Of a stretch of DNA of 64,000 nt, positions 1 to 64,000 are shown piece after piece. The position numbers were made by a program, and so were the translations under genes. This DNA is from Spirochaetota bacterium (lineage in GTDB: Bacteria; Spirochaetota; UBA4802; JAFGDQ01). Position 1 is the first letter of the stretch. Each line of letters opens with the position of its first letter. The DNA lies in assembly GCA_016932015.1 (NCBI GenBank), contig JAFGDQ010000016.1, positions 1 to 64,000 of the forward strand, given 5' to 3'. The notes beneath the pieces are model-generated. The model was not told the origin of the DNA, ran no database searches, and worked only from the letters and a program-made list of their open reading frames with translations.

Positions 1-188
1 ATACGGAACTAATCCCGGATTCTTGATTTTTAGGCAGATCAGGACAACAGCGGGCAGGTGTATCTGACAGAGGCTTGCCGGATTTGAGTAAAGCAACAAG
101 TCTAATAATTAAACATCTGTATGCGCTCCTCTTTACTATTCCCTGAGCACAAATTAAATTATATAATAGAGTAAAAACAATATTATTT

Positions 189-217
189 TTGACTTTATAA
201 TTAATCTGATATATAAT
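189..217 (+). promoter_or_regulatory. Sigma-70-type promoter for the first chemoreceptor gene
   Basis: TTGACT at 189-194 and a perfect TATAAT at 212-217 are separated by 17 bases. The element lies about 47 bases before the chemoreceptor start codon. Predicted from sequence only. Confidence 0.6.
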
Positions 218-263
218 ATTGAATTACTTTCATTCTAATTATACAATGTAGCCGGGGGTTTTG

Positions 264-1994
264 ATGAAAAAGCTGTTTAAAAATTTTTCAATTCGTAAGC
301 AAATAATTTCCCAGGGAATTATTATAATATTAATCATGATCATTGTACAGGCATTATTTACAATCCCATCAATGAGAAATAATCTGATGGACCAGCAAAA
401 AAGAATAGTGAAAGAGGCTGTCAGTATAGCAGCTTCAATAATTGAAGATCAATATAGATTATATAAAGAAGGAAAAATAACAGAAGAAGAAGCCAAAGAT
501 CAGGCGATGAATGAAATCAAAGCAATGAGATACGGTAATGAAAATAAAGATTATCTGTTTATTTTAAATACTTCAGGTATAATGCTTATGCATCCATTTG
601 CACCTAAATTGATAGGAACAGATCGCACAAATGATAAAGATGTTAAAGGATATCTTTTTAATAAAGAGATGATGAGAATTGCTATAGAAGAAAGTTCAGG
701 ATATGTCAGATATTATTGGCAGTATAAAGACGATAAAGACCGTATTGAGGAGAAGGTCACTTATGTACAGTTATTCGAAAAATGGAAATGGGTAATTGGA
801 TCCGGAATATATATTGTCGAAGTGAATGAAATTATAAGTAAAATGCAATATTCCCTGTTTTCGATTATTATTTTAATTGGAATTGGGACATTTGTTGTTT
901 TATTTTTCCTTAGCAATACAATAACAAAACCAATAAGGGAGATAATTGATAAAATTAAATATATAATCGAAAAAGATGATTTAAGTATAAGAGTAGAAAC
1001 ATCACTTAACAATGAAATCGGTGTATTAGCTAAGGAATTCAACACCTTTATCGGAAAATTAAATAATTTAATAAATACTGTTAAAGATACAGCATTCCAG
1101 CTTTCATCCGCCTCAAGTGAAATGTCAAGTACCACAATGGTCTTTGCAGACAGTACACAAAATACAGCTTCCGCTGTTGAAGAAATTACTGCTACAATGG
1201 AAGAAATTTCAGCTGGTATGGATAATATATCTTCAAGTACCAGTGAAACGGACAACAGTATTAATTTGCTTATTGAAATGATAAAAGAGTTATCTAAAAC
1301 CATTTTGGTAATGGAAAAAAGGACAAAAGAATCGCTAACCCTCTCTGAAGATATTTCTTTAAAAGCAAAAAACGGTGAAGAATCATTAAATCAAATGAAC
1401 AGTACTATGGCAAAAGTAAAGCAAAGTTCTACACAAATGGTCAATATCATTAAAATCATAAATGATATTTCTGATAAGATAAATTTGCTTTCTTTAAATG
1501 CTGCAATTGAAGCGGCAAGGGCTGGAGATGCAGGAAGAGGATTTGCCGTTGTTGCAGATGAGATATCCAAACTGGCAGATCAGACTGCTGCAAGTTTAAA
1601 GGAAATTGATTCTCTTATTAAAGAAAATGACAATGAAATAAGCAAGGGCGATACTATAGTAAATAGTACAGTAGAAGTAATAAGTACAATTATTACAAGT
1701 GTATCAGCTATCAGGGAAATGATGAATAATTTCTTTTCGCTTATGCAGAAGCAGACCGAAACAAATAAAGCTGTAAATGAAGAAGCTGATATTGTAAAGG
1801 GAAAATCTGATGAAATCAAAACAGCAACTTCTGAGCAGAAAAATGCTGTTGAGGAAATAGTAAAATCAATCTCCGAAATTAATAATCTGACACAGACTAT
1901 TTCTTCAGGCTCGGAGGAAATGGCGAGCAACTCGGAAGAAATTTCCGGGATGGCGGAAAAAATGAAAGCAAATGTTGAGCATTATAACGTCTGA
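264..1994 (+). CDS. Methyl-accepting chemotaxis protein with single-cache sensor
   Basis: Inner-membrane chemoreceptor that would signal through CheW/CheA. The N-terminus has a transmembrane helix (about residues 12-32). A periplasmic single-cache type 2 domain follows (about 35-195), with the family signature around [13 protein letters not shown] and a later [11 protein letters not shown] segment. Then come a second membrane helix (about 198-218), a HAMP linker and a cytoplasmic signalling domain. The tip motif ([20 protein letters not shown]) is intact. The ATG at 264 is preferred over the TTG at 261 because GGGGG sits five bases before it. Cache type 2 domains commonly bind small organic acids, but the ligand here is unknown. 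The gene stands alone, with its own strong promoter. It shares architecture with the chemoreceptor at 22979-24862. Confidence 0.93.
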
Positions 1995-2047
1995 TTACTG
2001 AATTGTGTTTCTAATTTCGACAACAGTAAAAAGCGGATTGAGGAAAA

Positions 2048-3004
2048 TTAAAGATCAATAACCATTCCTTCCCTGGCAATGTCAAGCTGTAGTGATCCGC
2101 TTTTTCTGGTGTTTATGCTCATATAGGTCTTTGAGTTTGAAAGCACTTCGTCAAGTTTTTCATCGCTGTAGTCAGGGTCATGATGAAAAAGTATCAGCCT
2201 TTTTACATTAAATCTTGAAGCAATATCAATTGCTATGGAAGCAGGCGAATGCCCCCAGTCAATTTTATCAATGAACTCATTAAAAGTATACTGGGCATCA
2301 AAAACAACAACGTCGGCGTCCTGAAAGAAATTTTTATATGTGTCAATGTCATTCATTTCATCAACATTAAATTCACAGTCGCTTGTGTAAATAAAGGTTT
2401 TACCATTCTCCTCGATTCTGTATCCGAAAGCTCCGCCCGGATGACGCATGCGTTTATTCATAATTTTAATATCGTTAAGATAAAATTCAGATTCTTTTTC
2501 CAGGGTTATAAATTCTTTTGTTGCCAGCATATAATCAAGGTTAACCGGGAAATGGGTAAAAACCTGCTGATACTCAATTCTTTCTTTAAGGTCATTAAAT
2601 GGCGAATATATATTGAATTTGTTCCCTTCAATAAAAAACGGCAGAAAAAAAGGAATTCCCTGAATATGGTCCCAGTGGGTATGTGTCAGAAGTACATTTC
2701 CGTTGCCAAGGCCTTTCCCGAAATCTCCTTTAGCGAGTTCCATTCCAAGAGCTTTTATGCCTGTACCGCAGTCAATTATAAATAATTCTCCACTGTCTGT
2801 TCTGACTTCAAAGCATGTCGTATTGCCCCCGTATGAACCTGTAACTGAATAAGGCAGGGAATTTATGAACCTGTCAATGGATTCTTCGGAAGAAATATCT
2901 CCGGGAGATGCGAGTGTTAACGCTTTTTTTAATTTCTTTTTTATGATTTCAGTTGATAATGGTGTCGGTATTGACCCTCTTACTCCCCAGAGTTTTATTC
3001 TCAT
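2048..3004 (-). CDS. Metallo-beta-lactamase-fold hydrolase
   Basis: 318-residue metal-dependent hydrolase. The N-terminal MRIKLWGVRGSIPTPL is typical of the PhnP/cyclic-phosphodiesterase-like branch. The metal-binding signature HTHWDH is intact, and further ligands are seen in RHPGGAFGY, YTSDCEF, VVFDAQYT, the GHSPAS region and LILFHHDP. An insertion of about 30 residues after the first strand (with SPGDISSEESIDRF) is a lineage feature that I recall from spirochaete and some deltaproteobacterial homologues. There is no signal peptide, so it is cytoplasmic. The substrate is unknown; related proteins act on phosphodiesters. It converges with the chemoreceptor upstream and ends 54 bases from it. 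Family call is firm, function is not. Confidence 0.85.
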   Translation of the reverse strand: MRIKLWGVRGSIPTPLSTEIIKKKLKKALTLASPGDISSEESIDRFINSLPYSVTGSYGGNTTCFEVRTDSGELFIIDCGTGIKALGMELAKGDFGKGLGNGNVLLTHTHWDHIQGIPFFLPFFIEGNKFNIYSPFNDLKERIEYQQVFTHFPVNLDYMLATKEFITLEKESEFYLNDIKIMNKRMRHPGGAFGYRIEENGKTFIYTSDCEFNVDEMNDIDTYKNFFQDADVVVFDAQYTFNEFIDKIDWGHSPASIAIDIASRFNVKRLILFHHDPDYSDEKLDEVLSNSKTYMSINTRKSGSLQLDIAREGMVIDL

Positions 3005-3222
3005 GTTATTTTTCCTGTTTTATGTATAGAATATCACTATTGTTAAGATATCTTAATTTTTCTTCAACAGAAATACGCTAATTAATTTAACTTCAGTGTA
3101 TTTTGCTTAATAAAAGTATAAACTTAAATAAGTGCATAAAAAAAGTACATACTTATCCGGAGAATAACAAATATAATAAAATCCAGTATTATTAAGTTAT
3201 TAGTTGAATATGAAAAAGTTGT

Positions 3223-6018
3223 TTATTGAATGTATCCCCATCCCCTTAAGACTTCTTTCATTCCGGGGCTTAATTTAATATCTTTGTCGCTAAGACTCAT
3301 TTCCATCCAGTATATTACAGGTATTCTGTAATAGGATACAGCTCCTGACGGTATCCCCTTTTCCTCAAGTCCGGTTTTTGAATATTCACGTGCGATGTGA
3401 AAATCAATCTTATCTTCTAATATTACCGGATTATTAAAATAATTTATATTCTCAACTGATGAGAAAATTTTATTTTTATTCAGCGGTTTCCCGTCTTTAT
3501 AAATTAATATTCTTAAAGCACTGTCAGGAGGATTTGTTTCAAAACTGATGATTGCCGTTTTATCTTTCACTTTACAGTTAAAAATAATATGTTTATCAGA
3601 AAGAGGTTTATATTCAATTTCATCCCCGTAAGTTTTAGGGTATGTAATTTTTCCATTCAGCGATTTAATCTCTATTGAATAATTACTGGTCTTTCCGGAA
3701 GCAGAAGCTGATAACTGAATAAAATTTTTATCAGGATATTCGATAAATTCTTCGAAGTATTGATTTCTTAGCCTTTTTGTTAGCTGAGCTGCGTCAGCCT
3801 CATAGGCAAGGTTTCTGGTCTCAAGAGGGTCTTGTTTTAAATCATAGACATATTCCTGCTGCATTATGTATCTCATACCGTCTTTTTCTCTGTATTTGTA
3901 CAGGCCGGGCAAATTAATATAGTATTTGTATCTTCCGTCTGTTACAAAACCATTCTGGAACCTGCCAACCATGGGAATGAAGTTATTAAATGATTTTTTT
4001 CTATCCTGATTGCTAAACAGCAGATTTTTGAAACTGTTTCCGGAGAATTTTATTTCTTTTTTGTTCATTACAATATCAAGAAGGGTTGGGCTTATATCAA
4101 GTGAGCTGATATATGAATCGATTTTTCCTGGAACTATGTCCAGATTTTCCGGTTTTATCAGGATAAATGGAATATTCATATAATCATTCAATAAGAACTG
4201 ACGGCCTTTCCTTGTGTACACTGACCTGTAATAGTAATCTGCAACTCTGTGGGATTCTCTTGTACTCATTTTTTTCTGTTTTTCAGTAATGTCGCCTCTA
4301 AAATAATGAGCATTTCCCATACTGTGGTCCGCAGTTATTATCACAATGGTATTTTCCCTGAGTTTTAATTTATCTATTGTCTGCAGTATTTTATCAAGAG
4401 AATCATTAAGATATCTGATATTTCCGAGCGCTGTTGCGCTACTGGTATTGAATTTCGTATCAGGTAAAGAAGAAAGATAGTAGCTTGCCGGAATCCATTT
4501 TGGCGGATGCGGAACATTGATATGGGAATAAAGGAAAAATTTTCTATTCTGATTCTCATTCAGAAATTCGATAACTCTTCTGAAATTTTCAGGTAGTTCC
4601 GATGGCTCCATTGTGTAGTCATAGTTTTCATCAAAGCCGAGATCAGCACCGACTCCAGATACGCTATGCCCTTCGGCATTACAGCTGATCTGTTTGGTAA
4701 AATATTTCTGTCTGGAAAGTTCATTCGAAAGTGTAGTGAAATTCTGGTTGTAAAATTCCTGTTCGTTTTCTTCTGTAATAATATTTCTGAAAACGGGCAT
4801 TCTGCATTTTGTGAATATCTGTGAAGTCCATAGTGATGTTATGGAAGGTCGTGTAACCTGACCAGCCGTAAAAATATTTTCAAAAAGGCAGATGTCGTCT
4901 TTATACCTGTCAATTGCCGGAGTTATTATTTTTCTTTTGCCGATTTTTTTTACTGCATCTTCATATGGCATAGTGCTGAACTCATTATAAAATTCGTAAA
5001 GATCCACATGCTGCTTGGAAAAAAGATCGAATATGATATAGACAATATTAACATGTTCATTTCGCTTATTGTCTATTGTTGAATAAACAGCAGGAGAACC
5101 GAGAAAGAGATAATTGTTTTTTTTGTCCTTTGATTTAAATTCTATTTTTAAACGGCCTGCGTATGAAGGTATTTCAACACGTATTTTTTTCCAGTCATCC
5201 TTATCTTTAAGGACACTTCTGCCCGGATGCCGGAAGTAGAATACAAGTGAATCAAAAACGTTTGAATATCTGAAAGGTTTTATCTCAGGCTTTATTTCAG
5301 GCTCAATCAGTTCATGCAGAAGCAGTTCTTTTTTATCTGAAATATAATAAATGTTCACTGTTCCATTCGTATCTGATAAGGGAAGTATGGTGTCGAATTC
5401 CAGGAATCTTTTACCGGTAGCTTTTCCAATGTTGTATGTTACATCGGACTCAGCATTAAGTACTATTGAATTTTTCTGATATGTGTAGTAGAAAATTCTG
5501 CCGCTGGCATATTTTAAATTATTCGGATGATTTCTGTATGGATTTTCATCGATATAAATATCTTTTTCCTTAAGATCCTGATTCAGCAGGAAGTTCCTGT
5601 CTTTTTTTGAAAGAAGATGGCTGAATTGCGCTTTATGAATATTGGTGATTAAGTCAAGTTCCTTCTCTTCTAAATGGTTTCCTTTATATTCGGTTGCATC
5701 TGATATTTTCTGGATGTAATCCTGATCATTCGGGAAAAAGCAGTAATTATACCAAGCGAATAGAAGAACAATTACTAATACACATAGGAACACAGCAGTT
5801 TTGATTAAAATTCTAAAGGGTTTGTGGAATTTGTTCAGGATTCGGGTATTTTTAAATATGTATGATATTAATCTGAAACATTGAATAATGATAATAAAAT
5901 ACATAACCGGAGAAAATAAATATTCTGTACCGGGTATCAGTTTGAGTATAACAGCGGCTATAAGTACAGTTAAAGCAGCAATTATTATTTTTACTGTATA
6001 TTTAATACGATTCTTCAT
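3223..6018 (-). CDS. Membrane-anchored sulfatase/alkaline-phosphatase superfamily protein
   Basis: 931 residues, with three N-terminal membrane helices (about 8-28, 36-54, 72-90). An extracytoplasmic segment of about 230 residues follows, then a sulfatase-fold domain (about 322-740) and a C-terminal beta-rich tail. The metal-site aspartate appears in NIVYIIFDLF, and the second metal cluster in IVIITADHSMGNAHYFRG. At the nucleophile position the sequence is VTRPSITSL (Thr389), not the CxPSR of true sulfatases. LtaS- and EptA-like phosphotransferases of this superfamily use threonine, so phospho-headgroup transfer is more plausible than sulfate-ester hydrolysis. It follows the related gene at 6083-8197 by 64 bases, probably in one operon. 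An envelope-modifying role is inferred. Confidence 0.78.
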   Translation of the reverse strand: MKNRIKYTVKIIIAALTVLIAAVILKLIPGTEYLFSPVMYFIIIIQCFRLISYIFKNTRILNKFHKPFRILIKTAVFLCVLVIVLLFAWYNYCFFPNDQDYIQKISDATEYKGNHLEEKELDLITNIHKAQFSHLLSKKDRNFLLNQDLKEKDIYIDENPYRNHPNNLKYASGRIFYYTYQKNSIVLNAESDVTYNIGKATGKRFLEFDTILPLSDTNGTVNIYYISDKKELLLHELIEPEIKPEIKPFRYSNVFDSLVFYFRHPGRSVLKDKDDWKKIRVEIPSYAGRLKIEFKSKDKKNNYLFLGSPAVYSTIDNKRNEHVNIVYIIFDLFSKQHVDLYEFYNEFSTMPYEDAVKKIGKRKIITPAIDRYKDDICLFENIFTAGQVTRPSITSLWTSQIFTKCRMPVFRNIITEENEQEFYNQNFTTLSNELSRQKYFTKQISCNAEGHSVSGVGADLGFDENYDYTMEPSELPENFRRVIEFLNENQNRKFFLYSHINVPHPPKWIPASYYLSSLPDTKFNTSSATALGNIRYLNDSLDKILQTIDKLKLRENTIVIITADHSMGNAHYFRGDITEKQKKMSTRESHRVADYYYRSVYTRKGRQFLLNDYMNIPFILIKPENLDIVPGKIDSYISSLDISPTLLDIVMNKKEIKFSGNSFKNLLFSNQDRKKSFNNFIPMVGRFQNGFVTDGRYKYYINLPGLYKYREKDGMRYIMQQEYVYDLKQDPLETRNLAYEADAAQLTKRLRNQYFEEFIEYPDKNFIQLSASASGKTSNYSIEIKSLNGKITYPKTYGDEIEYKPLSDKHIIFNCKVKDKTAIISFETNPPDSALRILIYKDGKPLNKNKIFSSVENINYFNNPVILEDKIDFHIAREYSKTGLEEKGIPSGAVSYYRIPVIYWMEMSLSDKDIKLSPGMKEVLRGWGYIQ

Positions 6019-6082
6019 TATCTTTTATTTTTCTTCCTGACTATGAAAAAGGTTTTTCTGTAAAGATTCTGTAATCAGATTT

Positions 6083-8197
6083 TTAGTAGCGCATAATTGG
6101 AAAAATATAATCATTCCTTATGAAAACATCTCCATTTCTTGCTGCCCATTCAAACAGCCTTTTTCTTAATCTGTTAAAGTTGTGTTTATCAATTGATACA
6201 ATGTTTCTCTTCTCATCAGGATCTTTCAATGTGTCATATAATTCATAGACAATTTTGTCCTGCAGCGGCATATATATCAGTTTGTATCTGCCGTCAAAAA
6301 TGTATCTGTGCTTTGCAAGATTAATCTTATCCCTGTACTCATCTTTCAGAACAACCTGGTTATCAAAATATGAATCTGTTACTCCAAGACGGGTTATATC
6401 CGGATACATAATACGAAGTTTCTGAAAAAACAGATCGTCTCTTACTGTATTGTCAAACCATATGCCTGTTTCACCGAAAGCATAACGGGCTTCCATCTTT
6501 TCACCTTTAATAAGAGGCAGCAGAGACTTTCCTTCCATATATCCGGGTACCGGACTGTTAAGAATTGACAGAATCGTGGGAACAATGTCAACAGCTCTGG
6601 CAATATGATCGATCTTTAACCCGCTTTGCTTTAAGTCGGGAAAGCGGATTATAAACGGGATTCGTGTGGAATATTTCCCTCTGAAATGTTCACCATGGCC
6701 CATGCCCGTATCATTTTCGTAAAGATTTTCTCCATGGTCTGAAAGGATGATAATTATTGTATTGCTGAGAATATCCTCTTCAGAGAGAAATTCTATTATT
6801 TCACCGACAGCATCATCAAATGCTTTAAGCCCTCCGTCATAAAGAGCACGTATTTGCTTAATATCTTTATCCGAAATTCTGTCTTCTTTAATTTCATCAA
6901 GGGAAATTATATTCTGTTTATAATATTTATAGGGGCCGCTGTAATTTTCTTCAGAGTACATTTTATAATAAGGATAGGGCGATGCGTACGGAAAATGTGT
7001 GGATGAAAAAAATGATGTAATAAAGAATGATTTCTCGGAGTTCTTTATAGTGCTGATCACTTTATCTTTTATAAATTCCGGAGGACAGAAATATGCCGAG
7101 TCCTTTAGAACCGGGAATAATTCCAGGCCGGTTTTTCCTGTAATAAAAGGAAAGATTCCGGTATGCGCTTCAAGGATAATCTGCTCAAGGAGATAATTAA
7201 AGTTAAAATACGGAGTGTCGACTTTCCGGAATCCAAGGTCAATTCTTGTAAAAATATCAGCGGCGAAATCTCCTATAACTGATGTCTCATAATTCTGTTT
7301 GTTCAGGATTTCCGTTATTGAGTTAAATTTTTTATTAATATCTCTTGATGTCGGAAACATGTGCCTTATGCCGTGAGATGACGCATATCGTCCCGTCAGA
7401 ATGGAAACCCATGAAGGGAATGTCCTTGGCACTTCTATATAAGTGTTTGTAAAGGATATACCTTCTTTCATTATTTTGTCAATATTGGGTGTTGTATTGC
7501 GGGTATAACCGTTTCCGCTTAAATGATCCGGCCTGAGCGCATCAGCTGCAAGGATCAATACATTCGGATTGCCGAATCTTGCCTGATATCCCGTTGGAAT
7601 TAAGAACAGCAGAAACAGAAAAACAACAACCGCAATCAGTGTACAGATATAGTATTTTAGAATATAATTTTTCTTTTTATAGAGAGTTATTATCAGCAGA
7701 ATGGCAAGGAACGTGATTACAAAAATTTGTATAATGGTGAAAATTACAGGATTTACATTGTCAGCAAGAAAATCTACAAGAAGCTTATTAATATCATTTC
7801 TGACATAAAAGTTGTTCATGTATACTTGCGGGTACTTAATTAAATCTTTAAAAAAGAAAATAACAAAAAAGAATGCAGTAATAATGAAGTTAAAAACTGT
7901 GCTTTTTAAAAATCCGGGTTCCCTTTCTCTTAAGCTGGAAAATAAAATAATAAAAATCTGTGCGGCTATTCCGAGTATCAGGCCTGTAATAAGATATACG
8001 ATTAATACTTTGAGAAGGAAAAAAAGAAGAGTGCCGAGAAAGTTATTCAGAATATATGATTCAGCTTCGCTGCTTGTATTGCCCATATAGGACATTGACA
8101 TATTTTTTGCCAGGCCGTAAATGAAAAGAAGGAAGAAAAAAACTAGTCCGCCAAGTGAGGGAAGAAAGCTTCGTAAATATTTTTTATTTGATAACAT
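6083..8197 (-). CDS. LtaS-like membrane sulfatase-superfamily enzyme
   Basis: 704 residues with five predicted membrane helices (about 13-30, 53-86, 102-120, 148-172, 182-200), as in LTA synthase and related phosphoglycerol transferases. The catalytic domain begins at about residue 211 (NVLILAADALRPDHLSGNGY). Thr259 in EVPRTFPSWVSILTG occupies the nucleophile position, followed by the conserved GRYASSHGIR. The second metal motif is ILSDHGENLYENDTGMGHGEH. The threonine argues against formylglycine sulfatase chemistry. It is the first gene of a two-gene operon with 3223-6018. The divergent neighbours gmhA and hldE make heptose precursors, so surface glycan or lipid decoration is a reasonable inference. 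The exact reaction is unknown. Confidence 0.82.
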   Translation of the reverse strand: MLSNKKYLRSFLPSLGGLVFFFLLFIYGLAKNMSMSYMGNTSSEAESYILNNFLGTLLFFLLKVLIVYLITGLILGIAAQIFIILFSSLREREPGFLKSTVFNFIITAFFFVIFFFKDLIKYPQVYMNNFYVRNDINKLLVDFLADNVNPVIFTIIQIFVITFLAILLIITLYKKKNYILKYYICTLIAVVVFLFLLFLIPTGYQARFGNPNVLILAADALRPDHLSGNGYTRNTTPNIDKIMKEGISFTNTYIEVPRTFPSWVSILTGRYASSHGIRHMFPTSRDINKKFNSITEILNKQNYETSVIGDFAADIFTRIDLGFRKVDTPYFNFNYLLEQIILEAHTGIFPFITGKTGLELFPVLKDSAYFCPPEFIKDKVISTIKNSEKSFFITSFFSSTHFPYASPYPYYKMYSEENYSGPYKYYKQNIISLDEIKEDRISDKDIKQIRALYDGGLKAFDDAVGEIIEFLSEEDILSNTIIIILSDHGENLYENDTGMGHGEHFRGKYSTRIPFIIRFPDLKQSGLKIDHIARAVDIVPTILSILNSPVPGYMEGKSLLPLIKGEKMEARYAFGETGIWFDNTVRDDLFFQKLRIMYPDITRLGVTDSYFDNQVVLKDEYRDKINLAKHRYIFDGRYKLIYMPLQDKIVYELYDTLKDPDEKRNIVSIDKHNFNRLRKRLFEWAARNGDVFIRNDYIFPIMRY

Positions 8198-8549
8198 TAA
8201 TAATTTTTAAAATTTATTCATATAAATTAAATTTGATTTGTTGACTTTGGAGAATTTATTCGTATTACTTATACGTCAACATATTTTTATCGGTTTAAGC
8301 TGCAGTTTTTATCTTCTTTTTAAAAAAGATTTGAAATATATAAGTAAGCATATTCCTATAGCTTTATAGTATATTTATATATCGGATTTCAGTATAATTG
8401 TTTTTGTTAAAAAACGTATCTGTATCTTTTTAACAGGAATAATCCGGATTGATACAATAGAATGTATCTGTATGGAATTTTTAAGGATATCCCGGAAAAT
8501 TTTTAAATTTAATAGATAGTTTTTAATTTGATTAAAATAAATATTAAAC
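8198..8549. other. Divergent intergenic region
   Basis: AT-rich spacer between the leftward sulfatase-like operon and rightward gmhA. I see no gene, no strong paired -35/-10 elements and no clear Shine-Dalgarno sequence before gmhA. A short inverted pair (GTTGAC near 8240, GTCAAC near 8275) could be part of an operator, but this is weak. Confidence 0.4.
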
Positions 8550-9128
8550 ATGAAAAACACCAGTTCTTTTTTTGAAGATACATTAAAGGATCATATTAGT
8601 ACTGTTAAAATGATATCCGGCATCAGGGATGTTATAGAAAATTTAGCAGCGAAGGCAATTGATATTTTGAAAAACGGCGGTAAACTGCTGATCATGGGAA
8701 ATGGGGGAAGCGCTGCTGACAGCCAGCATATGGCGACAGAAATTGCTGTTCGTTATAAAAAGCAAAGGAAGGCTTTACCGGCTATTGCGCTTACTACTGA
8801 CTCTTCTGTCTTAACAGCAGCAGGGAATGATTTTTCCTTTGATATGATTTTTTCAAGGCAGATAGAGGCTCTGGCAACTGAAAAGGACATGGTAATAGGT
8901 ATTTCAACCTCCGGTAACAGCCTGAATGTACTGAAAGGAATTGAATGCGCAAAAGACATTGGATGTACTACTGCTGCTTTACTTGGAAGTAAAGGTGGAG
9001 CTATTGCTTCTATTCCTGATCTGTCCGTAATTGTTCCTTCTTCAAATACACCCCGTGTTCAGGAATGCCATATTTTGATAATACATATTATTTGTGAGAT
9101 GATTGAAAATGAATTCATTGAGTCTTGA
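8550..9128 (+). CDS. gmhA: Sedoheptulose 7-phosphate isomerase
   Basis: 192 residues, the usual GmhA length, consisting of a single SIS domain. It converts sedoheptulose 7-phosphate to D-glycero-D-manno-heptose 7-phosphate, the first step of ADP-heptose synthesis for LPS core or S-layer glycans. Family motifs are intact: MGNGGSAADSQHMATEIAVR, LTTDSSVLTAAGNDFSF and GISTSGNSLNVLKGIECA, plus the C-terminal VQECHILIIHIICEMIE helix. The ATG at 8550 lacks a clear ribosome-binding site, but the N-terminus aligns with the family. The 3' end overlaps hldE, so the two are translationally coupled and supply consecutive steps. Confidence 0.93.
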   Translation: MKNTSSFFEDTLKDHISTVKMISGIRDVIENLAAKAIDILKNGGKLLIMGNGGSAADSQHMATEIAVRYKKQRKALPAIALTTDSSVLTAAGNDFSFDMIFSRQIEALATEKDMVIGISTSGNSLNVLKGIECAKDIGCTTAALLGSKGGAIASIPDLSVIVPSSNTPRVQECHILIIHIICEMIENEFIES

Positions 9129-10377
9129 TTTCTCAGCCTGCCGTGTGCTTGTAATAGGTGATGTAATTCTCGATAAATATTATTACGGTAAAGTTAACAG
9201 AATTTCACCGGAGGCGCCGGTACCTGTTGTAAAGGTGACACGGGAAAAAATGTCTCCCGGAGGTTCGGGAAATGTAGTGAACAATGTAAGCAGTCTTGGA
9301 GCAGGGGCTTTTCATGTCAGTTTTACCGGAAAAGATGAAAACGCCCGAATATTGAATCAGCTTCTGAATAAAGCAAATGTGCAGAATAATTTTATTGAAA
9401 TCGAAAATCCTACAGTAACAAAAATAAGAGTAATCGGAGAGCATCAGCAGGTGGTCAGGCTGGATTTTGAAGAGCATTTTTTAATGGGTGATGATGCCTT
9501 TAAAGAAATCGTACAACGAATTGAGAATATAAATGTAAAGATTGATGCAGTAATTATATCTGATTACGGGAAAGGGCTGTGCTCACATAAGGTCTGCCGG
9601 TATATTATTGATAAATACAGGCCTCTTGATATTCCTGTAATTATTGATCCTAAAGGGCATAACTGGGATAAATATAAAAACGCGGAATTCATAACACCTA
9701 ATGTCAGGGAACTGGGTGAAGTTGCCGGAAAAGAAGTCAGTAATAATGATCATGATATTGAGAAATACGGCCTTGAGGTAATGAATCGTTATTCAATAAA
9801 AAATTTGCTTGTAACAAGATCTGATAAAGGTATGTCGCTGATCACTCCTGATACAGCATATCATATACCTACTGATGCTTCTGAAGTTTACGACGTCTCC
9901 GGTGCGGGAGATACGGTTGTAGCAACTCTTGCTGCAGGATTATCTGCGAAATTAAACATGCTTGACTGCGTAAAGCTTGCGAACCGGGCGGCAGGAATCG
10001 TTGTTAACAAGTTCGGTACAGCGAGCGTAGACATTGAGGAGCTTGCCCATTCATTCAGAGACGGTCATGAAGCTAAACAGCTCCATATAAATTTACTTAA
10101 CAGGATTGCTGATCAGCTGAGCATGAAAGAGAAGAAGATTGTTATTGTGAGCGGGGAATATCATTCAATTGATCTGCAGACGGTTAAATTTTTAAGGGAA
10201 GCAAAAAAGAAAGGAGATATTCTCATTGCCGGGATTGAAAATAAAGATGAAAAAGAAGCTTCTGAAATAAGCGAAATTTTATCCGGATTTGAAGTAGTTG
10301 ATTATGTAATCATCACAGGCAGCTATCCGTTACCGGACTCAATCAGGAAAAAAGCTGTTTTATTAAATTTAAATTAA
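9109..10377 (+). CDS. hldE: Heptose 7-phosphate kinase with degenerate nucleotidyltransferase-like tail
   Basis: PfkB-family sugar kinase (about residues 5-310) that phosphorylates heptose 7-phosphate at C1. The kinase part is complete: LVIGDVILDKYYYG near the start, SPGGSGNVVNNV, IISDYGKGL, and the catalytic/anion-hole motif DVSGAGDTVVATLAAGL. About 100 further residues resemble the second domain of bifunctional HldE (ADP-heptose synthase). There the expected nucleotidyltransferase signature (GCFDxxHxGH-like) reads GEYHSIDLQTVKFL. The HxGH histidines are gone, and the tail is shorter than usual. ADP transfer is therefore probably not done by this protein. The ATG at 9109 with GAGAT upstream is preferred over the TTG at 9103; it overlaps gmhA by 20 bases. 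Confidence 0.88.
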   Translation: MNSLSLDFSACRVLVIGDVILDKYYYGKVNRISPEAPVPVVKVTREKMSPGGSGNVVNNVSSLGAGAFHVSFTGKDENARILNQLLNKANVQNNFIEIENPTVTKIRVIGEHQQVVRLDFEEHFLMGDDAFKEIVQRIENINVKIDAVIISDYGKGLCSHKVCRYIIDKYRPLDIPVIIDPKGHNWDKYKNAEFITPNVRELGEVAGKEVSNNDHDIEKYGLEVMNRYSIKNLLVTRSDKGMSLITPDTAYHIPTDASEVYDVSGAGDTVVATLAAGLSAKLNMLDCVKLANRAAGIVVNKFGTASVDIEELAHSFRDGHEAKQLHINLLNRIADQLSMKEKKIVIVSGEYHSIDLQTVKFLREAKKKGDILIAGIENKDEKEASEISEILSGFEVVDYVIITGSYPLPDSIRKKAVLLNLN

Positions 10378-10381
10378 ATTA

Positions 10382-10684
10382 TTAAGATACCTTGCGTCTG
10401 TCGCCGTGACGTCTGCCGTAAATGCGCCTGTCAATATCAATGTCAAAAACTTCACTTCCTTCAAAAAGTTCTACTGTTAACCTGCTGAAGTTTTTTTCAG
10501 GAAAAAATCCGGTTTCCGGAATCCAGTCGTTTTCTCTTCTTACTTTTGACCTCCTGTCATAAATTCTTCTGTCAAAGACACCGCCGTTTTTTCTTGATAT
10601 TTTAAAACAGATAATAAAAATAATAATAGCAAGGATTTCAATGAAAGTAAAAATAAATAATTCAATACCTGATGTAATCAGCAT
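10382..10684 (-). CDS. Small membrane protein with arginine-rich DRR repeats
   Basis: 100-residue protein with one N-terminal membrane helix (about residues 6-28, rich in Ile/Phe). It then has a basic cytoplasmic part with repeated Asp-Arg-Arg units: FDRRIYDRRSKVRR after the helix and DIDRRIYGRRHGDRRK at the C-terminus. GAGAGGAATA just before the ATG is a good ribosome-binding site, supporting it as a real gene. I do not recognise a family. Similar DRR/GRR-rich small proteins occur beside PilZ and chemotaxis genes in some Gram-negative bacteria, and a PilZ gene lies next to it on the same strand. The function is unknown. Confidence 0.6.
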   Translation of the reverse strand: MLITSGIELFIFTFIEILAIIIFIICFKISRKNGGVFDRRIYDRRSKVRRENDWIPETGFFPEKNFSRLTVELFEGSEVFDIDIDRRIYGRRHGDRRKVS

Positions 10685-10846
10685 TATTCCTCTCTCTGGG
10701 AAACGGAATTATTATCATATATATAATAATATTTACGGAAAAAGGTAAATAAAGCTTTATTTATTTTAATATAAATTTAACAATTGAAGTCAGTTTGAAT
10801 ATTAACTAATTTAAAAGATAAAAACAAAAAAACAATAATAATATTT

Positions 10847-11161
10847 TTAACGAAGCGATTCTGTTTTCTGAAAAAATTGTGAAAGAATTTCACTGATATT
10901 TTTTTCATCAGTAAATTCTACAGCCATCCCTTTATTGTCTAACCGTTTAATTATTCCTTTCAGTTTCAGTAGAAATTTATTTGAATTTTCGCCAAGAGAA
11001 ATCTTAACATCAACATCAGTTTCCGGCTCAAGTTTCCCGGATGTCTCGACATACATCCCTGACATGCTTAAGTCGTGTACTTGCCCCTTTATGCTGATAT
11101 CTTTATTGATAAGTTCAACATTGGAAGCGTATTGCATTTTTGGTAATTTTCTGTTATCCAT
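10847..11161 (-). CDS. PilZ-domain protein
   Basis: 104-residue single PilZ domain. The second c-di-GMP-contact motif, DLSMSGMYVET, matches (D/N)xSxxG. The usual N-terminal RxxxR motif is only partly present (NRKLPKMQYA, with Lys at the second arginine position), so c-di-GMP affinity may be weak or altered. The rest of the barrel (DVDVKISLG, LKGIIKRLDNKGMAVEF) looks normal. A candidate partner for signalling in the window is the GGDEF protein at 16506-17408. Shares orientation with the DRR-repeat protein at 10382-10684, 162 bases away, so co-transcription is possible but not shown. Confidence 0.8.
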   Translation of the reverse strand: MDNRKLPKMQYASNVELINKDISIKGQVHDLSMSGMYVETSGKLEPETDVDVKISLGENSNKFLLKLKGIIKRLDNKGMAVEFTDEKNISEILSQFFQKTESLR

Positions 11162-11196
11162 ATCAGTTATATATAATTATTTTTTTGAGTGATGTC

Positions 11197-11322
11197 AACT
11201 TTATAACTCAACTTGAATGATTTTACTCGAATTTTTTTAATTGATATGTTGAAATTATATATTTTTAACGGAAATTAATATTATTCTAAAATAAAAAGTC
11301 AGTTAAGCTGAGTTATAAAGTT
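11197..11322. repeat. 126-base element bounded by 18-base inverted repeats
   Basis: Left arm 11197-11214 and right arm 11305-11322 are reverse complements at 17 of 18 positions, with core TTATAACTCA / TGAGTTATAA. The interior is AT-rich and non-coding. The same core forms a compact palindrome at 33994-34018. It may be a small non-autonomous element or paired regulatory sites. Confidence 0.45.
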
Positions 11323-11335
11323 TAATTTGTTTTTT

Positions 11336-11404
11336 ATAATTATTCAGTTATTAATATATGAGCAAAAGCCATTTCTCAAGAAGGAATAATAGCTGAATAG
11401 TTGC
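11336..11404 (+). repeat. Dispersed palindromic repeat, copy 1
   Basis: About 70 bases that match, in reverse orientation, the sequence at 31287-31358. The shared core is AAAAGCCATTTCTCA followed by a GAAGGAATAATAG stretch, and both ends carry a GTAACTATTCAGC-like inverted repeat (degraded at the left end here). No coding potential. Confidence 0.6.
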
Positions 11405-11503
11405 GTTTTTTCAGAAAATTTTTAATTCACTGCAATTTATGTTGAATTTTGAAATATTTATCAATATATTATTTATATAATCAGCAAACAGGGAGGGTGG
11501 CTT

Positions 11504-11665
11504 ATGGAAGTTCAGAACATAAGCGGAGCTGATGTAGTTTCTCAGCGGTTATCAGTTGAAACAAATATTTCCAGTGAAAATGTCAGACAGGAGAACACTG
11601 CAAAATCTGAAAATCAGATTACTTCTGAGGAGAATAAGGGTACCCTGATCGATGTAAAAGCCTGA
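11504..11665 (+). CDS. Small 53-residue hypothetical protein
   Basis: Short ORF starting at an ATG with a strong ribosome-binding site (GGGAGGG, 6 bases upstream) and ending in TGA. The peptide is acidic and polar with no membrane segment. It opens MEVQNISGADVVSQ and closes GTLIDVKA. Short proteins with a similar N-terminal amphipathic turn and a G-x-hydrophobic-I-D C-terminus are often found near flagellar or motility genes, but I cannot name a family. The excellent ribosome-binding site is the main support. Confidence 0.5.
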   Translation: MEVQNISGADVVSQRLSVETNISSENVRQENTAKSENQITSEENKGTLIDVKA

Positions 11666-11835
11666 CAGTTTTGCTGAATGTTGCACTTCAGATTGTATTG
11701 ATTACATATTATATATTGTTTATATGTTTTAAATTGATATTGCTTATTAATTTATAATATGTATTTCAGCAAAATTCAATTTATTATCCCGAATGCGGAT
11801 AACACCAGATAATAAAAAAAGGAATTATTGTTAAA

Positions 11836-11928
11836 ATGTTAAGAGTTTTATCGTCAGATATTTTTAGAATAATTTTATTGATATCGTTAGTAATTACCTT
11901 GCTTTATGTATCACATCTTGCCCCATAA
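11836..11928 (+). CDS. Possible 30-residue single-helix membrane peptide
   Basis: ATG at 11836, stop at 11926-11928. The peptide has a basic N-terminus (MLRVLSSDIFR) and then one hydrophobic helix (IILLISLVITLLYV), the pattern of a small membrane protein. An AAAGGA stretch lies about 12 bases upstream, a rather long spacing. Could be chance in AT-rich DNA. Confidence 0.25.
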   Translation: MLRVLSSDIFRIILLISLVITLLYVSHLAP

Positions 11929-12049
11929 AATTATTCTCTGTTTATTAGAAAAAAAGATATTAGAAATTGAAGCCCTTTTTTTTCGTTAAAACTGGGTTTT
12001 ATGTGAAAACGCAGCAGCTTAAAAATGTACTCTACTGACAGTTTACAGT

Positions 12050-12586
12050 CTATTTCTTTACGGTGTATCTTTTAATAATATATTTATACATAGTCTCTAA
12101 AGAAGGATCAAGGGAATTATCTATTCCGATATCATTCAGTACATCCCCTCTGTTGTTTTTATACCACGCATATAATTTTTTTGAGGCGTCTTTGGCATCT
12201 GAAGAACCGTGACATATCCTTACTATTTTTCTCATTTCTTCCAGAGTGAAAAATTTCCTTTCCCTGTTTATAACAAAAATAAATGAGCTGTTATCATCCG
12301 CTTCTTTGATTTCCATTGAGAGTTTATCAGAAAACGGCGGTTTCTTTATAGTTGTTTTTTTGGCAATTTTTTCTGATTTTGCGTTATATTCTTCCGCCTT
12401 TTTGTTATATATAAGAACATGAGCCTGTTTTATAAGAAATAAGAGCCCTTCTTCGTCCACATCTTTAATCAGTATTTTCAGTTCTTGAATCAGGCTGTCT
12501 TTTTCCGAATTTTTTCTTTTTCCTGCTGCTTTATTACTGCCCGCGGCAGAATGTTTCTTTTCTGATTTTTGGGATTTCTCTTTCAT
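12050..12586 (-). CDS. Lysine-rich hypothetical protein
   Basis: 178 residues with a very basic, low-complexity N-terminus (Lys/Ser/Asn-rich, about residues 1-30). A compact region follows with helices and a hydrophobic strand (FIFVINRERKFFTLEEMRKIVRI), ending in a basic tail. AAGGAG at the right distance before the ATG supports it as a gene. The middle resembles small regulatory or nucleic-acid-binding proteins only in general composition, and I recognise no family. Isolated between AT-rich spacers. Function unknown. Confidence 0.6.
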   Translation of the reverse strand: MKEKSQKSEKKHSAAGSNKAAGKRKNSEKDSLIQELKILIKDVDEEGLLFLIKQAHVLIYNKKAEEYNAKSEKIAKKTTIKKPPFSDKLSMEIKEADDNSSFIFVINRERKFFTLEEMRKIVRICHGSSDAKDASKKLYAWYKNNRGDVLNDIGIDNSLDPSLETMYKYIIKRYTVKK

Positions 12587-12838
12587 CTTTGTGCTCCTTG
12601 TCTGATCGTATCTTACAATAAAATAATCGAATATACCTTTTAAAATATTACAGCAGAATCGTTTAGAAATTAAATTGCAATTTATTATTTTAATTGACTA
12701 AGCGAAATAAAGATACTAATTAGTTCTGGAAGAATTAATCTAAAATATATAAATATTTTAATAAAAACAATAAAAAATATAAATAGTAATTAAAATTTAC
12801 ACGGGTAATATATATAAAATTTAATTTTAATACATAAT

Positions 12839-13714
12839 ATGCATAAGATCTGTTCAATCAATATCAGGCCTGAAGACAGGGAATCCATAGAATTTCTTAA
12901 AAGTATTATTGAAAATCTTTCCCGCAAAGGTGTAAAAGTACTATTACCTGAATACAAAATACTTGCAGAAGCGGGTTTATCAGGATATATCTCAAATTGG
13001 GAGCAATTCCGTTCTCAACCGGATCTGGTAATTTCATTAGGTGGTGACGGAACTCTTCTTCATACTGTTAGACTGGTTCCGGACGGGGTTCCTGTTTTCA
13101 GCATAAATAAGGGCAGGCTTGGATTCCTGACTGAATTCATGCCAGATGAGGCCTTAAATTATCTGGATAAAATTATAAATAAAGAATATAAAATAGAAGA
13201 AAGAGATATGCTCGAGATAACTCATATGAGGGGCAGTAATGAATTATCCAGGATCCCGTTTCTGAATGATGTCGCAGTTTCAAGGGGTGTGTATTCGCGT
13301 CCTATTACGATGTTTCTTGAAATTGACGGTAAACCTTTGAATTATTTTTCAGGTGACGGTTTAATTGTTTCAACTACAACGGGTTCAACCGCATATTCTC
13401 TTTCCGCAGGCGGCCCTATTATTAATCCTGTTATAAAGGGAATTTTTTTAATTATGCCAATATGCCCTCATACCCTGGCAATGAGGCCGCTTATAATCCC
13501 GGGTAATTCAATTCTCAAAATCAGGCTGGGATCAGATTTTTCAGACACCGTTATGACTGTAGACGGTCATGATTCAATTTCTGTCCATGGTGATGACGAG
13601 CTGTTTTTTTCTTCCAGCCGGAAGAAAGCCGGACTTATAGCGCATCCTGATAAAAATTTTTATGAAGTGTTAAAACAGAAGTTCAGTTGGGGTAAGCAAT
13701 ACAATGCTTTTTGA
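12839..13714 (+). CDS. nadK: NAD kinase
   Basis: 291-residue ATP-NAD kinase, making NADP+. The nucleotide-binding GGDGTLLHTVRL motif and the NAD-binding TTTGSTAYSLSAGGPI motif are both intact, as is the C-terminal TVDGHDSI strand. The length is typical. The ATG at 12839 has no recognisable Shine-Dalgarno sequence and lies in very AT-rich DNA; an upstream in-frame start is not available. It overlaps recN by 11 bases; this nadK-recN order is common in bacteria. Confidence 0.94.
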   Translation: MHKICSINIRPEDRESIEFLKSIIENLSRKGVKVLLPEYKILAEAGLSGYISNWEQFRSQPDLVISLGGDGTLLHTVRLVPDGVPVFSINKGRLGFLTEFMPDEALNYLDKIINKEYKIEERDMLEITHMRGSNELSRIPFLNDVAVSRGVYSRPITMFLEIDGKPLNYFSGDGLIVSTTTGSTAYSLSAGGPIINPVIKGIFLIMPICPHTLAMRPLIIPGNSILKIRLGSDFSDTVMTVDGHDSISVHGDDELFFSSSRKKAGLIAHPDKNFYEVLKQKFSWGKQYNAF

Positions 13715-15410
13715 ATTGAAAATAAATAATTTCGTATTGATTGATGATCTTAAGCTGAAATTTGATAAGGGTTTAAATATCCTTACAGGTGAAACCGGGG
13801 CTGGTAAGTCCATTCTTATTGACGCACTGTCAGGCGTCCTTGGAGAAAAGATGACTACGGACATGATCCGAACCGGCAATGAAAGAGCTACGCTGGAAGG
13901 TGAGTTCGACATTTCAGCATTACCTCAGGTCAAGGCAATACTCGATGAGTCCGGAATTGACTGTGACGATGGTACACTGATACTCAGGCGTGAACTCTAT
14001 TCAAGCGGCAAAGGGCGGTGTTTCGCAAATTCAACACAGATTCCGGTTACCAAACTGAAGGAAATTTCCGAATATCTTGTAGATATTCATGGGCAGAATG
14101 AACATCAGAGTATAGTAAGAATTTCAAGGCACCGGGAATTGTTAGACAGTTTCGGGAAGCTGGAAAATAAGGTCAAAAAGATAAATGAACTTTATAATAG
14201 ATTAAACAATCTTCAGGAAAAAATTGATTCATTCAAGATTGATGAAAAAGAAAAGGCAAGAAGAATTGAATACCTTAATTTTGCCGTAAACGAGATCGAA
14301 GCAGCTAAACTTGTGCTTGGTGAGGAGGAAACTCTGGAGAATGAATCAACGATTCTTTCAAATGCAGAGAAGCTTTTTGAGGAAATAAATACTGCGTCCG
14401 GCCTTTTAAAAGGAGAGGGCGGAATTATTCAGAGTTTGAAAAAAGTTGAACATAGCCTGGTCTCCGTATCGGAATATGATCCGGATATTGCCGGATATCT
14501 GGATGCGGTAAGAGAATCTCTTTATCCTCTTGAAGATGTGGCACAGTCTTTACGCGGCTATGAAAGTAATATTGATTTTTCTCCTCAAAGAATAAATGAA
14601 GTTGAAGCCAGACTTTCCCTGATCTCAAATCTGAAAAAGAAATACGGCAATTCTGTTCCCGAAATACTGGAATATCTGAAAAAAACCGATGATGAGCTTG
14701 AGACAATAAGTTCAAGCGATGAGGAAATTGAGAAACTTACTGAAGAATACAAGGCAGCTATCAAAGAAACAAAAATAGCAGCTTTTGACCTGTCTGACAG
14801 CAGAATTGCGGCTTCAAAAGATCTTGAGAAAAAAGTAATGAGTGAGTTAAAAGATCTCGGCATGGAAGGTACGGTTTTTAAAATATCCATACAGAGGGAA
14901 TTTAGTCCTGAAGGTAAAATTGAAAAAGACAATAAAACATATATGCTTTATCCTCACGGGCTTGATAAAATCGAATTTCTTATTTCCGCAAACGCAGGTG
15001 AAGACCTCAGGCAGTTAAGAAGAGTCGCATCAGGCGGTGAAATGTCCAGAATCATGCTGGCTTTAAAGAAATCAATACTGTCTGCGGATGTAGTGGAAAC
15101 ACTTATCTTTGATGAAGTTGATACAGGTGTTGGCGGAAAGACTGCGGAGATCGTAGGCCGCAAACTTAAGTCTCTTGCCAAAGACAGGCAGGTTCTTGTA
15201 ATTACGCATCTTGCACAGATAGCATCCATGTCGGACAATCATTTTACAGTCGCCAAGGAAAAAACAAATGACAGGGTTGTTACGCGTGTCAGGAATCTGA
15301 GCAAACCGGAAAAGATAAACGAAATTGCCAGAATGCTTGCCGGAGAGAAGGTTACCGATATTTCCATTAAACACGCAGAGGAGCTTGTTGCGCTTGCTGA
15401 AAGAAGTTAA
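13704..15410 (+). CDS. recN: DNA repair ATPase RecN
   Basis: 568-residue SMC-like protein for double-strand break repair, cytoplasmic and DNA-associated. It has a Walker A motif (ILTGETGAGKSILIDAL, residues about 25-41) and long coiled-coil arms (about 150-380). The ABC signature RVASGGEMSRIMLALK is followed by Walker B (TLIFDEVDTGVGGKTA) and a switch histidine (VITHLAQIAS). The start overlaps nadK, indicating translational coupling. The protein is complete and unremarkable for its family. Confidence 0.96.
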   Translation: MLFELKINNFVLIDDLKLKFDKGLNILTGETGAGKSILIDALSGVLGEKMTTDMIRTGNERATLEGEFDISALPQVKAILDESGIDCDDGTLILRRELYSSGKGRCFANSTQIPVTKLKEISEYLVDIHGQNEHQSIVRISRHRELLDSFGKLENKVKKINELYNRLNNLQEKIDSFKIDEKEKARRIEYLNFAVNEIEAAKLVLGEEETLENESTILSNAEKLFEEINTASGLLKGEGGIIQSLKKVEHSLVSVSEYDPDIAGYLDAVRESLYPLEDVAQSLRGYESNIDFSPQRINEVEARLSLISNLKKKYGNSVPEILEYLKKTDDELETISSSDEEIEKLTEEYKAAIKETKIAAFDLSDSRIAASKDLEKKVMSELKDLGMEGTVFKISIQREFSPEGKIEKDNKTYMLYPHGLDKIEFLISANAGEDLRQLRRVASGGEMSRIMLALKKSILSADVVETLIFDEVDTGVGGKTAEIVGRKLKSLAKDRQVLVITHLAQIASMSDNHFTVAKEKTNDRVVTRVRNLSKPEKINEIARMLAGEKVTDISIKHAEELVALAERS

Positions 15411-16010
15411 ATGATGCCTGTAGCAGTAAAAACAAAAAAAGTAAAACTTAATTTATCTGATATTATTTCTGACCTGATTCAACAGATTTCATTACGCTTT
15501 GATTCTTTCTCTCATATTGACAGTAAAAGAATTCTGGTCTGTGTAGGTTCCAACAGAACAGGCGGGCGCGGCGGCGGTATTTACGGCAAGCTTGTGCCGT
15601 TAAAGTTTAAAGACGGTGCAGAGATGCTGAAGTTTAATGGCAGATATTATGCCATGCCGCGTATTATTGAAAACGGACTTCCTCTTCAGTATGTATTGTA
15701 TTTTTATACGCCGAAGTTTTTTAATCTTCGGGCTTTTGAAAAAATTAAAGTAATTTTTCATGAACTTTATCATATCAGCCCGAAATTCAACGGCGACATA
15801 CGCAGAATGGGGAAAGTCAAACTTGCGCACGGATCTTCAAAGAAAAAGTTCGATTCATATTTCGAAGCCGAAGCAAAAATTTTTTTTGATCAGCTTGCGA
15901 CTACTGAATATATGAATATTCTTGATATGAACAGCAGGGCCTTGCAGAAAGAATACAGCGTGTATGCAAGAAGAATGAAAATTCCGAAGCCTGTTATAAT
16001 AAGTAATTAA
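15411..16010 (+). CDS. Putative zinc metallopeptidase
   Basis: 199 residues with a clear HExxH zinc site (HELYHISPKFNGDIRR, around residue 118). The arrangement, including a preceding hydrophobic strand and a downstream basic segment, resembles the family annotated as putative phage metallopeptidase, a SprT/zincin-like group. It starts at the base after the recN stop codon, so it is probably the third gene of the nadK-recN operon. No signal peptide, hence cytoplasmic. The family is known from both prophage and chromosomal contexts, but no phage genes surround it here. A role in protein quality control or repair is only an inference from the operon. Confidence 0.7.
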   Translation: MMPVAVKTKKVKLNLSDIISDLIQQISLRFDSFSHIDSKRILVCVGSNRTGGRGGGIYGKLVPLKFKDGAEMLKFNGRYYAMPRIIENGLPLQYVLYFYTPKFFNLRAFEKIKVIFHELYHISPKFNGDIRRMGKVKLAHGSSKKKFDSYFEAEAKIFFDQLATTEYMNILDMNSRALQKEYSVYARRMKIPKPVIISN

Positions 16011-16282
16011 AAAACATAATCTCCGCTGATCGGGCCTGTGTAATCGGAGATATCAATCCTGTCAATTTCCCCGTAGAATCTGAATCCATACGGATTCGAT
16101 TTTAATGCATAAGTAAATTCCTGTATTTTTTCTTTATCATCAGTATCGATTATAACTTTTACAGAGCCGTCAGCAAGGTTGGTGGCGGATCCTTTTAAAT
16201 TAAGTTTTTTGGCATTGTCCGAACAGAATTTTCTACAAAAAACTCCCTGAACTTTTCCTGTTAAAATTAATTCTTTGGGCAT
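16007..16282 (-). CDS. acyP: Acylphosphatase
   Basis: 91-residue single-domain acylphosphatase, hydrolysing acyl phosphates such as carbamoyl phosphate. The signature TGKVQGVFCRKFCSDNA contains the phosphate-binding loop and its catalytic arginine, and the catalytic asparagine is in GSATNLADGSVKV. The loop has Phe-Cys where Gly-Phe/Tyr is usual, but both catalytic residues are present. AAGGAA precedes the ATG. Its 3' end overlaps the convergent metallopeptidase gene by four bases. Confidence 0.9.
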   Translation of the reverse strand: MPKELILTGKVQGVFCRKFCSDNAKKLNLKGSATNLADGSVKVIIDTDDKEKIQEFTYALKSNPYGFRFYGEIDRIDISDYTGPISGDYVF

Positions 16283-16505
16283 GTTCCTTTCCGGGTTTAA
16301 AATTTTATTAATGATACGGCATGCATATCAATTGTCAATTCTTTATGAATGTCGGATCAATAAAAAGTAAATCTGCATTATATAAAATTTAAATTTCAGC
16401 AGGTCTTATTCTTGTAATAATTATTAATATGATATAACATATAATGTAGAATATTTGATGAGAGAACTTCCTAAAATCTGCACAGGTTTTGAATAGAGGT
16501 ATAAC

Positions 16506-17408
16506 ATGGTCCATGATAAAGATTCATATAACAGAATATTTGATAATCTTTATGACGGCCTTTATTTTGTTGATACAGACAGAGTGATTACTTACTGGAA
16601 CAAGGCCGCGGAACGATTAACCGGTTATAAAGCAGAAGAAGTAGTAGGTCATTCCTGCTCGGATAACATACTTATGCATGTAGATGTGAACGGTACAAGT
16701 CTCTGTCACGGGATGTGTCCTTTGGCAATGACAATGGCTGATGGAGAGTCCCGTGAATCAGAGGTTTATCTTCATCATAAAGACGGACATAGGGTGCCTG
16801 TATCTGTCCGGGTGAGCCCAATGCTTGATTCCGGGGGAGAAGTAATCGGTGGAATAGAACTATTTTCAGATATCAGCAATGTCAAATATATTGAAACAAG
16901 AATGAAAGAGCTTGAAGAAATGGCTATGATGGACAATCTTACAAGACTGGCTAACAGAAATTATATAGAAAAAGAAATGTCATTACGGCTTGAGGAGAAT
17001 AAACGTTATGATGTTCCTTTTGGAATTATTTTTCTGGATATTGATCATTTCAAAAAATTTAATGATACATATGGTCATGATGTAGGTGATCTGGTTTTAA
17101 AGTATGTTGCGGAGACATTGGTTAAGAATTCACGGCCGTTTGATGTAATAGGCCGTTGGGGGGGCGAGGAGTTTATTGGTATTATGCGGAACATTGAGGG
17201 TGAATATCTTAAAATTTTTGCCGACCGATTAAGAATGCTGATTGAAAGTTCATATATTAAACAGGATGAAAACATCTTACAGGTAACTGTTTCAATGGGA
17301 GTAACTAATGTTCACATTGATGATAATATAAAAAGTATCATTAAAAGAGCTGATAATTTACTATATAAAAGTAAGAATAATGGAAGAAATCGTATTACTA
17401 TGGGGTGA
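16506..17408 (+). CDS. PAS-GGDEF diguanylate cyclase
   Basis: 300-residue soluble c-di-GMP synthase. An N-terminal PAS domain (about residues 5-125) carries three cysteines (C51, C67, C71) in SCSDNILMHVDVNG and CHGMCPLAM. This cysteine-containing pattern occurs in PAS domains that may bind metal or sense redox. The GGDEF domain (about 140-298) has the active GGEEF site (219-223), and a product-inhibition RxxD site (RPFD, 210-213) lies five residues before it, so it should be active and feedback-controlled. An effector candidate is the PilZ protein at 10847-11161. Confidence 0.92.
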   Translation: MVHDKDSYNRIFDNLYDGLYFVDTDRVITYWNKAAERLTGYKAEEVVGHSCSDNILMHVDVNGTSLCHGMCPLAMTMADGESRESEVYLHHKDGHRVPVSVRVSPMLDSGGEVIGGIELFSDISNVKYIETRMKELEEMAMMDNLTRLANRNYIEKEMSLRLEENKRYDVPFGIIFLDIDHFKKFNDTYGHDVGDLVLKYVAETLVKNSRPFDVIGRWGGEEFIGIMRNIEGEYLKIFADRLRMLIESSYIKQDENILQVTVSMGVTNVHIDDNIKSIIKRADNLLYKSKNNGRNRITMG

Positions 17409-17434
17409 TGAAGGCAGAGTATCGGAAACGGATA

Positions 17435-18088
17435 TTAAGTATAATAATTTGAAAGCCCTATCAGCAATTGTGAAGGTGCATAGATAGCCCATACGATTAT
17501 TGTGCTGTTCGGTATTTTTTTAATGAATTTATTTATAGCAATCAGAACATCTGATATAACAAAGAGTATAGCTCCGGTCAATATCAGAATATTTTTTCCT
17601 GAAATTTCATTGAATCCCGCAATCGCGAAATAAAGCATAACAGCTATTGCCAGCATATAAGCCAGTATTCCGGACTTCCATTTTTTTGATCTTTTTTTTA
17701 TGCTCATATAAAAAAAACAGATAAAAGCAAGTAACCCTGCGGCCGGTATTATATTCCATATTGCAAAGCTGTAATTGGTTGAGAACGCTGTTATATATGA
17801 CAGCTGAGTCAGGAAGAAAAACAAAAGCCCGTAAAGAAAGAGATCTGTTTCTTCAATCATTAACAGAGTGTCACCAACCAGAGCAAGAATCAATCCTGTT
17901 ACAGTAAAAATACTGTAGGTACTGATATTAAAAATTTTAAGAGAACATAAAGCAGTTATAATTATAGTCAGAGTGATAAGTGGTGTAAAAATATATTTAA
18001 GAGAAAGTTTTTTTCTGAAAGTGAAAAACTCTCTGAATGCTAATAATACAACAAAAATAATCAGAAACGGCAGGTAATGTGAAATCAT
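17435..18088 (-). CDS. YhhN/TMEM86-family membrane protein
   Basis: 217 residues, almost entirely hydrophobic, with about eight membrane helices. The pattern (acidic-basic residues within helices such as ALVGDTLLMIEE, FVISDVLIAINKF and VWAIYAPSQLLIG) matches the YhhN family. Animal members (TMEM86B) are lysoplasmalogenases; bacterial members are mostly uncharacterised, though anaerobes often contain plasmalogens. Convergent with the diguanylate cyclase. Family assignment good, activity uncertain. Confidence 0.8.
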   Translation of the reverse strand: MISHYLPFLIIFVVLLAFREFFTFRKKLSLKYIFTPLITLTIIITALCSLKIFNISTYSIFTVTGLILALVGDTLLMIEETDLFLYGLLFFFLTQLSYITAFSTNYSFAIWNIIPAAGLLAFICFFYMSIKKRSKKWKSGILAYMLAIAVMLYFAIAGFNEISGKNILILTGAILFVISDVLIAINKFIKKIPNSTIIVWAIYAPSQLLIGLSNYYT

Positions 18089-18229
18089 ATTTATCTCAAA
18101 TGGTTTAATCTGTCAGATAATTTTATATGTGACAGATTAAACCTGTAATCAGCCTTTAATTTTTAAGCAATTATTATTTTTATTTTTCAGTAATAATATC
18201 TAACGGATTATTTGTTCCGTATAGATATT

Positions 18230-18538
18230 TTATATCTGATGTACTTCTCCTGTCGTTTTGTTTTTCCAGTATCCGCGCTGCTGCAGCGGCCAGTTGAATT
18301 CAATTGCTCCGGGCCGCGGGCAGTCGTTTACGCAGCATCCGCAATACCAGCATTCCTCGGGATGAAGAATAATCGGAGGTTTGCCTTTTTCAGGATGCGG
18401 TATATAAACATCAACCTGACAAACTTCAACACAGATATTGCAGCCTTTGCATATGTCAGGATTGAAAATTACAGGTTTATTAGGTGTTGGTATATTGGGT
18501 ATGGCAACTATTTTGTCTTTGGACATATTTTTCTCCAT
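18230..18538 (-). CDS. 2[4Fe-4S] ferredoxin paired with flavoprotein
   Basis: 102 residues with two cluster motifs: CKGCNICVEVCQVDVY and CWYCGCCVNDCPRPGAIEF. The sequence resembles the beta subunit of adenylylsulfate reductase (AprB) in its N-terminal half but lacks the AprB C-terminal extension. It lies 25 bases downstream of the AprA-like flavoprotein in the same orientation, so the two should form an electron-transfer pair: the ferredoxin passes electrons to or from the flavoprotein FAD. Translation starts at an ATG with GAGAA upstream; an internal ATG four codons later is also possible. Confidence 0.88.
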   Translation of the reverse strand: MEKNMSKDKIVAIPNIPTPNKPVIFNPDICKGCNICVEVCQVDVYIPHPEKGKPPIILHPEECWYCGCCVNDCPRPGAIEFNWPLQQRGYWKNKTTGEVHQI

Positions 18539-18563
18539 TGTAAAATTTTATTGAGAATTATTA

Positions 18564-20498
18564 TTATTCTTTATAGACTCCGGAGTAGTCTTTGTTATTA
18601 ACTTCATATTGTTCTTTCATGTTTCCCCAGAAAGTTGCTGGTAATGAGTTAATTTTGACCTCACCGTTCTCCTGTTTTATTGTAAGCCATTTGTTCCATT
18701 CCGGCGGATCAACATCCGGGTAATCTATTCTGAAGAAGTGGAGCGGGGCACTGCTTGCCTTGCGCGCAAGAGAAGCCTGAATAATAATTTTTGCGTAGTT
18801 CAGCAAACTGACATCCTCAAGTGAACGTATCAGTTTATGCGGGTCAAGGGCGTAAAGCTGAGGCACTGATTCTTTTTCAAGTTTTTCCAGAGCGCGCAGC
18901 CCCATTTTGAAAAGAGACTCTGTTCTGAATTCACTGGCATAATACTGCATAACCCGCGCCATTCCTGCATGAAGTTCCTTCCATTCAATGCCGTGGCTGC
19001 GTTTTACAGGAGCGTAAACTCTTGCTTTTTCCTTCTCAATCTGATCGCGGGATAATTTGATTTCTCCCGCTTCTTTAGCGTATGCCGCGGCCTTGCGTCC
19101 TGCATATCGTCCTGTTGCCGCTGCATAACTGTGGTCTTCCGGTGAAAACATTTGTGTTCCGGCCGCATAAAGCCCGTCAAGGGTTGTTTTTAAATTCCAG
19201 TCAACCAGAATTCCTCCGCCGTATCCGGCTTCAAACCATTGCGGAAGGCTTTCACCTTCAAGGTATTTATAGCTTTGGAGCAGGTCCCTGCTTTCATCAT
19301 ATCCGGCTTTGTTGAATGTATCTATGATAATTTTTGTAGTTGATTCTTCACCGAGCATAAGTTTCCAGGTGACATCCCTTTCAACATCAGGCATTGCCGG
19401 AAAGTCGCCGTAAAAGGGAAGCTGATATTCGCCTTTTCTTATCCCTTCTCTGATAGCTTTGTCAGTTTCCATGTTTGGAATCATAGCACCCGCGTCTTTC
19501 CATCCCTGTGTCGGATATGGTACCGGCTTGCCGTTAGCGTCAACAATCGGAACGTTCTCATAACTGGCATCTCCGGCGCCTGAATACCATTTATGTTTAT
19601 AGCCGGTAGCAATATGAACCATACCGGTGCCTTCCATCTTGGTCAGCTCAGCTCCGGCGTTCCACGCCATAACAGTTCCGTCCCCTGAAATCGTACGCGA
19701 AAGCATGTTGGAGTAGCCTCCAAGCTCAGTGCTTATCATCCAGATAGAGCTTGCGCCGGATGTTGAAAGGATGGTAGCTTTTGACTTAAATATAAAAAAT
19801 TCGCCTGTACGGCTGTTAACTCCTGTTGCTCCTATAACACGGGCTCCCTGTTCGCCGTTTTCGGTCAGGAGGCTGGTAGCCATAACACGGTCAAAAATTT
19901 TAACCCCAAGGCGTTTACATTCTTTTTTTAATGCCGGTTTAAACGTACTTCCCCAAACCCTGATGACCACATTATTAAGCGTATCGTCAGGAGCTTCAGC
20001 GTTCTCTCCGATATCAAGGTAAGTATGCTTTCTGGTATAACGCGGAGAGATCATAAGCTTGCTTTTGTCATCACGTCCTTTTGCGCCTTTATATTTGTCT
20101 TCAGTATCCCTGATCTTCCCGCCCATCTGCTCCATCTCGAGAAGTGTGTCCCAGTTTTCCCGGCATTGTATCTGAATGCCTATGCCGTTGCAGAAGGGCC
20201 TGTCTGCCATATGTTCCGCCCATTCATCCGGGTCTACGTTTGATAAAGGATTTGCCGGCGCATTGCACCAGTGGTCGCAGCCTGGACCGCCTGCACCGCT
20301 TCTGACTGTGTCACCTTTTTCAACTAATGCAACCTTTACTCCCTGCCTTGCTGCGTTTATTGCGGCCCAGCAGCCTGCAATACCGCCCCCTATGACCAGT
20401 ACATCGGTTTCAATCTCCTGTTCTCTGTCATAAGCAATTTCATAAGGCCAGTCCGGAGCCCGGCCCTGTTCTTTAAAAAAGTCATGCCATGTTGTCAT
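18564..20498 (-). CDS. FAD-dependent oxidoreductase, AprA/fumarate-reductase-like
   Basis: 644-residue flavoprotein. The Rossmann motif DVLVIGGGIAGCWAA (about 33-47) is followed by a capping domain. Later come GGILVDWNLKTTLDGLYAAGTQMF and YAAATGRYAGRKAA, typical of the succinate dehydrogenase/fumarate reductase/AprA superfamily. A Cys-rich stretch near the start (GPGCDHWCNAP) is unusual. There is no twin-arginine signal, so it is cytoplasmic. With the adjoining AprB-like ferredoxin it looks like a two-subunit reductase. No sat or true aprB is nearby and the ferredoxin is short, so I do not call it sulfate reduction. Substrate unknown; a catabolic reductase linked to the nearby island is possible. 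Start has GAGGGG about 11 bases upstream. Confidence 0.82.
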   Translation of the reverse strand: MTTWHDFFKEQGRAPDWPYEIAYDREQEIETDVLVIGGGIAGCWAAINAARQGVKVALVEKGDTVRSGAGGPGCDHWCNAPANPLSNVDPDEWAEHMADRPFCNGIGIQIQCRENWDTLLEMEQMGGKIRDTEDKYKGAKGRDDKSKLMISPRYTRKHTYLDIGENAEAPDDTLNNVVIRVWGSTFKPALKKECKRLGVKIFDRVMATSLLTENGEQGARVIGATGVNSRTGEFFIFKSKATILSTSGASSIWMISTELGGYSNMLSRTISGDGTVMAWNAGAELTKMEGTGMVHIATGYKHKWYSGAGDASYENVPIVDANGKPVPYPTQGWKDAGAMIPNMETDKAIREGIRKGEYQLPFYGDFPAMPDVERDVTWKLMLGEESTTKIIIDTFNKAGYDESRDLLQSYKYLEGESLPQWFEAGYGGGILVDWNLKTTLDGLYAAGTQMFSPEDHSYAAATGRYAGRKAAAYAKEAGEIKLSRDQIEKEKARVYAPVKRSHGIEWKELHAGMARVMQYYASEFRTESLFKMGLRALEKLEKESVPQLYALDPHKLIRSLEDVSLLNYAKIIIQASLARKASSAPLHFFRIDYPDVDPPEWNKWLTIKQENGEVKINSLPATFWGNMKEQYEVNNKDYSGVYKE

Positions 20499-20782
20499 TT
20501 TATCGTACCCCTCGATTATAGTTAATTAAAAATATTCAAAATTTTTACGCTTAAGTCAAATTAATTTATTACTACAAATTTAAAAAAATATAAAAAAAAA
20601 CGGGAAAAGCAGGGTTGTTTTCCATATAATGGAACCCGAAGGGGTTAAATCAATATATATTTTTAAGCTGTATTGGTTGTTGGTTTGAATTTAAAGTTTT
20701 GCAGGGATGAACTTTTAATTTAATTTCTACATTAAATATAAACTGTATCAAATTGTATTTTTTGGAAGTTGCCTCAGAGTAT

Positions 20783-22561
20783 TTAAAATAAAATCAAATC
20801 CCTGTAAACAGTGAGATTATCCGCATTATCTTTCGCTTTTATAAGGATATGATGCATTTTTTCTGTTATTATTTTTCTTACAAGTTTTACTTCCATCCAG
20901 TCTCTGTCTGAATCAAATGTAACCGGAAAATTTTCTCCGTCAATGAAACATTCAATAGATTCGCTGTTTACCCTGGAAAGATTGTCAGTAATATACAATC
21001 TGAGTTTTCTATAAATATCCTCATCTTCACAAAAATTGAACGTAGCAGGTACTGAGAATTCAGGAGGAGTGCTGTCTTTTAGTAAAACAAAGCATCCGTT
21101 TCTGTATGTCTCCGTACTGAAAGAATTAAAAAAAGAGGAATATTCCGTTTTTAAAAGTGCGGGTTTTTTTCCCTTGTAAAACTGATAAAATGAGATTTGA
21201 GAGGTATCTATGTCTGAATTTTTTTTATTGCATTTTAAAATTATTTTTAACGGTTTTTTATAATATGAATCATCCGGAAAAATACGAAAGTACGTCAGGA
21301 TATCATTTTTATCAAGATTATATTCTTTACAAAGTCTTTCAATTTCTTCCAAGTCAGTTGTTTCATCCATCTTTATGAGTGATTCGGTAGTTACAGCTTT
21401 TTTTGGAATAACAATTTTAATTCTTTCATTTTTGCTGTTAATTTTAGTGCTTTTCCGCCAGTTAATTTCATAAAATCCGTCGGCATAATTAACGTGCGGA
21501 TTATCTTTTAGTAGTTCAAAATTTAAAGTTACTTCATTTCCGGCGAAATCCGAAATCTGAATTTTAATATCTGTGGATTTTGTCTTCGGCTGTATGTATC
21601 CGTCTCCCGAATTTTTATATCCGCTGAAGTTATTATCCTCTTTTCTGCAAAGATTATATATATAGGAAGTGCCGTCTTTTATTGAAGATTTTGACCTGTC
21701 GTAGATGAAATTGCCTAAGGGAACATCTCCGGGATCAAGATTGTCAAAGGCGAACTCCAGTATTTTTTTATTATTTTCAAGAACTTTTATTCTGTAAACT
21801 GCAAGTTTATTATATGTTCCAACCTTGTCATAACAGGATATTTTAAAGAAGACTCTTTCATCATCAAAAATATTTCCGACTTTTACTTCTTCAGCTGCTT
21901 TGTATTTCCAGAGTGCTTTTTTTATGTTTATCTTCTTCTCATATACTGTTGTATTTTTTTTCTCTACACACAAATAAAGAGCTTCAATAACAGGTGCATT
22001 TCTGTCTTTAATATGAATAAAATCAAGCGGATTCATAAATTTATCATTATCTCTTATTTCAAAATGCAGATGCGGATAACCTGCTCCTGATTCGCCTGAG
22101 GCAGCAATCATTTCATCCTTTTCAAAATAAAGACTGCTTTTGTTTAAGCTGAAATTAATATTTTTATTATTGTATAATATCTTTATTATTTTAGACAGAT
22201 CATTTAATTGATACTTCTTCTGTTCAAAACGTTCAAGGTGGCCGTAAACAGTCTGTATGTTATTTCCATGATCAATGAATAATGCATTTCCATAGCCGTT
22301 TTCTCTCGAAATAATTTTTGCTATTTTACCTGTTGAAGATGCAAACACCGGATATCCTGTACGGCCGTTGGTTTTGATGTCAATTCCATAATGAAGATAC
22401 GAACCTCTGGTTTCACCAAGAGTTGCCGTAAGATATTTAGAGAGGTTTAAAGGCCATTTAAACATCGTTGCTGCAACAATAAAATGATAGGAGAAATACA
22501 GACAAATCAGTAGTATGATCAAGAATACGGGAATGATGATGGATTTTTTTCTGCTGAACAT
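20783..22561 (-). CDS. M23-family peptidase, membrane-anchored
   Basis: 592 residues. An N-terminal signal anchor (about 7-32) is followed at once by a LytM/M23 metallopeptidase domain (about 40-185). Its zinc ligands are H57 and D61 in LHYGID, and the HLH motif (H164, H166) lies in GYPHLHFEIRD; an active-site histidine is expected in VYGHLERF. The remaining 400 residues are beta-rich, Ig-like repeats with an aromatic-rich core. It would cut peptidoglycan cross-links in the periplasm, or act as a non-lytic cell-separation factor. All metal ligands are present. Stands alone on the strand. Confidence 0.85.
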   Translation of the reverse strand: MFSRKKSIIIPVFLIILLICLYFSYHFIVAATMFKWPLNLSKYLTATLGETRGSYLHYGIDIKTNGRTGYPVFASSTGKIAKIISRENGYGNALFIDHGNNIQTVYGHLERFEQKKYQLNDLSKIIKILYNNKNINFSLNKSSLYFEKDEMIAASGESGAGYPHLHFEIRDNDKFMNPLDFIHIKDRNAPVIEALYLCVEKKNTTVYEKKINIKKALWKYKAAEEVKVGNIFDDERVFFKISCYDKVGTYNKLAVYRIKVLENNKKILEFAFDNLDPGDVPLGNFIYDRSKSSIKDGTSYIYNLCRKEDNNFSGYKNSGDGYIQPKTKSTDIKIQISDFAGNEVTLNFELLKDNPHVNYADGFYEINWRKSTKINSKNERIKIVIPKKAVTTESLIKMDETTDLEEIERLCKEYNLDKNDILTYFRIFPDDSYYKKPLKIILKCNKKNSDIDTSQISFYQFYKGKKPALLKTEYSSFFNSFSTETYRNGCFVLLKDSTPPEFSVPATFNFCEDEDIYRKLRLYITDNLSRVNSESIECFIDGENFPVTFDSDRDWMEVKLVRKIITEKMHHILIKAKDNADNLTVYRDLILF

Positions 22562-22978
22562 TATACAGGAATATTATTATAGTATGATTTTCATTTAATA
22601 ATTAATCTTATATAAGTCAATTAATAAATTTGAATAAACTGCCGGGAATATTATTATATTTATCGAATTTGAAAGCTTAACGTGTGTTAATTATTTCGTA
22701 AAATGCAATAACCATAGAAAAAATAATAAAAAATTTGAATTTTTTAATAAATTCAGTTATAATTTCTTTTTGTTTCATTTTATTCTTTCGGCATGGTTCA
22801 AAAAAAGATCTCCGGTAAAAATTTAAAGAGTTTATAGAAAATGATCTAACCGTATATTTTTTATACTCAGAATATTCCGGGGCTGTATATTTCATTGAAA
22901 ATAAGAATTAAAAATGATAGGGGGATTATATTTATATATTAATTTTAATTGATCTAATCATAAAAATGGAGGTTTGTA
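22562..22978. other. Intergenic region, mostly AT-rich
   Basis: Spacer between the leftward peptidase and the rightward chemoreceptor. It includes a possible leftward 33-residue peptide (22677-22778) with a basic start and one hydrophobic helix (FFIIFSMVIAFYEII), preceded by GAAAGAA. I do not list it as a gene because composition alone could produce it. Confidence 0.3.
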
Positions 22979-24862
22979 ATGGAAAATTTTAGAGACAGAT
23001 TCTCATGGAAGAATATCACTCTCCAGTCAAAAATATTCATCTGCGTAATATTTACCATTGTCTGTTTTATAGTACTGGTTTTCGGATATTTTATTCCGAC
23101 AATGAAAGACAGTCTTATAGTCGATAAAAAAATGATGCTGGAGAATCTTGTCGATACCGGAATAACTGTATTTGATAAATTAAACAGTGATGCGGAAAAG
23201 GGTAAAATTACGGTAGAAGAGGCAAAAACAACAGCGAAGGAAATAATTAAAAACATGCGATACGGCGACGAAGGTAAGGATTATTTATGGATTAATAATT
23301 TTCAGCCGGCAATGATAATGCACCCGTTCAGACCGGATCTTGACGGAAAAGATGTTTCCGAATATTCGGATCCTACAGGGAAGCGGTTATTTGTTGAAAT
23401 GAAAAGGGTTTGTGAACAGTACGGTCAGGGATATGTTAATTATTCATGGCAATGGAAAGATGACAATACAAAAATTGTACCTAAAATATCATTTGTTAAA
23501 AATTTTAAGTCATGGAACTGGATACTTGGTACGGGTATTTACATCGAAGATGTAAACGAAGAGATAGCTGCAATCACTGCGAAAATGGTAATTATTTTTC
23601 TCTGTATTTCAGTATTACTCGCTGCTGTTTTATTCGTAGTATCCCGCGCAATTTCAAAACCTGTCCGTAAAATACTGGATTTTGCAAGGGAACTGGCGTC
23701 AGGTAATTTCAGGAAAAGAATTGACCTGAATCAGGAGGATGAGCTTGGAAAGCTTGCATCTGCTCTCAATATGGCTGCGAATAATCTTGACAAAGTCGTT
23801 ACTGAGATAACCGAATTTACCGTAAAGTTTGCACAGGGTGATCTTTCCGGAAGACTGGATGTCAGCAGAAAAGAGGAGATGGGGATGCTTGGGGAATTGT
23901 CCTTAGCAATGAATACTGCAGTTGATGATCTTGATAAACTGCTGGCTAATACCATCAGTTCTGTACAAAACCTTGCTACTGCGGTAGAGGAAATATCAAA
24001 CGGCAATCAGAATCTATCCCAGAGGACATCTGAGCAGGCATCTTCTCTGGAAGAGATTGCTTCAACAATAGAAGAGTCAACCGTTACGATTATACAGAAT
24101 GCCAATAATGCCGAAACAGCAAATGGTTTGGCTGAGCAGGCCGCAAAAAACGCCGAGGATGGAGAATCTCTGGTTAATAAGGCGGTAGTATCTATAAATG
24201 AAATTTATCAGTTGAGTAAAAAAATAGCCAGAATAATCACAACGATTAATGAAATAACTTTTCAGACCAATCTGCTTGCGCTTAATGCTGCAGTAGAGGC
24301 TGCCAGGGTAGGAGAACAGGGAAAAGGGTTTGCTGTTGTTGCGGGCGAAGTCAGAAGCCTCGCACAAAGATCGGCAAAGGCCGCAAAAGAGATCAGCGAT
24401 CTGATTAGCTATTCTGTTAAAAAAATAAAAACCGGTACACTGCTGGTGAACAAAAGCGGAAAATTTCTGAAAGGTATTTCAACCTCTGTGAAGGATGTAA
24501 GCAGTAGTATATCTGAAATAGCAGCAGCAAGCAGAGAACAGAAAATAGGAGTGGAGCAGCTCAATAAGGCAGTTGTTGAAATGGATACAATGACTCAGCA
24601 GAATGCTGCTCTTGTCGAAGAAACAGCTTCAGCGAGCGAGGAAATGGCCAGTCAGGCTGAAGAGCTGATGTATAAAATGGAAAAATTTATTGTTACCGGC
24701 TTCAATATTAGTAATATTAATACAGGAAATACCGTGTTTCCGAAAAAGGGCCGAACGGTTCATCGCGCAGACAGTGAAACTCTACATACCGGCCATTTAA
24801 CAGGCATCACGGGGTCCGGATTTTCCGGTACAATGAAAGATGAAGATTTTGAAGGTTTTTAA
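22979..24862 (+). CDS. Methyl-accepting chemotaxis protein with single-cache sensor
   Basis: 627-residue chemoreceptor. N-terminal helix (about 20-42), single-cache type 2 domain (about 45-200, with [13 protein letters not shown] and [11 protein letters not shown]), second helix (about 203-223), HAMP ([16 protein letters not shown]) plus a second HAMP-like unit, then the signalling domain. The tip ([22 protein letters not shown]) is intact. GGAGG seven bases before the ATG is strong. The C-terminus has an extra tail but no pentapeptide CheR tether. Its position near the glycyl radical and TRAP genes makes a sensory role for their substrate conceivable. Shares sensor type with 264-1994. Confidence 0.93.
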
Positions 24863-24879
24863 AGGAAAATTTTTATTAT

Positions 24880-24911
24880 GTTCCGGCGAGGTTTCTGCTT
24901 CCGGCCGGAAC
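24880..24911. terminator. Bidirectional terminator
   Basis: Stem GTTCCGGC (24880-24887) pairs with GCCGGAAC (24904-24911), between the convergent chemoreceptor and glycyl radical activase genes. T-runs lie on both sides. Confidence 0.65.
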
Positions 24912-24921
24912 GTGTTTTATG

Positions 24922-25905
24922 CTATAGCATTTTACCGCTTGATCCTGCTACTGCCGGGATGCCGTATTCTTTAAGTATATCTGTAAGATGCAGCAGGTCC
25001 TTTTCCCATACTTCTCTTTCAGGAGCATTAAACTCTTCCATAGGATAAGGCAGACATAACGTCGCGTATTTTTCAGTACCCATTTTTCTGAAAGGCAGAA
25101 GCTGAAGTCGTACAATATTATTTCCAAGTTCATCAATTATAAATTTTGCCGTTGCTCTGATGTTTTCTTCATTATTATTATGTTCCGGCACTACCGGAAT
25201 TCTTATTACAAGGGGTTTATTAAGCTCCACAGTTTTTTTAATGTTACTGAGTATAAGCTCATTCCCGACTCCGGTATATTCCTTATGTTTTCCGGAATCC
25301 ATATGCTTGATATCTGTAATAACGAGATCAGTAAATTCGTAAACCTTTTCAAGATGATCCGGAGGGCAGTACAGGGAAGATTCAATACATGTGTGAATGG
25401 CAGCATCTTTGCATGCTTTTAGCAGCAGCAGAACAAAATCCCACTGCAGCATAACTTCACCGCCTGAAAGTGTAACGCCGCCGCCTGTCTTTAAATAAAA
25501 ATTTCTGTCCTCAAGAATTATTTTCATGAGGTCCGGGACAGTCATTTTGTCTCCCCAGATCATGATTGCTCTTGAAGGGCATTCGTCCGCGCATTTAAAA
25601 CAGTCGTCGCAGGCGAGGTTTTCATTGATATTTACCAGAATGTCATTCCGGTAAATAATCGGTGTGTCTTTGCCTTCAGGACATACATTAATGCAGAAGG
25701 AGCATTTACTGAATCCTATGCATTTAGACGGGTAAACACCAAGCTGACGGCTGTGTGAAAGTCCTTCCGGATTGCTGCACCAGAGGCAGCGGAGCGGACA
25801 GCCTTTGAAAAAGATTTCTGTTCTGATTCCGGGGCCGTCGTGAATAGTATATTTTTGTATATTGGTGACAAGCCCGTAGGGCTCGCCTTCTTTTGTGTGT
25901 TTCAT
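24922..25905 (-). CDS. Glycyl radical enzyme activase (radical SAM)
   Basis: 327-residue activating enzyme that installs the glycyl radical using S-adenosylmethionine and a [4Fe-4S] cluster. The radical SAM motif FKGCPLRCLWCSNPEG (CxxxCxxC) starts near residue 35. An inserted ferredoxin-like domain with two further clusters follows (CIGFSKCSFCINVC and CDDCFKCADECPS), typical of activases for lyase/dehydratase-type enzymes rather than pyruvate formate-lyase. GGGVTLSGGEVMLQ is present. It lies 17 bases after the glycyl radical enzyme at 25923-28487. It is the only activase in the window for the two adjacent enzymes and may serve both. Confidence 0.93.
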   Translation of the reverse strand: MKHTKEGEPYGLVTNIQKYTIHDGPGIRTEIFFKGCPLRCLWCSNPEGLSHSRQLGVYPSKCIGFSKCSFCINVCPEGKDTPIIYRNDILVNINENLACDDCFKCADECPSRAIMIWGDKMTVPDLMKIILEDRNFYLKTGGGVTLSGGEVMLQWDFVLLLLKACKDAAIHTCIESSLYCPPDHLEKVYEFTDLVITDIKHMDSGKHKEYTGVGNELILSNIKKTVELNKPLVIRIPVVPEHNNNEENIRATAKFIIDELGNNIVRLQLLPFRKMGTEKYATLCLPYPMEEFNAPEREVWEKDLLHLTDILKEYGIPAVAGSSGKML

Positions 25906-25922
25906 TATATATATTAAACCAA

Positions 25923-28487
25923 TCAGTCAAAAGACAGTACTGTTCTGCCAATAATGTCATCCTGAAGCTCTTTTGAAAGCTCTACAAAATACGCGCTGTA
26001 ACCGGCAACCCGAACAAGAAGGTCTCTGTAGTCGTCCGGATTTTTCTGGGCTTCCACTAAGGTTTCCTGGTTTGCCACTGTAAACTGACTGTGCATACCT
26101 TTACGCTGAACATACTCATCCATTAAGGCTATAAAGCTGTCGCGCCCGGTTTGTCCCATTAAAGAGCCGGGAGAGAATTTCCAGTTAAGTAAAGTACCGT
26201 TGGTTGCTCTTGCGTGGTCCAGCTTTGTTACAGACCGGCATATTGCTGTAGGGCCTGATACATCATGTGAAGCGCAATGTGTATGAACTGCTCCCATGCA
26301 GTCGGATACGGGCTCATATGCCTTGCGACCTTCAAATGAAGCCCACTGCATAAGACCGAAAGCAACATTAACTGTAACTGAATATGCACCCGGCTGATAG
26401 AATCCTCCGCGCGGGTTAGGCCGTTTTTCAATATGCCTGCACCATGTATCCATTGCGAATTTTGTAAGTTCATCCGCGTAATCGTCATCATTGCCGTAAT
26501 GATGTACTTTTTCGCTGTTTACATATGCATACAAAGGTTCATGTCCTTCCCAGTTGTTTTTAACAGCTTCAAGAAACTCTTTTCCTGTTGCTTTTTTTTC
26601 TTCAAAAACAAGCTGTTTGATTGTTGCAAGCCCGTCACCGGTTGTACCTATTGCAACACCCTGAGGTCCGGTAAAGTTATATTTTAAACCGCCTGATGTT
26701 ATGTCTTTACCACTCTCTATGCATCCGTCCATTATGCTGGAAAGATATGGGAGAGGCTTAAGCTGCTGATGTGCCATGTCAACCGCGTTAAGAACTGCGA
26801 TCTGGCGGTCGCACCAGTATTTCATCTGTTTGTCATATGCTTCAAGGACTTCATCAAAGGTTTTAAAATTTTCGAGAGATCCTGTTGCAAGCCCAAGCCT
26901 GTCTCCTTTAGCTCCGCATTTTTCCCATCTCATGCATTTCGGACCGCAGTCAATGCATCTTCCGTCATTCATGGCAAGTTCCAGAACTTTTGCCATATTC
27001 ATATGGCCGCAGTCTTTCCAGCCGTATGATTTTCCTGTAACATCCGGTTCAACGCATCCGACCACCTGATAATCACGTGCATCCTTAACCTCTGTTCCGG
27101 ATGAAAGCATGGATGGTATTGCCACATCATCATTAAAAATTTTTGGCTCGCCTGTTCCAACCCTGATTGAGTTTGCGACCTTTACTTTAAGTTCCCATGG
27201 CGTGCCGGCATGCATTCTTACTGCCAGCCACGGAGTGGGTATGCGGATATGAATATGAGCGTCAATAGCCATATATGTAAGGTCATTGGTAGCGTCTTTC
27301 CCGTTTTTGTCTAATCCGCCAAGAGTCAGACACTGCCCGCCAATACCGCCGTTTCCGAATGTTTTAATAAGTATGTGACTTCTAAGCTTGTTTAGATCCC
27401 AGACTTTTAAATAGAAATTTTCAATAAGTTCCTGAATAAATTCACGGGTTGCTGTGCCGTCTTCCGTATCCTTCTTGTAGAAAGGATACATGTACTGGTC
27501 AAAACGTCCGTATGAAATAGAATGCCCGTTGCATTCCATATGTATCATGCAGTTGGCAATGTGTACAAGCTGAATAGCTTCCCAGAAAGTACGGGGAGGA
27601 TTCTCTGATATCCATTTTAGATTTTCATGCATCTGAAGAAGCTCTTTTCTGCGGATTTCGTCTTTTTCTGAATCAGCCTTTTCCTTTGCAAGATCGGCGT
27701 AACGCATTATATGATTTGTTGCGCCTTCGTTTACAATCAGTTCCGCCTTAAGAAATGTATGTTTTTTAAGTCCTTCCGGGTCAGACATGTCAATATTCTT
27801 CATGTTTTCCAGGATAAGCTCTTTTATTCCCTTAAAGCCTAATTTAAAAAGTTTGTCATAAGCCAGTCCAAGATGTCCTGCCCCGCAGTAAATATATGCA
27901 TCTGCAAAGAAAACGCCCTTGCCTGCGTGAGATCCCTTAAGTTCGTCATCAGTAAGCATTGAATTGGCGTAATCTTCAATTGTATTGCCTGCCCAGAAAT
28001 CGCGTATTGATTCAAGCTGTTCCTGCGACTCCTTAGTGAATGAAAAATAATCGTGCGTACGCTTTTCACTGTAATCCATCAGACCGTCGCGCATCTCATC
28101 CACAACCCAGTTAAGTCCGAATACCGGAAATACCGGAGCGCCTTTTTTATCACATCCGAGCCCTCCTGCCAGAAGTTCATCCTCATAAATGTAAACAGGA
28201 GTATTTCTGAAAATATTAGCCATTGCTTCTGCACATTTAATAACCTGAGGGGCTCCAGGATTTTTTTTAAATGCTTCAGTCTCGAGCATTGCTCTTTCGT
28301 GAGGGACAAATCCGTTTGTAGTTTTTGCGGTTTTGCTTAATATTCTGTTGATTCTCGGAAAAGGTGAAGGTTCCGGAGTGTTTCCTGAGACACCGACTCC
28401 CCATTCCCTGTCAAATGGTTCAACAGGCTGCGGCAGTATTTTTTCTGCCGATTTATATGTGTTATAAGTTTTTTTGTTTTCTTCCAT
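25923..28487 (-). CDS. Glycyl radical enzyme of dehydratase/lyase type (second in operon)
   Basis: 854-residue member of the pyruvate formate-lyase superfamily. The radical glycine is G829 in RVAGYSAYF. The thiyl cysteine and partner glutamate are C478 and E480 in GCVEPDVTGKSYGW, the Cys-x-Glu arrangement of dehydratases, C-N/C-S lyases and decarboxylases, not the Cys-Cys pair of pyruvate formate-lyase. Shortly after it comes a cysteine quartet at 511, 514, 518 and 524 (GRCIDCGPKCMRWEKCG), absent from the characterised families I can recall, which could bind metal. Active-site residues do not let me name a substrate; isethionate, hydroxyproline, choline and glycerol enzymes do not fit obviously. 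Same operon as the activase and second enzyme. Confidence 0.88.
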   Translation of the reverse strand: MEENKKTYNTYKSAEKILPQPVEPFDREWGVGVSGNTPEPSPFPRINRILSKTAKTTNGFVPHERAMLETEAFKKNPGAPQVIKCAEAMANIFRNTPVYIYEDELLAGGLGCDKKGAPVFPVFGLNWVVDEMRDGLMDYSEKRTHDYFSFTKESQEQLESIRDFWAGNTIEDYANSMLTDDELKGSHAGKGVFFADAYIYCGAGHLGLAYDKLFKLGFKGIKELILENMKNIDMSDPEGLKKHTFLKAELIVNEGATNHIMRYADLAKEKADSEKDEIRRKELLQMHENLKWISENPPRTFWEAIQLVHIANCMIHMECNGHSISYGRFDQYMYPFYKKDTEDGTATREFIQELIENFYLKVWDLNKLRSHILIKTFGNGGIGGQCLTLGGLDKNGKDATNDLTYMAIDAHIHIRIPTPWLAVRMHAGTPWELKVKVANSIRVGTGEPKIFNDDVAIPSMLSSGTEVKDARDYQVVGCVEPDVTGKSYGWKDCGHMNMAKVLELAMNDGRCIDCGPKCMRWEKCGAKGDRLGLATGSLENFKTFDEVLEAYDKQMKYWCDRQIAVLNAVDMAHQQLKPLPYLSSIMDGCIESGKDITSGGLKYNFTGPQGVAIGTTGDGLATIKQLVFEEKKATGKEFLEAVKNNWEGHEPLYAYVNSEKVHHYGNDDDYADELTKFAMDTWCRHIEKRPNPRGGFYQPGAYSVTVNVAFGLMQWASFEGRKAYEPVSDCMGAVHTHCASHDVSGPTAICRSVTKLDHARATNGTLLNWKFSPGSLMGQTGRDSFIALMDEYVQRKGMHSQFTVANQETLVEAQKNPDDYRDLLVRVAGYSAYFVELSKELQDDIIGRTVLSFD

Positions 28488-28602
28488 TCTTTTTCTCCCA
28501 TTATTTTTTCTGATCGCTTATCCAATTATCAGCATAGAACAGTTTTTTTATGGTAAATATATGATAAGCGGAAGAATTTTTTATTTATATAAATCTGACA
28601 TT

Positions 28603-31206
28603 TCAGTCAAAAGATAATTCTGTTCTGCTTATAAGATCGCTCTGCAGTTCCTCGCTAAGCTCAACAAAGTAAGCACTGTATCCTGCTATACGTACCAGCA
28701 GGTCTTTATATTGTTCAGGCTTTTTTTGCGCGTCTGAAAGTACTTCCTTGCCGATTATATTGAACTGGCTCTGCATGCCTTTGTTCTCAAAGTAAGTATC
28801 CATCAGTGAAATAAGATTGTCTCTTCCTGTTTCTCCTGACACTGCGCCCGGAGAAAATTTCCAGTTCAGAATAATACCGTTGCCGATTCTGCTGTGATCT
28901 AGTTTTGCCACGGATTTCGCTATTGCCGTCGGGCCTCTTCTGTCATGTGAGCTCATTTCAGTATGGACAGGCCCTATGCAGTCTGATAACGGTTCATATG
29001 ATTTTCTGCCGTCAGGTGTCGCAGCTGTATAAAAGCCTGCCATGACATTCTGTGAAACAGAAAAGACGCCGGGCATATATTCACCGCCGTGAGGTGTAGG
29101 CCTGTGCTCAACATGTTTGCAGTATGTCGCTGTAACGAATTTTGCAACATCATCAGCATAGTCGTCATCGTTGCCGTAACAGTGCATTCTGTCGCTGTTT
29201 ACTATTGCGTAGAGCGGCTCATACCCTTCCCAGTTGGCTTTCAATGCCTTGAGAAATGTTGCGCCGTCGGTTTTTTTCTCATCAAATACAAGCTGCCTGA
29301 TTGCAGTAAGACTGTCAGCAGTTGTGCCTATACCGACTCCCTGTGGGCCGCTGTGATTGTATATGGCACCTCCGACAGATACGTCTTTGCCTTTGTCAAT
29401 ACAGCCCTGAATCAGAAGGGAAAGATATGGCAGCGGCTTAAGTCTCTGATGTGCAAAGTCCACTTTGTTTACCTGTGAGATCATAATATCACACCAGTAC
29501 TTCATTTGTTTGTCAAATGATTCCTTTACATCTTCAAAAGATTTAAATGTTTCAAGACTGCCGGTATCTATTCCAAGCCTTCCCCCGGCACCGGCGCATT
29601 TTTCATATCTCATGCAGTGCGGTCCGCAGTCAATGCAGCGTCCGCCGTTTATCGCGAGCTGCATAACCTTTGCTATATTGAAAGAGCTTGAATCATGCCA
29701 GCCGTAAGTCTTGCCCGGTACGCATGGTTCAACGCATCCGATTCCGACATAGTTTCTTGCGTCTTCAACCGGCTTGTCATAATTCAGCAATGACTTAATC
29801 ATTTCGGAGTCATTGAATATTTTCGGCTCTCCGGTTCCTATTCGTATTACATTAAAGGTTTTGATTTTGAATTCACGCGGAGAATTGGCATGAAGGCGGA
29901 CTCCCATCCACGGGTTAGGAATTCGGGTGTGTGCATGTGCGTCCAGAACCATGTAACTGAGGTCGTTGGTTGCATCGTTTCCGTCTTTGTCAACGCCGCC
30001 TACATCGAGAGCGGTTCCTCCCATGATTGTACCGCTTGAAAATACAATTGCAGTCTTATCGCGGATTTTACAAAGCTGATGCATTTTGAGAAACCCCATT
30101 TCAATTAGTTCCTGCATAAACTCCCTTGTGAGAGTGCCTTTTTCAATATCGTTTTTATAATAAGGATAAAACAGCTGGTCAAAACGGCCGTATGTAACTG
30201 AATGTCCGTTCGATTCAATAATAATCATGTTTGTCGCTATATGCCAAAGCTGAATGGCTTCCCAGAAATCCCTTGCCGGTCCTTCCGCGACCTGTGAGCA
30301 GTTGGAGGAAATGCGAAGAAGCTCGGCTTTTCTCTGTTCATCAGTTTCTTCTTCAGCCATTTCCGCAGCAAGATTTGCATAGCGTTTGATGTATGATGAA
30401 GCACCCTCAATTGCTATTAAAGAAGCGTCATAAAATTCCTTTTTAATAATATCTTCAGGATTAGAAGTATCAAGTGCAGCCAGCTTTTCTTCTATCTGTT
30501 TTCTTATTCCGCCGTATCCTATGGCAAAAAGTGTTTCATAATCGGCGCAGACATGGCCGATTCCGGCTGAAGCAAACAAACCGAAAAAATTAACTCCTTT
30601 CTCAAGATGAGATCCTTTCCTTTCTTCCTCTGTAAGAGTACTCAGTATATGTTCTTCAAGAGTGTTCCCTTTCCAGCAGGGCTGTATCTTAAGAAGCTCT
30701 TTTTTTGTTTCTTCACTGATTACGTAGCGGTCGTTGCGTCTCTGGTCAAGAGGTTCATTGATCATTTCCTCGCACAGCCAGTCAATAGCGAATTCCGGAT
30801 ATACGGGAGCGCTTTTTGCAGGCGCTGCCAGTTCTCCGGCAATCAGTTCGTCCGGCCAGATGTTAATTGTTACATTTTGAAGCAGGTCACGGAAACACAG
30901 CGCCGTTTTCAGAATCTGGGGATAAGACGCGTATTTGTTAAAATAACCTTCAGTATAGATAACTGCTCGCTGATGATCAGCCGAGGTATCTCTTTCTTTC
31001 ATCCATTTTAAGATCTTGTTGATTCTAGGAAAAGGTGACGGCTCATCAACTGCCCCGGATACTCCAATTCCCCATTCCCTGTCATAGGGTTCGATAGGAA
31101 ACGGTTTATGTTTTAATGCATTGTCGTAAAGTTGCCCTGCAATTGAACTTGATTCGGGAAATGCTGATTCTGATGTGTTTAATTTTTTTTCAATGAATGA
31201 TTCCAT
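28603..31206 (-). CDS. Glycyl radical enzyme of dehydratase/lyase type (first in operon)
   Basis: 867 residues, homologous over its whole length to the enzyme at 25923-28487. Radical glycine G842 (RIAGYSAYF), catalytic C491 and E493 (GCVEPCVPGKTYGWHD). The same cysteine quartet follows (C524, C527, C531, C537 in GRCIDCGPHCMRYEKC). Differences around the active-site loops (EPCVPGKTYGWHDSSSF versus EPDVTGKSYGWKDCGHM) suggest either different substrates or a two-subunit enzyme. First gene of the three-gene set with the downstream enzyme and activase. Both lack the small iron-sulfur subunits of benzylsuccinate synthase and hydroxyphenylacetate decarboxylase. Upstream lies the dispersed repeat at 31287-31358. 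Confidence 0.88.
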   Translation of the reverse strand: MESFIEKKLNTSESAFPESSSIAGQLYDNALKHKPFPIEPYDREWGIGVSGAVDEPSPFPRINKILKWMKERDTSADHQRAVIYTEGYFNKYASYPQILKTALCFRDLLQNVTINIWPDELIAGELAAPAKSAPVYPEFAIDWLCEEMINEPLDQRRNDRYVISEETKKELLKIQPCWKGNTLEEHILSTLTEEERKGSHLEKGVNFFGLFASAGIGHVCADYETLFAIGYGGIRKQIEEKLAALDTSNPEDIIKKEFYDASLIAIEGASSYIKRYANLAAEMAEEETDEQRKAELLRISSNCSQVAEGPARDFWEAIQLWHIATNMIIIESNGHSVTYGRFDQLFYPYYKNDIEKGTLTREFMQELIEMGFLKMHQLCKIRDKTAIVFSSGTIMGGTALDVGGVDKDGNDATNDLSYMVLDAHAHTRIPNPWMGVRLHANSPREFKIKTFNVIRIGTGEPKIFNDSEMIKSLLNYDKPVEDARNYVGIGCVEPCVPGKTYGWHDSSSFNIAKVMQLAINGGRCIDCGPHCMRYEKCAGAGGRLGIDTGSLETFKSFEDVKESFDKQMKYWCDIMISQVNKVDFAHQRLKPLPYLSLLIQGCIDKGKDVSVGGAIYNHSGPQGVGIGTTADSLTAIRQLVFDEKKTDGATFLKALKANWEGYEPLYAIVNSDRMHCYGNDDDYADDVAKFVTATYCKHVEHRPTPHGGEYMPGVFSVSQNVMAGFYTAATPDGRKSYEPLSDCIGPVHTEMSSHDRRGPTAIAKSVAKLDHSRIGNGIILNWKFSPGAVSGETGRDNLISLMDTYFENKGMQSQFNIIGKEVLSDAQKKPEQYKDLLVRIAGYSAYFVELSEELQSDLISRTELSFD

Positions 31207-31286
31207 AATGCGGTACCTCTAATTATAAACAATAAATCAACTGCCCAAAAGTCAATTTAATTTTTCACTATTTTAGTTAAAAAAAA

Positions 31287-31358
31287 GTAACGATTCATCT
31301 ATTATTCCTTCCTGAGAAATGGCTTTTCCTCATAGATTGAAAATTGCTGAATAGTTAC
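31287..31358 (-). repeat. Dispersed palindromic repeat, copy 2
   Basis: 72 bases with inverted ends (GTAACGATTCATC at the left, GCTGAATAGTTAC at the right), similar to 11336-11404 in the opposite orientation. The shared interior includes GAGAAATGGCTTTT. It sits about 80 bases upstream of the first glycyl radical enzyme start. Confidence 0.6.
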
Positions 31359-31491
31359 AAAAAAATATATAATATGCGAATATAAGTTATATGAAATTTA
31401 TTTTGTTAAATTACCCCAATTTTACTTATATTGTAACCTGAAAATAGTGAAATGTCGAGGATTATTATTGTTTTTAATTTATTATTAATAA

Positions 31492-31525
31492 AAGACCGCT
31501 TATCCGGAATGAGACAGGCGGTCTT
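31492..31525 (-). terminator. Terminator of the dctQM operon
   Basis: AAGACCGC (31492-31499) pairs with GCGGTCTT (31518-31525). Read leftward, the stem is followed by a T-rich run. It lies 60 bases past the dctM stop codon. Confidence 0.7.
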
Positions 31526-31584
31526 CTGTTAAAATTTTTAATAGTGAATAAACTAAATTACTTAACAAGCTGACTTTTTTGATT

Positions 31585-32892
31585 TTATGGGCCGACCATA
31601 AGTTCGGGCAGCCAGGTGCTTAATGACGGAAATGCCACTATAATGAATAGAAATACTATAAGCACTAGCAGATAAGGCATTAATCCTTTAAGCAGGTCGC
31701 TGCTCGAAATTTTAAAGACATTTTTGACAAGGAAGAAGTTCATTGCCATTGGCGGTGTAATCAACGCTATCTCCATGTTTACTTCATAAAGAACCGCAAA
31801 CCAGATCGGGTTTAAGCCCATCGAGACAACTAAAGGCACATAGATCGGTATTGTAATAGCCATCATTGTCATCCCGTCTATCATTGTTCCGAGTATTAAT
31901 AAAAGGAACTGCATGCATATTACAACAACAAGGGGATTCGTACCGAATACCTGTACCCAGGATATCAGCTGCTTGGATATTGATACCGAACCTACTATAT
32001 ATGAGAAAAAACTTGCCCCGATAATGATAAAAAGAATCGCAGCGTTGACTTTTACAGTAGCTATCATTGATCTGTATAATTCTTTCCATCTGTATTTATA
32101 AAATACTACGGCAATTACTAATACAAAAAAAGCTCCGACTCCTCCTGCTTCAGTAGCTGTTGCTATTCCAAAGAAAATACTTCCCATAATTGCTGCAAAA
32201 ATTACTATTACAGACCAGACTTTTTTAAGAGAAATAATTCTGTCTTTCCAATTTACTTTACCTATTGATGGTGCAAGTGAAGGATCTCTCCAGGTTTTAA
32301 AAATCGGAACAGAAGCAAGCATAAGAGCAAGTAAAAGACCGGGGATTGTGCCTGCAACGAGAAGCTGACCTAAAGGTATGCATTCACCGGCAAGAGCTGA
32401 AATAATAATAGCAGTTGTACTCGGCGGAATTAGCGGACCAAGTACTCCGCCGCATGTAAGAGCCCCGAGACTCAACTTTCTGTCATAGTTGAATTTATCA
32501 AGTTCAGGCATGGCGACCGGGCCGATGCACAGGATTGTGGCGCCGCTTGATCCTAAAGGAGCACCTATAGCAGCCTGTGCCATAATACTGGCAACTATAA
32601 GGCCGCCGGGAACGCGGTTAAGCCATAATCTGGCAGCGACAAACAAATCCTCTCCGATTTTTGTTTCTGCTATAATGTAGCCTAAAAAAGTAAATAAAGG
32701 CAAGGCTGTCCATGAAGGATTGTATAATGTCTGGAATGTTGACCAGCCGAGTTTTTCCATTGCTGCCGGCCCGTATGTAAAAAAACCTACAGCCATTGCA
32801 CTGATTCCAACTGAATAAGCAATAGGCAGTCCTACTGCCAGCATGACAAGCATTATTCCGATACATGACAGCATCGGGATCAAAGCTTCCAT
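31585..32892 (-). CDS. dctM: TRAP transporter large permease DctM
   Basis: 435-residue, very hydrophobic protein with about 12 membrane helices, the channel subunit of a tripartite ATP-independent periplasmic transporter. Family marks include an N-terminal LPIAYSVGISAM segment, GPVAMPELDKFNYDRKLSLGAL and PLIPPSTTAIIISALAGE. The C-terminal half has GTMIDGMTMMAITIPIYVPLV. It uses the ion gradient together with dctQ and the periplasmic binding proteins encoded 1.3 kb away on the other strand. 108 bases separate it from dctQ upstream. Confidence 0.94.
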   Translation of the reverse strand: MEALIPMLSCIGIMLVMLAVGLPIAYSVGISAMAVGFFTYGPAAMEKLGWSTFQTLYNPSWTALPLFTFLGYIIAETKIGEDLFVAARLWLNRVPGGLIVASIMAQAAIGAPLGSSGATILCIGPVAMPELDKFNYDRKLSLGALTCGGVLGPLIPPSTTAIIISALAGECIPLGQLLVAGTIPGLLLALMLASVPIFKTWRDPSLAPSIGKVNWKDRIISLKKVWSVIVIFAAIMGSIFFGIATATEAGGVGAFFVLVIAVVFYKYRWKELYRSMIATVKVNAAILFIIIGASFFSYIVGSVSISKQLISWVQVFGTNPLVVVICMQFLLLILGTMIDGMTMMAITIPIYVPLVVSMGLNPIWFAVLYEVNMEIALITPPMAMNFFLVKNVFKISSSDLLKGLMPYLLVLIVFLFIIVAFPSLSTWLPELMVGP

Positions 32893-33000
32893 AATGTCTA
32901 CCCCCTAAGATTGTAAAACTTGTAATCCGATTGTCATAACAATAACATTAAGATTTAGATTTAGAATAACAGCGATCGTAAAATGATATATAGAGTATTT

Positions 33001-33558
33001 TTATACGAGGCTGATCTTTATTTCATCCGGATCTTCCTCTTCATGCTCTCCTGTTACATATGACATGATATTTTTATAAAATTTACTGAGTAAAACTAGA
33101 ACGACAAGACCATAACAAACAGGAATCATAATCTTGACCGGGTAAATAGGCTCTGCCCATACTGATACGCTTATCTCTTTTATTTTTAATGAATACATCG
33201 CGCCGGTCCAGCCTTTCCATGTAAGAACTGAGCAGAAAACAATACCCAGTATCGGGCTGATTAATTTCTTTAAGAATCTGCGTACCTTTACAGGCATAAG
33301 CTGAGTAAAAATATCGGATGTAATATGTTCACCATCCTTTTCCACTTCAGGCATAGCAAAGACATAAGTCCATACTAAAAAGATAGTTCCTAATTCGTAT
33401 GAGATTGGTTCAGGTGAGCGAAAAAAGTAACGCATTATTACTCCGTAAGTTGCAGTAAAGACCATGAGTACCAGCTGTATTCCTGCCAATACCACGAATA
33501 ACGTGCCGGCCTTCATTACGATGGAGTTAATAAAACCTGCTATTTTACGTACCATCAA
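33001..33558 (-). CDS. dctQ: TRAP transporter small permease DctQ
   Basis: 185 residues with four membrane helices (about 12-35, 48-68, 90-110, 130-155). The WTYVFAMPEVEKDGEHITSD motif in the middle is the DctQ family signature. It partners dctM downstream. The cytoplasmic C-terminus is acidic. GGAGG lies just before the ATG. Divergent from dctP1, with a 598-base control region between. Confidence 0.92.
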   Translation of the reverse strand: MMVRKIAGFINSIVMKAGTLFVVLAGIQLVLMVFTATYGVIMRYFFRSPEPISYELGTIFLVWTYVFAMPEVEKDGEHITSDIFTQLMPVKVRRFLKKLISPILGIVFCSVLTWKGWTGAMYSLKIKEISVSVWAEPIYPVKIMIPVCYGLVVLVLLSKFYKNIMSYVTGEHEEEDPDEIKISLV

Positions 33559-34156
33559 TAATCCTCCTGAATAAAATTGAGGTTTGATATCTGAATTATA
33601 ATGCTTTGTAGAAAAATCCTGTTAAGTCTTATTCATCGGCACAGCAAATTTAGAGATGGATTTATTTCCGGTATTACATTAAATCAGATGAAAAATAACG
33701 TTTAAATATCCTACGTGTTTTTTTGTTTCAATTGAAATGAGGTTAAAAACAAAAAGAACGCATAATTTACTTAACAATAAGTAAGTAATGCTCATCGTTT
33801 ACTGTCAAGCAAAAACGGCTAAAATTCCTGTTTTTTCAAAGTAATAATGCTTTTTTCAAACTAAATTTATATAGGGAACTAAATTGATGAATGGTGAAGT
33901 CCGGTAGTTTCATGGCCTTTCTGAAAAAAAATAATTCATATTTTACATGAGTGTCAAAATTAATTTTATTATTTTAAAATTTAATTGATTTTTTTATAAC
34001 TCATATGCTGAGTTATAACCAAGTTGTCTTGTTTGGAGTAGGGGTGTTTGCTGTGCTTGCTCTTTACAGACGATAATCAGTATTTTATAGTGTACTGTTT
34101 ATTCTTCCGTAATTTAAATATAGTAATTTCGGAAACTAAAAAGAGAGGAGGTTTGT
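33559..34156. promoter_or_regulatory. Divergent control region between dctQ and dctP1
   Basis: 598 bases without a credible gene. It holds the palindrome TTATAACTCA-N5-TGAGTTATAA at 33994-34018, a plausible operator. A GAGAGGAGG ribosome-binding site precedes dctP1. Some T-rich tracts and short direct repeats (ACTTAACAATAAGTAAG) occur around 33770. I see no strong -35/-10 pair. Confidence 0.45.
33994..34018. promoter_or_regulatory. Palindromic operator candidate
   Basis: Perfect 10-base arms TTATAACTCA and TGAGTTATAA with a 5-base spacer, 139 bases upstream of dctP1. The same arms bound the 126-base element at 11197-11322, so it may instead be a relic of that element. Confidence 0.45.
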
Positions 34157-35188
34157 ATGTTTAAGAAGTTTTTATTTTTTGTTATTGCGGTAATGACTGT
34201 GGCATCATTATCAATGTGTAAGTCGGAAAAGAAAACACAGATTTTAAGGCTTGTTGTTCCTTCACCTGCAGGAGACTGGCCGCTTACATGGATATGTGAA
34301 GATTATGCAAAAAGATTTAATGAAAGGGTAGACGGAGCTTACAAGATTGAAGTCCATGCCGGAGGTGCTCTCGCAAAAGTCCCTGAATATTTTGATGCTA
34401 TCCGGACAGGTTCGGTAGAGATGGCTCTTGCACCGTGGGGATTCTACAGTTTCATGGAACCGAAATTAAGCCTGATTGAAATACCTTTCCTTCTGGATAA
34501 TCAGCAGGCGGGTGCATATTCAACCACCGGATTGGTAAAATTATATGATCCGATTCTGCAGGAAAAATTCAACATGAAAGGCCTGGGACTTATGAGCCTT
34601 GCAGGCTGTGAACTGCTTTCAAGAAAACCTGTCAAAACATTGAAGGACTGGAAAGGACTTCTCGTAGGTACATTAAGCCCGAGTACTTCAATGCTGGTTA
34701 AAAAACTCGGCGGAGCTCCTACTGTTATTAACTGGATGGAATTCTACGAGTCACTGCAGAAAAAAATTATTGATGGTGTTATTAACGGGACTCACAGTAA
34801 TCTGCAGATACATCTTGTTGATGTATGCAAATATCAGACTCTTTTCTATGGTGCCAACTCATGGAATGGATGGTCGGTAAACCTGGATGTATTTAATGAT
34901 ATGCCGGAAGATGTCCAGAAAATTCTTCAGGAAGAGGCTGACAACAGTGTGGAGTGGATGCATAAAACCATGCTGGAACTTGATGCTGATGATATGAAGC
35001 GTATGAAAGAGCAGAAGATCAATGTTTATACTATTCCTCCTGCTGAACGCGCAAAATGGGTCAAAGTTCTCGAGCCTTACAACGAGGAACAGTTTGCCAA
35101 ATTCGGCGAGTTCGGTGCTAAAATAAAAGCAATAACTGAAGAAGCAAATAAAAAGTACCCGTATACAGGATTGACTTTAAAAAAGTAA
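34157..35188 (+). CDS. dctP: TRAP transporter binding protein DctP (copy 1)
   Basis: 343-residue periplasmic solute-binding protein. Signal peptide with a possible spirochaete-like loose lipobox (ASLSMC, Cys21). The DctP fold is clear: LRLVVPSPAGDWPLTWICED near the start, GGALAKVPEYFDAIRTG, and a C-terminal TMLELDADDMKRMKEQ helix. At the ligand-binding loop the family normally has a carboxylate-clamping arginine (KGLKIRxP); this protein has DWKGLLVGTLSPST with Gly171 at that position. The ligand may therefore not be a simple carboxylate. Strong ribosome-binding site (GAGAGGAGG). Its permease genes lie divergently upstream. Confidence 0.93.
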   Translation: MFKKFLFFVIAVMTVASLSMCKSEKKTQILRLVVPSPAGDWPLTWICEDYAKRFNERVDGAYKIEVHAGGALAKVPEYFDAIRTGSVEMALAPWGFYSFMEPKLSLIEIPFLLDNQQAGAYSTTGLVKLYDPILQEKFNMKGLGLMSLAGCELLSRKPVKTLKDWKGLLVGTLSPSTSMLVKKLGGAPTVINWMEFYESLQKKIIDGVINGTHSNLQIHLVDVCKYQTLFYGANSWNGWSVNLDVFNDMPEDVQKILQEEADNSVEWMHKTMLELDADDMKRMKEQKINVYTIPPAERAKWVKVLEPYNEEQFAKFGEFGAKIKAITEEANKKYPYTGLTLKK

Positions 35189-35528
35189 ATCCTGCAATTT
35201 AAATATTATTTTATAATATCACAAATGCCCTGCAAATTACCGCAGGGCATTTGTTATTACTGATTTAATATAACTGACTTTTTATTAGGGAATAAGGCAG
35301 CTGCCGTTATGCTTATGCAGTTAAGAATAAATTTATTGAAAAATGAATTTTTATTGATTTTTTTATTATATGATATATAAGTTTCCGCAGATTAGCCTGA
35401 TATATTAATTGCCTACTTAATTATTATACACCTAAGCGGGATGATCTAAGCATTATTCAGTATCGGGGTTTAAAATTTTTCGTTAACTGTTTTTCATAAA
35501 ACGAAGATAAAAAACACAGGAGGATTGT
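35189..35528. other. Spacer between dctP copies
   Basis: 340 bases. Holds the terminator at 35222-35253 after dctP1, then AT-rich DNA. AGGAGG precedes dctP2. No gene; an independent promoter for dctP2 is likely because of the terminator, but I cannot place it. Confidence 0.4.
35222..35253 (+). terminator. Terminator after dctP1
   Basis: CAAATGCCCTGC (35222-35233) pairs with GCAGGGCATTTG (35242-35253), with an 8-base loop. The same GCCCTGC stem recurs after dctP2, so the duplication seems to have carried its terminator. Confidence 0.75.
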
Positions 35529-36557
35529 ATGTTTAAGAAGTTTTTACTTGTTATTCTTGCAGTTATGACTGTCGCATCATTAACCATGTGCAAGTCTGAA
35601 AAAAAGACTAAGGTTTTAAGACTTGTTGTCCCTTCACCTGCAGGTGACTGGCCGCTTACCTGGCTGTGTGAAGATTTTGCCAAAAGATTTAATGAAAGAG
35701 CAGACGGGGAGTATAAGATGGAAGTTCATGCCGGAGGTGCTCTGGCAAAGCTTCCTGAGTATCTTGATGCAGTAAGAACCGGATCTGTGGAAATGGCTTT
35801 GGGGCCTGTCGGCTTTTACAGCGGTATGGAACCGAGATTAAGTTTAATCGAATCGCCTTTTCTTTTAAACAATCAGCAGGCAGGTGCTTATGCAACAGCA
35901 GAGTACTCAAAATTATATGGGGAGATATTGAAGGAAAAATTCAATATCAAGACACTTGGAATAATGAGCCTTGCCGGAGTAGAGCTTATTTCCAGCAAGG
36001 AAGTTAAAACAATGAAGGACTGGAAAGGGCTGCTGGTCGGCAGTTTGAGCCCAAGTGTCTCTATACTTGCCAAAAGTCTTGGAGGCGCTCCTACAGTTAT
36101 TGACTGGATGGAGTTCTATGAATCTCTGCAGAAGAAAGTTATAGACGGTGTTGTTAACGGAACCCACGGTTCTTTACAGACTAATCTTTTTGATATTTGT
36201 AAACATTGCACTCTGTTCTACGGTGTAAATTCATGGAATATCTGGCTGTTGAATCTTGATGTTTTCAATGAAATGCCGGAGGATATTCAGAAGGCAATGG
36301 TAGAAGAAGGACAGGCAAGTGTTGACTGGATGCATAATACAATGCTGGAGCTTGACGCGGATGACCTGAAGCGCATGAAGGAGAAAAATGTTAATATATA
36401 TACAATACCTCCGGCTGAGCGTGAAAAATGGAAAAAAGCCCTTGCTTCGTATAACGAGGAACATTTCAAAAAATTCGGGGAGTTTGGGAAAAAAATAAAG
36501 GCAGTTGCAGATGAAGCAAATAAAAAATTCCCGTATACAGGACTTACTTTAAAATAG
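35529..36557 (+). CDS. dctP: TRAP transporter binding protein DctP (copy 2)
   Basis: 342-residue paralogue of the preceding gene, closely similar along its length, including the signal peptide (VASLTMC, Cys21). It also lacks the usual ligand arginine: the loop reads DWKGLLVGSLSPSVS. Differences cluster around residues 90-100 (LGPVGFYSGMEPR versus LAPWGFYSFMEPK) and 205-245, regions likely to face the ligand. Two binding proteins could feed one dctQM permease with related compounds. Preceded by AGGAGG and a fresh spacer after the copy-1 terminator, so probably expressed separately. Confidence 0.93.
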   Translation: MFKKFLLVILAVMTVASLTMCKSEKKTKVLRLVVPSPAGDWPLTWLCEDFAKRFNERADGEYKMEVHAGGALAKLPEYLDAVRTGSVEMALGPVGFYSGMEPRLSLIESPFLLNNQQAGAYATAEYSKLYGEILKEKFNIKTLGIMSLAGVELISSKEVKTMKDWKGLLVGSLSPSVSILAKSLGGAPTVIDWMEFYESLQKKVIDGVVNGTHGSLQTNLFDICKHCTLFYGVNSWNIWLLNLDVFNEMPEDIQKAMVEEGQASVDWMHNTMLELDADDLKRMKEKNVNIYTIPPAEREKWKKALASYNEEHFKKFGEFGKKIKAVADEANKKFPYTGLTLK

Positions 36558-36967
36558 TATAATAACAGTATATCTGTGATTTTTTAAAAAAATGCCCTGC
36601 ATATTCCTGTAGGGCATTTTTTAAAAATTTATTCCGCAAAGTGTTTTAAACTCTGGAAATCAGATTTAAGTCTTTATGAACTCTTCGTAAATTTATTCCA
36701 TTTCCCGGCCTGCAGACAAATATAGATATAATTTTCATATTGACAAAATAGAAATCATATAAAGAGTTTTATTTAAAAAATATATTTTTAAACAGAAACG
36801 TTCGTTTTTAATTCAGGAGAAGTTAAAGACAGGCAAATATTAAAAATTGTTATTGAATACGGCTGGATTTTTTATTATGTTTTATTTGTCTCCATCTGTT
36901 ATTTATTTCGAATTTTAATGACATAGCTTTTCCTTATACTCTAAATATAGAAACTAAAAGATATAAA
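36558..36967. other. Intergenic region before HD-GYP-like gene
   Basis: 410 bases. The dctP2 terminator is at 36586-36621. The rest is AT-rich, with a TTGACA at about 36741 lacking a well-spaced -10 box. No gene seen. The downstream start codon has no strong Shine-Dalgarno sequence. Confidence 0.35.
36586..36621 (+). terminator. Terminator after dctP2
   Basis: AAAAAATGCCCTGC pairs with the downstream TGTAGGGCATTTTTT, ending in a T-run. Closely matches the terminator after dctP1. Confidence 0.75.
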
Positions 36968-38149
36968 ATGCAGCAGAATGAAGGTAAAAAAGTAAGCATA
37001 AACCTGAATTATCTCAGGCCCTACAGTAATCTGGTATTTTCATTATATTCAATCGGCGGTGAAAAAATACTGAACGAGTATACTCTTTTAACGCCTAAGA
37101 TAATTGAGTTTATGAAAAATGAATACGGGAATATAGTTTTTGCCTATGAGACCAGAAGAAAAGGCATTATTTCGGAAAAGAATCTGACAATGGCTGTAGA
37201 TACCTCCAGGACCATTGTTGAGGAAATTAATAAATCAAAGAAAATTACAAAAGCAACATACAGGGAAGCTGAAAAGGTAGTTGATTCAATTATAACGGAT
37301 CTTGATTCAGCTGAGATTGAAGCTATAAATCTTCTTCAGAATTTAAAATTTTATGAGGAATACTCGTTTCAGCATTCTGTCAATGTCGGAATACTTGCCG
37401 CTATCTTTGCGCGTTTAAAAGGGACATTCTCCAAAGAGGAAATTAAATTTCTGACACTTGGCGCATATCTTCTGGATATCGGGCTTACCAGGATAGAAAA
37501 AAAACTGCTGCTGAAGAAGGATAAATATACACCTGTTGATATGCAGAAAATGAAGCAGCATCCCCAGTTCGGTTATGAGATACTGAAAAATATTCCCGGA
37601 ATTCACCCTATTGTACTTCAGACACTGCTCTTTCATCATGAGAAGCATAATTATAAAGGATATTATTCACTTCCGTATGATTTGCTGCCTCTGCCGCCAA
37701 AGATTGTATCAATATGCGATATTTATGATGCGCTTACGAGTCCCCGGCCGTATAGAAATTCAGTCAGCCCTACCAATGCCCTGAAATTTCTTGTTAACTC
37801 AATCGATATTCATTTTGATTATGATCTGATAAGTGATTTTGTGAATAAGATCGGCCCATTGTTAAACAACGCCCAATCGTTCTATACTAAGGGTGATTTC
37901 TGCGCTTTAAGCACTAAAGAACTTGCAATGATAATGGACTTTAATCTTGATGATTATATGAGGCCTAAAGTCATGGTATTCTGTAAATTCGCTCAAAAAC
38001 AGGGAAATCTGAAAGTATGGTTTTATGATTCCCCGGTATATACTGATCTTGCTGAAGACAAAGGCAGATATTTAACAAGGGTAATTGACAATAAAAAGCA
38101 TATAAATATAATACGCGCCAAACTTATTCAGAAAGGAATGATAAAGTAA
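36968..38149 (+). CDS. Degenerate HD-GYP-domain protein
   Basis: 393 residues; the HD-GYP fold (about 130-295) is recognisable, but its catalytic signatures are altered. The first histidine is present in YSFQHSVNVG. The HD dyad is Leu-Asp (L169-D170 in AYLLDIGL), HHE is present (223-225), and the diagnostic GYP reads GYY. ICDIYDALTSPRPYR is intact. Loss of the HD histidine should weaken or abolish c-di-GMP hydrolysis, so it may be a binding-only effector. The flanking N- and C-terminal regions (about 1-125, 300-393) match no domain I know. Confidence 0.8.
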   Translation: MQQNEGKKVSINLNYLRPYSNLVFSLYSIGGEKILNEYTLLTPKIIEFMKNEYGNIVFAYETRRKGIISEKNLTMAVDTSRTIVEEINKSKKITKATYREAEKVVDSIITDLDSAEIEAINLLQNLKFYEEYSFQHSVNVGILAAIFARLKGTFSKEEIKFLTLGAYLLDIGLTRIEKKLLLKKDKYTPVDMQKMKQHPQFGYEILKNIPGIHPIVLQTLLFHHEKHNYKGYYSLPYDLLPLPPKIVSICDIYDALTSPRPYRNSVSPTNALKFLVNSIDIHFDYDLISDFVNKIGPLLNNAQSFYTKGDFCALSTKELAMIMDFNLDDYMRPKVMVFCKFAQKQGNLKVWFYDSPVYTDLAEDKGRYLTRVIDNKKHINIIRAKLIQKGMIK

Positions 38150-38162
38150 CATTTTCTTATTA

Positions 38163-38198
38163 AAAAAAACCGGAGATTATGGTCATCTCCGGTTTTTT
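38163..38198. terminator. Bidirectional terminator
   Basis: AAAAAACCGGAGAT pairs with ATCTCCGGTTTTTT with a short loop. It separates the HD-GYP-like gene from the convergent hdrB end of the Bam-like operon and would serve both. Confidence 0.8.
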
Positions 38199-38301
38199 AA
38201 TTTTTGGAAGCGGGTTATGATTATAAAATAATCCATTCTGTCCTGTCCCACTAATCGAATTCCTTTTTTACATAATTAAATTTACCATTGAAATTTTCAT
38301 A

Positions 38302-39177
38302 TTAAACGTGTTGACTTATTTGTTCAAATAAGCTTTCAGCATCTGTCAGATGTTTATTAAGCATAAGTATAGCCGGTGATATGTCGAAACTGTAACCCAT
38401 GAGCTGAGTGAAATACAATATAGGCATTTGAGGGTGAGTGCCGAATTTTTTTTCCATATCATCCTGACGTGTATCAAGGTTAGCATGACACATTGGGCAT
38501 GCTACTGCGATAGCATCTGCGCCTGCTGATTTGGCGTCTTCAATGATGTTGTGGCTTAAATTCACTACAATATCCGGTTTTGAAAGGGCAAAGGATGCAC
38601 CGCAGCAAATTGTTTTATGTGACCAGTCTACTGTGCTGATACCGGCAGCTCTTAATACGTTATCCATTGTTACCGGATATTCTGCGATGTCAAATTCCGT
38701 TACTTCAGGCGGCCTGGTTAAGAGGCAGCCGTAGTAGCACGCCACCTTAAGCCCGGAAAGGTCGCGCTTCACAAGAGTTGGAATTGTGGAGAGCAGAGGC
38801 TCCTCGGAAAATATTGATAACGGATGAATGATTTTTGCATCTTCATTACAGTCATTATGTATGGCTTTTATCACTTCTCTTTTAAGTTTTTTATCGGTTT
38901 TAACATTATGCTGAGCTATCTTGAATTTGGAAAAACACTCCGCACATGGGACTATAACTTCATTGAGATTCATATCCTGCAGAAGCATCAGATTAGCCAT
39001 CGGCAGTGCTGTTGCCATAAGTCTGGAAACATTATGTGCTGCGGTTGATCCGCAGCAAACCCATTTATTGATCTCAACTAAATCAATATCCATCGCATTG
39101 CAGACAGCTTTTAGTGAACTGTCAAATTCCTTTCCCGTAGAGTGGAGAGAACATCCGGGGTAATATGCGTATTTCAT
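38302..39177 (-). CDS. HdrB-like subunit with CCG cysteine motifs
   Basis: 291 residues resembling heterodisulfide reductase subunit B. Two CCG-type cysteine-rich sets are seen: YYPGCSLHSTGKEF with VCCGSTAAH and VPCAECFSKF, then ACYYGCLLTRPP with TICCGASFA and VACPMCHANLD. In HdrB these bind non-cubane [4Fe-4S] clusters that carry out disulfide reduction. Here it ends the Bam-like operon and overlaps the HdrC-like gene by four bases. With that gene it may take the place of BamD of the Geobacter complex. Acceptor unknown. Confidence 0.9.
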   Translation of the reverse strand: MKYAYYPGCSLHSTGKEFDSSLKAVCNAMDIDLVEINKWVCCGSTAAHNVSRLMATALPMANLMLLQDMNLNEVIVPCAECFSKFKIAQHNVKTDKKLKREVIKAIHNDCNEDAKIIHPLSIFSEEPLLSTIPTLVKRDLSGLKVACYYGCLLTRPPEVTEFDIAEYPVTMDNVLRAAGISTVDWSHKTICCGASFALSKPDIVVNLSHNIIEDAKSAGADAIAVACPMCHANLDTRQDDMEKKFGTHPQMPILYFTQLMGYSFDISPAILMLNKHLTDAESLFEQISQHV

Positions 39178-39740
39178 GCTTTTTCCTGTTTTCTGACTTG
39201 ACTGAGTATTTTGCGTACTTCCCTGGAACCGCTTATTCCAGGGAAAAGATTAAATTTGTGTTTTTTCAGCATTTTTATACCCATGGCTAAATCCTGAGTG
39301 AAGTTCAGTGTGCGAAGCTTAAGCTCCGCGATCATACCCAGCTCATAAAGCCGGCCGAATAGTTTCAGATTATCAATAAAACTTTTACTGAACTTGAGCA
39401 CACTGGGCACAGTTGCCTTCTTCTTTTCACGCTGTATCAGAATTTTTACAGTATCCATAACTTCTGCAATATCAACTTTTTGAGGGCAGCGTGTGCTGCA
39501 TGTCAGGCATGACGCGCAGAGCCACATTGTTTTACTGTTATAAACTGTGTCTTTTAAACCGAGTTGAACTGCATGTATAAGCTGTGTGGGCGTTAAATCC
39601 ATTTCATGGACAAGGGGGCAGCCTGTAGCGCACTTGCCGCATTGATAGCAGAAACTGACATCGATTCCTCCAACAGCTGCAACAGTATCAGTGAAACTGA
39701 AGCTCTTCTCTTTTATCTGTATAACTTCGTCTGTATTCAT
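39174..39740 (-). CDS. HdrC-like iron-sulfur subunit
   Basis: 188 residues with two [4Fe-4S] motifs (FCYQCGKCATGCPLV and LCASCLTCSTRCPQKVD), as in heterodisulfide reductase subunit C. It would relay electrons from the HdrA-like flavoprotein to HdrB. Its ATG directly abuts the bamF stop codon, and its 3' end overlaps hdrB by four bases, so the three genes are translationally coupled. Confidence 0.92.
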   Translation of the reverse strand: MNTDEVIQIKEKSFSFTDTVAAVGGIDVSFCYQCGKCATGCPLVHEMDLTPTQLIHAVQLGLKDTVYNSKTMWLCASCLTCSTRCPQKVDIAEVMDTVKILIQREKKKATVPSVLKFSKSFIDNLKLFGRLYELGMIAELKLRTLNFTQDLAMGIKMLKKHKFNLFPGISGSREVRKILSQVRKQEKA

Positions 39741-40571
39741 TTAAGATTCCTTTTTTGTTATTGCCCTGTTTTCAACAGGGATGGGATCAGGAACCGGTGC
39801 TGCAATGATCTTAGTTACTGCTCCGAATTTTTCAGGGCAGACTTCATAGCAGGTATTGCATTTTATACATCTGTACTGATCAATAACATGAACCTGGTTT
39901 TTGGCGCTTTCGATTGCTCCAACAGGACAATTTCTGGCGCACAGCATACAGGCTCTGCATTTTTCAGGATCAATGTAGTATGAAACAACGTCGCTGAATA
40001 ACTCGTCTATTTCATTATTGCTGTAAAATTCGGGGTATTCGTCTTTGCTTCCAATGCGTACCTGAAGTTTTTCTTTTTTAACAATTTTTATGTATGGAAT
40101 CAGTTTCCTGACTTCAGCAAGTTTTAATGAAAGTTCGTCTTCAGATATTCCTTCAGCCTTGCCGACCGGCCCAAGTTCCTTTATGCGGCTGACAAAATCG
40201 TTAACAACATCAACATAAACCATTCCCTCTCCTGAAGACATAAATTCTATTCTTAATCTTTCAGGATTCAGGCCCATGTGTTCCATAATTTTTTTGCACA
40301 GGAGTACCATATTCAGTGCATGATAATTGCCGTTGGTTATATAATTGCATTCATTGAGGATGCATCCGCCAATAAAAACGCCATCCATACCATTGGCAAA
40401 GGCCCGGAAAACAAATTCAGGGTCAACTCTGCCGGAGCACATAACGCGAATCAGTCTCATTTCAGTTGTATATTGTAGTCTGGAAACTCCAGCTAAATCG
40501 GCTGCGCCGTATGCTCACCAGTGGCAGACAAAACCAAGTACTTTCGGCTTGAATTTAAGGCCTGTACTCAT
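39741..40571 (-). CDS. bamF: MvhD/BamF-like selenoprotein fused to ferredoxin domain
   Basis: 276 residues if the TGA at 40515-40517 is read as selenocysteine (residue 19). Conventional calling starts at 40460 and loses 37 residues. The real start at 40569-40571 has a strong GAGGAGA ribosome-binding site. It gives MSTGLKFKPKVLGFVCHWU followed by AYGAADLAGVSRLQY, matching the CNWC-SY-AGADLAG start of MvhD with Sec for Cys. The rest has the MvhD core (IRVMCSGRVDPEFVFRAF) and two ferredoxin clusters (CRACMLCARNCPVG, CIKCNTCYEVCPE). VhuD of methanogens and, as I recall, BamF of Geobacter are selenoproteins. The protein joins the HdrA-like subunit to hydride or electron donors. Confidence 0.88.
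40480..40492 (-). promoter_or_regulatory. Candidate SECIS hairpin in bamF
   Basis: In the mRNA, CUGGA-GUU-UCCAG forms a five-pair stem and three-base loop. The loop begins 27 bases after the UGA, within the distance allowed for bacterial SECIS elements. Confidence 0.5.
40515..40517 (-). other. In-frame UGA selenocysteine codon in bamF
   Basis: TGA on the minus strand, in frame between a strong ribosome-binding site and start codon and the conserved body of the protein. It sits at the cysteine of the MvhD C-x-W-C motif. Confidence 0.85.
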
Positions 40572-40607
40572 TTGTTTTCTCCTCAGCTGCTAATTTTTTT
40601 TATTATT

Positions 40608-43600
40608 CTAAACTGCCGCTTCAACGCGTTCTTTTTTTTCTTCTTCTCTTTTTTTTACGAAAACCGAATCAATCTGGCTTATGATCTCCTTGTCTGTAAA
40701 ATGTTTAAGCTGTATGGCCCCGGTTGGGCATTTTGCATTGCATAAGCCGCAGCCTTTACACAGAACAGGAATTATTTCCGCTTTGTTTCCTTTCTTTGAT
40801 TGTCTGAGCTGAACAGCTCCATAGGTACAGGCTGTGACACATGCTCCGCACCCGATACATTTATTTTCATCAAGTTCACAGACTGATCCAGAGGCAACTA
40901 TTGTGTCATGGGAAAGTATGGTTAATGCCCTTCCGGCTGCTCCATAAGCCTGGCTGATGGTTTCCGATATCAGTTTCGGATAATGCGCTGTTCCGCAGAG
41001 GTAGATACCGTCTGCAGCAAACTCAACGGGCTTCAGCTTGACATGCGCTTCCTTAAAGAATCCGTCAAGGCTCAGGGAAAGCCCGAATAATTGGGCTATT
41101 TTCTGGGTATTAGCGGATGGGACGGCAGCAGCTGCAAGAACAAGTGCGTCGGCATCTATGGCCACCTTTTTTTTTAAGGTCTGGTCCATTACAGTAATAT
41201 TAATGATGCTTTTCTTTTTTTCCTTTATAATCTTTACAACGGGTTTGCTGTCCGGTTCATAACGGATAAATCTGATTTTTTTACTTCTTGCCTCTCTGTA
41301 ATAGTCCTCCGCATAACCATAAGCTCTTATGTCCCTGTAAAGGATATAAATATCCATGCCGGGATGTCTCTCTTTTAATTCGAGGGCGTTTTTTATTGAT
41401 TCACCGCAGCAAACTCGCGAGCAGTAATTTCTGTCTTCATTTCTGCAGCCCACACACTGAATCATTACAAGCTTTTTCGATCCGGTTATTTTCATGTCCT
41501 TCTGAACAATCATTTTTTCAAGTTCAAGGCTGGTTATAATTTTGCCATTCTGACCGTACAGATATTCAGTTGGTTCATAAACATCAGCGCCTGTAGCGAT
41601 AATTGTTACACCATGTTTTATCTCTGAGACGCCTTTTTGCGATTTTACTCTGGTAATAAAATTGCCTACATAACCGGAAGTGTCGGTAATGACAGATTCT
41701 GAATATACGCGTATCCCGGGATTTTGATATACCTTCCTTATAAGATCATTTAAATGTTTTTGAACGTCCAGCTTATCAAGTGTAGAGTATATCTTTCGTG
41801 CCATTCCTCCCAGATCTTTCTCTTTTTCCAGAAGGTGAACTTTGTAGCCCTGTTCGGCAATTGACAGAGCACTGGTCATTCCTGCAATGCCACCGCCGAC
41901 TACAAGAGCTGCTTTGGTTACAGGCAGGTCAAATTCCTGCAAAGGTTCAAGAAGTGCGGCCCGGGCAACGGACATGCGTATTAAGTCCAGTGCCTTTTCT
42001 GTTGCCTCTTCCTTCTCTTTTGAATGCACCCAGGAACAATGCTCCCGAATATTTGCAAACTCAAAATAATACTGGTTAAGGCCTCCCTCTCTGACAGTAT
42101 CCCGGAATAAAGCGTCAAGGGTTCTGGGAGAACAGGCTGCAAGTACTACTCTGTTGAGTTTCTTCTCCTGTATCATATCGGTTATTTCTTTTGCGGAATT
42201 AGTGGCGCATGAGAAAAGCTGTTCCTGCGCATGCACGACATTCGGCAGGGTTAACGCGTATTCTACTGCTGAAGGAACATCGACTACACGGCCTATATTT
42301 GCGCCGCAATGGCAGACAAAAACTCCTATTCTCGGTTCTTCACCGGATACATCTCTTTCCGGAGGATATACTCTTTTCGTATTCAGATTGCCGCGCCTAT
42401 ACTCAAGAAAATCGGCGCACTGCGAACCTGCACCGCTTGCTGTAAAAACCGACTCAGGTATATCAACAGGGCCCTGAAATGTTCCGCTCACAAATATTCC
42501 GGGCCTGGTGGTTCTCATCGGATTGGAAGGATCTGTTTTACAGAATCCATGAGAATTTAACTCAATGCCGAAAGTTTCTGCCAGTTCCTTATGGTCAACA
42601 GGCGGATTCAGGCCTATTGATAATACCACCATGTCAAATTCTTCCTCTTTTACTCCTTCGTCAGCAGTATTATAGCGTATTGTTATATTTTTTGTTACCG
42701 GATCCTCTTTAACTATTGATACATAGCTCCTGATAAAGCGGACATCGGAAAGATTTTCCGCTCTCTGGTAGAAGCGTTCAAAATCCTTGCCGTACGCGCG
42801 GATATCGTTATGAAAGACTGTGCACCTGGCATCCGGATCATGGTCTTTGGTTAAAATTACCTGTTTCTGTGTGTATTCACAGCAGACTGCAGAGCAATAA
42901 CTGTTGCCGGCCTCCGGACTTTTTCCGCTTTGCCTTGAACCTATACATTGTATCCAGGCCACGTTATGAGGATGTTTCATGTCCGAAGCCCGAAGTATTT
43001 CGCCTTCATAGGGCCCTGTGGCGCACATGAGCCTTTCAAAATCCATACTGGTTACCACATTCTGCCTTCTGCCATATCCGTACTGGTCTGTTATGTCCGG
43101 CGTGAAAGGTTCAAACCCGGGGGCAAGAATTATAGCTCCGACATTAATTTCAATTCTTTCTTCCTTCTGAGCAAAATCAATGGCGTCATTTTTGCAGACA
43201 CCTTCACAAATACGGCATTTACTGTCCTTCAGGTAAAGGCAGCTTTCATCAATAAATGCTATTAATGGGACTGCCTGGGAAAAATATATATGAACAGCTT
43301 TATTACTTGATATTTTCTGGTTAAATTTGTCAGGGTATCTTACCGGGCAGTATTCAACACAGGTTGTACAGCCTGTACATTTACTTTCATCAATATACCG
43401 CGGCCTTTTTATCATCCGTACTCTGAAATTGCCGGGCTCCCCATCTACACTTTTAACTTCTGTGTATGTGAGAACTTCTATATTCATTTGCCGGTCGACC
43501 TCGACCAGTTTAGGGCCGAGTATTCAAATGGAGCAGTCATTGGTCGGGTAGGTCTTGTCAAGCTGGGCCATATGTCCGCCAATAGCAGGTGCTTTATCAA

Positions 43601-43739
43601 CCAGATACACCTTAAATCCCATATTGGCAAGATCAAGGGACGCCTGAACACCGCTGACTCCTCCGCCAACAACCATTACATCTCCATAATTACTGTCTGC
43701 CAGATGTCTGCGAAGCTGTTCAATCTGTTCTTTTTCCAA
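40608..43739 (-). CDS. bamE: HdrA/BamE-like double flavoprotein, selenoprotein
   Basis: 1043 residues when the TGA at 43524-43526 is read as selenocysteine (residue 72). Without this it splits into a 71-residue piece and a 959-residue piece. It has two HdrA-like FAD units ([20 protein letters not shown] near residue 20, [20 protein letters not shown] in the second half). Ferredoxin sites are [30 protein letters not shown] and [11 protein letters not shown]. The first unit reads NDCSI[12 protein letters not shown], where canonical HdrA has DCSACILTPKMVEV, a cluster-ligand position. TTG start with AAGGAAG upstream, 14 bases after bamC. A tandem HdrA of this size matches BamE, the presumed electron-bifurcating core. 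Confidence 0.88.
43491..43508 (-). promoter_or_regulatory. Candidate SECIS hairpin in bamE
   Basis: In the mRNA, CUGGUCG-AGGU-CGACCGG forms seven pairs (one U-G) closed by an AGGU loop, the same loop sequence as the E. coli fdhF SECIS. The loop starts 22 bases after the UGA. It lies inside the coding sequence, as is usual in bacteria. Confidence 0.75.
43524..43526 (-). other. In-frame UGA selenocysteine codon in bamE
   Basis: TGA on the minus strand at the position of a conserved HdrA cysteine (CSAC becomes CSI-Sec). The same frame continues at once with conserved HdrA sequence on both sides. Confidence 0.9.
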
Positions 43740-43753
43740 TTCTTTCTTCCTTG

Positions 43754-44359
43754 CTAATTTTTCACTGCTTCAGAAATAACTTCTTTTGCGATTTCGGCTG
43801 CCTTACCGTTTGATCCTTTGCGTGAAAGGCGGCCAAGGGCATTTATTACCGAGTCTATTCCATGCAGGTCGATCAAAGATTCAAGGCCTGTCTCAATATC
43901 TTCCTGCCTTTCAATTTCTTCCTCTGTTTCTTCCTCTTCTCGTTCTTCATATATTAAAGCTTCATTTATACACCACTGAACACACAGGGGATCTTCACCG
44001 GGAGTATTGTCTTCACACATGTCACATTTTAAGGGAAGTCCGGAATCCGGTTCTTTGAACGCGTCTCTTGAAGGGCATGCTGATCTGCAGAATGCGCACT
44101 CATCATATTCCTTGCCGTCGATTATATATTTGTCTCTGCCCATGCATTCCGCTCTGGCGGTTTCGCCTGCATATACCGGAACATAGATATCTCTTATCGG
44201 CTCACGAATCATTCTTATTCTGGCTCTTGCGGGATTGATGCTGCTGTATTTAGGTTCAGCGTGATAAGCTGCGCATATCATTTCACATGCTCTGCAGCCG
44301 TTACATTTATCAAGATCGATCTTAATTGTTTTAATTATTTTCTTTTTCTTTTCGATCAT
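43754..44359 (-). CDS. bamC: BamC-like iron-sulfur subunit of benzoyl-CoA reductase
   Basis: 201 residues. Cluster-binding motifs are [36 protein letters not shown] and a late CVQWC, giving three [4Fe-4S] sites. The segments [14 protein letters not shown] and [19 protein letters not shown] match BamC of Geobacter as I remember it. BamC docks to BamB and delivers low-potential electrons. A glutamate-rich tract ([15 protein letters not shown]) follows, then a C-terminal helical tail. The ATG at 44359 (GGTGG nine bases upstream) is preferred over the GTG at 44371. It lies 26 bases after bamB in the same operon. Confidence 0.9.
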
Positions 44360-44385
44360 AATAATTACCACCGGTTAAGTATGTA

Positions 44386-46386
44386 TTATTTTTCTACTAT
44401 TACTTCTTTGGCAGGAATGGCCTCATAATCTATCAGGATTCCTCTTTCAATAAAATCCTCAGCAATGTAATCCAGACCAAGGTCATATAAAGTTCTTTTA
44501 GTCGGAACTCCTTCAGCGCTCCATCCTTTAAACTTGTAGTACGCATCCAGCAGTTCTTTCTCAAGCTCCGGAAATCTTTTTTTGTAATGGTCGTCCGGTA
44601 TTTGCTCATCCTCTCTTTTTAAACCTCTTCTGATATTCAGAGATCTGAGAAGATTACGGTTTCTTCTGTATATCTCTTTCAGTCCTTCTTCGTCGATATC
44701 CATTCCGGTTGCCGCAGATATTATTTCAGGATAATTGTGTATATGATACGGAGGTTTCAGCGGGAATGAAGACAGGCCCGCGCATACACCAAGTGCGTCA
44801 TCAATGTAATGCATCATTTCCTGCCAGTCTACAATGTCAACAGCCATATCCACAGTCGGAAAATACGGGTTGGATTTTTCACCCCTGAATTCCCATTCCA
44901 TGACTATCTTTTTGAATTTATCATCAGGAACCTGAATCCAGTCTTTAATAAAATTCTCTTTTTCTTCAACTGTCGCAAAGGGGGCCTGCGGGAATTGCCC
45001 TTCGATCTGGGTAATATTGGCTTTTTCACCTGTACAGTACATAAGATAATATACAGGATTAAGCATGCCGAGTTTTAAAGGAAGCTGCTCATGTTTTTTA
45101 ATGTTATTATGAGCATACGCTTCCGCACCGTGTCCGATTTCCTTTGCCGCCCAGTATGTACCATTGGCAAGAATATTTCCGATTCCTTCTCTGCGTACAA
45201 TCCTGTCGAGCAGCCAGTAGAATCTTCCTTCGTTGTCCGCTGGACATCCCTCAAAGTCTTTTGATTTCAGTATGTCGGCTTCCAGAAGTTCTATTGCAAA
45301 GGCCATAGTCTGTGGTACTGAAAAACCATCCACTCCGTACTCTGTAGCTCGCTGGGCAATTCTGAAACCGAAATCAATATCTTCAACAAAGGCTGCCATT
45401 GAATATGTCAGTTTTGAGAAGCATTTCATCATATATGTGGAAATTCCGGGCACGGAAATAATCGCACCGCATTTCATCGGGCAGTTATAACAGCTGATTA
45501 ATCGTTTGCGGACACTAAGCTGAGTTTCTGCCCATTTTTTTTCGATTTCTTCATTCCAGAATTCCTTTCTGCGTGTCCGGGAATTGCCCCACATGAAATT
45601 TTCAGTATGCCATTTCTCATCAACATGCAGCATTTCCTGCGGAGAGCCCAGTCCCTGAAGAATGGTCATAACATTCGATACAGGATTTTCATTCCTGAAT
45701 TTTATGTATTTAAGTACATCATTGCAGAGATTAAACATTTCCATTGGCCTGGCAATATTAAGGTCCTTTGTACCGCGTACGGCAATGGCTTTTACTCTTT
45801 TATCGCCCATAACCGCGCCAAGCCCGAGTCGGCTTGCGCTTGATCTTCCCTGTTCAATGGAAGCCATATATACTCTATTCTCTCCTGCAAGGCCTATGGC
45901 GGCAACCTGGGCATTCGGTTCCCTAAGCTCTTTCCGTATTAATTCCTGTGTCTCTACAGCTCCTTTGCCGCTAAGGTGTTTAGCTTCTCGAATTTCAATT
46001 TTATCATTATGTATCCAGATGTATACAAGATCCGGAGATTTTCCCCTGAGGATAACCTTGTCATATCCGGCATATTTAAGTTCAGGAGCCCAGAAGCCCC
46101 CCATCATTGAATATCCGGTTAAAAGTGTCTGTGGTGAGTAGGAAGTTACAATCGTACGGTTTGCGCCTGGAGCAGGTGTGCCGCATAAAAGTCCGGTGCT
46201 GAAAATAAGGAGATTTTCCGGAGAAAAGGGATCAACATCGGCGGGAGCTCTTTCCCACAGGATTTTGGCATTTGTACCAAGCCCTCCGAGATGAAGTTTA
46301 GTGTCTGCCGGATCTGTTTCTACTTTTTCAATATTTCCCCTGGTTAGATCAATTTCTAAATTATACCCTGTTTCAGCATATCTCAT
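44386..46386 (-). CDS. bamB: Class II benzoyl-CoA reductase active-site subunit BamB
   Basis: 666-residue tungsten bis-pterin enzyme of the aldehyde:ferredoxin oxidoreductase family. Many segments match Geobacter BamB closely: GSPQEMLHVDEKWHTENF, SCYNCPMKCGA, NIKKHEQLPLKLGMLNP, WQEMMHYIDDALGVCAG and SSFPLKPPYHIHNYPE. Cluster cysteines C299, C302 and C306 are present, and E251, E257, H260 and C322 fall at the numbers I recall for active-site residues of BamB. It would reduce the benzoyl-CoA ring to a cyclohexadiene carboxyl-CoA without ATP. First gene of the operon; AGGGG precedes the ATG. A relative acting on another aryl-CoA remains possible. Confidence 0.9.
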   Translation of the reverse strand: MRYAETGYNLEIDLTRGNIEKVETDPADTKLHLGGLGTNAKILWERAPADVDPFSPENLLIFSTGLLCGTPAPGANRTIVTSYSPQTLLTGYSMMGGFWAPELKYAGYDKVILRGKSPDLVYIWIHNDKIEIREAKHLSGKGAVETQELIRKELREPNAQVAAIGLAGENRVYMASIEQGRSSASRLGLGAVMGDKRVKAIAVRGTKDLNIARPMEMFNLCNDVLKYIKFRNENPVSNVMTILQGLGSPQEMLHVDEKWHTENFMWGNSRTRRKEFWNEEIEKKWAETQLSVRKRLISCYNCPMKCGAIISVPGISTYMMKCFSKLTYSMAAFVEDIDFGFRIAQRATEYGVDGFSVPQTMAFAIELLEADILKSKDFEGCPADNEGRFYWLLDRIVRREGIGNILANGTYWAAKEIGHGAEAYAHNNIKKHEQLPLKLGMLNPVYYLMYCTGEKANITQIEGQFPQAPFATVEEKENFIKDWIQVPDDKFKKIVMEWEFRGEKSNPYFPTVDMAVDIVDWQEMMHYIDDALGVCAGLSSFPLKPPYHIHNYPEIISAATGMDIDEEGLKEIYRRNRNLLRSLNIRRGLKREDEQIPDDHYKKRFPELEKELLDAYYKFKGWSAEGVPTKRTLYDLGLDYIAEDFIERGILIDYEAIPAKEVIVEK

Positions 46387-46694
46387 TTTATTCCCCTATA
46401 TTATTCCTTTTTAGATTACTTTAAAAATAAACTGTAATCCGGTAAAACCTGTCTGATCTTACAGTGATTGCTTATGTGGGTAACTAATGGTATCGGTTAA
46501 ATATTCGCATTTGTATCTAATATTGGTTTTCTATTATTTCAGCTTAATATAAGGGAAATACGGTCTTTTGCAGCAGCTGAATAATCATCATTATTGTATT
46601 CAATATCAGATTTTTATTTTTTCTCCTGTAAGTTCAGTTCTCTATTTTTTTCAAAGTATCAGAATTAGCTAAAAAATCAATACAATATAAATAC

Positions 46695-46723
46695 ATTATA
46701 GCTATATAGTAACTGTACGTCAA
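46695..46723 (-). promoter_or_regulatory. Strong sigma-70-type promoter for the bam operon
   Basis: On the minus strand TTGACG (46723-46718) and perfect TATAAT (46700-46695) are separated by 17 bases. It is among the best promoter matches in the window. Confidence 0.65.
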
Positions 46724-46800
46724 GAAAAAGATTTTTATTTTGATATTTTGCTGCAGTAAAAAGGAGGTTGAATTCTGTGTTTTTATGAGTACTATTGAGT

Positions 46801-46837
46801 ACAAAAATTCCGTTTTTTTAAAAAACGGAATTTTTGT
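46801..46837. terminator. Perfect palindromic terminator after fdhD
   Basis: Eighteen-base arms ACAAAAATTCCGTTTTTT and AAAAAACGGAATTTTTGT around a single central base. U-runs on both sides make it bidirectional. It isolates fdhD from the bam promoter. Confidence 0.8.
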
Positions 46838-46884
46838 AAATTTTATGGGCTTAGTCGTTTAAAGGCAAATATTCAAGTGTGATT

Positions 46885-47706
46885 TTATTCAGAGGTTTTA
46901 ATGCGGTGTTCGCAGCATGATACAATGAATCCTGAATTCTTTTTGTTAAGACTGATGAGTGTCATATTCAGTTTTAAACCGAGCTCTACAGCCATTGAAG
47001 TGGGATTCGAAAAGCTGATCAGGATGGGGATTCCGGCACGCGCGGCTTTCTGCATCATTTCAAAGCTGATTCTTGAGGATATTACTGCCAGGTATATATC
47101 GGATAATTTATCGTCCAGGACAAGAGTTCCTATGGCTTTATCCATCGCGTTATGGCGGCCAACATCTTCAGCTTTTGCGATTATATCGAGACTGCCGTTA
47201 AACAGCATAACCGCGTGTGTTCCTCTTGTTCGGGTATAGAATTCCTGAACTTCAGTAAATTTCACCACACAGTCAATGACCTGCGAGTAGGTTATTTCAG
47301 ATTTTTTGTCAACAGTATTCAGATTGTTAATTAAATCATTAAGCATTTCGTGCCCGCTTTTTGCGCAGTTAGTCTGGCTCAGGAATAATCTTTTTTTAGT
47401 TTTATTTGAAATGATTTTTTTTCTTTTATCTGTCAATTTTACGGTAACACTGTTGTTGTTATCTTCGCTGCTGAAATCAATGGATACAATATCGGATCCG
47501 GATTCGATCAGCCCTTCTGAATAGCAGAAACCGGCAGTGTGGGCTGTTTCATATCCCGGAGTGCGCATAACAACAGAGTGGGGCATGTTCTCAACTTTTA
47601 TTGACAGGGGTTCTTCACGGACAAGGTCCTGACTGTGCCTGCTTATTGTTTTTTCTTCATAATAAAGAAGGTCGTAAGTCAGGAATGTATCTTTATGTTT
47701 GTTCAA
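46885..47706 (-). CDS. fdhD: FdhD-like sulfurtransferase
   Basis: 273 residues. FdhD transfers sulfur from IscS to the bis-pterin molybdenum or tungsten cofactor of formate dehydrogenases. Typical segments are TRTRGTHAVMLF, KAEDVGRHNAMDKAIG, SSRISFEMMQKAARAGIPILIS and SFSNPTSMAVELG. The catalytic CxxC motif is changed: C114 is followed by Ala-Lys-Ser (NCAKSGHE), leaving one cysteine; some homologues keep only the first. No formate dehydrogenase gene is in the window. The nearest bis-pterin enzyme is BamB, so a service to BamB is possible but unproven. Confidence 0.9.
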   Translation of the reverse strand: MNKHKDTFLTYDLLYYEEKTISRHSQDLVREEPLSIKVENMPHSVVMRTPGYETAHTAGFCYSEGLIESGSDIVSIDFSSEDNNNSVTVKLTDKRKKIISNKTKKRLFLSQTNCAKSGHEMLNDLINNLNTVDKKSEITYSQVIDCVVKFTEVQEFYTRTRGTHAVMLFNGSLDIIAKAEDVGRHNAMDKAIGTLVLDDKLSDIYLAVISSRISFEMMQKAARAGIPILISFSNPTSMAVELGLKLNMTLISLNKKNSGFIVSCCEHRIKTSE

Positions 47707-47884
47707 TTTTTTCCCCTTAATTAGACATGGTTAAACATATAAAGAAGTCAACAGATTTTCGGAAAATCAGATCAGCTATTTAACAGGACTGATTTTTTAT
47801 ACAATATTTATACTGTCTTCCCGGTAAAATCAGAGAGTATTATACAAAAAGCCGGTCAGGATGAGGAAGTTAATTTTCAGGCGT

Positions 47885-47915
47885 AAAAAAGCCCCGCATT
47901 ATACGGCAGGGCCTG
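47885..47915 (-). terminator. Terminator after the AbfD-like gene
   Basis: On the minus strand a GGCCCTGC / GCGGGGCT stem (one mismatch) is followed by TTTTTT. It lies 40 bases past the stop codon. Confidence 0.65.
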
Positions 47916-47954
47916 TAAATTATAATATATCAGAATTAATGATTCAATTCATGA

Positions 47955-49391
47955 TTAACTGTCGATTCCGGCAAGTTTTTTTGCCAGTTTCTTTGATGAA
48001 TTAAGATCATAATTTCTGAGTATTGTCATTCTGTGCGTCTCGGGAGAACCCGCACCGTGTATATTTGATACTATATCGCGGCTTTCAAATGCCAGTTTTT
48101 CTACCAGCCTGAAAATTTTGATTCTGTCCATTGTGTCCACGCCGTCAATTCCCTTGAGGTATTTTTTGAGGAGAGGACCTATTTCCGGATTTTCAAAATC
48201 CTTGTCTGACGGAAGGTCTGTAGTCATTCCGCCTGCGATTTCAACCATCATTCTTATTACTTCTGCCAGGTCCTTTCCTTCGTACAGTTTGGAAGTATTT
48301 GAAAGAACAGGATCAACTGCGTAAATACCGGATGGTGTTTCAGTTGCTTCTACTGAGGCTGCTATTGAACAGCCGTAAATTGCTTTTACAATTTTCAGCA
48401 TTTCAGCGTATTTGTTTCTGATGTGGGAAACTTTGGACAGGCCGCTGTATTCCGCTGCGACTGCTGCAGCGCCCAGGTAAACATCGCCGACTCCGCATTT
48501 GCATCCGCCGTGTGAATGACGGTGGTAGTTTCCGAAGTTGATTACCATCGGGCCCGCGTACTCATATTCTCCGCAGAGGAAAACTTTGTCCCATGGTACG
48601 AATACATCGTTAAAAAGAACCATTGGTGAAGCCTTGCTGTAATTGGCGTTTCCAAGATCGCAGTCCTGAAGAGGCTGGGCTTCCAGCGTTCCCCTTCCAT
48701 ATACGTGCGTCATTCCGGGAGCGTCATTTGGTACGGCAAAGCAGACGGCGTAATCCTTGTCGTCCTCCTGCATGTTTCTTGTAGGAACTACGAGTGCCCA
48801 GTGAGCACACATGGAACCAGTCTGGTGTATTTTTGCCCCGCGGACTACGATTCCGTCCTTGTTTTTATCAACTACACGAAGATACATATCGGGATCTGAC
48901 TGCTGTGAAGGCCTTAACATTCTGTCGCCTTTAACGTCTGTTACTCCGCTGAACAGAACGTAATCATTCTTCTGCATGAATTTAACAAATTCCTGGAATT
49001 TCGGCCAGTACTCGGTGCCGTGTTTCTTGTCGCAGTTATATGTCTCAACTCCGACTGCATTGATCGCGTCCATGCCTGTGCAGCGCATATAGCATCCGCC
49101 TATATTCTGCGATAACAGTTTCAGCATTCTTACTTTATCTATAAGATCCTGCTGGCTGTTGTAAAAACTGAGAAAACGGCTAACATCTTCGCCTGTAAGA
49201 TTTGACCTGGTTGTAAGTAAAGCTTTTGATTCAGGATCATTTTCCATTTCATAGGTTTTGGCAACTGCCGCTGTCATATGCCTGATCAATGGGTGTTCTG
49301 TTGGATTCTCGACTTTTTCTCCGAGAATATAGGCAGTTGGTTTTAATTCCTTCAGTGATTGATAATACTGTTCAGGTGTTTTAATGGCCAT
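47955..49391 (-). CDS. abfD: 4-Hydroxybutyryl-CoA dehydratase family (AbfD-like)
   Basis: 478-residue flavin and [4Fe-4S] enzyme of the HpaB/AbfD fold. The four cluster ligands of Clostridium AbfD (C99, C103, H292, C299) have equivalents C100 and C104 (GGCYMRCTGMDA) and H292 and C299 (HRHSHGGCKCG). This distinguishes it from flavin monooxygenases, which lack the cluster, and fits an anaerobe. AbfD dehydrates 4-hydroxybutyryl-CoA to crotonyl-CoA and isomerises vinylacetyl-CoA. The context (acyl-CoA synthetase, BamB) suggests a CoA-ester dehydration, but the substrate may differ. GGAGG before the ATG. Fully intact. Confidence 0.88.
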   Translation of the reverse strand: MAIKTPEQYYQSLKELKPTAYILGEKVENPTEHPLIRHMTAAVAKTYEMENDPESKALLTTRSNLTGEDVSRFLSFYNSQQDLIDKVRMLKLLSQNIGGCYMRCTGMDAINAVGVETYNCDKKHGTEYWPKFQEFVKFMQKNDYVLFSGVTDVKGDRMLRPSQQSDPDMYLRVVDKNKDGIVVRGAKIHQTGSMCAHWALVVPTRNMQEDDKDYAVCFAVPNDAPGMTHVYGRGTLEAQPLQDCDLGNANYSKASPMVLFNDVFVPWDKVFLCGEYEYAGPMVINFGNYHRHSHGGCKCGVGDVYLGAAAVAAEYSGLSKVSHIRNKYAEMLKIVKAIYGCSIAASVEATETPSGIYAVDPVLSNTSKLYEGKDLAEVIRMMVEIAGGMTTDLPSDKDFENPEIGPLLKKYLKGIDGVDTMDRIKIFRLVEKLAFESRDIVSNIHGAGSPETHRMTILRNYDLNSSKKLAKKLAGIDS

Positions 49392-49480
49392 TTATGGTGA
49401 ACCCTCCTTGTTATTATTTGATTGTTGTGCTTGAACCGAATGTTATGTTTTTTTAAAAACGGACTGATTTGACAGGTACT

Positions 49481-50191
49481 TTATTTAATCCAGAAATCGG
49501 TTTTTTCCTGTTCTTCGAGCATTTTCTTAAAGCTGTCCAAAATCTGAATTTTGGCGTTGGTTAAATGATTTTTAAGTACAGATTGCGCTCTTTCCTGGCT
49601 GCGCAGTGCAACTGCGTCAAAAATTTCCTGATGCGCCTGGTCTATAGATGAAAGAGACGATACAGGAAAATAATTTCCGCCGTATTTCAGAAACAGCATG
49701 TCAAATACATTCCGCAAAATGCGTATTTGCGTCCTTTTCCCGGATAGCGAGGCAAGAGTCATATGAAATTCTTTATTTTTAAAAAGCCTTTCCTTTAAAT
49801 AGAACTCTCTTTCTGCTGAGCGATGAGCTTCAAGCGCTACCTTAAGACTGTCAATACCGTCTTTATCGATATTTTCCAGTGAAGCCGGTATTAAAGACGG
49901 TTCAATCAGCTCTCTGATTTCATAGAGTTCTTCAAGCTCTTTCAGGCTGAACGGAGCCATTGAATATCCGCGGTTAGGTTCATGATTTACAAAGCCCTGC
50001 AATTCCAGCCATTTCAATGCCTGAATGATTGGTGTTGAGCTTAGTTCAAGTTTTTCAGCAAGGTCCCTGCAGGATATTCTCTGTCCGGGTATCAGCTCTT
50101 TGTTGTACAGCATATGCCTGATACCATAATAGGCAGTCTGACTGCTGTCTTCATGTTTAATATTATTATTATTATTCCTCTCTTTCCCCAT
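49481..50191 (-). CDS. GntR-family (FadR/FCD) transcriptional regulator
   Basis: 236 residues from the preferred ATG at 50191. An Asn-rich opening (NNNNN, from an ATT repeat) precedes the winged-helix domain (about 25-90, with ISCRDLAEKLELSSTPIIQALKWLELQGFV). An FCD effector domain (about 100-225) has its metal/ligand residues in EIRELIEPSLIPASLE, EFHMTLASLSG and HQEIFDAV. An in-frame ATG exists at 50296, but the intervening part is hydrophobic, untypical and overlaps the inverted repeat at 50205-50236. Likely regulates itself and the divergent sucCD, and perhaps the AbfD-like gene; the ligand would be an organic acid or CoA ester. Confidence 0.88.
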   Translation of the reverse strand: MGKERNNNNNIKHEDSSQTAYYGIRHMLYNKELIPGQRISCRDLAEKLELSSTPIIQALKWLELQGFVNHEPNRGYSMAPFSLKELEELYEIRELIEPSLIPASLENIDKDGIDSLKVALEAHRSAEREFYLKERLFKNKEFHMTLASLSGKRTQIRILRNVFDMLFLKYGGNYFPVSSLSSIDQAHQEIFDAVALRSQERAQSVLKNHLTNAKIQILDSFKKMLEEQEKTDFWIK

Positions 50192-50204
50192 AGTACCAGG
50201 ATTA

Positions 50205-50236
50205 AATAATTTAATTAAATATGCAATTAAATTATT
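50205..50236. promoter_or_regulatory. Perfect 12-base inverted repeat, regulator operator candidate
   Basis: AATAATTTAATT (50205-50216) and AATTAAATTATT (50225-50236), spacer AAATATGC. It lies 14 bases before the GntR ATG at 50191. Position and symmetry suit autoregulation; low base complexity calls for caution. Confidence 0.5.
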
Positions 50237-50325
50237 AATCAAAAACTCTATATTATGCCGGTAAATTATAGATATTAAATTGATTTTTATATTCATTTTT
50301 TGATTAAATGTTCAATTATTTTTCA

Positions 50326-50354
50326 TTGACATAAATATAGAAGAAATTTATTCT
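50326..50354 (+). promoter_or_regulatory. Promoter for sucCD
   Basis: Consensus TTGACA (50326-50331), 17-base spacer, TATTCT (50349-50354). About 135 bases upstream of the sucC ATG in the divergent region with the GntR gene. Confidence 0.55.
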
Positions 50355-50489
50355 TGTATTTCACTTCGAACTTTGATTTTACATCAACTCAGCTGTGCAT
50401 AAATAATTTTATAGCAGTAATATCGCTTTATACTAGCTGATCGGGTATAGTTTTTTTACAAAATAATAATAAAAGGAATAATAACCGTT

Positions 50490-51632
50490 ATGAGATTGCA
50501 CGAATACGAGGCACTGGATATTTTTGAAAAAAACGGCATTCCTGTTCCGCGCCGGGGCATTGCTTCAACAACGCACGAGGCTCTTCATATTGCCGGCGAA
50601 ATAGGATATCCTGTTATGGTTAAAGCGCAGGTTCTCGTTGGGGGGCGCGGACTTGCCGGAGGTATTAAATCCGCATCAACACCAGAGGAATTAAAAGATG
50701 CTGCGGAACAGCTCCTCAGTTCCGATATAAAAGGCCTGCCTGTTCTTAAGCTTTTAATCTGTGAAAAAGTGGAAGTTTCGCAGGAGCTTTATCTGGGAAT
50801 TACAATTGACGGATATTCGGGAGAACCGGTTGTGGTTGCAAGCACACAAGGCGGTGTTTTAATAGAAGAAACGGCACGAAAATTTCCTGAGAAAATTGCA
50901 TCTGCTCATATTGATTCGACTTTCAGGTTTTATCCGTATCAGGCACGTTCAATGCTGAGAATGCTCGGAATAGACCAGAAGCTTATTACAAACTGGACTG
51001 ATGTTGTAATGCAGCTTTATGATATAATGATGCAGTATGAGGGCCTCATCTGTGAAATCAATCCTCTTGTTGTACTCCCGAACGGAGGACTCATCGCAGT
51101 TGACGCGGTGCTGGAAGTGGATGATTCAGCACTCTCAAGAATCCGTCTTCCTTTGCCTGACCGTATTGACAGAATCGAGAACCCTATTGAGAGAAGAGGG
51201 CGGGAGATTGGTGTTACCTATGTTGAGCTTGACGGTGATATAGGACTTATTTCTTCCGGAGCCGGACTGGGTATGTCATCAATGGATATAATCGGTGAAA
51301 AAATGAAACCCGCCAACTTTCTTGAAACAGGAGGCGGTATTACTGCAGACCTGCTTTACAAATGCATGGATCTTATAATGATGAAACCGGGCCTTAGAGC
51401 CGTTTTTATAAATGTTTACGGAGGCATCAACCCAATTCATGAGGGTGCCAAAGGTGTTGTACGTTATATTCAGGAACATAATGTTAAACTGCCGGTTGTC
51501 GCGAAAGCTCTGGGCAACCGCCAGGAGGAAACCTGGGAGATATTCAAATCCGGAGGCGTGCATGTTGTAACTGAAGCGGCAACGGAAAAAGCCATAGATT
51601 ACTTATACGAACTTGTAGAACGAGGTCAATAA
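50490..51632 (+). CDS. sucC: Succinyl-CoA synthetase beta-type subunit (ADP-forming)
   Basis: 380 residues, ATP-grasp domain (about 1-235) then a CoA-ligase domain. MRLHEYEALDIFEKNGIPVP and MVKAQVLVGGRGLAGGIK are family marks. The ATP-binding loop (LLICEKVEVSQELYLGI) and the metal-binding CEINPLVVLPNGGLIAVDAVLEVDDSA segment are intact. The downstream sucD overlaps by one base, and together they form an ADP-forming acid-CoA ligase. The regulatory setting (GntR, AbfD-like gene) instead of other TCA genes suggests a substrate-specific acid activation rather than housekeeping succinyl-CoA synthetase, though that is inference. Confidence 0.9.
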   Translation: MRLHEYEALDIFEKNGIPVPRRGIASTTHEALHIAGEIGYPVMVKAQVLVGGRGLAGGIKSASTPEELKDAAEQLLSSDIKGLPVLKLLICEKVEVSQELYLGITIDGYSGEPVVVASTQGGVLIEETARKFPEKIASAHIDSTFRFYPYQARSMLRMLGIDQKLITNWTDVVMQLYDIMMQYEGLICEINPLVVLPNGGLIAVDAVLEVDDSALSRIRLPLPDRIDRIENPIERRGREIGVTYVELDGDIGLISSGAGLGMSSMDIIGEKMKPANFLETGGGITADLLYKCMDLIMMKPGLRAVFINVYGGINPIHEGAKGVVRYIQEHNVKLPVVAKALGNRQEETWEIFKSGGVHVVTEAATEKAIDYLYELVERGQ

Positions 51633-52504
51633 TGAGCATATTAATGAATGATTCAACCCGGGTAATAGTACAGGGTATTACCGGGCGTATAGGAAGCGCG
51701 CAGACTCACTGGATGCTTGAGTACGGAACCAAGGTTGTCGGCGGAGTAACTCCCGGAAAAGGCGGATCCACAGTGGAAGGTCTTCCTGTTTTTAACAGCG
51801 TTGATGAAGCTGTAAAAGAGACAGGTGCTAACGCTTCGGTATTCTTTGTACCTGCTGCTTTTGTCCTTGACGCGTTTATGGAAACAATTGACGCGGGAAT
51901 AGATCTGCTTGTTATAGTACCTGAGCATATTCCGGTAAGAGATGTTATTAAGATGCGCAGTTATGCTCTTGAGAAAGGCGTTTTTGCTCTCGGGCCTACG
52001 ACCCCGGGCATTCTTGTTCCCGGAATGGGAAAAATGGGGATCATGCCTGCTTCCATGTTCGCACCAGGCAGGGTGGGAGTTATTTCCAGAAGCGGAACCC
52101 TCTCATATGAATTCGCGGGAATTCTTTCAGAGAACAATGTGGGACAGAGCACTGTAGTGGGAATGGGCGCGGATCCTGTTGTATTGAGGAATCTTACCGA
52201 TATTCTTGAGCTTTTTGAAAATGATGGCGAAACTGACGGTGTAATTATTGTAGGTGAGGTTGGCGGTGAGCAGGAGGAAAAAGCTGCCGGGTTTATTTCA
52301 AGAAGAATGAATAAACCTGTCGCGGTATACATTGCAGGCAAATATTCACCTCAGGGCAAAAAAATGGGACACGCGGGTGCAATCGTACGCGGCACTTCAG
52401 GAACCGTTGAGGGCAAGCAGGAAACGCTGAAAGAAGCGGGAGCTACAATTCTTAATACTCCAATTGATGTTGCTGAATGGGCAAAGAAAAATAAATTAAA
52501 ATAA
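51632..52504 (+). CDS. sucD: Succinyl-CoA synthetase alpha-type subunit
   Basis: 290 residues. The CoA-binding domain begins IVQGITGRIGSAQTHWMLEYGT. The active-site phosphohistidine lies in GKKMGHAGAIVRG, near residue 250. The TPGKGG loop and GVISRSGTLSYEFAGIL are also conserved. Catalyses phosphoryl transfer and CoA-ester formation with the beta subunit. GTLSYE and PGILVPG match the family well. ATGA overlap with sucC indicates translational coupling. As with sucC, it may activate another dicarboxylate or aromatic-derived acid. Confidence 0.9.
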   Translation: MSILMNDSTRVIVQGITGRIGSAQTHWMLEYGTKVVGGVTPGKGGSTVEGLPVFNSVDEAVKETGANASVFFVPAAFVLDAFMETIDAGIDLLVIVPEHIPVRDVIKMRSYALEKGVFALGPTTPGILVPGMGKMGIMPASMFAPGRVGVISRSGTLSYEFAGILSENNVGQSTVVGMGADPVVLRNLTDILELFENDGETDGVIIVGEVGGEQEEKAAGFISRRMNKPVAVYIAGKYSPQGKKMGHAGAIVRGTSGTVEGKQETLKEAGATILNTPIDVAEWAKKNKLK

Positions 52505-52550
52505 CCCTTCTTATCTTCACTGAAAGCGGATTTATTCCGGACTTCTTTTC

Positions 52551-52580
52551 TGCCGGGCTGCATATTGCTGCAGCCCGGCA
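52551..52580 (+). terminator. Hairpin after sucD
   Basis: Perfect 12-base stem TGCCGGGCTGCA / TGCAGCCCGGCA with a 6-base loop, 47 bases past the stop codon. The T-run after it is weak, so it could also act as an mRNA-stabilising hairpin. Confidence 0.6.
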
Positions 52581-52659
52581 TTATAGCTTAAATTTCTGCT
52601 TGAATACTTCAAAAGAAAAAAATATTATAGATATTATATATTATTATACGAGTTAAACT

Positions 52660-53847
52660 ATGAAAAAATATTTTGTATTATTCGCGTCAGCATGCATTTA
52701 TTTATGCATTGGTATCAATTACAGCTGGTCGGTTTTTGCACAGGAGCTTAAGGCTCATTACGGTTTTACTATGGCTCAGGGGCAGTCCGTGTTTTCAATA
52801 TTTCAGCTAACGTTCCCGGTAGTATTCTTCTTTGGCGGAAGAGTCATGCAGAAGTTCGGGCCTGTAACATCTGCCTTGGCAGGATCACTGCTTTTCGGCG
52901 GAGGTTTTGCTCTTGCCGGAATTCTTCCTTTAACAAGCCTTAACCTTATTCTTACTATAGGTGTTATTTCAGGAGCAGGACTGGGGCTTTCATACGCGGC
53001 GCCTATTTACGCTTCACAAAAAAATTTTCCAGACAAAAAAGCAATTGTAACAGGAATAACTGTTGCTGCGTTCGCAATTAGTGCAGTGATCTTTTCCCTG
53101 TTTACCGAGTCTCTTTATAAAAAGGGCTGGAGCATTTCGAATATATTTTTAACATACGGCATTATAATCATAGTCATAGGGTGTTTTGCATCCCTTGGTC
53201 TTAGAACAGACGGATCGGATGAAGTGAAAATAAAAGAGAATCCGTCAGAGGCCGTGAAAATAAAGTTCAGCAAGCTTGTAACTTCAAAATTATACTGGGC
53301 ATTGACCATTCCTTTTTTCTCCGGAGTATTCGCAGGATTGATGATTTTCGGCAATATCAAGTCAATAGGAATACAGCGTGAAATTGTGCCTGCTGTTGCG
53401 GCAATAGGTATTTCTTCGATTTCCCTGTTCAATGCCGCAGGCAGAATTACCTGGGGATATGTCGCTCATTATACATCAGAGGCTTTTGCTTTAAAAATAG
53501 CGCTTATGTGCCAGGCCGTAGTACTGATCGCGGGCGCTTTCTTTCTTCATTCATCATGGACTTTTATTCTTTTCGCAGGTTTGGTTGGTTTTAACTACGG
53601 CGCTAATCTTGTGCTTTATCCTTCGCTTGCATCCAGAATATGGGGTGTCGAAGCATTCGGTACAGTATATCCGTTTATATTCATCGGCAACGCGTTTGCG
53701 GGATTCCTTTCTCCGTCACTCGCGGGAATTGTTCTTGATGTAACAGGCGATTACTTCTGGTCGCTGATTGTGGCGGGAGTATTATGCGTTTTTGCTTTTG
53801 CTGCTTTCAGACAGCTTTTTTCTGTGAAGGATTATGCTGCTGATTAA
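52660..53847 (+). CDS. MFS transporter, oxalate/formate antiporter (OFA) family
   Basis: 395 residues with 12 membrane helices. The opening (ACIYLCIGINYSWSVFAQELKAHYG) and the ISGAGLGLSYAAPI segment are characteristic of the OFA subfamily. Members exchange small organic acids such as oxalate/formate or lactate/pyruvate. It follows sucCD in the same direction, 155 bases later with a hairpin between, so co-regulation is plausible. It could import an organic acid or export a product of the catabolic island; the ligand is not readable from the sequence. Its own terminator follows. Confidence 0.88.
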   Translation: MKKYFVLFASACIYLCIGINYSWSVFAQELKAHYGFTMAQGQSVFSIFQLTFPVVFFFGGRVMQKFGPVTSALAGSLLFGGGFALAGILPLTSLNLILTIGVISGAGLGLSYAAPIYASQKNFPDKKAIVTGITVAAFAISAVIFSLFTESLYKKGWSISNIFLTYGIIIIVIGCFASLGLRTDGSDEVKIKENPSEAVKIKFSKLVTSKLYWALTIPFFSGVFAGLMIFGNIKSIGIQREIVPAVAAIGISSISLFNAAGRITWGYVAHYTSEAFALKIALMCQAVVLIAGAFFLHSSWTFILFAGLVGFNYGANLVLYPSLASRIWGVEAFGTVYPFIFIGNAFAGFLSPSLAGIVLDVTGDYFWSLIVAGVLCVFAFAAFRQLFSVKDYAAD

Positions 53848-53875
53848 ACATTTATTTATAAAAATATGCACTCAG

Positions 53876-53906
53876 AGCCCACGATTAAATACGTGGGCTT
53901 TTTATT
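53876..53906 (+). terminator. Terminator after the OFA transporter
   Basis: AGCCCACG (53876-53883) pairs with CGTGGGCT (53892-53899), then TTTT. Textbook rho-independent form. Confidence 0.8.
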
Positions 53907-53959
53907 TGTTTCACGTTATAGCTGTTATTCACATTGTTATATAAAATCAAAAAATATAT

Positions 53960-53988
53960 TTGACTTTTAATAATAAAAATTTGATAAA
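53960..53988 (+). promoter_or_regulatory. Possible promoter for the NorQ-like gene
   Basis: TTGACT (53960-53965), 17 bases, GATAAA (53983-53988). About 38 bases upstream of the start codon. The -10 box is only a fair match. Confidence 0.4.
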
Positions 53989-54026
53989 TTTTTCTATGAT
54001 AAAATTCCTGAAAAGGAAATTGACAT

Positions 54027-54908
54027 ATGTCAACCTCTGAAACGAATACCTATAAAATAACTGAAGAACCTTTCTATATTCCGATCAAAGATGAAGTCGA
54101 AGTTTTTCAGCGCGCCTGGGCTGAGCAGATTCCTCTGTTGCTGAAAGGCCCTACAGGCTGCGGAAAAACAAGGTTTGTTGAGTATATGACCTATACTCTG
54201 GGACAGAAGCTTGTCAGTACCACAAAGAACAGTGAAAGTTTAAATATAGATATTAAAAATTATAAAAGCGGAGTTGGTTCGCTTTATACAGTGTCCTGTC
54301 ATGAAGATCTTACTGCAAGGGATCTGACCGGGCGCTATATTATGAAAGGCGGTGAAACAGTATGGGTGGACGGGCCTGCAACAACCGCAGTCAGGGAAGG
54401 CGCGATTCTTTATCTTGACGAAGTTGTTGAAGCCAGAAAAGACATTGCTGTTGTTCTTCATCCTCTTACAGACTACAGGCGTATTCTACCGATCGAGATA
54501 CTCGGTACTCAGCTGAGTGCTCCCAAAACATTCATGGTCGTTATATCATATAATCCGGGCTATCAGAGCATCAGAAAAAACCTTAAGCCTTCAACAAAGC
54601 AGAGATTCATTGCCCTTGATTTTTCCTATGCTCCGCCTGAAAAGGAAATACTCATACTCCAGAAAGAGGGTGGAGTAGAAAAGAATATAGCTGAGCAGCT
54701 TGTTCTTCTGGGAAATGATATAAGAAACATTACGACTATTGATCTTGAAGAGGGCATAAGCACCAGAAGCCTTGTATATGCCGCAAAGCTGATAAAGCGC
54801 GGGCTTGAACCGAAGCGGGCATGCTCAATAGCAATTGCGCAGGCTATTACTGACGAGAAAGAGGAGATTGCCGCTATTGAGATTATTATTGATAAGATAT
54901 TCCGATGA
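54027..54908 (+). CDS. NorQ/CbbQ-like AAA+ ATPase
   Basis: 293-residue MoxR-type ATPase. Walker A is LLKGPTGCGKTRFVEYM (about 34-50), Walker B is GAILYLDEVVEARKD, and sensor and arginine-finger segments follow (SYNPGYQSIRKNLKPSTKQRF). A CbbQ/NorQ C-terminal domain ends the protein. Members work with a VWA partner (CbbO/NorD/CoxE) to insert metal or activate an enzyme. The probable partner is the VWA protein at 55790-58405, but a hicAB module and a MITE-like repeat lie between them. No NO reductase or Rubisco is present, so the client enzyme is unknown. Confidence 0.9.
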   Translation: MSTSETNTYKITEEPFYIPIKDEVEVFQRAWAEQIPLLLKGPTGCGKTRFVEYMTYTLGQKLVSTTKNSESLNIDIKNYKSGVGSLYTVSCHEDLTARDLTGRYIMKGGETVWVDGPATTAVREGAILYLDEVVEARKDIAVVLHPLTDYRRILPIEILGTQLSAPKTFMVVISYNPGYQSIRKNLKPSTKQRFIALDFSYAPPEKEILILQKEGGVEKNIAEQLVLLGNDIRNITTIDLEEGISTRSLVYAAKLIKRGLEPKRACSIAIAQAITDEKEEIAAIEIIIDKIFR

Positions 54909-55003
54909 TAGGTGCAGGAACTTATTTTTTATAAAAAAATTAAAAGTTCTTTGATATATAAAAGATTACCCGGCTTTTTATGAGTTTCGCAATAATGTTA
55001 TTT

Positions 55004-55333
55004 TCATCTGCTTAATTTGGCACTTACAATACGGTTCAGGCTTACACCGGATTCAGCTGCTTCAATAGCAAGTTTTTTATGCACATCCGGAGTGACGCGA
55101 ACAATGAATTTACCTGTATACTGTCTTGATGCTACGGGTTCCGGAATCGGTTCAGAATTTTTTTTCATGTCGTTAATAACATCGGCCACTGTATCCCGGA
55201 TGCCCTTCAGAGCGGACTCTGGTGAATGGTCAAGCCAGCTTAAGCCTGGAAATTCAGTGCATAAACCGACATATTCTTTATCATCTTCTGACCATGTAAC
55301 GCGATAAGTAAAATGATCATTTTTCAGTGCCAT
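55004..55333 (-). CDS. hicB: HicB antitoxin
   Basis: 109 residues from the ATG at 55333 (family start MALKNDHFTYRVTW). The HicB partial RNase-H-like domain (YVGLCTEFPGLSWLDHSPESALKGIRDTVADVI) is followed by a ribbon-helix-helix DNA-binding tail (KFIVRVTPDVHKKLAIEAAESGVSLNRIVSAKL). It neutralises HicA and represses the operon. The upstream ATG at 55354 would extend it into an unusual region and overlap HicA further. It overlaps hicA by 17 bases. Confidence 0.9.
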   Translation of the reverse strand: MALKNDHFTYRVTWSEDDKEYVGLCTEFPGLSWLDHSPESALKGIRDTVADVINDMKKNSEPIPEPVASRQYTGKFIVRVTPDVHKKLAIEAAESGVSLNRIVSAKLSR

Positions 55334-55577
55334 GATTTTTCTCCATGAGTTCAATTGCTTTAAGTATCTGTTTAACCTGATATATTTTGGCTTTTCCTTT
55401 ATTGTTTTGAATATTTATTCTTGGATCTCCCTGCCATGGGGTTTTGTAAATATGGTGACTTCCTCCGGTTGACCTTGGTTTCCCGAAATAACTTTCGCAA
55501 ACTTTGCACAAATCGCCGAAACGGATGTCACCCGGATTTCTTTTCATTTTTATTATTATATCTTTTAAATTTGACAT
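55317..55577 (-). CDS. hicA: HicA mRNA interferase toxin
   Basis: 86 residues with the double-stranded RNA-binding-like HicA fold. The catalytic histidine lies in RSTGGSHHIYKTPW. It has the expected ending (KIYQVKQILKAIELM). The start fits, although its N-terminus is about 20 residues longer than compact HicA. Cleaves mRNA when HicB is lost. Promoter expected just upstream (55578-55620). A complete toxin-antitoxin pair in the opposite orientation to its neighbours. Confidence 0.88.
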   Translation of the reverse strand: MSNLKDIIIKMKRNPGDIRFGDLCKVCESYFGKPRSTGGSHHIYKTPWQGDPRINIQNNKGKAKIYQVKQILKAIELMEKNHGTEK

Positions 55578-55640
55578 AATATTTATATAGTATCAATATT
55601 GATACTATACGTCAAGATAAAAAAAGAATACGTGATTAAT

Positions 55641-55745
55641 GGGCAGCCGCAAGGGCTGCCCCTACATTCATAAATAATTCGGATTTTAATTTATAATATT
55701 TGTTATTTTGCAGTGTACATGTAGGGGCAGGGTTTGCCCCTGCCC
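55641..55745. mobile_element. 105-base MITE-like element with 27-base terminal inverted repeats
   Basis: GGGCAGCCGCAAGGGCTGCC then CCTACAT (55641-55667) and ATGTAGGGGCAGGGTTTGCC then CCTGCCC (55719-55745) are reverse complements except for a few bases. Each end is itself a hairpin. No coding sequence. Elements ending in GGGCAG...CCCCTACA are widespread as small non-autonomous repeats in bacteria. Confidence 0.7.
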
Positions 55746-55789
55746 GGTAGATCAAATTAAAATAATCTGTATGATATTAATTACATAAG

Positions 55790-58405
55790 ATGAACATGTC
55801 ATCCCAGGAATTATACAATACAACATTAACCTCTCTCAATAACCGCAATCCGAAAATGGCTGCGTATTTTCAGAATATTATACAGCTGTTCAGTCAGCAT
55901 ATTAAGATTGATGAAACTGCAGTCAGATGCGCAGAGAAGCTGGCTTATGCCAGCAGGTATGTGTTTATCAATCAGCATATTATAGTTTATGCGATCAGAA
56001 GAAATGAGATACAATTGTTCTCCGAGGTTTTGTCTCATCTTACAGTTGCGGATTACTGGCATGGTGAGGCATTTCTGTCGTCTTATCCCAAACTGACATG
56101 TCCGCTTTCTTTTGTGTCGGACAGTCTTGTCAGGCTTTCAGGCAAGTCGCTTAGTAATATCAGGAACAGCGGACGGGTTATAAGCTACTGCCTTTGCGCG
56201 GAGAGCAGTGAGCATATTTTATTCCTTATAAATGTTTTTAATACGGTGGCACATTTCGCTCCCGGGTTTGTGGTCGATTTTTATGATGTAGTAAAGGAAA
56301 AACTGGCCAAATATCCGTGGGACACGATTCAAAAATGGATGATCAGAGGAATTGATCTTTTTACCAGCAACCGTAAAGAAGAGGCTGTTGATTTTTTAAA
56401 ACTGCAGTCAAAGGAAAGCAGAAGATTTCTGAATATTTTTCATACCACTCTTTCAGATATGAAGAACATCCTGAATATTTACTGCAGCAGCCTTGCAGGA
56501 AGGGCAATGAATATTCTGAGTTCAGAATTGTCCGGATTTGCCATTAAGGCAACTTATACGGACGGCAAATCCATATTCCTTCCTCCTGTGATCAACTTTT
56601 TTAATAAAACAGAATTAAATGAAAATGTTTATACTGCTCTGGCAGCTCATCAGGCTGCGACGATTAAACTCAATACATACGGGTTTGATTTCACCGCGAT
56701 CGGGTTTATGACCGAGCTTCGCAGACGTTACGGTACACTGCTTCCGAATATTATGGCTAATGTAAAAAGGCAGTATGGTGCAAAGGCGACATCAATCAAG
56801 GAGATGGCATCAGGAGAGATTGCCGTAACCTTTCCGAGTAAAAGAAGACTGCTCATACTTGAGACTGATCATGAAAAGTTTTTCTACAGTTTTCCGGCAC
56901 CAGATTTTGCCAGGGATTTATTCAATATTATTGAAAACGCGAGAATAGAGCATCATCTTTCCCAGCTTTACAACGGATTGAAGAATGACTTTGAGGTTCT
57001 GAATTCGTATTTATTTAAAACAAGGCCTGAAGTAAGAAGTGTCAAAGGTGACAGAGAGGAGGAGTTCTTTATTATTCTGGAATGCTTTATCCAATATTCT
57101 CTTGTCAAGAAGTGGAAATATAAGAATGAGGATATGCGTACACAGGAACTGCTTCATGATATCATATCTGAATTTAACACGATATTTGATGTCAATAATA
57201 CTGTAGAAGATTCCGCCGAGATATGCTTTAACATTTTCAATCTGTTTTTCGAGAATTTTCAGATAGTTTCGATCTGCAGTAAAAACGATGTGCACGGATC
57301 TTTCAGTGAACTGAACAAACCGGAGATCAATCCTGAGGTTATTCTTGAATCAAGTCCGGAACTGCTTCGCACAGGGAGCGGCCCTGCGAACTACGACCCG
57401 GTTGGAGATACGAAGGATCAGGCTATTGACCTTACCTCTGCCACAAGCAGAGACAAAAGAGCGGACGATATACGAAAAGCGCTTGTCTCAGGCAGTGCGC
57501 GTATTTTTCAGTATCCTGAATTTGATTTTGCGATGAGCTCATATCTGCCTAAGCACTGTACTCTTTTTGAAACAAAGCTGAAAAGTCAAACCGGTGATTT
57601 TTATGAATTGATACTCAAAAAGAGGCAGCGGCTTCATAAACGCATTAAGAAAAAGTTTCTTTATCTGCAGCCTGAGGAAATAGAAATGTCAAGGCACTGG
57701 TTTGACGGGGATGAAATACATCTCGGCGACGCGGTTGATTTTACTATAGATGTTTTACGAGGCGCTGAAGCGGACGAGAAAATATATTATCAGAAGGTCC
57801 GCAATGTGCGTGACATTGCAGTTGCGATTCTTCTGGACGCGAGCTCTTCAACAGATGAAGTCGTAAATCAGCAGAAAATAATTCATACTGAAAAAGAGGC
57901 TTTGTCACTGCTGGCTTCTGTTCTGTCATCAATAGGGGACACTTTCGGAATATTTACTTTTTTCAGTACAGGCAGGCAGAAGGTGCTGTTCAACATATTG
58001 AAGGATTTTGACGAGCCGTGGAACAGCACTTCGCAGGGAAGGATCAGCTCTGTTAAAGCATACGCGGGAAACCGTGACGGATGCGCAATAAGGCATACGC
58101 TCACAAGAATTGACGAGCTGCCGAACAAAACAAAGCTTATCATTATGCTGAGCGACGGTATACCTGCTGACGTAGGATACGGTTCAGAATCATCAGCTGA
58201 TACCAATCAGTACGCGATTGAGGACACGCAGCATGCTGTTGCCGAATGCCGTTTCCGCGGAGTTGTGCCCTATTGCATTACAATAGACAAAAAAGCGCGC
58301 AGCTACATTCCGCATTTATACGGCACGTATAATTATACGATTATTGATGATGTTGCTTTACTTCCGGAAAGGCTTTCAAAGTTATATCTGAGATTGACCA
58401 GGTAA
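55790..58405 (+). CDS. NorD/CoxE-like VWA-domain protein
   Basis: 871 residues. The C-terminal quarter holds a von Willebrand A domain with the MIDAS motif DASSS (VAILLDASSSTDEVV, about residue 685) and later IMLSDGIPADVGYG. The rest is a long helical region with no domain I recognise, typical of NorD. It would form a complex with the NorQ-like ATPase to remodel or activate a client enzyme. It is separated from that ATPase by hicBA and a repeat; 45 bases lie between the repeat and its ATG. The start lacks a strong ribosome-binding site; there is another in-frame ATG two codons in. Confidence 0.88.
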   Translation: MNMSSQELYNTTLTSLNNRNPKMAAYFQNIIQLFSQHIKIDETAVRCAEKLAYASRYVFINQHIIVYAIRRNEIQLFSEVLSHLTVADYWHGEAFLSSYPKLTCPLSFVSDSLVRLSGKSLSNIRNSGRVISYCLCAESSEHILFLINVFNTVAHFAPGFVVDFYDVVKEKLAKYPWDTIQKWMIRGIDLFTSNRKEEAVDFLKLQSKESRRFLNIFHTTLSDMKNILNIYCSSLAGRAMNILSSELSGFAIKATYTDGKSIFLPPVINFFNKTELNENVYTALAAHQAATIKLNTYGFDFTAIGFMTELRRRYGTLLPNIMANVKRQYGAKATSIKEMASGEIAVTFPSKRRLLILETDHEKFFYSFPAPDFARDLFNIIENARIEHHLSQLYNGLKNDFEVLNSYLFKTRPEVRSVKGDREEEFFIILECFIQYSLVKKWKYKNEDMRTQELLHDIISEFNTIFDVNNTVEDSAEICFNIFNLFFENFQIVSICSKNDVHGSFSELNKPEINPEVILESSPELLRTGSGPANYDPVGDTKDQAIDLTSATSRDKRADDIRKALVSGSARIFQYPEFDFAMSSYLPKHCTLFETKLKSQTGDFYELILKKRQRLHKRIKKKFLYLQPEEIEMSRHWFDGDEIHLGDAVDFTIDVLRGAEADEKIYYQKVRNVRDIAVAILLDASSSTDEVVNQQKIIHTEKEALSLLASVLSSIGDTFGIFTFFSTGRQKVLFNILKDFDEPWNSTSQGRISSVKAYAGNRDGCAIRHTLTRIDELPNKTKLIIMLSDGIPADVGYGSESSADTNQYAIEDTQHAVAECRFRGVVPYCITIDKKARSYIPHLYGTYNYTIIDDVALLPERLSKLYLRLTR

Positions 58406-58493
58406 AAAATAAATAAAATCGACCTTTTAAATGTTATAAAGAAAATTTTCTGTAAGGCGTTAAAAATATTAAAATACATCATGGGAGGTTGTA

Positions 58494-59099
58494 ATGAAAA
58501 TACTGGGGCTTTCAGGCAGTCCGCGTGAAGACGGAAATACTGTTATTCTGCTTAAGGAAGTTTTTAAAGGAGCGGAAGAGGAGGGAGCTGAAACAGAGCT
58601 TTACAGCGTTGCAGGAAAAAATCTGCAGCCGTGCCGGGGATGTATGACCTGCCAGGAGACAGGCAAATGCACTATAAATGATGATGTAAGTAAATTATTT
58701 GAAAAGATGCTTAAGGCGGACGGAATTGTTTTCGGGGTTCCTGTTTATTTTTATAATATGACATCCCAGCTGAAAATAATTATGGATCGGAGTTTTTCTC
58801 TGAACACTCCGGAGAGAAGCCTTGCAAACAAGGTTGGCGGAGCGGTCTCGGCAGCAGGAAGCTTTGGAATGGGTAATGCCCTTAAGGATATTTATTTTTA
58901 TATGGTAACAAGACAGATCATTCCCGCGAATTATGTGGCAGCGTACGGCGGGCCCAAGGGCGCGGTCAAAGAAATGGAGAAATGCATGCAGGCTGCTGAT
59001 ATGCTCGGGCGTCAGATGGCGCGTATTATTAAGCAGGGATTTAAATATCCCGCAGACATTCCAAGATCGAGTTTCGCGTACGGGACACATACACTGTAG
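58494..59099 (+). CDS. Iron-sulfur flavoprotein (NADPH-dependent FMN reductase-like)
   Basis: 201 residues with a flavodoxin-like fold. GLSGSPREDGNT at the start binds the FMN phosphate. The compact cysteine set C47, C50, C53 and C59 (PCRGCMTCQETGKC) is typical of Isf-type flavoproteins carrying a [4Fe-4S] cluster, common in anaerobes for electron transfer or oxygen detoxification. VYFYNMTSQLKIIMDRSF and AAGSFGMGNAL complete the FMN site. GGGAGG precedes the ATG. Not obviously part of any nearby operon. Confidence 0.9.
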   Translation: MKILGLSGSPREDGNTVILLKEVFKGAEEEGAETELYSVAGKNLQPCRGCMTCQETGKCTINDDVSKLFEKMLKADGIVFGVPVYFYNMTSQLKIIMDRSFSLNTPERSLANKVGGAVSAAGSFGMGNALKDIYFYMVTRQIIPANYVAAYGGPKGAVKEMEKCMQAADMLGRQMARIIKQGFKYPADIPRSSFAYGTHTL

Positions 59100-59160
59100 A
59101 ATTGAGTGCAATTACGCGGCATGAATTAACCTGTTTAATACTTTATTGATTTTAATCAGG

Positions 59161-59303
59161 AATACTCTCGCCAGGACGCATCACATTTTAAGAATGTGAA
59201 GGTGACAAAGTTCAAGAATATCTTTGATTATCTTTACTAAAATTTAAGATAAAAATGTTAAAAGTGAAAGTTTTAATTTTTCTTTGTGCCTTTGCGGGAA
59301 TAT
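59161..59303. repeat. Degenerate MITE-like repeat
   Basis: AATACTCTCGCCAGGACGC at the left and CTTTGTGCCTTTGCGGGAATATT at the right resemble the ends of the common GCCAAGACGCAAAG / CTTTGCG family of intergenic repeats, as inverted copies. A small hairpin TCACATT / AATGTGA lies within (59181-59199). Confidence 0.35.
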
Positions 59304-59354
59304 TGCTTTAGTATCATTATTCAATGGAAAAATTGAAGTTTTTAAGCAAGTATG

Positions 59355-60170
59355 TTATATCTCTTCCCCATAAATCAAGACGGAAAATTTTCTGGTATCA
59401 ACCGGTATATCAAAGAGAAGCTTGTTGCGGGATGCGTCCCAGTGAAAACCGCCTCGCATCTCTTTCCCTGTGTAACCGTCTTTTTTAGGAAGAAGCTGAA
59501 CCAGCCATACATTTTTATATTGGGAAGAATGTGGGGAAAAAGAAATTCCTTCATTGTCAAGCGGTGCTGAATTTCCGTCATACGGGCAATTAAGATGTAT
59601 CAATAAAGAACGGGTAAACGTTGAAATGCTTGTTGAAGAAATACAACCTCCTCCGTTATTATAATCGTAATTTAAAAAATATTTTTCTTTTCCGGTTTTA
59701 CAGGAACAAAGCTGGATTTCGTTTTTTAATTCATTATAAATATAGTCTTTTCCTTCAATTCCTATACGGTCTTCAACAACCAGACGGATTTTTTCCGGAA
59801 TTATCTTTTCAAATGGAACAATGCATAACGGCAGCTGATATTTGCCGAAAACGCGTACGATATATTTTGATTCATCAACGTCTCTATTTATGATGAGCAA
59901 ATTTTTTTCACTGTTATAAGTCCATATATCATCTGGTAAAATAATGTCTTCTTTTTTCTCACTGCGTGATTCAGCAATAATATTTGTATGTATTTTAACA
60001 GATTCTATTGTGCTGAATTTTATACCAATAATATAATAGTGCGGTTTATTTAAAAACGGTTCAGCGTTTATATCATCAAGTAAATTGTGATTTTCTAATG
60101 AAAAAATATTTCCGGAATAGGAAATATTGATACTTGTAAAAACCATAAGAAAAATTATTATTTTTTTCAT
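59355..60170 (-). CDS. Secreted hypothetical protein with internal repeats
   Basis: 271 residues with an N-terminal signal peptide (MKKIIIFLMVFTSINISYSG). The mature part shows three related units with the pattern aromatic-x4-Asn-x-Leu/Ile: DDIWTYNSEKNLLIINR, GKDYIYNELKNEIQL and GFHWDASRNKLLFDI. Each is followed by a hydrophobic strand ending in a Tyr/Phe-x-x-Tyr/Phe element. They look like beta-sandwich repeats of an extracellular protein. The ribosome-binding site (AGGTGA) is acceptable. I recognise no family; function unknown. Confidence 0.65.
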   Translation of the reverse strand: MKKIIIFLMVFTSINISYSGNIFSLENHNLLDDINAEPFLNKPHYYIIGIKFSTIESVKIHTNIIAESRSEKKEDIILPDDIWTYNSEKNLLIINRDVDESKYIVRVFGKYQLPLCIVPFEKIIPEKIRLVVEDRIGIEGKDYIYNELKNEIQLCSCKTGKEKYFLNYDYNNGGGCISSTSISTFTRSLLIHLNCPYDGNSAPLDNEGISFSPHSSQYKNVWLVQLLPKKDGYTGKEMRGGFHWDASRNKLLFDIPVDTRKFSVLIYGEEI

Positions 60171-60237
60171 TTAATCACCTATTGAAATATCATTAATATA
60201 TATTTTACATCTAATATCTTTCATCGGCAGGAAATCC

Positions 60238-60372
60238 GTGTTCTATGAAGAAAAAGATTATATTCCTTCTGATAAATCGATCCGTTTATTTTTGGTTAGA
60301 GTTTCTAAATCTGCAGGCGTTAACTGGGAAGCTGCAAAACGAGTATCGATGCTTTCACAGATTATATTATAA
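60238..60372 (+). pseudogene. Short coding remnant
   Basis: A GTG-initiated frame with AGGAAA just upstream gives 44 residues (FYEEKDYIPSDKSIRLFLVR and VSKSAGVNWEAAKRVSML are its main parts). The mix of charged and hydrophobic residues resembles real protein more than random AT-rich sequence. Possibly the tail of a decayed gene. Not recognised. Confidence 0.25.
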
Positions 60373-60601
60373 TTTTTCAAATTTTTATACAGCTGGTTTC
60401 CGATTATTCAACATGACCGGCAGGTGGAACACTGTGATTGCCCTCCTTTTCCTGGGATACGGTTTAGTAATATTTTTTGATCTGATTTTACGCTTTATCC
60501 TCAACCGCATTGCCGGAAATTGTTAATTGTTGGATTTTTTCGTATTTTCAATATTACTTTTTTTATTCAGGGATCTTTCAATTATAATGGTTAACTGTTT
60601 T

Positions 60602-60841
60602 TTATTTTGATTTATCCGGAATTAATCTGATGATATTTTCAACCTTTCCCCGTATTCTTACAGTATCCGGTTCATTATAGTTTAAGCTACAAGTATAAAG
60701 ATTATTAAGTTGATTTATTAATTCGTATTTTTCCTTCTCAGTAGCAGGATTTTTGGTTAACCATAATGTCTTCCACGACCGTATTACTTTTTTACCATTG
60801 AGATATTCAATTACAACATTCAGAGAATATTTTTCAACAAA
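60602..60841 (-). pseudogene. Open frame without a start codon, gene fragment
   Basis: Seventy-eight residues between two stop codons, with no plausible start. They read like a real protein (EKYSLNVVIEYLNGKKVIRS, LWLTKNPATEKEKYELINQL, PDTVRIRGKVENIIRL). The 5' part seems lost, giving a truncated pseudogene. Family unknown. Confidence 0.4.
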
Positions 60842-60902
60842 TTATGTGGGGTATTGATGTATAACAGTTTATTCAGATGGCATAATTTATTAAAAATACA
60901 TA

Positions 60903-60926
60903 ATGCGCGGGAAAATTCCTGCGCAT
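60903..60926. terminator. Hairpin near the binding-protein gene end
   Basis: ATGCGC pairs with GCGCAT around an AT-rich centre. Together with the larger hairpin at 60954-61000 it forms a double structure after the solute-binding protein gene. Confidence 0.4.
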
Positions 60927-60953
60927 GAGAAGAAAACTTCTATTACAGATGAT

Positions 60954-61000
60954 AAAATTGCCGTTCCGGAAAGTAGTTTCCTGTCCGGAGCGGCAATTTT
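60954..61000. terminator. Terminator after the SBP gene
   Basis: AAAATTGCCG (60954-60963) pairs with CGGCAATTTT (60991-61000), extended by TCCGGA on both sides. AT-rich ends make it effective in both directions. It lies 110 bases past the stop codon of the solute-binding protein. Confidence 0.75.
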
Positions 61001-61110
61001 ATTTTTTTTGCAGAAATTGTGCCCTGTAAAATATCAGTAGAATTGTCTGGAACTGGTAATTTGCGATAAAACACAGTAAAAAGAACAGTCCTGATGTTAA
61101 ATGAATGTTA

Positions 61111-62628
61111 CTAATGTTTCTCCATCCAGTCTTTATACGCGTACCATGTTACGCCGTGTATTTTCATATAGTCGCTGTGAACATAGTCCTGCATGACATT
61201 CGCCTGCGCTGATCTGTACAGCGGGATTATCATCGCATCTTCAGAGCCTTTTTTAACGGCTTTTCTCAATTCTTTCCTGACATCGTCTGTTCTATATGTG
61301 TGTAAAGCTTTCTCACATATGTCGAGAAATTCCTTGCTTTTGGCGAATGTTCCTGTCCTGAAAGTCATTGGCCTTGATCCGTAATGAACGAACATTCCTG
61401 TAGCATCAGGATTTATTCCGGAAGCAGCCAGCATCAGGTCTTTCCAGCCGGTGGCAAATATTGCACCGAAGTATCTGCCCATGTCCGCGATGTCCATCTC
61501 GACTTTTATGCCTGCTTTGCCCAGATAATTCTGCAGGGCAGTAACTATATCTTTATTAAGGTCAAGAGCCATTATCCTGGTCGAGAAGCCGTCTGGATAG
61601 CCTGCTTCCGCGAGCAATGCTTTTGCTTTTTCCGGGTCGTACGGCCTCGGATTAAAGCCCTTATTGTATGCTGGCGAACATAAAGGCGCCATCTGGGTTA
61701 GCGGTTCGAACTGTCCCAGTCCGATCGCTTTGGCTATTGCGGGACGGTCTATTGCGTATTCAAGTGCTTCACGAACCTGTTTCTTCGCGAAAGGTGATTT
61801 CGGATCGCTTGAATCCGGAAGCAGGCTCCAGAACATTCCGGGCCCCCATACTACTTTCAGCCCTTTCTTTTCAAGTTCGAGGATGTATTTTACATCTGCT
61901 GTATCCATCCAGATGTCAGCGTCTTTTTTCTCCATCATCATGGAAGCGGTATTCGGATCAGGTATAAAGCGCATTTCAATACCGTCAAGCAGCGGATAAC
62001 CTTCGCGCCAGTAGTTATTGTTTTTTACGTATCTAACAACCGTATCGCGTTTAAATTCGGTAAGGACATAAGGGCCCGTGCCTACAGCATTTTTCCGTGC
62101 CCATTCTTTTCCCCCGTTCTTTTCAAACGCGGTCGGGGAAAGCATTATTGACCATCCGTAATTCATTACAGACACGCAGGTAAGTTCTTTGAGGTTCATT
62201 CGAAGTGTGTAGTCATCAACTGCTTCAACCGACTTAAGAAGATCCTGGTCAAGAAGCCTTCTGTTGTCTATGAGCAGCTGAAAATTCCATTTAGCGGCTT
62301 CTGCGTTAAAGTCTGTGCCGTCATGAAATTTAACGCCTTTTCTGAGATGCCATGTAATTGTTTTTTTCTCTGGATCCACATCCCAGGATTCGGCGAGTTC
62401 GGGTATCTGATTTCCATCCTCATCCCATACGCAGAGTTTTTCACTATAGGGCAGGGAAAACATAAAGTCACCGGGAGCCATTTCAGGAGGATACCCGAGT
62501 ACATTCGGGAATGTTCCTCTTATGCATCTTAAAATTCCCCCGGTTTGTTCCGACTTCTTACAACCTGTAAAAATAAATATTAAAGCCAGAAAAAATGCTA
62601 CACAAACGGTGAACAGATTTTTCTTCAT
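61111..62628 (-). CDS. ABC transporter substrate-binding lipoprotein, family 5
   Basis: 505 residues from the ATG at 62628, chosen because GGGAGG lies ten bases upstream; the upstream ATG at 62646 overlaps that site. Lipobox FIFTGC gives a lipid-anchored protein. The family 5 (dipeptide/oligopeptide/nickel) signature is clear: YSEKLCVWDEDGNQIPELAES, WHLRKGVKFHDGTDFNAEA and AVGTGPYVLTEF. Family 5 proteins bind peptides, nickel, glycosides or opines. No ABC permease or ATPase is in the window, so the ligand cannot be told and it may work with a distant transporter. Confidence 0.92.
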   Translation of the reverse strand: MKKNLFTVCVAFFLALIFIFTGCKKSEQTGGILRCIRGTFPNVLGYPPEMAPGDFMFSLPYSEKLCVWDEDGNQIPELAESWDVDPEKKTITWHLRKGVKFHDGTDFNAEAAKWNFQLLIDNRRLLDQDLLKSVEAVDDYTLRMNLKELTCVSVMNYGWSIMLSPTAFEKNGGKEWARKNAVGTGPYVLTEFKRDTVVRYVKNNNYWREGYPLLDGIEMRFIPDPNTASMMMEKKDADIWMDTADVKYILELEKKGLKVVWGPGMFWSLLPDSSDPKSPFAKKQVREALEYAIDRPAIAKAIGLGQFEPLTQMAPLCSPAYNKGFNPRPYDPEKAKALLAEAGYPDGFSTRIMALDLNKDIVTALQNYLGKAGIKVEMDIADMGRYFGAIFATGWKDLMLAASGINPDATGMFVHYGSRPMTFRTGTFAKSKEFLDICEKALHTYRTDDVRKELRKAVKKGSEDAMIIPLYRSAQANVMQDYVHSDYMKIHGVTWYAYKDWMEKH

Positions 62629-62646
62629 TTTTTTACAGCCTCCCAT

Positions 62647-63007
62647 TGATTGTTATTTTTTAAAAAACTAATCATAGGCGCTTATATGTAAGAAAGTGCT
62701 TATAATCCTAAAGTTGTTTTATTTTTTTGTCAACGTGAATAAAAATAGATTTTGAAAAATATAATAAATTGAATATTAAAATGACGGGAAATGCCGTATG
62801 AGTTCCGCTGTGCGGAATAGATGTATTTTGTACGGCAGATCAAAGGATTGACGGAACCGGTGCGTGCTGAATATTTAATGTATTTGCAATCGTTCTCTTA
62901 TCTTTTATAATGAACATGGTTGCGTAAAATCCGGTAATTCTGAAATAAATAGCCGGATTTAAAAGCAGGAAAGTTTAAATTTATTATAAAAAAAGGGAGA
63001 TTTTATT
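62647..63007. other. Divergent intergenic region before the bicupin
   Basis: 361 bases. A small hairpin (TTCCGC-TGT-GCGGAA, near 62801) and a candidate rightward promoter at 62884-62911. No gene seen. Confidence 0.35.
62884..62911 (+). promoter_or_regulatory. Promoter for the bicupin gene
   Basis: TTGCAA (62884-62889), 16 bases, perfect TATAAT (62906-62911), about 97 bases before the GTG start. Confidence 0.5.
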
Positions 63008-64000
63008 GTGAGCACACAAAAATACGGACATTTGATTAAGCCTCTCAGTAATGCGGGTATAAGCGGGCGTGAAAGGTCGCCTGAAGCAAAAAAATTCATG
63101 GGGCCCGGAAACGCGGACGTTATAGTCTGGCCTAACGGAAGGGATCATCTGGAGGGGTTAGCTGTTAACTTTTCATGGGGATTCTATACAGGCCTTGGGG
63201 AATGGCATCCGGGCATGGATCCTCATATGCATACTTACCCGGAATGCCTGATTTATGTCGGGCTTGATCCTTCGAATATTGAATATTTAGGCGGGGAAAT
63301 GCAGTACTGTCTCGGAAGGGAACTCGAGGTGTATACATTTGACAAGCCTACTGTTATTATTGCGCCGAAAGGACTTCCTCACTGCCCTGCAATAACAAAA
63401 AAGGTTACTGACCCGAAAGGTTACAGCTTTTCTATTATTTCTCTCGGAGCAGAGCCTAACTCAACATGGATGGGAGACGGAATCGATGAAGAAGAGTTTA
63501 ACAAAATGCAGGAGCTTGCGGAGAAAAACGGTATGAAGGTACCGATGAAGTCCAGTATCGGTAAAAAAAGAATAAAATATTCCGAAGACACAGTAACACA
63601 TGGCAATAAATACGCGAGGTATGTAAAGCCGCTGAAATCACCTTCGAATACTCCGGGGCCCGGTAATCCGGATCAGTCTGTATGGCTTTTCGGCAGGGAC
63701 CTTGAAGGTATAGACCTGAATTTTTCCTGGGGATATTACAGCAAACCCGGAAGCTGGGATAAGGGGGAGGGACTGCATTATCACCCTGTTGATGAAGTAC
63801 TGATGTTTGTAGGCCTTGATCCGAAAGACATTGAGTATCTTGGTGCTGAAATTGAAATTGACATGGGCATGGAAAAAGAAAAACATGTTTTTAATACTCC
63901 CACTTCGGTCATACTTCCGGCCGGGACAGTGCATGGTTCAATAAACGTAAAAAGCGTTGAAAAACCATACGGTGTTTACCTGATCAGCCTGGGGCCGGAG
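63008..64000 (+). CDS. Bicupin protein, cut by the window end
   Basis: GTG start at 63008 with AGGGAGA upstream; the frame stays open to the last base (331 codons), so the 3' end is missing. Two cupin units lie in tandem and are clearly related: GPGNADVIVWPNGRDHLEG and GPGNPDQSVWLFGRDLEG, NFSWGFYTG and NFSWGYYSK, YVGLDPSNIEYLGGE and FVGLDPKDIEYLGAE. Candidate metal ligands are DPHMHTYPE with GLPHCP in the first unit and GLHYHPVDE with TVHGS in the second. The glutamate after His-x-His-x(2-3) supports a metal-binding cupin. It may be an anaerobic isomerase, lyase or sensor. Substrate unknown. Confidence 0.85.
   Translation, partial: MSTQKYGHLIKPLSNAGISGRERSPEAKKFMGPGNADVIVWPNGRDHLEGLAVNFSWGFYTGLGEWHPGMDPHMHTYPECLIYVGLDPSNIEYLGGEMQYCLGRELEVYTFDKPTVIIAPKGLPHCPAITKKVTDPKGYSFSIISLGAEPNSTWMGDGIDEEEFNKMQELAEKNGMKVPMKSSIGKKRIKYSEDTVTHGNKYARYVKPLKSPSNTPGPGNPDQSVWLFGRDLEGIDLNFSWGYYSKPGSWDKGEGLHYHPVDEVLMFVGLDPKDIEYLGAEIEIDMGMEKEKHVFNTPTSVILPAGTVHGSINVKSVEKPYGVYLISLGPE

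Follow-up and report, generated by a model that had tools for sequence, protein, structure and literature searches.

The GRE1 and GRE2 genes and their neighbours

The genes for two glycyl radical enzymes (GREs) lie in tandem on the reverse strand of the window, the whole 64,000-nucleotide stretch of spirochaetal DNA analysed here. GRE1 (25923..28487, 854 residues) and GRE2 (28603..31206, 867 residues) are both HpfG-like glycyl radical eliminases. Each carries a Gly_radical domain (PF01228; 97.6 and 103.5 bits), with the radical glycine at G829 of GRE1 (RVAGYS) and G842 of GRE2 (RIAGYS). The catalytic Cys-x-Glu is Cys478-Val479-Glu480 within GCVEP in GRE1 (27048..27056, reverse strand) and C491-V-E493 in GRE2; this element and the glycyl radical motif are invariant in our alignment of relatives. 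Both paralogs keep H205, H322, S323, C478, E480 and D492 (GRE1 numbering), which correspond to the catalytic set of the glycerol dehydratase structure.

AlphaFold2 models have mean pLDDT values of 93.2 (GRE1) and 91.6 (GRE2), and a fold search found 1,2-propanediol dehydratase and glycerol dehydratase to be the closest folds (TM 0.96 by target, 1.7 Å). The B12-independent glycerol and 1,2-propanediol dehydratases (PDB 1r8w, 9rcp, 5i2g) have the fold, the Gly and Cys loops and the His-His-Ser-Glu-Asp set in common with the window enzymes, to which they are 38–39% identical.

A radical SAM GRE-activating enzyme with a ferredoxin-like insert (24922..25905, reverse strand) is encoded 17 bp downstream of GRE1 and scores 330 bits against TIGR02494 (cut-off 174). 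It is the sole activase adjoining the two genes, and probably serves both enzymes. Upstream of GRE2 and on the same strand are the TRAP transporter large permease DctM (31585..32892) and small permease DctQ (33001..33558), followed by two divergent forward-strand copies of the substrate-binding protein DctP (34157..35188 and 35529..36557). The two DctP proteins (34157–36557) are adjacent and clearly related, beside a single DctQM pair, and there is possibly one for each GRE substrate. The gaps beside and between the GRE genes hold no ORF for a small Cys-rich subunit, as had been claimed from the sequence before this analysis. Elsewhere in the window, 18564–20498 encodes a fumarate reductase/AprA-like flavoprotein that falls under every curated cut-off (best 194 of 587 bits), an orphan flavoenzyme.

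In 14 of 55 loci GRE1-side and GRE2-side genes occur together, most often near a single activase, and the tree indicates co-inheritance of the pair in the window, L033 and L034. Several genomes, including that of Sporobacter termitidis DSM 10068, have the GRE1 type alone and others the GRE2 type alone; with drafts and MAGs, such absence is soft. An obligate pair as a general rule is ruled out by these single-type genomes: the tandem arrangement is common, not obligatory. Gene calling at the neighbouring loci was codon-based and rough, with spurious ORFs possible where GC content is high. A conserved cassette of an MtnA-like isomerase, a class II aldolase-like protein, a FAH-like protein, GRE1 with or without GRE2 and an activase recurs at L035, L036, L037, L045, L047, L048 and L052, in Oscillospiraceae and related MAGs including S. 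termitidis DSM 10068, and suggests an undescribed pathway. A relative from the family of the window genome (G002, contigs C64, C67 and C79) has at least 13 GRE genes, many of them clustered on the same contigs.

A four-cysteine insert and its conservation

Four closely spaced cysteines follow the catalytic cysteine in both enzymes. In GRE1 they are C511-x2-C514-x3-C518-x5-C524 (residues 511–524, 26916..26957, reverse strand), within GRCIDCGPKCMRWEKCG; in GRE2 they are C524, C527, C531 and C537 (residues 524–537, 29596..29637, reverse strand), within GRCIDCGPHCMRYEKCA. The translations share the motif CIDCGPxCMRxEKC, that is C-x2-C-x3-C-x5-C. The sequence-only reading had placed it about 33 residues past the catalytic cysteine, and the distance to the first quartet cysteine is exactly 33 in GRE1 and GRE2 alike; read from the sequence, the proximity of the quartet to the active site is one that holds along the chain.

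Profile alignment to glycerol dehydratase, both propanediol dehydratases, CutC and PflD leaves a gap over the quartet (15 residues against the glycerol and propanediol dehydratases), and the quartet is hence an insert. It is discrete, about 10 residues long, and lies past the helix that comes after the Cys-finger loop. None of these solved enzymes has it, in agreement with the earlier remark that characterised isethionate lyase, choline lyase, glycerol dehydratase and hydroxyproline dehydratase are not known to have such a set, and it is absent as well from the other GREs of the window genome that were read (L003–L008). The modelled loop (pLDDT 89–91 in GRE1 and 91–92 in GRE2) consists of coil and then two short turns, alike in both proteins. 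A sequence search with the insert alone against solved chains returned chance matches only.

To place the insert among its relatives, 74 loci were fetched from genome assemblies with the patterns [YF]DKQMKY and GTG[EQ]PKIF, the cysteine motif itself not being used. In the resulting alignment of 80 sequences, 72 have all four cysteines, 8 lack the entire insert and none has two or three cysteines. From the cysteine content, 1.7e-4 (GRE1) and 1.3e-4 (GRE2) exact-spacing quartets are expected per protein; that all four cysteines are kept in every carrier and the whole insert is gone in the other eight excludes a chance origin. Across 75 carriers the cysteines are 100% conserved and most positions between them vary; L077 and L080 even have four extra residues between the second and third cysteines, with all cysteines retained.

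When the insert columns are left out of tree building, members without the quartet fall in some five to six separate places inside the clade, and in each place the insert is missing as a unit. The insert is apparently ancestral to the HpfG-like clade, with one gain and several losses on this sequence tree. It thus belongs to the whole clade, HpfG-type enzymes included, and the notion that it is special to the tandem pair does not hold. Members without the insert are still intact GREs, which makes it dispensable for the scaffold. The all-or-none pattern of the cysteines points to a Cys4 metal site, unlike that of loose structural or redox cysteines. The quartet is likely to be the signature of such a site, and conservation of this type (72/72, 75/75) lends support to the earlier proposal that it binds metal. 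C559 was considered as a fifth ligand because it co-varied with the quartet in a first alignment; it is rejected, as quartet-bearing HpfG-type enzymes have Thr there.

Relation of GRE1 and GRE2 to HpfG

Both enzymes resemble HpfG, the (2S)-dihydroxypropanesulfonate (DHPS) dehydratase of NCBIfam NF048009, in clade, catalytic residues and kind of activase; they are ~46% identical to Enterococcus HpfG (E. raffinosus HpfG was used in place of that of E. gilvus), and some HpfG-type enzymes share the quartet with them. It is nevertheless doubtful that GRE1 and GRE2 are plain DHPS dehydratases whose loop is an unremarkable trait of their clade. That assignment draws on their passing the NF048009 cut-off (1026.8 and 1053.4 bits against 1000), and on the common import of sulfonates by TRAP transporters. 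Against it, HpfG-type enzymes encoded beside HpfD score 1596–1696 bits and the related L095 scores 1507, so that with or without the quartet the HpfG type (1507–1696) lies at least 450 bits, and up to about 650, above the window enzymes. In the tree, GRE1 and GRE2 lie outside the HpfG-type branch, in separate sister clades that each comprise 35 sequences. Pocket residues 380–386, 319 and 493–495 also differ. The glycine-rich loop 380–386 reads R-G-F-G-G-E-S in HpfG, G-G-I-G-G in GRE1 and T-I-M-G-G-T in GRE2; Arg380, kept in HpfG, is replaced by Gly in GRE1 and Thr in GRE2, and these loop differences probably mean that each group has its own substrate. Neither HpfD nor HpfE is a neighbour of GRE1 and GRE2, and the window genome (91% complete) has no close HpfD, its best match being 24% identical (E 1e-23). 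The scores, clades, pocket loop and missing HpfD together disfavour a straight HpfG label and place GRE1 and GRE2 among HpfG-like eliminases.

The substrate of GRE1 and GRE2 is probably an anionic diol, and an anionic compound would be in keeping with the TRAP transporter encoded upstream. Termite-gut origin and the MtnA–aldolase neighbourhoods prompted the idea of a lignin beta-ether or methylthio compound as substrate, but nothing was found to support it. The NF048009 equivalog cut-off of 1000 bits lets in sister clades at ~1010–1125 bits, against ~1500–1700 for the HpfG type, and HpfG annotations in the ~1010–1125-bit band are doubtful.

The HpfG-type enzymes also bear on what the quartet does. 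Those of L012, L108/L116 and L109/L117 carry it, sit between HpfH and HpfD and share ~77–78% identity with the quartet-less HpfG of Enterococcus; all the Enterococcus and Fusobacteria HpfG enzymes examined are without it. The HpfD proteins of L116 and L117 are 71–75% identical to that of Enterococcus. Since the quartet is present in and absent from HpfG-type enzymes that are ~77% identical and have the same operon partners, it is probably not what determines the chemistry, and the idea that it marks a new reaction is disfavoured. More likely, it has a structural or conformational function or protects the radical.

The quartet-bearing HpfG–HpfD cassettes of L116 (4002–5501) and L117 (12301–15006) adjoin genes for glycerol kinase or for GlpA/GlpB-like (glycerol-3-phosphate dehydrogenase-like) proteins, and on the strength of these neighbours the substrate of the 'HpfG' encoded there may be glycerol rather than DHPS. 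A glycerol kinase, a regulator, HpfH, quartet-bearing HpfG and HpfD are encoded together in L012 (MT836881.1), deposited from human faeces as 'Bacteriophage sp.'; it looks like a bacterial contig, the same cassette occurring in L116, a bacterial genome.

A predicted iron–sulfur cluster and its possible roles

Four invariant cysteines in a compact motif are what is looked for in a [4Fe-4S] protein. Cx2Cx3C with a further cysteine is the [4Fe-4S] pattern of molybdopterin/tungsten (molybdenum and tungsten) oxidoreductases, and four cysteines within 14 residues with a single CX2C knuckle are compact and less usual for zinc, resembling [4Fe-4S] loops. Judged by its spacing, the quartet probably holds a [4Fe-4S] cluster, which is likelier there than zinc. 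The example of MASS-delta, for which [4Fe-4S] was predicted from a CX2C motif and a single Fe was actually bound (PMC12358834), is a warning for motif-based prediction at the quartet.

On sequence grounds, the site may instead bind zinc or mononuclear iron, or serve a purpose that involves no metal. A structural Zn(II) has a precedent in a glycyl-radical polypeptide, the class III ribonucleotide reductase NrdD, where a Cys4 zinc finger in the radical domain is credited with stabilising the loop that bears the radical (PMC9669993), and all-or-none conservation would suit any Cys4 metal site. The parallel with NrdD extends to a Cys4 site within the radical-bearing chain, but NrdD carries its zinc finger at the C terminus, within the glycyl radical domain, whereas the window quartet follows the Cys-loop helix with Cx2Cx3Cx5C spacing and in GRE1 occupies residues 511–524 of 854, with the radical glycine at 829. 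The compactness of the motif, closer to that of a [4Fe-4S] loop, leaves zinc an unlikely occupant. If the cysteines had no permanent metal and acted only as redox switches or in folding, the loss of single cysteines should be tolerated, yet there is none among the 75 carriers; we regard this as highly improbable, even though the loop is missing in some lineages. An obligate GRE1–GRE2 heterodimer whose cluster loops meet at the interface is also very unlikely: the shared loci with a single activase nearby and the co-inheritance of the pair would favour this arrangement, but genomes with only one type, soft as those absences are, speak against it.

We infer the identity of the metal, the convergence of the four sulfurs, the role of the site and the substrate, and the explanation as a whole, to which we give a probability of roughly 0.65, runs as follows. 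GRE1 and GRE2 are paralogous eliminases of the HpfG-like clade in which the four insert cysteines would ligate a [4Fe-4S] cluster within the catalytic chain. In each enzyme, the glycyl radical would generate the cysteine thiyl radical and this in turn the substrate radical, by the standard chemistry, and a leaving group would be removed from a substrate that resembles a 1,2-diol, is probably anionic and may be imported by the TRAP transporter. The cluster would probably be auxiliary, stiffening the loop and the barrel, controlling how the glycyl radical domain opens or quenching stray radicals. Similar roles are attributed to the clusters of BSS-beta/gamma or HPAD-gamma, which lie in separate subunits.

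Iron centres are associated with GREs in BSS (beta and gamma), HPAD (gamma) and MASS (beta, gamma and delta), as proposed here for GRE1 and GRE2; they have been tied to solubility, conformational control or thiyl radical formation, with hole-acceptor, structural and radical-quenching roles proposed (PMC12358834, PMC12590467). Whereas their metal is held in separate small subunits with HiPIP-like or rubredoxin-like folds, the putative ligands of the window enzymes lie inside the catalytic chain, and GRE1 and GRE2 have no gene for such a metal subunit beside or between them. A built-in [4Fe-4S] cluster might also be a redox partner, for instance by accepting holes and thereby quenching thiyl or glycyl radicals that have gone astray, or as the sensor of an off-switch, giving a redox-gated GRE without subunits, though we think this improbable.

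A search of open-access papers turned up no GRE eliminase described as having a Cys4 insert in its barrel, and no match to the exact motif text. Known relatives have either no cluster or one supplied by a separate small subunit. GREs are oxygen-sensitive, and to our knowledge the role of Fe–S centres far from the GRE active site has been studied only in BSS, HPAD and MASS, which are multisubunit and oxygen-labile. In GRE1 and GRE2 the predicted metal site amounts to ~10 residues of loop that could be taken out of a single-chain enzyme, and since natural relatives ~77% identical occur with and without it in the same kind of cassette, the role of the cluster could be tested by swapping or deleting the loop. 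The finding also flags widespread GREs of gut, termite, rumen and sediment that are named HpfG in databases on a marginal score.

Further cysteines are conserved within the GRE1 clade (C112 in 30/30 sequences, C319 in 29/30, C201 in 28/30, C750 in 27/30 and C493 in 23/30), with no equivalents in GRE2 or the HpfG-type enzymes. By our own mapping, C201 presumably aligns with the substrate-contacting Arg of IslA/HypD, and to judge from the alignment these extra cysteines may lie along the pocket or constitute another site.
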